Source: an uncultured Gimesia sp.
GTDB taxonomy: Bacteria; Planctomycetota; Planctomycetia; Planctomycetales; Planctomycetaceae
NCBI RefSeq assembly: GCF_937910335.1
Contig: NZ_CALEMX010000482.1
Span: 1-35,613, forward strand
DNA length: 35,613 nt
Reading direction: 5' to 3'
Part shown: one piece after another, positions 1-35,613 of the stretch
Layout: each line of letters begins with the position of its first letter
How positions within the stretch are numbered: the stretch's first letter is position 1
The notes under the pieces: generated by a model
The model's database searches: none
What the model saw: the letters and a program-made list of their open reading frames with translations, nothing else
What the model was told of the DNA's origin: nothing
Made by a program: the position numbers and the translations under genes

Positions 1-144
1 TATGAAAACTATGCGAAACAGCCCGGCCAGTCAGCCGATGATCTCTTACTGGATGGAATGCACCCCAATACAAAAGGCCAGAAGATGGTGGCTGATCTTT
101 TGATCCCTCAAATTAAAACGCTTCTGCTGAAAAAGAAACCCTGA
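1..144 (+). CDS. SGNH/GDSL-type hydrolase, C-terminal fragment (5' end outside window)
   Basis: Frame 1 is open from base 1 to TGA at 142-144: YENYAKQPGQSADDLLLDGMHPNTKGQKMVADLLIPQIKTLLLKKKP*. The DGMHPNTKGQ segment fits the catalytic Asp-x-x-His block V of SGNH hydrolases. Confidence 0.65.
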   Translation, partial: YENYAKQPGQSADDLLLDGMHPNTKGQKMVADLLIPQIKTLLLKKKP

Positions 145-280
145 CTTTCAATAGCAGAACAGTCGATTTTTTGATTCAACCGCTGTATCGTATGAAAGTC
201 TCTCTGTTGCTCAAAATTTCAACGAATAAGAGAGATCGCTGTTTTCAAAGCGATGAAACGCGTACAAAGGTAAATCAACA

Positions 281-1882
281 ATGCAAACTTTGGCATCTCT
301 CGATTATGCCATCATTCTGGCTTATCTGATTGGAACACTGGCATTGGGGCTGTATATCGGCTCCAAAATCAAGACCGGTTCCGATTACTTTCTGGCGGGA
401 CGTCGGCTTCCCTGGTGGGCCATCGGCATGTCACTTGTCGCAACCGATATCGGTGCCGTCGACATCGTGGGAACCGGTGGTGCTGCTCACAAGCATGGGC
501 TCGTAGTGGGAAACTTCGAGTGGATCGGCTGTGTGCCAGCCATGATTATCGGCGCGTTTGTGTTTATACCTTTTTTCTGGCGAAGTGGTGTTACCACAAT
601 TCCCGAATACATGGAACGACGCTTTAATGTCTCCGTCCGTTCTGCACTCGCGATCTGCTGGATCTTGTTTATGGCGTGTAATCTGGGCATCATGCTGCTG
701 GCTTCCGCAAAAATGATGGCCGTGCATCTAGGAATGACTGTCGATCAATGTATTTATCTGACCGCGTTTCTGGTGGGTATCTATACCATTTCAGGTGGAT
801 TGGCAGCCGTCGTTTATACGGACATGATTCAATGTATTGTCATGATCGGTGGCTGTTTGCTGGTTCTGGTACTGGGTATCATTGATCTTGGCGGAATTGA
901 TCAGTTTCAGACGGAACTGAAAAAACAAGAACATGTACAGCAGATGAAGCAAGATCAAAAAATCGCTGCTGAAGAACAAGCGGCCGCTGCAACGAATGAA
1001 CTCTCGCATACTTCGCTCATTCTCCCCGCTGATTCCAATACGCCCTTCCCCTGGACAGGAATTTTCTTCGGACTCGCGTTGATCTTGAGCCCCGCCTACT
1101 GGATTGGCAATCAGGCCATTGTGCAGAGATCGTTGGGTGCAAGAAGCGAATTTGATGCCAAAGCCGCTTATGTATGGGGCGCGTTATTAAAGAATCTGAT
1201 ACCGGTGGTCGTCGCGGTTCCCGGTCTGATTGCGTTTGTGAAGTTCCCGGAACTGAAAGACGGAGACCAAGCGTTTCCCGAACTGATTTCGTATTTATTG
1301 CCCGTCGGTTTAAAAGGACTGTTTCTGGCCGCGTTTCTAGCGGCGTTGATGTCCAGCATCGATTCGTATCTGAACTCGGCTTCCACCATTGTCACCAACG
1401 ACTTTTACAAACGTTTTTATCGTAAGGACGCCAGTGATAAATCATTACTCATGATCGGTCGAATGATCACATTTCTGCTGGTTGTGTGGGCGATTGGTTT
1501 TGCTTTCTTTTTGAAATCAGACGATGCAGGCATCTATACGATCTTTCAGACTTTGATGTCATTCTTTCAGGGGCCCGCATTTGCGATTTTAATAACGGGG
1601 CTGTTATGGAAACGGGCGACCGGTATCGCAGCCTTTATTGGTTTCGTTGTGGGAGTCTGTTTTTCGATTCTATTGTTCACGCTGAACCAGGAATCTGTTT
1701 GTGCCGCACTGGGTATAAAACCTCTGTTCCAAATTTCTGATCCATTTCTGTATCTATCAATCTGGGCCTTTGTGGTTTCATTCTCTTTGATTGTCATCAT
1801 CAGTTTTCTCACGAAACCAGAGCCGGCAGAAAAAATTGAGGGCCTCGTCTTCGGCACAAAATCAAAAAGGAGGCCAGCATGA
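281..1882 (+). CDS. Sodium:solute symporter (SSS) family transporter
   Basis: 533 aa, many hydrophobic helices, SSS-like segments (DYFLAGRRLPWWAIGMSLVATDIGAVDIVGTGGAAHKHGL; LAAFLAALMSSIDSYLNSASTIVTNDFY). Confidence 0.93.
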   Translation: MQTLASLDYAIILAYLIGTLALGLYIGSKIKTGSDYFLAGRRLPWWAIGMSLVATDIGAVDIVGTGGAAHKHGLVVGNFEWIGCVPAMIIGAFVFIPFFWRSGVTTIPEYMERRFNVSVRSALAICWILFMACNLGIMLLASAKMMAVHLGMTVDQCIYLTAFLVGIYTISGGLAAVVYTDMIQCIVMIGGCLLVLVLGIIDLGGIDQFQTELKKQEHVQQMKQDQKIAAEEQAAAATNELSHTSLILPADSNTPFPWTGIFFGLALILSPAYWIGNQAIVQRSLGARSEFDAKAAYVWGALLKNLIPVVVAVPGLIAFVKFPELKDGDQAFPELISYLLPVGLKGLFLAAFLAALMSSIDSYLNSASTIVTNDFYKRFYRKDASDKSLLMIGRMITFLLVVWAIGFAFFLKSDDAGIYTIFQTLMSFFQGPAFAILITGLLWKRATGIAAFIGFVVGVCFSILLFTLNQESVCAALGIKPLFQISDPFLYLSIWAFVVSFSLIVIISFLTKPEPAEKIEGLVFGTKSKRRPA

Positions 1883-2109
1883 CGCCTCTCCATCATATTG
1901 GTAATTTCATTCGTGAGCTGGTGATTCAGATTCCGCTCTGGTGCGTGCGCATCCTGTTTTTGGGAACTTTGATTGCCGTCTTTTTGTGGGTCTTGCGGCT
2001 ACCACGGGAAACCACGACGCCTGAAAATGCGACTCACTGGTATCAGAACTTGAAAATCTGGGCCTGCCTCGCTTTAGCAATTCAAATCGTGATCTACAGC
2101 ATCTTTTAA
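1879..2109 (+). CDS. Small membrane protein, probable partner of the symporter
   Basis: 76 aa with two hydrophobic segments; ATGA overlap with the symporter stop codon, indicating translational coupling. Confidence 0.7.
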   Translation: MTPLHHIGNFIRELVIQIPLWCVRILFLGTLIAVFLWVLRLPRETTTPENATHWYQNLKIWACLALAIQIVIYSIF

Positions 2110-2200
2110 GAAAACTGGTCGATTATCAACGACGATTTTCAACCGAAAATGAGTGACACAAAACAAGAGTGCATTTCTCAGGCAAACCGCCGTAGCACGC

Positions 2201-3895
2201 TTACTTCTTTTTCTTGATCGTCAACCAGAGGTAAGGCAGTTGTAGATCCGATTTGGGACGCGCCGTATTGCGTTTGGGGCTGATGCCTTTAATGACAGCA
2301 GTCGCAACATGCGTCTTTGATTTGTCTTTCAAGCTGGTCCCTTTAATTTCGAGAGGCCCCTGAAACACCGTTTCCGGTTTGGCTTCCAACTTCAGTTTGA
2401 CAGACTTCTCGGTCTTCCCTTTGACTTTGGAAATAATCGGCTTACAAGTGGCCCCTTTCGGTAGACCGACCAGACTGATTTCAATGTCATCACTGAAACG
2501 AGGACTCAAACGATTGATCGTAACTTCAATCTCTAACGGTTTTCCGCCAGTGGTGAGCGTAAATTGTTCTGCCGATGTCTGTAGTTTGAAATCGGTTATC
2601 GATGGTTGGATCGACAACAGGTAGATATATCGGAAACCGCCATGCTGAAAACGGTCAGTCACATGTAAATGATATTCGCCATCAGCGGGAATTTTGTAGA
2701 TTAAACGTGCATCGAAATAATTCCGTATCGGATCATCGATCTCTTTCAGTAGCTTCCCTTTTGCGTCAAACAGTTTCAGATGCGCATCCAGCGGATAACC
2801 CAATGTATGCGAGTCGATCTGAAAAGTCAGATCTTCCCCTTTCTTTGCGGTGAAGCGATAAACGTCGATCTCTTCCGGCTTTGATATTTTTCCCGTGACA
2901 CTACTGGGAATCGAAAGCGACTGCCCTTTCTCCTGCTGGCTATCTTTTGACTCCAGCAAAACCGGGGTCGGGCTGAGTGGAATTTTCAGCCAATTCGCCA
3001 ACTGAGGATGACTGACCAGCGCCTTGCCATCAGAATGCTCTGCAACAGGTCGCAATGATTTGAGACTGTCAGTCAGATTCCAGCCTTCCAGTTTAACCGG
3101 TTTGGCTGTCTCATAATGATAGGCAAGCGGCAAACTATGATCGACAAAAGGCCCCGTTGAAAGGGTTAATCGATAGATGTAAGAAGCAGCGCCGGCAAAC
3201 CGGATCGTACTGTTCGGGTCTGCGGGAAACGCGAATGTTCTAATATAATAAGTGCCGTCCGCAGGAGCGGTAAACACAATGCGTGGATCGAACCAGAGTG
3301 TGTCATCAATATGCGAAAGCAAGGTTCCTCGATGATTGAGAATTTGAAGCACGCCATCCATCGGAGATCCCAACTGCTCATTGGCAGTGAGTGAAGCGAC
3401 CAACGTCTCTCCCTTTTTCATTACAACCTGATACGTATCGACATCGCCGCTTTTGGATAACACGCCGTTGATGGTGACGCTCGGCTGCTTATATTTTTGT
3501 GCGTGAGCCAGATCATTATTGGGTTCGGTTTCGGGTTGCTCAGGAAGTGTACCCACAAGGAACGGACGAATTCCCGAAGCACCTTCTGCATTATGAAACC
3601 TCAGCCAATACAGGCCAGGGCGGGCCTTTGCATCAATTTGGATCGAAAACTGCTTTTCCTTACCTTTGGCTGGCTTCTCCGGAATCACAACCTTCAAACC
3701 AGGAGCCGACGTCCAGACAGAAACCGGCGCTGTTCCCAAAGTTTTATCGACAGTGACATCAACCTTCTGACCGACTTGTCCCCCCGCGGGATTGAGATAA
3801 CTCACACTGGGAGGTGCCGCGATGACTTGAGTGATCAGACTGAAAACCAACGACATCGAGACAACAGTAGATAGAATCCGAGCGGTAGATGACAT
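2201..3895 (-). CDS. Secreted protein with pre-peptidase C-terminal (PPC) domains
   Basis: 564 aa, N-terminal signal peptide; two PPC-like blocks (EPNNDLAHAQKYKQPSVTINGVLSKSGDVDTYQVVMKKGETL; KPEEIDVYRFTAKKGEDLTFQIDS). Confidence 0.85.
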   Translation of the reverse strand: MSSTARILSTVVSMSLVFSLITQVIAAPPSVSYLNPAGGQVGQKVDVTVDKTLGTAPVSVWTSAPGLKVVIPEKPAKGKEKQFSIQIDAKARPGLYWLRFHNAEGASGIRPFLVGTLPEQPETEPNNDLAHAQKYKQPSVTINGVLSKSGDVDTYQVVMKKGETLVASLTANEQLGSPMDGVLQILNHRGTLLSHIDDTLWFDPRIVFTAPADGTYYIRTFAFPADPNSTIRFAGAASYIYRLTLSTGPFVDHSLPLAYHYETAKPVKLEGWNLTDSLKSLRPVAEHSDGKALVSHPQLANWLKIPLSPTPVLLESKDSQQEKGQSLSIPSSVTGKISKPEEIDVYRFTAKKGEDLTFQIDSHTLGYPLDAHLKLFDAKGKLLKEIDDPIRNYFDARLIYKIPADGEYHLHVTDRFQHGGFRYIYLLSIQPSITDFKLQTSAEQFTLTTGGKPLEIEVTINRLSPRFSDDIEISLVGLPKGATCKPIISKVKGKTEKSVKLKLEAKPETVFQGPLEIKGTSLKDKSKTHVATAVIKGISPKRNTARPKSDLQLPYLWLTIKKKK

Positions 3896-3927
3896 CGTTA
3901 AATCATTCTCAATCAGGGTCTAAAAGT

Positions 3928-5262
3928 TTATGCGAATAACTCGGGAATGGGAGTCGGATCGCTGACCAGATGCGAGGGCCGCCCTTCCGGCGTATATAAG
4001 ACTTTGTCAGGATCGATGCCCATTTTGGTGTAAATGGTCGAGACAAAATTTTCGGGGGAGAGAACACGTTCCACGGCAGAATAACCGGCTTTGTCAGTTG
4101 ATCCCAGAGCTAGACCGCCGGGAGTTCCACCACCGGCCATCAAAACAGACATCGCGTTTGACCAATGGTCACGGCCGCCGCCCGGGTTGATTTTTGGTGT
4201 GCGACCAAATTCACCTAGTGCCAATACCATTGTAGTATCCAGCAAACCGCGCTCATCTAGATCTTCAATCAACGTGGCGATCGTATTTTCGAAAGCAGGC
4301 ATGCGACTCCTGAATGATTTGAACAAGCCGCCATGGCTATCCCATCCTCCTTCATAAAGGGTAATGAACGGCACGCCTGCTTCTGAAAGTCGACGTGCAA
4401 GCAACGCGCGTTGACCAAATGGAGTACGGCCATATCTATCACGGAGTTCTGCTGATTCGCTATCCACTTCAAAGGCTTTCTGTGCCTCTGTGGAAGCAAC
4501 CAGATTGTAACCCTGTTCGTAATACTCATCCAGATTCATCACCGGATCACCGGCGACTTTATCTTTGATGCGTTTAAGTTGATCCACCTGTTTCCGCAAA
4601 TCACGACGGGTTTGATAGCGGGCATCAGACAATCCGTTGGGTAACGCCAGATCGCGAACGCGGAAACCTTTGTTATTCGGGTTGTCGGATACAACAAAAG
4701 GTGCATACTTGGCACCCAGGAAGTTAGGGCCCCCGGAACGCGACATGCTGGGCATGGAAAAGTACGCTGGTAAGTTATTCGTCGTTGGTTTCTGGTGTGC
4801 GACAACAGATCCCATGCTCGGATGAAAACTGACAAAGGAACCACAGCCCACAGGGATGCGCGGAGGAGCGCCCGTCATCATATAGTGATTACCGGCACCA
4901 TGATTTCCCTGATTATGGCGTATCGAACGCAGGACTGAGAACTTATCAGAAATCGAAGCCAGACGCGTCATATGCTGAGAAAATTGAACGCCGGGAACCT
5001 TCGTGGCAATCGGGTTGAATTCACCCCGAATTTCTACAGGTGCATCTGGTTTGGGGTCAAACGTTTCATAGTGAGACGGGCCCCCGTCCATCCAGATCAG
5101 AATGACACTTTTGGCCTTGGCTTTGGGCTGCTGAGCGGAAGTCCCTTTGGCCATTCCCTGCAAACGTAACAGGTCGACCATTCCCAAACCTGTCATGGCA
5201 CCCAAGCCAAGCTGCAGACAATTTCGTCGGGTAATTCCATTACAATTCTTTGAAACGTTCAT
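3928..5262 (-). CDS. DUF1501 domain-containing, TAT-targeted protein
   Basis: Family-typical segments (VILIWMDGGPSHYETFDPKPDAP, MTRLASISDKFSVLRSIRHNQGNHGAGNHYMMTG, GEFGRTPKIN..GGRDHW). ORF opens at 5295; the internal Met at 5262 precedes the twin-arginine segment TRRNCLQLG. Confidence 0.92.
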   Translation of the reverse strand: MNVSKNCNGITRRNCLQLGLGAMTGLGMVDLLRLQGMAKGTSAQQPKAKAKSVILIWMDGGPSHYETFDPKPDAPVEIRGEFNPIATKVPGVQFSQHMTRLASISDKFSVLRSIRHNQGNHGAGNHYMMTGAPPRIPVGCGSFVSFHPSMGSVVAHQKPTTNNLPAYFSMPSMSRSGGPNFLGAKYAPFVVSDNPNNKGFRVRDLALPNGLSDARYQTRRDLRKQVDQLKRIKDKVAGDPVMNLDEYYEQGYNLVASTEAQKAFEVDSESAELRDRYGRTPFGQRALLARRLSEAGVPFITLYEGGWDSHGGLFKSFRSRMPAFENTIATLIEDLDERGLLDTTMVLALGEFGRTPKINPGGGRDHWSNAMSVLMAGGGTPGGLALGSTDKAGYSAVERVLSPENFVSTIYTKMGIDPDKVLYTPEGRPSHLVSDPTPIPELFA

Positions 5263-5318
5263 CATTTCTAGTCCTGTATTTTGTCGTAAAAACAATCTTA
5301 ACTGTCAGGGTAGGGGAA

Positions 5319-7781
5319 CTAATTTTTGAAAAGGTATTCCGGAGTATTCAATAACGCCCACATCAGATCTTCAATGATTTGCTGACGATTGGCTTTTTCC
5401 TTTTCAAACAGGGAACGTCCCAGTCGTTTTTCTTCTAACGTGGGATAACGTGAATAAGCCGTCAGATATAATTCATCCAATATCTGATCGGGGGTCATTT
5501 TACTTTTTGCCCATTTGGCACTGTTTCCCTCTGGTGATTGAATGCGAGAATACATTTCGCGCGAGTTCATCATGTGCAACACCTGCACGACTGTCGTTTC
5601 CGTTGTTCGTTCACAAGGAGGATCCTGATTCGGATCGGGACGCCCAAAGGAATCCAGAAAGACCGAGCTCACCCGATGTGTCCATAGTTGCTTCGCGGTT
5701 GAATTTGCGGGCATCGCTACGAATGAATCGGGAACGCCAATCACTTCACTGATGCTGTCCAGCAGAACTTCTGCTCGCAAACGTTGTCGGTAAAATCGCG
5801 AATAATTGCGGCTATCACCCACATTGGTCTCATTGGGCAGGGAGCTTAAACTGTAAACATATGAGCTGAGAATTGTTTTAATGTATTCCTTTTGATCGAA
5901 TTTCACGTCCCGGAAATGTTTCCCCAACGCCTTCACTAACGGTCCATTGGTGGGAGGATTACTTTCGCGAAAATCATCAATCGGTTCCACAATTCCGCGG
6001 CCCATGAGATCTGACCAGATACGATTCGCACTCACTTCGCCAAAGAAATGATTCTGTGGTGAAATGATCCAGTCTGCCAGAATTTCACGAGGATCCTGGT
6101 TCGCTTTGAGTTCAGGGACTTTGCCAAACAATGGTCTCGGCGCGAGTACCTCATTTGTCAGTGGGTGCCTCACACTTCCAGAATTTGACGTAAAGACCAT
6201 TTCCTCTGAGCCTGAAATTGGTGCGGAAATTCCGCGCCCCTTTCGACCCATTTTTGCAAAGTAAGCCGCAAAGCTATAGAAATCGTCCTGCCCCCAGACT
6301 TCTGAAGGGTGATGGTGACACTGGGCACAGCTCAAGCGAATTCCCAGAAACAGTTGGCTGACAATCGTTGTGAGTTCTTCGGGTTTGCGACGATCACGAA
6401 ACATAGTAACTGCACCGTTATGCCACGTCCCTCCCTTGGCGGTCAGTAATTCACGCGTGAACTGATCGAGGGGCTTGTTCTGGTGGAATGATTGTCGAAT
6501 CCAAGCATCATAATTTAACACGGTTTTGATGCCCACATGATAGGGGTTCGGTCTTAACATATCAGCCCATTTATTAGCCCAGTGATCGCCAAACTCCGGT
6601 TGCTCAAGAAAATAATCGATCAATCGCTCGCGCTTGTTCGGAGAGCTATCTTGTAAAAACGCCCGGGCTTCTTCTGCCGTAGGAGTTCGACCAATGATGT
6701 CCAGAGAGACGCGCCTCAAATATGTGGCATCATTCACTGGCTCAGAAGGTTTGAGGCCATATTTTTTGAGCTTATCCCAAACCAGACCATCGATAAAATT
6801 GTTCCGAGGCAACTTGGCATAATAACTGTCGGGTACAGAATTCTTCGAAGGAACCGTTACACTCAGTGAAGCAAAATTTCCTAAATAACGGGCCATGATC
6901 GAGGCTTCGCCCATCAGGGAGCCGGAGGTGACTAAACCATGTTCATCCACGGATACATAGACACTCTCACTCGACATATATTCTGCAAGATCGGTAATAT
7001 CTCGCGTGGAACCATCGCTGTAATACGCGGTGACCACCATCTGCTGTTTTGTTTTGGGCTGCATGATCCGCTCGGTTGGCGCTGCCGAAATCTTGACAAG
7101 TTTCGGTGTCTCGACAACCGCACGTGTCGCACCCTCCGTGATCCACTGTTCGAGAATATTATAATATCTGCTGTTCTCTGGTAATTTCTTACCTCCGCCG
7201 TGGGGAACTTTACCGGCTCCCTTCAGCAAAACGAGACTCTGGTCTGGTGCCAGTGGAGAGGCACGTCTTCCGCGCGATTCTTTCGTAAGCGCGCCATAAT
7301 CAAATTCGGGATCGAAGGCAAACATGGATAATTGAAATCCACCCTGACCACGTTGTTTCCCATGACACGAACCACCATTACAGTGAAATCGGGAAAACAT
7401 GGGATGCACATCGCGTTCGAAGTCAATCAGAACCCTTTGGTCAAAGTTTTTCACCTCGACGGGAACCTTAATTTTCTGCGCACCATTTGAAACTGTGATG
7501 GTAGTTAAACCGTTGGAAACAGGCAGTAGTACACCTGCAGCGCTGACCTGAACTACGGCAGGCTGATTAGATTCAAACTGCACGTTACGAGTGTAATCCA
7601 GAGGTTGATTCTCTTTGAGAACCGTCACCAATAACTGCTGCCGAGCTCGATTGCCATTCAACTGAACTTTTGCTGGATAGACTGAAAGCTGTGATGATTG
7701 AAGAGGAGCATCCGCTGCCTGCGCGGGAAGCGCAGAAAGTAATATCAGAAAACTGATGTATTGATAGATTAGAGACTTCAT
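5319..7781 (-). CDS. DUF1549/DUF1553 domain protein with N-terminal Ig-like (BIG2) region and cytochrome-like cysteine motifs
   Basis: 820 aa, signal peptide, bacterial Ig-like segment, CNGGSCHGK and CAQCHHHP motifs, DUF1549 (YLRRVSLDIIGRTPTAEEARAFL) and DUF1553 (ANRIWSDLMGRGIVEPIDDFRESNPPTNGPL) signatures. Confidence 0.92.
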   Translation of the reverse strand: MKSLIYQYISFLILLSALPAQAADAPLQSSQLSVYPAKVQLNGNRARQQLLVTVLKENQPLDYTRNVQFESNQPAVVQVSAAGVLLPVSNGLTTITVSNGAQKIKVPVEVKNFDQRVLIDFERDVHPMFSRFHCNGGSCHGKQRGQGGFQLSMFAFDPEFDYGALTKESRGRRASPLAPDQSLVLLKGAGKVPHGGGKKLPENSRYYNILEQWITEGATRAVVETPKLVKISAAPTERIMQPKTKQQMVVTAYYSDGSTRDITDLAEYMSSESVYVSVDEHGLVTSGSLMGEASIMARYLGNFASLSVTVPSKNSVPDSYYAKLPRNNFIDGLVWDKLKKYGLKPSEPVNDATYLRRVSLDIIGRTPTAEEARAFLQDSSPNKRERLIDYFLEQPEFGDHWANKWADMLRPNPYHVGIKTVLNYDAWIRQSFHQNKPLDQFTRELLTAKGGTWHNGAVTMFRDRRKPEELTTIVSQLFLGIRLSCAQCHHHPSEVWGQDDFYSFAAYFAKMGRKGRGISAPISGSEEMVFTSNSGSVRHPLTNEVLAPRPLFGKVPELKANQDPREILADWIISPQNHFFGEVSANRIWSDLMGRGIVEPIDDFRESNPPTNGPLVKALGKHFRDVKFDQKEYIKTILSSYVYSLSSLPNETNVGDSRNYSRFYRQRLRAEVLLDSISEVIGVPDSFVAMPANSTAKQLWTHRVSSVFLDSFGRPDPNQDPPCERTTETTVVQVLHMMNSREMYSRIQSPEGNSAKWAKSKMTPDQILDELYLTAYSRYPTLEEKRLGRSLFEKEKANRQQIIEDLMWALLNTPEYLFKN

Positions 7782-8104
7782 CTCGATGTTCTATCCCAAA
7801 AAATTGATAGGTAAGGATACGCTGTGAGGCTTGGCAGTAGCAGTGCTACGAGGAATGTCAGGAAGGTGTTAATAGCAGACACACAAATCACATAAGCAAC
7901 CCTGATAGCACTAACTCTTCTATCATCCGGGTGCCCGCTTATATATATTGTCGCTTATATTCTCTATTCGTCAACTTCCATTTAACAACTTTATTTACGA
8001 AACACACTCTAGAATACCTTTACTGAGTGGCAAAAACTACCCTTTATCGCAAAAGTAATCAACTGTCCATCTATTTGTAAGTAGAACCACAGCGGTCATG
8101 CGGT

Positions 8105-8647
8105 TTATTGCATCTTTTCCAGCTCGGATCTGACATACCCGATTTTGTCACTGATGGCAAAATTTGTATTCCAGGGCTGGGGAAACAGAATCGCCTGCCC
8201 CCCATGTTCCCGAAACAAATCTACATTCTTATGCTGATCGTCAATCAACACCACATCCGGTTTTGCTAATAGATACTTTTGAGTACCGATCATGAAGTCC
8301 ATGAAATGTGGTTCTTGAAAATGCTGTCGCAGCCATTCCACTTTGGCCGAGGCACAGGCAGCACTGCGGCTGGGAGAAGTGCTAATCGTAAAGGGAGCCG
8401 TCTGTTTCAGCAGTATGAGTAGCTCATTCAGCCACGGATAAGGGGGAAACTCTTTCCAGAACCGGCCTCCCAAAGCGTCAACGGGTTTCCAGAATTCGTC
8501 TTTCGTCATGCCCGTCACACCCGCGTAATCTGCCTCTCCCTCAGGCCAGTTCTCGGTTAAATGCCCCTGACCATGCAACTCCAGGATCGATCCCATAAAA
8601 TCAGATATGACGCCATCCATGTCCAGTAATATATGTCGCACAGCCAT
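8105..8647 (-). CDS. 5'(3')-deoxyribonucleotidase-like HAD superfamily protein (NT5C type)
   Basis: HAD motif I LLDMDGVISDF at the N-terminus and motif IV-like VVLIDDQHKNV; 180 aa. Confidence 0.8.
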   Translation of the reverse strand: MAVRHILLDMDGVISDFMGSILELHGQGHLTENWPEGEADYAGVTGMTKDEFWKPVDALGGRFWKEFPPYPWLNELLILLKQTAPFTISTSPSRSAACASAKVEWLRQHFQEPHFMDFMIGTQKYLLAKPDVVLIDDQHKNVDLFREHGGQAILFPQPWNTNFAISDKIGYVRSELEKMQ

Positions 8648-8736
8648 AAAGGTTTTTTCTCTACAGGAAGATACTTTGATGTGATAACGGTATGATTACC
8701 TATTGAGCATATAATAAAATTGAATTAACAGCCAGA

Positions 8737-9603
8737 GTGGCGATGTCTGATTTTGACTATGGAACAACGCAAATGACTAACTGGATAGAACTGGGAGAGG
8801 CTTCAGAAATTTCTCCCGGCACTCGTAAATCATATTCAATCAGGGGTACCGAGATTGCGGTGTTCCATGTAGACAACGATCAGCAGCTCGGAAAATATTA
8901 TGCAGTCCATGATTCTTGTCCGCATCAGGGCGCTTCACTGATCGAAGGGGAGGGCTGTGGCACCGAAGTCAGCTGCCCTTTGCATGACTGGAGTTTTGAT
9001 GTGGCTACGGGAGAATGCTTTGACTTTCCCGAATTTTCTTTGACTCGCTATGAACTCAAAGTAGAATCCGGCGTGCTACTGCTGGACGCTTCCACAATTG
9101 AGGAGCCAGACATCCCTCAAAATCCTTTTCTGGTTCGCTATGGCGCCATGGGATGGGTCGATCAATTCTCAGCAGAAGAGAACGCCGTTTATGCACACCG
9201 CGAACGAGTGATCTTAAAAACCAGTCGCGGAGAAGAGGTCGGAGAAATTCTTTCCTCAGTCAGCATACACGAAAATCCTGTTCCCTCAGCAGGCACAATT
9301 CTGCGAGAATTCACTCCAACAGACCAACAGACACTCTCCCGTCAGGAAGATGTGACCGCACCCGTATTCCAGGATTGCCAGAAACTCATTCAGGAACGGG
9401 GCATGCCTTCAGAGATAATTGACTGTGAGCAATTGTTTGATCAGCAAACGGTTGTACTGTATTATCTGGGCAGCCGGATGCCCGCTTTGGAAATTCTCGC
9501 TCAGGAGCTCAATGCCAATTATCCCTGGCGAATTATATTTCACCCCGTCGATGAAACACCCGCTGAGTCAGGTTGTTCGAGTGGCGGATGTGGCTGCGGT
9601 TAA
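8737..9603 (+). CDS. Rieske [2Fe-2S] domain fused to a PSP1/YaaT(RicT)-like domain, Cys-Gly-rich C-terminus
   Basis: Rieske ligands CPHQG...CPLHDW (CxH-x16-CxxH). From FLVRYGAMGWVDQFS onward it resembles PSP1: VILKTSRGEEVGEIL, TILREFTPTDQQTL, CQKLIQERGMPSEIIDCEQLFDQQTVVLYYLGSRMPALEILAQELNANYPWRIIFHPV; ends SGCSSGGCGCG. The GTG start at 8737 may be replaced by ATG 8743 or 8773. Confidence 0.82.
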   Translation: MAMSDFDYGTTQMTNWIELGEASEISPGTRKSYSIRGTEIAVFHVDNDQQLGKYYAVHDSCPHQGASLIEGEGCGTEVSCPLHDWSFDVATGECFDFPEFSLTRYELKVESGVLLLDASTIEEPDIPQNPFLVRYGAMGWVDQFSAEENAVYAHRERVILKTSRGEEVGEILSSVSIHENPVPSAGTILREFTPTDQQTLSRQEDVTAPVFQDCQKLIQERGMPSEIIDCEQLFDQQTVVLYYLGSRMPALEILAQELNANYPWRIIFHPVDETPAESGCSSGGCGCG

Positions 9604-9707
9604 AAATGAAATGACGTTCCTGAAATGTAACCCTGCTACAACGATGCCAGGCAGGAGCGAGAGACTTGCCACAACAACATTAACTTCCCCGATCAATGGA
9701 ATTCATC

Positions 9708-11060
9708 ATGAGCAATTCAATCAACCGGCGTTCGTTTCTGAGTACCTCACTGGGTGCAGCAGCTACCACCGGATTAGGAGCAGCGGCGGCATCACAATTG
9801 ACAGCCGCTGAAGACAAACAACAAGCGTCTGCCACCCCAAAAAAACAAAAGCCTATTCAGAATGATACGATCTTACATGCGAGAAAAGTGGCACTTGATA
9901 TTTTAAAGCCTACGCCAAAACAACTGGAGCGTGGACTCCAGCTGCATGCAGATTCACTCGTGTTTGACTCTTATGGCTTTGCACCGCGGGCCGCCGTTGA
10001 CGGTGATCGGCTGGCTGCAGCAATCAAAGAAAATGCTTCGCCAGCAGAACTCAAGGACATGCGAGAAGACATGTCAATGACACGCTGTGTTACCAACCCG
10101 GCAGAGCAACGCGAATTCAAAGAAGCCTTCGATGCTTCCGGCGTCACTTGTATCTTTCAAAATGCCGGCGAAGAAGGGCAGGACCCTCTAAGACTGATCA
10201 AGCGACTAGCCCGTTTCACATATACAACAGATATGCTGGCCGACTTTGTATCAAAGGCAGTAACTCCCGCTGACATTCAACAGGCCAAAAAAGAAGGTCG
10301 CCACTGTTTGTATCTCACAGGAAATGGCGTTCCTCTGACTCAACAATGGGTCACCACGACCGACGAAATGAAATACATGCAGATTTTTTACCAACTGGGC
10401 ATTCGCATGATGCATATGACTTACAATCGTCGTAATATGCTTGGCGATGGCTGTGCCGAACCGGCTAACGCAGGCTTAAGTGACTTTGGCCGAACCGTGG
10501 TCGCAGAAATGAATCGGCTGGGCATTATCCCGGATGTCGCGCATTCCGGATGGCAGACCAGTCTGGAAACCGCGCAAGTTTCAGACCGTCCCGTTGTCGC
10601 CAGCCATACCACATGTGCCAGTCTGCATCACCATATTCGCAGCAAACCGGATAACGTCATTAAAGCCATTGCCGATACCGGAGGCCTGATCGGCATCTGC
10701 TGTATTCCCCGTTACCTGGGAGGTAATGGTGATATCAGCGCGCTATTAGACCACGTCGATTATGTCGTGAAAAAATTTGGCATTGATCATATTGCCATCG
10801 GCACCGATGTGTCTTATTCATCACGTAATGGCGCATTAGAAAGTAAGAAAGTTCCCCGCGCTCCGCGTTCTCGAACAGCCTGGCGAAGCTTGTGGCCCGC
10901 TGATCCGTTCGTTGAAACACCGAATATGCGAATCAGTGTTTCCTGGACAAATTGGCCTATATTTACCGTCGGTTTGGTTCAACGTGGATACTCTGATTCC
11001 GACATTCAAAAAATTATTGGCGGGAATATTTTGCGGGTTTGTGAGCAGTCATTTTCCTGA
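9708..11060 (+). CDS. Membrane dipeptidase (peptidase M19 family), TAT-targeted
   Basis: Twin-arginine leader MSNSINRRSFLSTSLGAAATTGLGAAAAS; M19-like segments (GIRMMHMTYNRRNMLGDGCAEPANAGLSDFGRTVVAEMNRLGIIPDVAHSG, PVVASHTTCASLHHHIRS, IAIGTDVSY). ORF opens at 9696; ATG 9708 is preferred. Confidence 0.9.
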   Translation: MSNSINRRSFLSTSLGAAATTGLGAAAASQLTAAEDKQQASATPKKQKPIQNDTILHARKVALDILKPTPKQLERGLQLHADSLVFDSYGFAPRAAVDGDRLAAAIKENASPAELKDMREDMSMTRCVTNPAEQREFKEAFDASGVTCIFQNAGEEGQDPLRLIKRLARFTYTTDMLADFVSKAVTPADIQQAKKEGRHCLYLTGNGVPLTQQWVTTTDEMKYMQIFYQLGIRMMHMTYNRRNMLGDGCAEPANAGLSDFGRTVVAEMNRLGIIPDVAHSGWQTSLETAQVSDRPVVASHTTCASLHHHIRSKPDNVIKAIADTGGLIGICCIPRYLGGNGDISALLDHVDYVVKKFGIDHIAIGTDVSYSSRNGALESKKVPRAPRSRTAWRSLWPADPFVETPNMRISVSWTNWPIFTVGLVQRGYSDSDIQKIIGGNILRVCEQSFS

Positions 11061-11099
11061 AACGACACGAGATCGTTTTCCCTCTGAGTGAGCCCCAAT

Positions 11100-11867
11100 A
11101 TGAGAGTGTTAATCACAGGTGCGGCAGGTTATGTAGGTCGCTACTTCGCACGACATTGGAATACAGACGATGAATTGATTCTGGGAGATATTCACCCGGA
11201 TGAAAATGATCCACGCTTTATAGCCCTGGATATCACCGAAGCGACACAAACACGCGCCGCTATGCAGGGCGTTGATGCTGTGATCCATCTGGCGAAACAG
11301 GCCGATGAAGGCCCCATGGAAGGGGATGACCTGAACGGGAAACGTTTCGACGTCAATGTAAAAGGGACGTTCAATCTGCTCGAAGCGGCCCGAGACGCTG
11401 GCGTGAAGCGATTTGTCTTTACCAGCACTGTAATGACAGTTCTCGGCTATCAGGCACCGGAGTGGATTGCATCCGATGCCGACCCGAAGCCTATAGGCTC
11501 ATATGCGCTGACGAAACAACTGTGTGAAGTAATGTGTGCACATTATGCGCACGCGTTTGGAATATCCATCGTCTGCTTGCGCATTCCCAAACCCATCGAC
11601 CTGGAACACTCGCTATGGAAAACGCACCCGCTCCGTCCTCAATGGGTTCCCTTCCCAGATCTGATGCAGGCTTTCCAGAAATCGCTTACGGCTGAAATTG
11701 AGGGTTGCGAAGTGATTACCATCGTGGGAGAAAGCTCGAAACGTCGCTGGGATCTGAGCAAAGCCCAGAAAATACTGGGTTATCAGCCCTCTTTAATTCC
11801 CGAAGAACTGGGTTTTGAAATGGGAACTGAAGACCAGCCCATTCCGCCAGAATCGACTTATGCCTGA
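11100..11867 (+). CDS. NAD-dependent epimerase/dehydratase (extended SDR)
   Basis: MRVLITGAAGYVGRYFARHW nucleotide-binding motif; SYALTKQ (YxxxK). ORF opens at GTG 11088; ATG 11100 is preferred. Confidence 0.88.
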   Translation: MRVLITGAAGYVGRYFARHWNTDDELILGDIHPDENDPRFIALDITEATQTRAAMQGVDAVIHLAKQADEGPMEGDDLNGKRFDVNVKGTFNLLEAARDAGVKRFVFTSTVMTVLGYQAPEWIASDADPKPIGSYALTKQLCEVMCAHYAHAFGISIVCLRIPKPIDLEHSLWKTHPLRPQWVPFPDLMQAFQKSLTAEIEGCEVITIVGESSKRRWDLSKAQKILGYQPSLIPEELGFEMGTEDQPIPPESTYA

Positions 11868-11890
11868 AAACAAGTGCGGGGGGCCATCAA

Positions 11891-12817
11891 CTATTTTTCA
11901 ATTCGACAGTATGGGAGTCCCTTTTCGAGCTTCGCAATTCCCTCTTCTGTGATTTCCGAACCGTCAATATAAAGTGTGCCCAGATTTTTCATCTTTTTGA
12001 GTGATGGAATACCTTTATCATTCACATTGGTATTCCGCAGATTCATATCTACGATATTCTCAAGCACTTTAATTTCCGCGATTCCGGCATTGCTCACCTC
12101 AGTATCATTCAGTTCCAACCATTCCATATCTTTCATCTTCGTCAAATGTTTCATACCGTCGTCTGTCACGTCTGTATTTCGTATCCAGAGTCGCTGCAAG
12201 CGGGTCAGCCCTTTAATTTGCTTGAGGCCAGCATCAGAGATATGGGTATCACGCAGCAATAGTACTCGCAATTTTTTCAAACCCTTTACATGCGAAAGGG
12301 CTTCATCAGAAATCTGCGTTTCAGAAAGACCTAACGTTTCCAGGCTTTTCAGACCAGCAATATGGGCCAAACCAGCATCGGTAATTTCCAGTCCGGTAAG
12401 AAAGAGTTCTTTCAAATTTTCCAATCCCTTCAGGTGCTTCAAGCCGGCATCTGTAACCTTCGTGCGCGAAAGATTGAGCACTTCTAGATTGGTCAATTTT
12501 TTGAATTCCGCCAAACCAGTATCTGAGACGGGAATCCCATGCAGCGTAACCTCACGTAAGCTTTTCAAGGGCTTAATATGGACCATCCCCTCATCGGTGA
12601 CTTTGGAACCGGACAAGTCCAGCTTTCGAAGTTTGACCAGACGACCGAGATAGACCAGCCCTGCATCGACTAGCTTGGAACCTGAAAATGAGACTTGTGC
12701 GATATTGCCGTTATAGTCCATTTTCAAATTGGCGCTGATTTCTTTGAGCGACTTGATATCCGTTTCCAGCGTTGATTCCTGGGGTTCTTCCTGTGAATCT
12801 GTAGCAACTTTGCTCAT
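11891..12817 (-). CDS. Leucine-rich-repeat protein
   Basis: 308 aa made largely of ~24-residue repeats of the form T-V/I-TDAGLKHLKGLxNLxxLxLxx; no clear signal peptide. Confidence 0.88.
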   Translation of the reverse strand: MSKVATDSQEEPQESTLETDIKSLKEISANLKMDYNGNIAQVSFSGSKLVDAGLVYLGRLVKLRKLDLSGSKVTDEGMVHIKPLKSLREVTLHGIPVSDTGLAEFKKLTNLEVLNLSRTKVTDAGLKHLKGLENLKELFLTGLEITDAGLAHIAGLKSLETLGLSETQISDEALSHVKGLKKLRVLLLRDTHISDAGLKQIKGLTRLQRLWIRNTDVTDDGMKHLTKMKDMEWLELNDTEVSNAGIAEIKVLENIVDMNLRNTNVNDKGIPSLKKMKNLGTLYIDGSEITEEGIAKLEKGLPYCRIEK

Positions 12818-13034
12818 TTTTGATAGCCCATTAGGAATAGATCAGCCTGTGAGAAATGAGCTTTCGCCCATAACATGACTTGGTACAGTGTTCATAAAAA
12901 CAGAAACATCTGAGATTATGACCACGGAATGCTGCCCTCTTTACGTAACAGCACATTCTCTAAATATACACAATAATCAGCGATTTTGCATGTGAACGAA
13001 CGATCTTTTCTTCGGGAATCCAGAACTGGTAAAA

Positions 13035-15398
13035 TCACTTTTTAACTGATTCGGGCCAATTGAGATTTCGAAGAATAAAGGCAAACGTATCTTTGCCGTT
13101 AATGGTATGTGGTCCATTGAAGAATTCGATCTCTGTTCGCTCTCCAATTCCCATCTGCACATAAAATCTTCGTACTTTGGCGTATTCGGCTGCCACCCAC
13201 TCATCGGGCGCAACTCCGTCATCGTGTCCGCGTTCCACCATGAAGGGCCGCGGTGCCATCAAATAGGATAACTCTGCATAATTTGCAACATGGCCCATAT
13301 TCCATTCGAAGATTTCGTATTCACCACCAAACACATAACTATAACGACTGGAACTGTCCGCATTTTTGCGTACCCACTCGTTAAAGTCAGCCGAGCAAAT
13401 GGAAAATACATATTGTTTTACGAACGGAGGCACACGAAGAGCTGTTTTACCTCCATAAGAAAGTCCGTAAAAACCAATTCGCTTGCCGTCAACAAACGGA
13501 AGCGAATCAAGCCAGGTCAGAGTACGTTCATGCTGAGGTATGATATAACTATAGAGCGAGCGTCTCATCGGGTTTGATTTTCGTTGCAGTGTGCGAAAGC
13601 GATCGGTACCGCGATACGGATTCTGCGGCGCATACACAATGAGACCTTTTTTCACGAGTTGCTCGCTAAAGGCCTTGTAATAGCCATATGACCTTCCTTC
13701 TGAAACAATCGTATCCATCGGCGTGCCTTCCAGGCCGTGCTGACAGACGATGACCGGACGTTGCTCTCCCGGTTTGAGATCATTGGGAACCAGTAAAATT
13801 CCACCGGCAACCACTTCGGGAAACACATCCAGCATGACTTCATATCCCTGGTATTGCGCGTGCTGAATCACTTTTCGTGTTTTGACATTCAATGGAACAG
13901 CCGTCGCAGGATCGGGAATCCGACCAATCAATTCGTCATAAACTTTATCCCGCAGACGATCAGAATCCTTTTCCCAGAGTTCGACGGACTTATATTTTCC
14001 AGGCTGCCATTCTTCGTCACGATACCGGGCAGACTTGTTGAGTACTTCCTGAGTAAACTCATTCATTTCATTAAACTGCTGCTGTTGTCGCGCAACGGGA
14101 TCAATGACAATACCATTGGCAACCCGCTTCAACTCAATCGGCAACGGACGTTTCTTATTCATGCTGATTCTCAAATCAAACAAAAAACGTTGTCGGGCTT
14201 GATTCGATCCTGCAGGGTTCGTGCCATCGCCGGAAAAGACAAGTGTCAAATTTTCCTTCAGGCCCAGTTGTTCAAACACAGGCACCACACGCTGAAATTC
14301 TGCACGTACCGAGTCTGGTGACACCACTTGAATCACTCCAGGAGCAGCCGTCGCCCTGATCCCTTTTTTGGCCTTGGGTGGCCCGTCAACAACGGGAACA
14401 GAGCAAGCTTCGATTAAGCATGATCGTGGCGCGATCATCGAAGCAATTTCCGCATCCCCAAACTCTGTAAGCTGGCTCCAGACATTACGATAAATGGGTT
14501 CCTGCCAGACATTTTCTCGCTCTTGAAAATATCCGGCAACCCAGGTCGCTTTAATTCGATAATCGGCGGCACCGCTGAATAAAGCCAATAAGGCGCCTTC
14601 ACCAACGCCAACGACTCCGATCGGTAAAATGCGACGGTTTTTTTGATCCAACCGTTCAAACTGATCGACGGCAGCCATCACTTTTTGTACTTCATAACCT
14701 ATTACATGGCGTCCCATTTCGAATGACATGCGATAGATAAATTCCCGGTGCGGCTGATTGGAATAATAAACGTTCGGATGACCAGAGAATTCGGAATCCC
14801 GACTGATGAGCGTAGGAATCACCACCTGAATTCCCGATGCAGCCAGCATCAGAGGAATTTGCGCTGACTTGGGAACGCCGGGCTTCAGTCCGATAAACAT
14901 TTCAGGCGTCCAGTCAGCATCGGGCAATGCAACCACACGTGCTTTGATGGCACTGGTTGGCTGCAATAAAAGCCCCGCCGCCGTCATTCCATCCAACACG
15001 CGCCATTGAACAACATGCACTTTAAACTGAGGACATTCTGCTATCACTGACTGACCTTCTGTCGTCGTCAATAATTCAAACCCCGGTCCAGCGACACGAG
15101 GATCGACGGCTCCGATGATCGATTTGAATCGCCTCCGATTGTCCTTGATACTATCAACAAAAGCAGCATGACTGCTGAAATCATAATGCCATTTTTGGGG
15201 ACGCAAGGCCGGCGACTTTGCCAATGCATTCAATGCATACCGATCGATGCCTGCCACCATATGTTCGTCAAGAGGCACTGTCAGCTTCAGGGACTTCGTC
15301 CCCGGCAGCACTTCAGGAAACTCCAGTGCTTGTGCAGAAACCAGGGAAGGAAAATGAACGAACAAAGCCGTAACGATAAGCAGGGCAGGGAATCGCAT
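13035..15398 (-). CDS. Large secreted alpha/beta hydrolase (acetylxylan-esterase-like), apparently two hydrolase-like halves
   Basis: 787 aa with signal peptide; C-terminal half has PVIVCQHGLEG, GFYGLSYGGKTAL (GxSxG) and RGHDDGVAPDEWVA; N-terminal half has GVVGVGEGALLALFSGAADYRIKATWV without the serine. Confidence 0.8.
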   Translation of the reverse strand: MRFPALLIVTALFVHFPSLVSAQALEFPEVLPGTKSLKLTVPLDEHMVAGIDRYALNALAKSPALRPQKWHYDFSSHAAFVDSIKDNRRRFKSIIGAVDPRVAGPGFELLTTTEGQSVIAECPQFKVHVVQWRVLDGMTAAGLLLQPTSAIKARVVALPDADWTPEMFIGLKPGVPKSAQIPLMLAASGIQVVIPTLISRDSEFSGHPNVYYSNQPHREFIYRMSFEMGRHVIGYEVQKVMAAVDQFERLDQKNRRILPIGVVGVGEGALLALFSGAADYRIKATWVAGYFQERENVWQEPIYRNVWSQLTEFGDAEIASMIAPRSCLIEACSVPVVDGPPKAKKGIRATAAPGVIQVVSPDSVRAEFQRVVPVFEQLGLKENLTLVFSGDGTNPAGSNQARQRFLFDLRISMNKKRPLPIELKRVANGIVIDPVARQQQQFNEMNEFTQEVLNKSARYRDEEWQPGKYKSVELWEKDSDRLRDKVYDELIGRIPDPATAVPLNVKTRKVIQHAQYQGYEVMLDVFPEVVAGGILLVPNDLKPGEQRPVIVCQHGLEGTPMDTIVSEGRSYGYYKAFSEQLVKKGLIVYAPQNPYRGTDRFRTLQRKSNPMRRSLYSYIIPQHERTLTWLDSLPFVDGKRIGFYGLSYGGKTALRVPPFVKQYVFSICSADFNEWVRKNADSSSRYSYVFGGEYEIFEWNMGHVANYAELSYLMAPRPFMVERGHDDGVAPDEWVAAEYAKVRRFYVQMGIGERTEIEFFNGPHTINGKDTFAFILRNLNWPESVKK

Positions 15399-15473
15399 TA
15401 TCTAATCCTGATCAGTGAAAGTGAAACCGGTGATTTTCTATGACAAATAAATTCGTATCATTTGATACCGTGA

Positions 15474-16208
15474 TTATTCTACTTTTTTACCGAACAGGAG
15501 AATCTCATCAAAATTGCCGGTATCATCGAACGAACCAATCCCCACACGTCCCGATAAAAATGTTTTATCGCTTGCCGTCATAACCGGCTCCTGCATATCA
15601 TCAAAATATATTTTGATGGAACCAGATTTGGTATCGCGAACAACACGCGCGTGATGCCATTCATCATCCCAGTTTGTACCGGCGGTGGTCTTTGTCGAAA
15701 TCTTGGTGCGGGGTTTACCATTGACGATGAAAATCTGGTTGGCGTGATCATCCATCTTTTTGCCAAAATGTACATAATAAAAATGGGCGTCATCCTGGTA
15801 GCCAAAAAACAGACATAAAGATCGATGGCCATAATCGGGAATCGTAGACTGTAATTTCACATCCAACAGGAAATCGCTAACCGAAATATTTTTCAGTAAC
15901 GCACGGTTATAAGGCGAACGGACGGGTGGTTCGAAGTTACTTTTTTTCTTGATGAGACTGAAAGCATGGTTGTCTCCCTGATGGATGACTTTCCAGGCTT
16001 TGTCGTCCGTAGGCTCCCAATGTTTTGAATTTCCCGATTCAAAATTTTCGTGAAACAGCAAAGGTAGTCCCTGCATTTTCTGCGGAACCTCTCCTTTTTT
16101 GAGTGTTTTCAGAGGCGCCGAGTCTTTAGCCTCAAGCGAACCAGTTTCTGCGAATGAAAGCAGCATAAGTCCTGTCAACAGACAGGCTGATACTAGGAAC
16201 CGCAACAT
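15474..16208 (-). CDS. Secreted LamG/concanavalin-like fold protein (DUF1080-like)
   Basis: 244 aa with signal peptide; ENFESGNSKHWEPTDDKAWKV..., HARVVRDTKSGSIKIYFDDMQEPVMTASDKTFLSGRVGIGSFDDTGNFDEILLFG. Confidence 0.72.
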   Translation of the reverse strand: MLRFLVSACLLTGLMLLSFAETGSLEAKDSAPLKTLKKGEVPQKMQGLPLLFHENFESGNSKHWEPTDDKAWKVIHQGDNHAFSLIKKKSNFEPPVRSPYNRALLKNISVSDFLLDVKLQSTIPDYGHRSLCLFFGYQDDAHFYYVHFGKKMDDHANQIFIVNGKPRTKISTKTTAGTNWDDEWHHARVVRDTKSGSIKIYFDDMQEPVMTASDKTFLSGRVGIGSFDDTGNFDEILLFGKKVE

Positions 16209-16344
16209 GGAATTGCTCCTGTTTCAATGAAAGAAAGCAACCGGAAAATTTTGCATATCGTATTAGAATGCGCAAAACCATACGGATGATGGGGGAGTTC
16301 TGATCTTGTGTCAGAATCTATGAGACAGGATTTCGCCCTGATTT

Positions 16345-17658
16345 TCAAGCATCAGGACGTTTTCGCGGTTTGCCAAGAGGTCCTTCACCCGGTTTCCGCT
16401 CGCGAGAAGGACGGTCTCCACGATCTTGGGGACCGTTCTTGCGACGATCTCTCATATTCTTCAAGCGGTCTTTGTTTCCACGCTTGAACGGATTATCAAA
16501 GCCGGGCCCTTTCATATCGATCCCACGAAATAATTGGGGAACCAAAGCATTGAATTCCGCCGATTTTATCTTGATACTTTTTCCGACCTCTACGGGTAAA
16601 TTTTTCTGCAAGTAGAGATACTTCAATTTATCCTGCATTTCATCTGGAGGATACTTCATCAGGTAATCTTTCATTTTGGTATCTAAACCCGTCTCAAAAA
16701 ATTTCTGTAGCGCATCATCCGGAGGACTCTGCTGATCCAGTTCTTGTTTGACAGATTTGACTAACTGACCCAGCAACCCTTTCGCTAAAAAGATTGATAA
16801 CATCGCCCTTTGTCCATTTTCTTCGCGGGGAATCGGTCTTGGATTGCGTTGCTCTCTAGAATTTAGGAACGAAAATTTATTTTCACTCCACAGTTGGAAA
16901 ATTCCATTCATGACATCTGTGGAAGGCCAGATTGATCCCTTTTGGTTCACTTTTTCTTTAGGATTATTCAGTGCTGTCGCTGTTTTTAAAACAGCCAGAG
17001 ATCTCTCATATTCAGATAACGAATCTTTCGGCCGGGGATATTCCACCGAACTTGGCAGGCTTCGCTCAATAGTATCGATCACTTCTATATAGAGATCAGG
17101 TGGTAGCATTGAATTCCTCAAGAGAAACATCATGCGCGGATCTCGAAAATTGATCTCCAGCATTCTTAAAATCTCATAATCAGATCGACTGCCGCGGCGA
17201 TTTGCTTGATTGCCATGAGAACGGAATTCGCGAATCAGCTCCATCCGCTCCGATGGGGTTTTGGCGTTGCGCAAATCTTCCTGCTCCCAGGGAGACAACG
17301 TTTTCACCCAGTTACAATAAGAACGCATGACCTGATTCAATTCCGGCTGTTTGCGCGTCGCTGCATGAATTTCCCGAAATCGCTGTTTGTCCTGAGCAGA
17401 CAGCTTTTGAAACTTTTCGTAATTGCGTTTTAACTGTGCACGTTCTGAGTGTGTCATGGATTCTATTTTTTTGCGGTTCGCGCCTGCGCGATCTTCATCC
17501 TGACCCGTTGCTCCCAACAAGATCATCACAAAGAGTACCGTTCCAACACCGAGACCCACGGCGCGCAACAATACCGGCCATAATGCCGATTCCGGGCTTA
17601 CAGGCTGAGAAGCTCTGTCAGATTGCCTCTTATCTACTTTTCTGCTGCGCGGTTTCAT
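16345..17658 (-). CDS. Membrane-anchored protein with a charged, helical DUF3106-like region; third gene of a sigma/anti-sigma operon
   Basis: Met at 17658 (MKPRSRKVDKRQSD...) precedes a single TM segment (VLLRAVGLGVGTVLFVMILLGATG) and helix-rich repeats (MTHSERAQLKRNYEKFQKLSAQDKQRFREIH). The ORF-track start at 17826 lies deep in the anti-sigma gene and is unlikely. Confidence 0.7.
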   Translation of the reverse strand: MKPRSRKVDKRQSDRASQPVSPESALWPVLLRAVGLGVGTVLFVMILLGATGQDEDRAGANRKKIESMTHSERAQLKRNYEKFQKLSAQDKQRFREIHAATRKQPELNQVMRSYCNWVKTLSPWEQEDLRNAKTPSERMELIREFRSHGNQANRRGSRSDYEILRMLEINFRDPRMMFLLRNSMLPPDLYIEVIDTIERSLPSSVEYPRPKDSLSEYERSLAVLKTATALNNPKEKVNQKGSIWPSTDVMNGIFQLWSENKFSFLNSREQRNPRPIPREENGQRAMLSIFLAKGLLGQLVKSVKQELDQQSPPDDALQKFFETGLDTKMKDYLMKYPPDEMQDKLKYLYLQKNLPVEVGKSIKIKSAEFNALVPQLFRGIDMKGPGFDNPFKRGNKDRLKNMRDRRKNGPQDRGDRPSRERKPGEGPLGKPRKRPDA

Positions 17659-18160
17659 TGAATGTTCCTGAGTGCGACAACTCTTCCAAAAATTCCAGGC
17701 TTTGTACTTCCGAATAAGTATCCAGGTTTTCGATAAACGATAACTCTGAAAGCAAGGGTTCCGACTCTTCTGGAACCAATTGATTGGTAAACATATAGCC
17801 GAAGAAAATAGAGCATGCCAAACCAATGATCCAGCCTCCAGCGACAGTCGCTTTACGAAGTTGCTCTTGCATTTTTTTATTCATCGAAAAACCAGACCGA
17901 TTCTGGTCTTCAATAGCCTGCGCTTCCAACTGAATGGTTTTGATTGTTGAGAGCGTATTATTCGTAAACTCTTCCGAGGCTTTGGCAATAGGGAGTCTGT
18001 CCAACAATTGCCAGGTCCGTTCCAGAGAATCCACGTGCACGCGTACTTCTTCATCGCGCGAAAGTGACTGCTCCACTTCAATCGCTTCCTGCTCGCTGAC
18101 CTCGCCATCGAGATAAGCAACCAGCTTTTCGAGTTCCTGTTCTTTCTGCTCTTTTTTCAT
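17630..18160 (-). CDS. Putative transmembrane anti-sigma factor
   Basis: 176 aa: N-terminal acidic helical region (LEKLVAYLDGEVSEQEAIEVEQSLSRDEEVRVHVDSLERTWQLLDRLP), one TM (VAGGWIIGLACSIFFGYMF); directly downstream of the sigma gene. Confidence 0.78.
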   Translation of the reverse strand: MKKEQKEQELEKLVAYLDGEVSEQEAIEVEQSLSRDEEVRVHVDSLERTWQLLDRLPIAKASEEFTNNTLSTIKTIQLEAQAIEDQNRSGFSMNKKMQEQLRKATVAGGWIIGLACSIFFGYMFTNQLVPEESEPLLSELSFIENLDTYSEVQSLEFLEELSHSGTFNETAQQKSR

Positions 18161-18192
18161 CTGAGGACTTTATCAGAAAGTTTTGTTTTGAC

Positions 18193-18810
18193 TTAACCGT
18201 TAATATGCTTTTCGAGTTGAACCCGCAAATTTTCCCGGGCCCTAGACAACAATGATTTCACAGCCGCTTCGGATAGCTTCATCGCAATTCCGATATCCGC
18301 GTAACACATGCCTTCAAACTTATGCAACAGCACCGCCATCTGTTGTCGCTCATTGAGTGTTTCCAATGCCTGACGAACAACCGCCTGAGTCTCTTTCAGA
18401 CCCACCTGTCGGGCCGGCATCAATCCCGATTTCTCCATCAATAACTGCTCTTCGGGTCTAATGCCCAAAGGACCTGTATCTTGTGGATTGAGATTGACTT
18501 CTTTCCGTCGCCCTTTATTCCTTCGCAGGTTGCTAGCCAGATTATTGGCAATCCGAAATAGCCAGGTGGAAAATTTGGCCTTCGGTTCATAATTCGCACG
18601 CGATCGATAGATCCGCAAAAATACTTCCTGGGCTAAATCTTCCGCTGCTTCCTGATTTCGCAAAAGATGACAAAATATTCCGACAATACGGTCCTGATAG
18701 GCGGCTACCAGCTCAGTGAACGCACCTTCATCTCCTTCCTTGGCGCGCAACATCAATTGCACGTCAGGATCTCGCAAATAAGGTGAGTTCAAGATTTCTG
18801 TAGTAACCAC
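18193..18810 (-). CDS. ECF RNA polymerase sigma factor
   Basis: Region 2 (FTELVAAYQDRIVGIFCHLLRNQEAAEDLAQEVFLRIYRSRANYEPKAKFSTWLFRIANNLASNLRR) and region 4 (ALETLNERQQMAVLLHKFEGMCYADIGIAMKLSEAAVKSLLSRARENLR). Confidence 0.95.
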   Translation of the reverse strand: MVTTEILNSPYLRDPDVQLMLRAKEGDEGAFTELVAAYQDRIVGIFCHLLRNQEAAEDLAQEVFLRIYRSRANYEPKAKFSTWLFRIANNLASNLRRNKGRRKEVNLNPQDTGPLGIRPEEQLLMEKSGLMPARQVGLKETQAVVRQALETLNERQQMAVLLHKFEGMCYADIGIAMKLSEAAVKSLLSRARENLRVQLEKHING

Positions 18811-19137
18811 GACTGACTTCAGACTCCCATCTTCGGGTAGTGTATTACCCGCTTGTACTAAACACGCAGCATAACAAAAAGTTTCTCATAGAGTTTGAGA
18901 GAAACCCATTTTTGTCTGTTTTCATGCAGGTATGTAGTGGTTATCGTCGCTAAACTTACAAGTTAACACAAGTTGACTTCGTAAGAATATTTGATGCACA
19001 ACCTGAATCTTTTCGGGAAATGTCATTCACAGGTAGTCCGCAGAATTGTCTCGGTTATGATTGAAGTTGTTCGTAAACCATTTCCTTTGATAAATTATCT
19101 GTAAACTACCGATATGAGGGCCCTCTGAGGAAGTTTT

Positions 19138-20316
19138 ATGACGCTGAATTCATTGCCTTTGAGTTATTGCACTAATGTGCATCCGGGTTTGACCGTCGCA
19201 GAGATCTTACAAAAACTCGACGAGTTTACGATTCCGATTCAACAACAACTAGGTACCCCACTTGCCGCCGGTCTCTGGTTGGCGGAGCCTGTCATAAAAG
19301 AAATTCTTGCCACACCGGATGGACACCTCCGCTTTGCTGAAGAAATTCACAAAAGAAATTTGACGTGTTACACTTTAAATGCATTTCCCTTTGGAAATTT
19401 TCACAGCGATCGGGTGAAAGAAAATGTATATTTGCCCGACTGGTCGGATCCAGAAAGACTGGAATACACAAAAGGTTGTGCACGGGTTCTTGCCGCATTA
19501 TTGCCTGAAGACACGGAAGGCAGCATTTCCACGGTACCGCTGGGATTCAAAAAATTTGAACATGCAGCTGATTTCAGCGAAACATGCGTTGAACAATTAA
19601 TCGAACTGGCAACGTTTCTCAAAGAGTTGAAAGAGGAAACCGGCAGAACCATTCGCCTGGCAATTGAGCCAGAGCCATTTTGTGTGATTGAATTCACACA
19701 TGAACTGATTGTGTTTTTCGAACGATTGTATGAAAGGGCTGCAAAAAAACAATTACTGGGAACCGTTAGAGAATATTTAGGAGCCTGCTATGATATCTGC
19801 CATCAAGCTGTCGAATTTGAAGATATTCCCGGCTCGATCCGACAAATCACACACGCGGAAATCCGAATCAATAAAATTCACATCTCGAACGCCATCGAAC
19901 TCACCAACCCGTGGGAAAATGAAGCCGGGCGAACACAGCTCGCACAATACGCTGAACCCCGTTATTTGCATCAAACAATTGGCAGTTTAAGAAATGGAGA
20001 CCTTTATCGGATTGTGGATTTAACCCGCAAATTTTTATTGGCTCCCGATCCCCGTATCAAAGAAACGAAAAAACTGAGGGTTCATTTTCATGTGCCCATA
20101 GATGCCGTCACCCTGGGTGCACTGGGAACGACGCATCAAGAATTGAGACAGGCTCTGGCGACTGTCAAAGAACTCGATTATGCTCCGCATCTGGAAGTGG
20201 AAACCTACACCTGGGAAGTCTTGCCCGACGATCAGAAGCCAACACTGGTCGAAGGATTAACGCGCGAACTGCAGGCGGCCCAAATGCTCTTGAATACGCT
20301 CTCAGAGAATGAGTAA
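19138..20316 (+). CDS. eboE: EboE-like metabolite traffic protein (xylose-isomerase-like TIM barrel)
   Basis: N-terminal SYCTNVHPG; LAIEPEPFCVIEFTHE; GACYDICHQAVEFED; RINKIHISNAIEL, consistent with the EboE family. Confidence 0.8.
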   Translation: MTLNSLPLSYCTNVHPGLTVAEILQKLDEFTIPIQQQLGTPLAAGLWLAEPVIKEILATPDGHLRFAEEIHKRNLTCYTLNAFPFGNFHSDRVKENVYLPDWSDPERLEYTKGCARVLAALLPEDTEGSISTVPLGFKKFEHAADFSETCVEQLIELATFLKELKEETGRTIRLAIEPEPFCVIEFTHELIVFFERLYERAAKKQLLGTVREYLGACYDICHQAVEFEDIPGSIRQITHAEIRINKIHISNAIELTNPWENEAGRTQLAQYAEPRYLHQTIGSLRNGDLYRIVDLTRKFLLAPDPRIKETKKLRVHFHVPIDAVTLGALGTTHQELRQALATVKELDYAPHLEVETYTWEVLPDDQKPTLVEGLTRELQAAQMLLNTLSENE

Positions 20317-20327
20317 AGTGATCAACC

Positions 20328-21428
20328 ATGCGTAATTTATTACGGGAACTGGAAAAAGCAGTCCAACAGAATCAGCAGGTTTGCTATACCTGTCTAGTAG
20401 AAACGCGCGGATCGACGCCTCAAAAACCAGGGGCTGCGATGCTTATCTTTCGCGATGGTTCTCAGATCGGAACACTGGGAGGCGGCTGTGTCGAAGCCGA
20501 GGTCAAACGGCGCGCCTTGCGACTGATTGATGCTGCTGCACCAGAAATTATGACCTTCCAACTCGACAATGATTACGGCTGGGACGATGGACTGATTTGC
20601 GGTGGACGCATGAAAGTACTTGTAGATCCCATCGCAACAGAGGAAGATTTGCAATACTTCAAAACAATGGGTCAACTATTGGCAAGTGACCAGGGCTGCA
20701 CGGAAGCCATCGTCATTAAACCGGAGGCCGCGGGAGGTGGTAGCGAAACAGACCGGTATTTGATTGATGCGAATTCCAAAATTGTCGCCTGGCGCGGTCA
20801 GCAGGAACCACCGACACAATTATGGAATGGGCTCAAGCCGATCCAAAATCGACCAAGACCCTATGTCAGTTCCAACATCGCCTATCTGACCTTTCATCAA
20901 ACATGCCAATTGGTAGTCGTGGGTTGTGGACATATTGGCCAGAAAGTAGCAGAACTCGCCAACGACGTTGGCTTTGAAATCATTGCCGTCGATGACCGTC
21001 AGGAATACTGCAATTCTGAACGCTTCCCCACTGCAAAGCAATTGATCGTCGGAAGCTTCGATTCGGCTCTCTCTGATTTTTCTGTCAATCGGGATACTTT
21101 CATTATCATTGTCACCCGCGGACATAATCATGATGAAGAAGCATTGGGACATCTGGCAGAATCGCCGGCAAGATACATTGGCATGATTGGCAGCAGGCGA
21201 AAAGTCAAGTTGATCTTCGAAGACCTGCTACGTACGGGAACACCACGCGAGGCGCTGGCAAAAGTTCATGCCCCCCTCGGTTTCGAAATCGGCTCTCAGA
21301 CCGTTCCGGAAATTGCTCTGAGTATCGTCGCGGAACTGGTCGCTTACCGAAACTTGGACACAATCCCAGAAGGATATCGCCGCGCCAGTCTGGTGGAAGA
21401 AATTAACGCGACGAACAAAACCAGTTAG
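20328..21428 (+). CDS. XdhC/CoxI family molybdenum-enzyme accessory protein
   Basis: CLVETRGSTPQKPGAAMLIFRDGSQIGTLGGGCVEAEV and C-terminal Rossmann VVVGCGHIGQKVAELANDVGFEIIAVDDRQEYCN, ARYIGMIGSRRKVKLIFEDL. Confidence 0.92.
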   Translation: MRNLLRELEKAVQQNQQVCYTCLVETRGSTPQKPGAAMLIFRDGSQIGTLGGGCVEAEVKRRALRLIDAAAPEIMTFQLDNDYGWDDGLICGGRMKVLVDPIATEEDLQYFKTMGQLLASDQGCTEAIVIKPEAAGGGSETDRYLIDANSKIVAWRGQQEPPTQLWNGLKPIQNRPRPYVSSNIAYLTFHQTCQLVVVGCGHIGQKVAELANDVGFEIIAVDDRQEYCNSERFPTAKQLIVGSFDSALSDFSVNRDTFIIIVTRGHNHDEEALGHLAESPARYIGMIGSRRKVKLIFEDLLRTGTPREALAKVHAPLGFEIGSQTVPEIALSIVAELVAYRNLDTIPEGYRRASLVEEINATNKTS

Positions 21429-21474
21429 AACATACCCGAGAAGAATCGCCGAAGATGACACTTACCAGCACCGG

Positions 21475-21834
21475 TCATTCTTCCCATTCATCGGGATCTT
21501 CTATGTCTTGTTCTTCTGCTGATAGCAATTCGTCATTTTTCGATTCGCCTCGACGAAAGACGGCAACCACATCTTCGATCGGTACAACAAATAACACATT
21601 ATCTGGTTCAAAATCCACGGGAATGGCTTCACTGGGATTGAAGAGTACTTTGTCGTATTTTTTGATCGGAAAATCATCATCCCGCTCAATTTGCACGCTG
21701 ATTTCCACTACGCGTCCGGTAATGTTTGGAATCTCCGCTTTATCAGGAAGTACAATCCCTCCCTTTGTCGTCTGCCGACTTTCATCTTTACGAATGAGAA
21801 TTCTCATTCCCAGAGGTTCAACCCAGTCAGACAC
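21475..21834 (-). CDS. GroES-like co-chaperonin with acidic C-terminal extension
   Basis: VEPLGMRILIRKDESRQTTKGGIVLPDKAEIPNITGRVVEIS...YDKVLFNPSEAIPVDFEPDNVLFVVPIEDVVAVF resembles Cpn10; tail ELLSAEEQDIEDPDEWEE. Confidence 0.85.
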   Translation of the reverse strand: MSDWVEPLGMRILIRKDESRQTTKGGIVLPDKAEIPNITGRVVEISVQIERDDDFPIKKYDKVLFNPSEAIPVDFEPDNVLFVVPIEDVVAVFRRGESKNDELLSAEEQDIEDPDEWEE

Positions 21835-22169
21835 TTAATTCTCCCCGTCGATATCAAGAAATGGTTAACACACAAATGAAGCACGTGATCACGATAACTT
21901 GTAGAACACGCTAAACACAATCATAGTCCATGACACACTCAAAAAGAACCCCGGAATTCTACACTACCTGCCTGATTCAAAGGTTGATTGCCGGAAGATT
22001 AGGATTGTTCACTGATTGCAGCATGAACAAAATTTGAAAAAGAGGCGTTCCGCTCAGCCCTATCACTCTGCTACCTCCCAGATCACAGCGTTGCATTTTA
22101 TTTCGCTTCTCAATGCTGTATAATTCGCGTAATCGAATGTTTTCCTTAAACGATAAAACATGATCACAA

Positions 22170-22183
22170 CTACTGATAAGTAG
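22170..22183. promoter_or_regulatory. Inverted repeat CTACT-GATA-AGTAG upstream of the ferritin-like gene
   Basis: Perfect 5-bp arms with a 4-nt spacer, about 40 nt upstream of the ATG at 22224. Confidence 0.25.
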
Positions 22184-22223
22184 ATCACAGATCGACCTTA
22201 TTTTCAAACTTCAGGAGAAAACG

Positions 22224-22649
22224 ATGGACAAGGAAACGATGATAGCTAATCTGAATCAGGATCTGGCGAACGAGCTATCTGCCATTATTCAATATACTAC
22301 TTATGCTGCGAAAGCCACGGGGCCGTATCGACCACAGTTGACACAGTTTTTCCTTGCAGAAGTACCTGACGAGCAAATGCACGCCCAATATCTGGCAAAT
22401 AAAATTGTGTCATTGGGAGGAGAACCAACCACTGTCCCGACGAAAGTAGCCAAGGCAAGCACGAATCGAGAAATGCTGGAAGCTGTATTGGTAGCGGAAA
22501 GAGCTGCTACAATAGGTTATACCAAACGCGCTTTGGAAGCAGATGAGTTTGGCGACAAAGGCATGGCCGTCCAACTGGAAGATATGGTCCGCGATGAAAG
22601 TGGCCATGCAGAAGAAGTCGAACGTATTCTCTGTGACTGGCCTTTATAA
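22224..22649 (+). CDS. Ferritin-like domain protein (bacterioferritin/Dps-type)
   Basis: NELSAIIQYTTYAAKATG...FFLAEVPDEQMHAQYLANKIVSLGGEPT...MVRDESGHAEEVERIL: conserved E and ExxH ligands of ferritin-like diiron proteins. Confidence 0.88.
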   Translation: MDKETMIANLNQDLANELSAIIQYTTYAAKATGPYRPQLTQFFLAEVPDEQMHAQYLANKIVSLGGEPTTVPTKVAKASTNREMLEAVLVAERAATIGYTKRALEADEFGDKGMAVQLEDMVRDESGHAEEVERILCDWPL

Positions 22650-22673
22650 GAGCATCACCACACAATGAAAAAG

Positions 22674-22708
22674 GGTAAGCCTGAATCTATTTGGGCTTAC
22701 CTTTTTTT
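22674..22708 (+). terminator. Rho-independent terminator between the convergent ferritin-like and apgM genes
   Basis: GGTAAGCC (22674-22681), 12-nt loop, GGCTTACC (22694-22701), then T7; an A-run on the other side makes it possibly bidirectional. Confidence 0.82.
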
Positions 22709-22717
22709 CTGGATGGG

Positions 22718-23932
22718 CTATTTCGTCAACGTTCCGAAAAAGAAAGGCATGAGTTGATGCCCTTTCGGCAACAGCAGATTACTGTCACTGGCAGTGATTT
22801 CATCATAGCATTTCGCCTGATCGGGGCGCACCTGAGTGCCACAAATACCGAATGGAACATAACCATGGCTATGTGTCTTTGTTCTCAAAATCGTGGGATG
22901 ATCGGGGCAGACTAAGATGCGATATTCACCCTGCTGTCTCAGATAGTCGTGTACCGGGCCAACAATATGCTCATCAATGTTTTCCAGAGCCTTCACTTTT
23001 TCCTGTACTTCTCCTTCGTGAGAAGCCTCATCGGTCGCTTCAACATGCACGACGACGAAGTCTGACTTCTCCAGAGTTTCAATCGCCGCGCGTCCTTTCG
23101 CTGCATAATCTGTATCCGTATACCCTGTAGCTCCCTCTACCTCAATGATATCCCAGCCCAGCAAGCTTCCCAATCCGCGCAACAAGTCGACGGCTGTGAT
23201 CACCGCCCCCGATTTACCAAACTGTTCCTGAAAAGGTTTGAGAGCCGGCCTGCTACCCTGTCCCCATAACCAGATCTGCGTCGCCGCTGGTTGACCATCT
23301 GCACGTTTTTGATTTTTATCTGATTTCAAGAACAGTTTTTTGCTACGTTCCATCAGGTCCAGTAACAGCTCACTTCCTTTACCCGAAGGAAGGTCTTGCA
23401 GGACTGTCTGATCGGTTAGATCATGCGGGGGCGTCGTCGATGTTCCTGAGCCAAAAGGCTGGTCTTCTGCATTTTGTGCCCGGTAAACCAACAAGTTGCG
23501 GTAACTGACTCCCTGGTGAAATTCCCATTGAGCATCATTGGCCGTCATTTCCTGAAGCAGACCAACTAGTTCTTCACCCACATCATTAGGAAGCTGTGAC
23601 GCGGTAAAGCTCGCCATGTTGTCTTTCGTAATGGTCACGAAATTACAACGGATCGCCCAGTCATGCGGGCCAAGCTCAATCCCCTGAGCGGCCGCTTCGA
23701 GAGGAGCACGCCCGGTATGATAAACCAGAGGATCGTAACCAAACAGACTCATCGTTCCAACATCACTGCCTGAAGGCATCGAGGCAGGCACAGTATCGGT
23801 TCTCCCCAGAATTCCCTGCAAAACAATCGTATTCATGTGAGGGATGTGAGCCGCCTGCAATGGGGTCTTGCCCCCCAATTCTGCCTGAGGTTCATCCGCA
23901 CAACCATCTGGAATTACAAGCACATATTTCAT
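22718..23932 (-). CDS. apgM: 2,3-bisphosphoglycerate-independent phosphoglycerate mutase, archaeal-type (ApgM)
   Basis: MKYVLVIPDGCADEPQAELGGKTPLQAAHIPHMN, SDVGTMSLFGYDP, VHVEATDEASHEG, VCPDHPTILRTKTHSHGYVPF. Confidence 0.93.
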   Translation of the reverse strand: MKYVLVIPDGCADEPQAELGGKTPLQAAHIPHMNTIVLQGILGRTDTVPASMPSGSDVGTMSLFGYDPLVYHTGRAPLEAAAQGIELGPHDWAIRCNFVTITKDNMASFTASQLPNDVGEELVGLLQEMTANDAQWEFHQGVSYRNLLVYRAQNAEDQPFGSGTSTTPPHDLTDQTVLQDLPSGKGSELLLDLMERSKKLFLKSDKNQKRADGQPAATQIWLWGQGSRPALKPFQEQFGKSGAVITAVDLLRGLGSLLGWDIIEVEGATGYTDTDYAAKGRAAIETLEKSDFVVVHVEATDEASHEGEVQEKVKALENIDEHIVGPVHDYLRQQGEYRILVCPDHPTILRTKTHSHGYVPFGICGTQVRPDQAKCYDEITASDSNLLLPKGHQLMPFFFGTLTK

Positions 23933-24097
23933 CTTAGAGATACTAACTCTCGGACAGGATCAGGGAACAAAGATTAGGACGATCTGGACTTCAATATCCT
24001 GAATTTGTGACCCGCCCGCAAGTATCCAGCGTCACGAAATTGTAACACGACCTGTTTCCGGAACCGTAGCCCCCAAGCTGAAACGGAAAGAACGCTC

Positions 24098-25462
24098 TCA
24101 TTTCGGTTGGGGATCGGCCTCTACAAAATCTTGAGGCAACGGCATCTCTTTTGTAATTACGTCCCAGGATGCACCCATTTCCCGGAATGGATTGAAATTC
24201 TTTGGCTTGTAGGCAATCTCCAGTTGGGGCGTTTTCATCAGAGCCTGTCCCTTTTCAAAATAGGAATGCATGGCGACATCCAGCACGCCCGTCATCAACA
24301 GCGTTCTTTCGCAAGGATAAGGTTCTTCCTTATGCACAAATAAATGTTGAATGGCATGTGAAAAGGCACGGAATAAATTACGGTTCCCCCAGGGACCCGG
24401 GAAAAATGAGGTTGCTTTCGGCGTTGCTTCTCCTTTGACCTGACAGGCAAAATTCCAGCGAACGCCATTCGTACCGATTTTGAGCATCGTCGCGCGAAAA
24501 CCATCTTTGTATTCGAGCAGAATTCCATGCGGCTCGCTGGTACCTTCTTTGTTGATTGGATCAAACAGACCGCGTTTACTTTTTCCCAGCTCGGCTTGCA
24601 TCGCCGCTTCTGCCAGCTTCATCGACCAGCGTCCTTCGCGGCCTGCTTTTATCAGATCATCGCCTTTCAAGAACTGCACAGAAGAAACTCCCGTTTCCCC
24701 TCCTTTGCGAAATTCGACCATCGACTGCAAGACTTCCAAACCATGGATATCGTATTTCTCGATAGGTCCACCGTGAATGGAAACAGCGTCTTCCAATTCC
24801 GTGCCTTCTGGAATTTCCAAAGGAATCGTCCGCTGAGCCAGGGGAACCGAACTACCTACCATCATGGGGAACTCATATTTGCGCGAAGTGTCATACATTT
24901 CGCGGGCCCAATCCCAGCGATAAGAAAAATGCTTGTCGCTGAAAACGGGAACAAACCGTTTCGACTGCTTCATGACATCAACGATTTCATCAAAAAACCG
25001 TTTGCGAGGATACATGGTCTGTCCATATTTGGTATCAGGATAATCGCCGTGCTCACCGATTGAGAGAACAGCATCGACTGCCAGTTCGTCGCCTCCCCGA
25101 CGCAAAGCTTCGCCAATAGTTTTATAAAACGGGAGCTCAAATTTTTTAGCGACACCCCGCGAAAGATCCCCCTCTTTAAACTGGTCTCCATACAGCGAAA
25201 CGACATCACACTGTGGTTGGAGCAATTTACCATTGAAGAGATAAGGACCTAAAAAGGGATGAAAAATATGATACGCATGCGAGCAATAAAAGAACTGTGT
25301 GAAGATCCCCGCCACCTGAGGCCGCTTGCTGTCAGCTGCTTCCAACTCCTGCTGCGACCAGTCCATACCAGCAGTCCCTGCCATCGCAGCCGCTCCCATC
25401 TTTAACAAATCACGGCGAGACATCGAATCAGAAAATCGTGGACGGTGAAAAGATTCAGACAT
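24098..25462 (-). CDS. TAT-targeted protein of unknown function (planctomycete-type)
   Basis: MSESFHRPRFSDSMSRRDLLKMGAAAMAGTAGM leader; about 455 aa. The ORF opens at 25564; Met at 25462 is the more plausible start. Confidence 0.78.
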   Translation of the reverse strand: MSESFHRPRFSDSMSRRDLLKMGAAAMAGTAGMDWSQQELEAADSKRPQVAGIFTQFFYCSHAYHIFHPFLGPYLFNGKLLQPQCDVVSLYGDQFKEGDLSRGVAKKFELPFYKTIGEALRRGGDELAVDAVLSIGEHGDYPDTKYGQTMYPRKRFFDEIVDVMKQSKRFVPVFSDKHFSYRWDWAREMYDTSRKYEFPMMVGSSVPLAQRTIPLEIPEGTELEDAVSIHGGPIEKYDIHGLEVLQSMVEFRKGGETGVSSVQFLKGDDLIKAGREGRWSMKLAEAAMQAELGKSKRGLFDPINKEGTSEPHGILLEYKDGFRATMLKIGTNGVRWNFACQVKGEATPKATSFFPGPWGNRNLFRAFSHAIQHLFVHKEEPYPCERTLLMTGVLDVAMHSYFEKGQALMKTPQLEIAYKPKNFNPFREMGASWDVITKEMPLPQDFVEADPQPK

Positions 25463-25553
25463 GGGGAAGACTCCAGTGGTGGGACAATGCGGTAGGTTTG
25501 TGGAGACTATCGTATCAAATCTTCGATCTGTGTCCACCAGTTTTTGGACTTGA
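25384..25553. repeat. Direct repeat copy A (5' end and upstream region of the TAT protein gene)
   Basis: Shares ctttaacaaatcac, gacatcgaa, tccagtggtgggacaa, gtttttgg and their spacing with 27054-27222; roughly three-quarters identity by eye. Confidence 0.8.
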
Positions 25554-25621
25554 TGCCAAGACATTTCGTTAGCCTTCCCGTCAGAGATTTTTTGTATTTC
25601 TCCGAACCAAAATCATGGGTC

Positions 25622-26962
25622 TTACTTCGTGCCATCGTACAGTTCTGTCTGGAAGATAGATGTCTGGCGTTCCAGGTATTCTGCCTTCGACATTGCCGGA
25701 CTGTTTTTGCTGAGGATTCCTCGCGCCTTGGCGGCATCGTTGCTGAGTAAGTCAACAGCCATCATTGCGAGCGTTTTTGCAGGGGCGATGTATCCACTCT
25801 CATGATCGGCGATGCACCAGTCAGTCTGGTGATGTGCTCCGGCGGCGCCAGTCATCATTGGATGCAACACCGGCATGATTTGACTGAGATCACCCGCATC
25901 CGTTGATCCACCGCTGTGGGGGTAGTCGCGATAGTTCTCTTCCCCCAGGACTGCTCCCGCGGTGTCACGGAAGATCTCCGCAAGTTCTGGGTCGTTACGC
26001 AGTGGCAGATTTCCCGGCACGGTTTCAATTTCCACTTTGCATCCCAGCGCCATGGCAGCGCCACGCAACGCGCGGTCAACTTTATGTGAAGCGTCGAGAA
26101 TCGCATCAGGCGTCTTCGCGCGAACGTACGTTTCCATGCAAACTTCCGCCGGAATAATGTTCACAAGATCGCCACCTTTTGTAATGATGGGATGTATGCG
26201 GACGCAATCCTGATCACGAAAGGTTTCTCGCTGCGCATTGATCGCACTCAAAGCAAGTTGTGCCGCATACAGGGCGTTGATCCCACGTTCGGGAAAGATT
26301 CCAGCATGAGATGCTTTCCCAAGAAAGCGAATGTTCTTGGCGAGGAAGCCATTCGAAGAAGGGGCAATCCCCATGCTGCCTTCGCTCACCTCTGGGCTTG
26401 TTGAATGGATCATGACCGCCATGTCGATCTCATCAAAGTGGCCGAGTTTAATGAGTTCCTGCTTGCCGGTGAGAAAGGAATTTTTTCCTTCCTTGACTAA
26501 TCCGATCCGGTAATTGATCTCCACATACTCTTCTGCCGGCACGGCAAAGAAAACGATATTTCCTGCAAGGTGTTCAGCGATCCCTGTGTCTGTGAGCGCC
26601 ATGGCCGCCCCCATCAGTCCAGCGATTTGTGCATTATGCCCGCAGGCGTGCGCTGCACCGGAAGTCGGGTCTGCGCGTGGATGGTCGGGTACCTGCAATG
26701 CGTCTAATTCCCCCATCAGAGCAATTGTGGGCCCCTCCTTCGCCCCTCGCAACACGGCCTTGACTCCCGTTATCGCGAGACCGTCTTCGAATGTGAGACC
26801 GACTTGATCGAAAGTTTGTTTCACTCGCTCGGCGGTTTGTGTTTCTTTAAATCCCAACTCCGGCGCATCCATGATCGATTCGCCGATGTTGATGATGTCA
26901 TCCCGCCGCTCATCAATGGCTGTGCAAACTGCAGATTTCCACGCTGTAGACTCTGTCATCAT
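25622..26962 (-). CDS. M20-family amidohydrolase/peptidase (AbgB/M20D-like)
   Basis: SIMDAPELGFKETQTAERV, GPTIALMGELDALQVPDHPRADPTSGAAHACGHNAQIAGLMGAA, EEYVEI, CVRIHPIITKGGDLVNIIPAEVCMETYVRAKT. Confidence 0.92.
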   Translation of the reverse strand: MMTESTAWKSAVCTAIDERRDDIINIGESIMDAPELGFKETQTAERVKQTFDQVGLTFEDGLAITGVKAVLRGAKEGPTIALMGELDALQVPDHPRADPTSGAAHACGHNAQIAGLMGAAMALTDTGIAEHLAGNIVFFAVPAEEYVEINYRIGLVKEGKNSFLTGKQELIKLGHFDEIDMAVMIHSTSPEVSEGSMGIAPSSNGFLAKNIRFLGKASHAGIFPERGINALYAAQLALSAINAQRETFRDQDCVRIHPIITKGGDLVNIIPAEVCMETYVRAKTPDAILDASHKVDRALRGAAMALGCKVEIETVPGNLPLRNDPELAEIFRDTAGAVLGEENYRDYPHSGGSTDAGDLSQIMPVLHPMMTGAAGAHHQTDWCIADHESGYIAPAKTLAMMAVDLLSNDAAKARGILSKNSPAMSKAEYLERQTSIFQTELYDGTK

Positions 26963-27053
26963 TTTAATCCACGATTTCCCATTTGAAATTACCCGGACCT
27001 TCCCAGGTTCGAAATGTAGTCCACTGTAACAGCATACGCCACCTCGTGTCTAA

Positions 27054-27222
27054 CGCATCGATGTTCTCCCTCTTTAACAAATCACAGTGGGACATCGAAC
27101 CAGATAATCGAGGACGCGAAAAAAGAATCAAGCCAAAAAATTCCAGTGGTGGGACAACGAGGCGAGTGTGTGGTCTCTAACGTACCAAATCGTCAACAAC
27201 TCTCCACCTGTTTTTGGGGTTG
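27054..27222 (-). pseudogene. Direct repeat copy B: decayed 5' fragment of a paralogue of the TAT protein gene at 24098-25462
   Basis: On the minus strand the start region reads MSHCDLLKREN versus intact MSRRDLLKMGA; the twin-arginine codons CGC CGT correspond to CAC TGT. Similarity continues through the upstream region and then stops. Confidence 0.75.
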
Positions 27223-27314
27223 GAAATGGGAATCCTAAGAGAATTTTTGCATGGATGTATCAACTTGTTCTCTATGGATAGAACAAGATCCTCTGCAATA
27301 AGACCTTTACCACT

Positions 27315-28751
27315 TTAAGATTCGTACTTCCTCCATGGAACATCTTTGATTGCCGAATGACTGAATTCTACATCAAGACTGCGGCATGTTATCTTTCCTT
27401 GATAACCAACAATTGCAAGGATGGCTTGAGCTAGAAGACCATTAATCTGATACCATAAACCTACTCTCTCATGTGATCCATTCCTACGAGAGAACAGTTT
27501 CATCACTTTACTTGGAGTTCCATGCACCAGCGAATTTCGAATATGGACCAGCACTTCGGGTAAATCGATTTCTTTCAAATTGTTATCATTTGCGTAGGAA
27601 AGAATTTCCTCACATTTCGCTGGTATCTCTGATGGGATCGAATACACCTTAAGCAACTGTCGAATTTTTTCGGCAGCATGCAGTTTCTTAAACTTACTTT
27701 TTGAATATCGTTGAGTCCTGTCCACCAAATCCAGCCATGCAAATGATTCAAGAGCCGCCTGCTGTAAGATAATTGATCCTTCAATAAAACCAGCGCTCAT
27801 CTCAGATTCAATGTACCAACCGATTCCAGTCGTTATTACTTTATATTTCTCTGGCTCGTTGTACGCATGGAATAAACAGCTAAATAGCTCCTCGAAAGTT
27901 CCCATTACCATTCTGTCATACCAGGATAATCCTGGTGGATTCATACTGACCATCGTTACTCGTGGAAATGCTCGATTTAATTTACCAGTATCCGAATAAC
28001 CCCATGGGCCAACTAATCCCACCCATCGACCACACATAAACGAAAGAGTTTTCTGTAAAACTGATCCAATTACATCAATCCCTGAATTTGTACTACTCTT
28101 CTTAAATCTAACTTCGATGATATGTGTAAAGACAAACGGGAATTGAATATTTTTCTTCTTCTCTTTGATCTGATCGATAACAATTTCAAAGCCATCGACT
28201 TTTGTTTCAGTTCTCCCTTTGAAGACAGAGTCACTTCCTTCGATTATTTTCCCAAATAAGTCTGGACCATTGATGGTCAAATATTTTATTGAATCGAAGT
28301 GAGGGTCGGGTTCAATATGCTCACCCAAGTGACCTGAAAAATAATTCAACTTGTTCGTATTTGTAACATTAACAGTCATTGGTCCAATTGGTTGATCACA
28401 AGACAATTGATGTATTCCAAACTGCTCGGTATTGAACTTGCTTTCTAATACCTCAACCGCCTCTGGTTGTTCGTCACTTTCGAACTCAAATAAGACGTTT
28501 GGTTTAGGAGCAATCTCAAAAAAAATATTTCCACTACCAGTTCTAGTCCTTCCATCTTTCGATAAAGTTGTTTTTCCAGACCAAAATTCTATCAGGCCAG
28601 TTTCTTTATCAAATTCACAAGGAAGTGTGAGCCTCTCTGGCAACTTTTTGTCTTTCTGGGCCGGTAAAAAATCATTCACAATTAAATACTCTTTTCTTGA
28701 AATAGTTCGAGTATACGTAGAAGAAAGCAAACATCCAAAGTGAGACTTCAA
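27315..28751 (-). CDS. Protein of unknown function with HEPN-like C-terminal motif (candidate ApeA-like)
   Basis: 478 aa ORF; LVHIRNSLVHGTPSK contains R-x4-H; helical surroundings (IILQQAALESFAWLDLV). Long ORF in visibly A+T-richer DNA. Confidence 0.65.
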   Translation of the reverse strand: MKSHFGCLLSSTYTRTISRKEYLIVNDFLPAQKDKKLPERLTLPCEFDKETGLIEFWSGKTTLSKDGRTRTGSGNIFFEIAPKPNVLFEFESDEQPEAVEVLESKFNTEQFGIHQLSCDQPIGPMTVNVTNTNKLNYFSGHLGEHIEPDPHFDSIKYLTINGPDLFGKIIEGSDSVFKGRTETKVDGFEIVIDQIKEKKKNIQFPFVFTHIIEVRFKKSSTNSGIDVIGSVLQKTLSFMCGRWVGLVGPWGYSDTGKLNRAFPRVTMVSMNPPGLSWYDRMVMGTFEELFSCLFHAYNEPEKYKVITTGIGWYIESEMSAGFIEGSIILQQAALESFAWLDLVDRTQRYSKSKFKKLHAAEKIRQLLKVYSIPSEIPAKCEEILSYANDNNLKEIDLPEVLVHIRNSLVHGTPSKVMKLFSRRNGSHERVGLWYQINGLLAQAILAIVGYQGKITCRSLDVEFSHSAIKDVPWRKYES

Positions 28752-28877
28752 CTCATGTTACTATCTGAATGGTACCTAATTGAATCTGTTAAGTCACAGC
28801 TTATGTTAGCGACTGACTAAATTTGAATTTCCACATTTTTCCAATCCACGATTAAGCGGTAGGTCGCGCTTTGCCAC

Positions 28878-29051
28878 TCAGGGATTAATAACTGGTTCAA
28901 CCCACTTGCCGGACGCGATACTCACGAGGATTTCTCGCATAGATTTTTGAAAGGTGCGGTTGAAGGCAAAGAGAGCGTTGAAGCCGCAGCTGAAGGCACT
29001 TTCCGTGATACTGTATTGGCGATTACGAATCATAGCTACCGTTGCCTGCAT
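28878..29051 (-). pseudogene. Truncated AraC-family regulator: only the second HTH remains
   Basis: Minus-strand reading MQATVAMIRNRQYSITESAFSCGFNALFAFNRTFQKSMREILVSIASGKWVEPVINP*; SITESAFSCGFNALFAFNRTFQK matches the AraC recognition-helix region (SITEIAxxCGFxxxxxFxRxFK). In-frame TGA just upstream. Confidence 0.7.
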
Positions 29052-29079
29052 GCGCCTTTTAGTTCCGTTGGTGTTTCAT

Positions 29080-29268
29080 TCAATACTCTGAAAGCTCTGT
29101 TGTCAGCTTATTGTATTGTCCCTTTGACAAAAACACTCTATGGAAACCTTCGGTCAGATTGACCTCCACTTCACCCCGCTGTTCGCTTCCCCAACCGATG
29201 ATTTGACGAGAGCGTAGATCCACATCGATGAAATAATAGTATTTTGTTTTTTGTTCTTTTTGACTCAT
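29080..29268 (-). CDS. Small conserved-looking protein (62 aa), unknown function
   Basis: MSQKEQKTKYYYFIDVDLRSRQIIGWGSEQRGEVEVNLTEGFHRVFLSKGQYNKLTTELSEY; protein-like composition, AGGA upstream of ATG. Confidence 0.5.
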   Translation of the reverse strand: MSQKEQKTKYYYFIDVDLRSRQIIGWGSEQRGEVEVNLTEGFHRVFLSKGQYNKLTTELSEY

Positions 29269-29594
29269 TGGGAAATCATTCCTGAATACCGTCGCGCATG
29301 AAGCGCGCGTTGTGGCAGGCTAAAGACCGAAATCCTGCGCATTGAGTGTGGTCGTTTGCGTTTTCAGACAAGATTGAACCATAATGCATAGCATATCCTG
29401 CCCAGGCAGGACTCGCAATTACAGACATTGGATCGACGAAGGAAACACGTTTCTGCTCCCCAATCAATTGCGAAGAATCATTGCTCTCGGACTCGCATCT
29501 TTGTATCCCGGCAATAAAATGGAAAGCGCCCCGTGATGAATGGCCGATGAGCGTGGTGGAGTGTTAAAAACAACTGCTGAATGATTCGACAACC

Positions 29595-30257
29595 ATGGAC
29601 GTAGCAACTTTACAATATCTGCTGGGGATGGTGGGCACAATCGCATTTGCGGTGACCGGCGTGCTGGCCGTGACGCCGCGAGGCATCGATTTGTTCGGCG
29701 CTTGCGTGCTAGGATTGATTACCGCGATTGGCGGCGGAACGATCCGCGACTTAATCTTGGGAGTCCCCGTCTTCTGGGAGGCGGACCAGAACTATCTCTG
29801 GGTTGCGCTCGCTGCCAGTTTAGTGGCCTTTCTCACCGATCGATTCCTGACACGCAAGGAAATCTACAGGACGATGCTATATCTCGATGCACTGGGGCTT
29901 GCCATGTTTGCAATCCAGGCAGCGCAAAAAGTGATGTGGATTGACTTCGGCAGGCCCCTCGCGCCGATCATGATGGGTGTGCTGACAGCGATCGGAGGCG
30001 GCCTGTTGCGCGACGTACTCGCAGGTCAACCAACGCTCTTGATGCGCCGTGAACTCTACGCCATCCCGGTTACCTGCGGCTGCATTCTGTATGTCGTCGC
30101 ACTCATCTGGTTCCCCGCGTTTCCGGTCTTGATCGGCCTCGCCTGTTCCATACTGATACTAGCCCTGCGAAGTTCCGCGATCTACTGGAACCTGCACGTC
30201 CCCCTCTGGTTGACGACCCAGTCGAAGGAGAAAGATTCGAATGACGGATCTACGTGA
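29595..30257 (+). CDS. Trimeric intracellular cation (TRIC)/UPF0126 family membrane protein
   Basis: Two internally similar halves: GACVLGLITAIGGGTIRDLILG and MGVLTAIGGGLLRDVLAGQPTLL, the PF03458 glycine-rich signature. Confidence 0.92.
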   Translation: MDVATLQYLLGMVGTIAFAVTGVLAVTPRGIDLFGACVLGLITAIGGGTIRDLILGVPVFWEADQNYLWVALAASLVAFLTDRFLTRKEIYRTMLYLDALGLAMFAIQAAQKVMWIDFGRPLAPIMMGVLTAIGGGLLRDVLAGQPTLLMRRELYAIPVTCGCILYVVALIWFPAFPVLIGLACSILILALRSSAIYWNLHVPLWLTTQSKEKDSNDGST

Positions 30258-30332
30258 AAGCGCAGAGAAGTGACACATGCGGATTCTGAAACGGGAGATC
30301 ACGGGGAATGTATCGCTCCTGAAATAAAAAAA

Positions 30333-30365
30333 GCGATGCAGAGCGTCGAAACTGCTCTGCATCGC
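30333..30365. terminator. Bidirectional Rho-independent terminator between convergent TRIC and ICDH genes
   Basis: Perfect 12-bp stem GCGATGCAGAGC/GCTCTGCATCGC with 9-nt loop; A-run on the left, T-containing tract on the right. Confidence 0.85.
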
Positions 30366-30395
30366 TATTTTGAAATTTTTGTTGTGTCTCAGGGT

Positions 30396-31568
30396 TTACT
30401 GCATCTTTTTGCAGATGGCTTCCGCCATTTCCTGTGTTCCCACGGCTGTTGGATCGTTGCGATCAGCTTTCAGATCGTAAGTCACGTCTTTACCTTCTTC
30501 AATCACATCGGCAACAGCCTGATCCAGCTTGGCAGCAGCTTCGTGTTCGCCGAGATAGTCCAGCATCATTTTACCGGATAGAATCAAAGCAACCGGATTC
30601 ACTTTATTCTGTCCCTTGTATTTGGGAGCAGAACCGTGGGTCGCTTCGAAGATCGCTGACTCCGGACCAATATTGGAACCAGGGGCAACACCCAGGCCTC
30701 CTACTAAACCAGCACACAAATCACTCAGAATATCGCCATACAAATTGGATGTGATCAGCACGTCATACAGCTCTGGTTTTTGAACCAGCTGCATACACAT
30801 GTTGTCAATCAGGCGTTCATTGTATTCGATGCTTCCGCCACAGTCGGTGGCGATTCCTGCCAGCTTTGGATCTGCCTCGACACCTTCGGCAAGATCTTCC
30901 CACTCAAATTTAGCACCGTATGCTTTAGCAACAGCACGGGTCTCATCGTACCATAGACCATCTGTAAACTTCATAATATTGGCTTTACAGATCGAAGTGA
31001 CCGTTTTGCGATTATTATCTACAGCATATTTAAAGCCGTAGTTACAGATATCGCGTGTTCCCTGATAAGACATCGGCTTAATACTGACGCCCGTTTCGTC
31101 GAGAGGCGTGTTGATTTTTTTGCCAGTAGCATATTCGTTAATCACTTTGATCAATGATGCCGTGTTTTCCTCACCCGCTTGAAATTCAACACCCGCATAC
31201 AAGTCTTCTGTGTTTTCTCGAACAACTACTAAATCGACATTTGAATCTTCGAAATAAGTTCGTACCCCTTTATAAGTTTTGCAGGGACGAATGCAGGCAT
31301 ACAGGCCCAGTTCCTGTCGCAGGAATACATTCACACTGCGGAACCCTTTTCCGATTGGTGTAGTAATCGGCGCTTTCAAGGCAACTTTGTTGGATCGAAT
31401 CGATTCCATCACTCGGTCGGGAACGCTGCCTTCAGCTTCAATGACTTCGATTCCACATTCCTGGACATCCCAGTCAATTTTGACTCCAGTCGCATCAACA
31501 CATTTTCGGGTAGCTTCCGCGATTTCCGGTCCAACTCCATCTCCCGGAATTAAAGTGACTTTATACAT
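30396..31568 (-). CDS. NAD-dependent isocitrate dehydrogenase
   Basis: [22 protein letters not shown] start at 31568; [61 protein letters not shown]. The 57-aa upstream extension in the ORF track is unlikely. Confidence 0.93.
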
Positions 31569-32282
31569 CGTTTCCTCAAATACTTCTGACAAAAAAGGGA
31601 ATGCGACCAGGATCTCAAGTGCATGAATTCTATGCGATAAGCCTGCTGACTCTTGAAACCAATGGCCATGCTGGTTGATATTAAGCGAGATAGTTAACAG
31701 GCAAGCAGTGACCGTATCAAAACAGAATTCTCTTTTCAACTATACGAGATGACCGGCGTTCACTTTTCAAGCCAATCATGTGGCCACGCTGAGACAACAA
31801 TGATCCGATACCACTGAACTCGAATAGTATCTTCCCATTGATCAATTTCCGCATCAGATCGGGGTCCCTTACTTCCTACGGAAGCAGGGGATTAATACTG
31901 GCAGAACAGTGATTTATTGCTGAAATCGTAATGAATTCCAGACATTCACTACCGTTATGAGTGCTTTCATTGAAAAAACACTGCTGGCAAAGGCATTCTT
32001 CTAAAGGGTATGTTGGAAAAACGTTACACAGAATTCGGTCAGCATACTCAAAAACCGTTGAATTGTGCCCAATCACCAAAAAAGTCAAGTTGTAACGATT
32101 AAACAGCCGATACCGAATGTAGTGATTTTACCAACCAGGCAGATTGTCGTGCGCTGCAATGCTCGTCTCATCATGATTGTTGGTGAATTCTCCCCTAAAG
32201 TTCAATCGATTATGAACCCTAAGTGGTTATAAAAAAGCACTTTATAATCATAATCGACGTTCATGTCTTTAAGGATAGATAC

Positions 32283-34556
32283 ATGAACCTGCGTCAGAAG
32301 TTACACCATTTTTTTTGTGGATGCTTAATCACCAGCCAACTGGTAGGTTGTCACGGTCTCGGAACCGATACGGACCTGCATTATCTGGGTGAAAAAGAGC
32401 TTCAGTATTATGAAGACGTTGCCACAAAAATTGAGTACCCCGCTGTTTTTGAGGAGACCCCGGAAGAAATTACTTTCTCGGGAAAACCTCGCACATTAGC
32501 AGATCGATCGCAGGATGAAATCTGGGATTTGCCCCTGATGGAAGCAATCCACCTCGGCATGTCAAACAGTGAAGTAATTCGTGTGGCAGGTTCGTTGGGA
32601 ACAAACGGTAATGGATTACTCAATAATCCGGATGGGACTCCTTCAATTTATGATCCTTCAATCCAGGAAACAAACGTCCTGTTGGGTGGATCACGGGGTG
32701 TCGAAGCCGCTCTCTCCGCATTTGATACTACCTTTACAGCAAACATGCTCTGGGGCCGCTCGGAACAGGTTCAGAATAGCCCGTTTTTCGGAGGCATTCC
32801 CGGAGGAACTTTGACTCAGGAAACCGGTCAATTTCAATCCGGACTCGCAAAAACATTTGCCAACGGCGGACAATTTGCCATTAATCACAACTGGAATTAC
32901 ACAGGCAGCAATTCGACAAGTCAGTTATTTCCATCGAACTACGCCGGCAACTTTGGCGCTTCTTATCGTCAGCCCTTCCTGGCGGGAGCAGGCGTGGATT
33001 ATACCCGGATTGCAGGTCCTATTGGATCCGGATTTTCGGGAATTACCGGTGTTAGTCAAGGTGTCGTCATCGCCAGAATCAACAATGATCTGGCGCTGGC
33101 AGACTTCGAAAAAAATGTACGCAACCTTGTCTCCGATATTGAAGAGAGCTATTGGCAACTCTATCTGGCCTATCGTTTGTATGACACACAGGTGGTCGCC
33201 CGTAATTCTGCATTACGCAGTTGGCGCGAGGCAAAAGCAAAACTGGAAGCCGGCGGTACCAGAAACTTTAAACCTGCCGACGAAGCTCAGGCTAAAGACC
33301 GCCTGTTTGAAACACAATCATCGGTCCAGGCCACACGTAGCGATATTTACACAGCTGAAAGCCGTTTTCGTCGGCTTGTCGGTCTGCCCGTCAATGACGG
33401 AAAAATTATCCGCCCGATTGATGACCCTGTCTCAGCAGAATTCACTCCTGACTGGAGTATGTGTCTGACAGAAGGATTGGTACACCGGGTTGAATTGCGA
33501 AAACAAAAATGGAACATCAAGAGCCTTGAATTTCAACGGATGGCCGCAACCAGCCTGACTAAACCGCGTCTGGATCTCGTTTCCAGTTATCAGGTGAATG
33601 GTTTCGGCGATCGTCTACTCAGTCAGAAAAATACAGATGGCGTCACCAGCCAGGGCTTACACAGCGCCTATGGCTCACTTTTAGCTAATAATCAAGACAG
33701 CTGGACCATTGGTTGGGAATTCAGTGTACCACTCGGCTTCCGTTCGGCTCATGCTCAGGTTGAAAATCTTGAGTTTCGGTTGTCGAAAGCCCGCGCCATT
33801 CTGAACGCTCAGGAAATGGATGTTAGCCAGGAATTGGCGATTACGTTTCAGGATCTGACTAAGAATTACGCCACTGCTCAATCTAATTTTAATCGTTGGC
33901 GTGCTGCCCGCAGACGGACAGAGCTGTTTGAAGCGGAAGTCCAGGCAGGTACCACGACGCTTGACACCCTGTTACGTGCCCAATCCAGTCTGGCGTCAGC
34001 TGAAACAGAATATTATCGCTCTCTGATTTCTTATAATGTAGCGATTAAAAATCTCCACAAATGGAAAGGCACGTTGCTCAAACACAACAATATCCATTTA
34101 ATGGAAGGGGAATGGAATCCCGTCGCCTATCAACAAGCGATCAGACGCGCCTGGGCTAGAACCCACGGCGTTGATGCTCACAAACTTCAAAGCAAGCCAG
34201 AACCATTTGTAGCCGCAGGATATGTAGGTGAAGTGGGCTTAATGCCCGAAAAAGAGGGGACTTCGTTCTCATCTGATCAGGATGGCCTGATACCAGATAT
34301 TTTACCCGTGCCTGAACCGGAAACAGCCCCGGATTACGCACCGCCAGTTCCTGCAGCCAACATTGAAACAGAGGCCCGTCTGGAAATTGTAGAACCCGAA
34401 AACAATAATCCTTTTGTAACCACCAACACAGAAGAAACTGTTAGGGTATTAATTGGAGCTGAAGAAGCGCCTCCCTTACCAGAGGTCCGTCGGATTTCGG
34501 CAACACAAGATGAACTGCTGATCTCTGATTCTGTGAACAATTTGGATAGGGAATAA
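32283..34556 (+). CDS. TolC-family outer membrane efflux lipoprotein
   Basis: Lipobox-like LVGC in MNLRQKLHHFFCGCLITSQLVGCHG; two TolC-type repeats (NLVSDIEESYWQLYLAYRLYDTQVVARNSALRSWREAKAKLEAGG; EVQAGTTTLDTLLRAQSSLASAETEYYRSLISYNVAIKNLHKWKGTLL). Confidence 0.9.
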   Translation: MNLRQKLHHFFCGCLITSQLVGCHGLGTDTDLHYLGEKELQYYEDVATKIEYPAVFEETPEEITFSGKPRTLADRSQDEIWDLPLMEAIHLGMSNSEVIRVAGSLGTNGNGLLNNPDGTPSIYDPSIQETNVLLGGSRGVEAALSAFDTTFTANMLWGRSEQVQNSPFFGGIPGGTLTQETGQFQSGLAKTFANGGQFAINHNWNYTGSNSTSQLFPSNYAGNFGASYRQPFLAGAGVDYTRIAGPIGSGFSGITGVSQGVVIARINNDLALADFEKNVRNLVSDIEESYWQLYLAYRLYDTQVVARNSALRSWREAKAKLEAGGTRNFKPADEAQAKDRLFETQSSVQATRSDIYTAESRFRRLVGLPVNDGKIIRPIDDPVSAEFTPDWSMCLTEGLVHRVELRKQKWNIKSLEFQRMAATSLTKPRLDLVSSYQVNGFGDRLLSQKNTDGVTSQGLHSAYGSLLANNQDSWTIGWEFSVPLGFRSAHAQVENLEFRLSKARAILNAQEMDVSQELAITFQDLTKNYATAQSNFNRWRAARRRTELFEAEVQAGTTTLDTLLRAQSSLASAETEYYRSLISYNVAIKNLHKWKGTLLKHNNIHLMEGEWNPVAYQQAIRRAWARTHGVDAHKLQSKPEPFVAAGYVGEVGLMPEKEGTSFSSDQDGLIPDILPVPEPETAPDYAPPVPAANIETEARLEIVEPENNNPFVTTNTEETVRVLIGAEEAPPLPEVRRISATQDELLISDSVNNLDRE

Positions 34557-34923
34557 AAAACCTGCCACTAGTTTTGTTGGCTAGAAAACATGCCTTCAGA
34601 GTTGTGTTATTCTGATAATACAGCTTTCACAGGTTGATGATTCAGGCATTCCCTCTTTTTTTATTCCAAATAGATTTCAGCCACTTTTTGTCGCTTTAAC
34701 ATGCTAAGTTTAAATGTAGTCTGCGATTGAAAAGTCCACCGCCTCTCAAACTCATTCGCAATGAATTTGTATCGATGCCCATCTCCATCGATTGTTGTTT
34801 TCCAAGTGTTGGTTTGTTTTCGAAACTTATTCTCCTGAATGATCGACAAACAATCCAATCAGATTTTCGGGTTTGAAATCCCGCCACGAAACAGGCTTGT
34901 GGGAAGCATTCAAAAGATATTCA

Positions 34924-35613
34924 ATGGTGGTTGGACGAATACATCGTCTCCTGAAACTGATTGCTCTGTTACAGTCGGGACGAGTCTATAATTCTGCGCA
35001 ACTCGCAAGAGAGTGCGAGGTCAGTCGCAGAACCGTATTTCGAGATTTGAGTACGCTTCAGGAATCTGGAATCTATGTCCTGTATGACGATGTCAAACAG
35101 GGATATACTCTTCCCTGGCGAACCATTATGCCCTTCAAGGATTTAACATCCGAAGAAGTTCTGGCATTGCTCGTAATCTGTCAAGACCTTGACAAAGCCA
35201 TCGTGGGATTGCCGATGCATCAACTAGCCCGATCGGCGTCAACCAAGGTCCTGAACAGCTTGCCGGATACATTGCGGGAAAATGTCATCAATGCAGCCCA
35301 GTCTATTTCGATCTGGTTACCTCCCTTCAACCCCACAATTCGCAATACGATTCACTACAAAAATTTGTACAAAGCAGCCATTGAAAAAAAGAATATCAGA
35401 GTTCAATTTGCTAGCTCTAAAGGACAGAAATCTGTCTCTACAATGCTCAGCCCTTATCATATTTTGTATTCGAATCACGAGTGGTTTGTGGTCGGCCGAT
35501 CTTCTCTCGACCGCAGAATTAAAGCCTTTCCGATTCTGAATATACAAAAAACCGAAATCCTGGATGAAACATTTAATAAACCATCCCGATTCAAGTTATC
35601 CCGATATCTTTCC
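34924..35613 (+). CDS. HTH + WYL domain transcriptional regulator, truncated by the window end
   Basis: Open to the last base: MVVGRIHRLLKLIALLQSGRVYNSAQLARECEVSRRTVFRDLSTLQESGIYVLYDDVKQGYTLP... and YHILYSNHEWFVVGRSSLDRRIKAFPILNI. Missing from the ORF track because no stop lies in the window. Confidence 0.9.
   Translation, partial: MVVGRIHRLLKLIALLQSGRVYNSAQLARECEVSRRTVFRDLSTLQESGIYVLYDDVKQGYTLPWRTIMPFKDLTSEEVLALLVICQDLDKAIVGLPMHQLARSASTKVLNSLPDTLRENVINAAQSISIWLPPFNPTIRNTIHYKNLYKAAIEKKNIRVQFASSKGQKSVSTMLSPYHILYSNHEWFVVGRSSLDRRIKAFPILNIQKTEILDETFNKPSRFKLSRYLS

Follow-up and report, generated by a model that had tools for sequence, protein, structure and literature searches.

The window, the whole stretch of 35,613 nucleotides analysed here, encodes a protein in which an N-terminal Rieske domain is joined in one chain to a PSP1 core related to the N-terminal part of RicT (also known as YaaT), and which ends in a tail rich in cysteine and glycine (Table 1). 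Judged from its orthologues, the fusion gene is under purifying selection and is stable across genera. The best explanation, to which we assign a probability of about 0.5, is that the Rieske cluster serves as a redox input to a PSP1/RicT-type protein. A second fusion of the same two modules in the opposite order, found in a family that is only remotely related within the phylum, suggests such an input, and this recurrence is the strongest evidence for a functional link between the modules. No description of an architecture combining a Rieske domain with RicT/YaaT/PSP1 was found in the open-access literature, which proves no absence, and the reverse-order fusion is new here.

Domain structure of the window protein

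The longest open reading frame of the gene (8737-9603, plus strand) begins with GTG and comprises 288 codons for amino acids. Because several orthologue frames open only at the sequence MTNWI, a start that is kept throughout the genus in the orthologue alignment, translation most likely begins at ATG 8773 rather than at GTG 8737, which gives a predicted protein of 276 aa. The initial annotation had recognised Rieske ligands in the N-terminal part, and these are borne out: the region matches PF00355 with an E-value of 2.4e-19 and 69.5 bits against a cut-off of 20.3 (residues 15-100), and all four ligands, two cysteines and two histidines, are there in the arrangement CXH-X16-CXXH. The motif with its X16 spacing occurs in all of the 43 distinct full-length fusions examined, a set that includes two reverse-order (RicT-Rieske) proteins. 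The PDB matches of the domain are Rieske ferredoxins, for example 2qpz (E = 1.2e-10), and it is probably of the soluble Rieske-ferredoxin type with predicted [2Fe-2S] binding.

Table 1 Features of the window and of the compared loci
Feature	Position	Strand	Basis or remark
NT5C-type 5'-nucleotidase, divergent neighbour	8105..8647	-	PF06941, 2.2e-12
Rieske-PSP1 fusion gene	8773..9603	+	ORF; 276 aa; start set by orthologue frames
Rieske [2Fe-2S] domain	8779..9036	+	PF00355; PDB matches to Rieske ferredoxins
First Rieske ligand pair, Cys-Pro-His (C49, H51 of the 276-aa protein)	8917..8925	+	Sequence; invariant in orthologue alignment
Second Rieske ligand pair, Cys-Pro-Leu-His (C68, H71 of the 276-aa protein)	8974..8985	+	Sequence; invariant in orthologue alignment
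RicT-like PSP1 half, equivalent to the N-terminal part of canonical RicT	9127..9552	+	hhalign against canonical RicT
PSP1 Pfam domain PF04468	9295..9540	+	40.4 bits; also whole-genome search
Cys-Gly tail SGCSSGGCGCG, replacing the CX4CCX30CX4CC region of RicT	9568..9600	+	Sequence
M19 dipeptidase with TAT-like signal, downstream neighbour	9696..11060	+	PF01244, 3.5e-63
BioB adjoining short tailed PSP1	L038, L039, L188-L207, L261-L263		Loci outside the window's family
RicT-Rieske gene, G188	L265, 4680-5905 region	-	
RicT-Rieske gene, G161	L267, 3923-5203	-	

The closeness of this domain to dioxygenase ferredoxins and to NirD would fit an ordinary Rieske ferredoxin that feeds an oxygenase or reductase and uses PSP1 for dimerisation or docking and nothing else. 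Such a role is nevertheless improbable, as the scores of the window protein fall short of every NCBIfam equivalog cut-off for ferredoxins or NirD (e.g. TIGR02378, 59.2 against 74.65; NF007422, 53 against 113), no oxygenase or nitrite reductase gene adjoins the fusion gene in the window or in the in-genus loci compared, and dN/dS in the closest pairs shows a constraint on the PSP1 half that equals or exceeds the one on the Rieske half. The genes that do adjoin the fusion gene give no specific hint of its function. The NT5C-type nucleotidase and the M19 dipeptidase are kept in the six in-genus loci compared and, like an epimerase, are syntenic in the genus, the synteny of the nucleotidase extending no further than the genus. 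No neighbour and no operon in the window or the in-genus loci provides a link between the N-terminal fusion and RNA metabolism. Elsewhere in the window four regions with long ORFs (15474-17826, 19138-20316, 24098-25564 and 27315-28751) have no Pfam match at an E-value of 1e-5.

The C-terminal region, which had been described as PSP1-like, matches PF04468 (E = 3.9e-10, 40.4 bits against a cut-off of 27, residues 187-268), and the PSP1 domain was recovered independently by a whole-genome search with 43.4 bits. Aligned in hhalign with the canonical RicT of planctomycetes, the fused C-terminal halves gave a probability of 99.8 and an E-value of 1.7e-30, with the match located at positions 26-191 of the 338 positions of the canonical RicT profile. 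The NCBIfam RicT model NF041131, on the other hand, reaches 37.9 bits against a cut-off of 70 and aligns only over model positions 2-118 of 213; since the half of RicT that ligates its clusters is absent as well, the window protein is ruled out as a RicT. The original one-polypeptide, RicT-like reading stands in so far as Rieske and PSP1 are parts of one conserved chain; an identity of the protein with RicT itself is not supported.

RicT contains Fe-S clusters and is linked to RNase Y (PMC6751060, PMC10470536), with which it forms a stable complex that requires the clusters (PMC10470536). In the B. subtilis protein the motif CX4CCX30CX4CC supplies C161, C166, C198 and C203 as ligands of cluster 1, while C167 takes part, together with RicF and RicA, in ligating cluster 2 (PMC6751060). 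Work on RNase Y has yet to settle whether the clusters of RicT act as structural parts, as sensors or as signals (PMC10470536, PMC13230545). The absence of this cysteine-rich end and its replacement by SGCSSGGCGCG had been seen at the outset, and the motif is in fact missing from all 41 fused proteins of the Rieske-then-PSP1 type. The window's genome also has a second, canonical PSP1 gene, as had been envisaged; it lies on contig C337, scores 246.7 bits with NF041131 and encodes a RicT with the exact CX4CCX30CX4CC spacing. The gene upstream of it is taken to be holB on the basis of its sequence. RNase Y scores above cut-off in this genome and in 13 of the 14 other genomes tested. Searches of PDB sequences with canonical RicT, with its profile and with the profile of the fused PSP1 half gave no match, and an AlphaFold prediction that drew on the window protein and five near-identical relatives only was poor (mean pLDDT 43.7, pTM 0.34).

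A tail with at least three cysteines is present in 39 of the 43 full-length relatives; of the four that lack one, two are RicT-Rieske proteins. Cys-Gly tails are found in nearly all of the short and fused PSP1 proteins. The number and spacing of the tail cysteines vary from protein to protein; CX4C occurs in 27 fused proteins, many of which are near-copies of each other, and the other fused proteins differ in spacing. One profile alignment invites the speculation that this CX4C is what remains of RicT's first pair of cluster ligands. The tail is a possible binding site for iron, an Fe-S cluster or some other metal. A Rieske-PSP1 protein from another family (G636, L256 4719-5804, minus strand) has a zinc-ribbon-like C-terminus, CPVC...CNC, in place of the Cys-Gly tail.

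Distribution and ancestry of the fusion

The genome searches covered the Planctomycetota, with genomes that include incomplete metagenome assemblies. Within the window's genus the full-length fusion is present in 16 of 17 genomes, and in the 17th it is interrupted by the end of a contig. A profile of the full-length protein detected it in 45 of the 170 genomes of the family, spread over 12 genera, and a search of 398 genomes of the class added G577 and G636, which belong to other families. Confinement of the fusion to a single genus is ruled out by this search with the full-length alignment, which detected it in 11 further genera of the family. The initial annotation had proposed to test its conservation in full-length homologues and had named two sequence-based outcomes that would speak against it, the lack of a PSP1 profile match and the lack of any other genome carrying the fusion; neither occurred.

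Whole-gene dN/dS within the genus is approximately 0.07-0.14, and in comparisons free of synonymous saturation each of the two halves has a low ratio (<1). The idea that two adjacent genes were joined in reading by chance or through faulty assembly is refuted by the recurrence of the fusion and can be dismissed, given that an identical continuous frame is seen in single-contig genomes and in 12 genera and that dN/dS is well below 1. In G577 an unfused tailed PSP1 gene is followed, about 400 bases further down the same strand, by a tail-less Rieske-PSP1 fusion (L191 4706-6612, minus strand).

The genomes of the family, and many of those of the class, contain two PSP1 genes, one for canonical RicT and one for a short protein of approximately 180-200 aa with a Cys-Gly tail. 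In the majority of genomes the short PSP1 occurs with no Rieske domain attached, and the Rieske part is therefore not essential to the PSP1 module. In the window's genus the fusion replaces the short gene, and each genome gives two PSP1 matches. The tree built from the PSP1 core sets canonical RicT apart with a support of 99/99 and places the fused proteins among the tailed ones. Judged by its core and tail, the window protein is a member of this family of tailed, truncated and usually unfused PSP1 paralogues. 

The AU test leaves a single clade of N-terminal fusions standing both for the PSP1 core (p = 0.297, or 0.651 without L242) and for the Rieske domain (p = 0.152), the latter value being only indicative as the set included two reverse-order proteins. 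The N-terminal fusion may have had a single origin followed by losses, which these tests neither show nor reject, or several origins. The short tailed PSP1 proteins of two genera, g258 and g215 (L258, L259 and L260), branch with the fused proteins in this tree, and a secondary loss of the Rieske domain is possible in their case. No stand-alone Rieske gene was found next to a PSP1 gene in the loci compared. Ten loci of the family (e.g. L042 4694-6450) have the short PSP1 gene followed on the same strand by a gene for a conserved protein of about 380 aa, often with a methyltransferase next; the conserved protein has no Pfam or NCBIfam match.

The reverse-order fusion and a proposed redox input

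In f78, a distant family of the phylum, all five genomes, which represent five genera, encode a complete RicT that continues in frame into a C-terminal Rieske domain. The CX4CC...CX4CC motif is present in those RicT-Rieske proteins that were read, and the protein of G161 exceeds the Pfam PSP1, Pfam Rieske and NCBIfam RicT cut-offs (209.5 bits for RicT). Across 392 genomes of the phylum the five f78 proteins are the only matches among those listed that extend through the Rieske part. Because the order of the modules is opposite and a different portion of RicT is involved, the f78 fusion constitutes an independent event. Two fusions of opposite order that combine a redox domain with a PSP1/RicT module amount to Rosetta-stone evidence that electron transfer matters to the PSP1/RicT family. 

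It is proposed that the Rieske cluster would take up or give one electron and that its redox state would set the activity or the partner binding of the PSP1 module, or would be read by that module. Redox state would thereby be coupled to the function of PSP1/RicT-type proteins, whatever that is. If the analogy with RicT of B. subtilis holds, the output would be the steering of RNase Y-dependent RNA processing, and from the same analogy we infer that the window protein may have an RNA target. The window protein itself is read, at roughly even odds, as a redox-wired adaptor of the RicT type that is not a RicT. A wider and more tentative suggestion, one that we would not expect to hold in full, is that RicT-type adaptors acquired Rieske clusters as their redox input on two or more occasions, with the modules in opposite orders, and that planctomycetes thereby use a one-electron switch to couple cellular redox state to RNase Y-dependent RNA processing.

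The genes found beside the relatives of the window protein also bear on its function. Outside the window's family biotin synthase (BioB) is encoded within approximately 1.2 kb of the short PSP1 gene, mostly in divergent orientation, in 21 of 27 loci, and in the two loci checked (G161 and G188) the RicT-Rieske gene is flanked by ispG on one side and by nuoB-nuoD on the other, all in the same orientation, the nuoB of G161 being an assignment made by eye. BioB next to the unfused paralogue and ispG and nuoB next to RicT-Rieske point equally to an Fe-S-enzyme context. The tailed PSP1 could thus be a service protein for Fe-S or other metal centres, one that carries or repairs the centres of enzymes such as BioB while the Rieske domain supplies the electrons. 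The products of ispG and nuoB-nuoD are Fe-S proteins or partners of such proteins, and the near-universal Cys-Gly tails of the short and fused proteins would suit this role; in the window's own family, however, BioB adjoins PSP1 at none of 64 loci, whether PSP1 is fused or not, the cysteines of the tails are variable in number and spacing, and divergent neighbours need not have a function in common. On balance a service role, though the chief rival of the redox-input reading, seems rather unlikely. Under the preferred reading of the Rieske cluster as a redox input, the spectroscopic distinctness of the Rieske domain makes a redox role of the PSP1/RicT family testable. The survey further reveals a widespread and as yet unnamed family of tailed PSP1 proteins whose genes often adjoin bioB.

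Relation to known systems

The soluble Rieske ferredoxins, such as naphthalene dioxygenase ferredoxin, BphF and NirD (PF00355), share the domain size, the CXH-X16-CXXH motif and sequence with the window protein, but they are stand-alone electron donors, whereas the Rieske domain of the window protein is fused to PSP1. RicT/YaaT (NF041131, with a PF04468 core) has an N-terminal part that is homologous to the PSP1 core of the window protein; the latter is devoid of the cluster-ligating C-terminal half and has an additional Rieske domain at its N-terminus. Eukaryotic PSP1-C proteins, among them yeast PSP1 and the kinetoplastid RBP33 and RBP45, have PF04468 in common with the window protein, and some of them bind or associate with mRNA; RNA binding by PSP1 is itself uncertain (PMC6907760). 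The short Cys-Gly-tailed PSP1 paralogue, unfused and widespread in the class, has the same core and tail as the window protein, differs in being without a Rieske domain, and outside the family mostly adjoins bioB. In the RicT-Rieske proteins of f78 a complete RicT comes first and the Rieske domain second, whereas in the window protein the Rieske domain comes first and is followed by a RicT-like module whose C-terminal half is missing.
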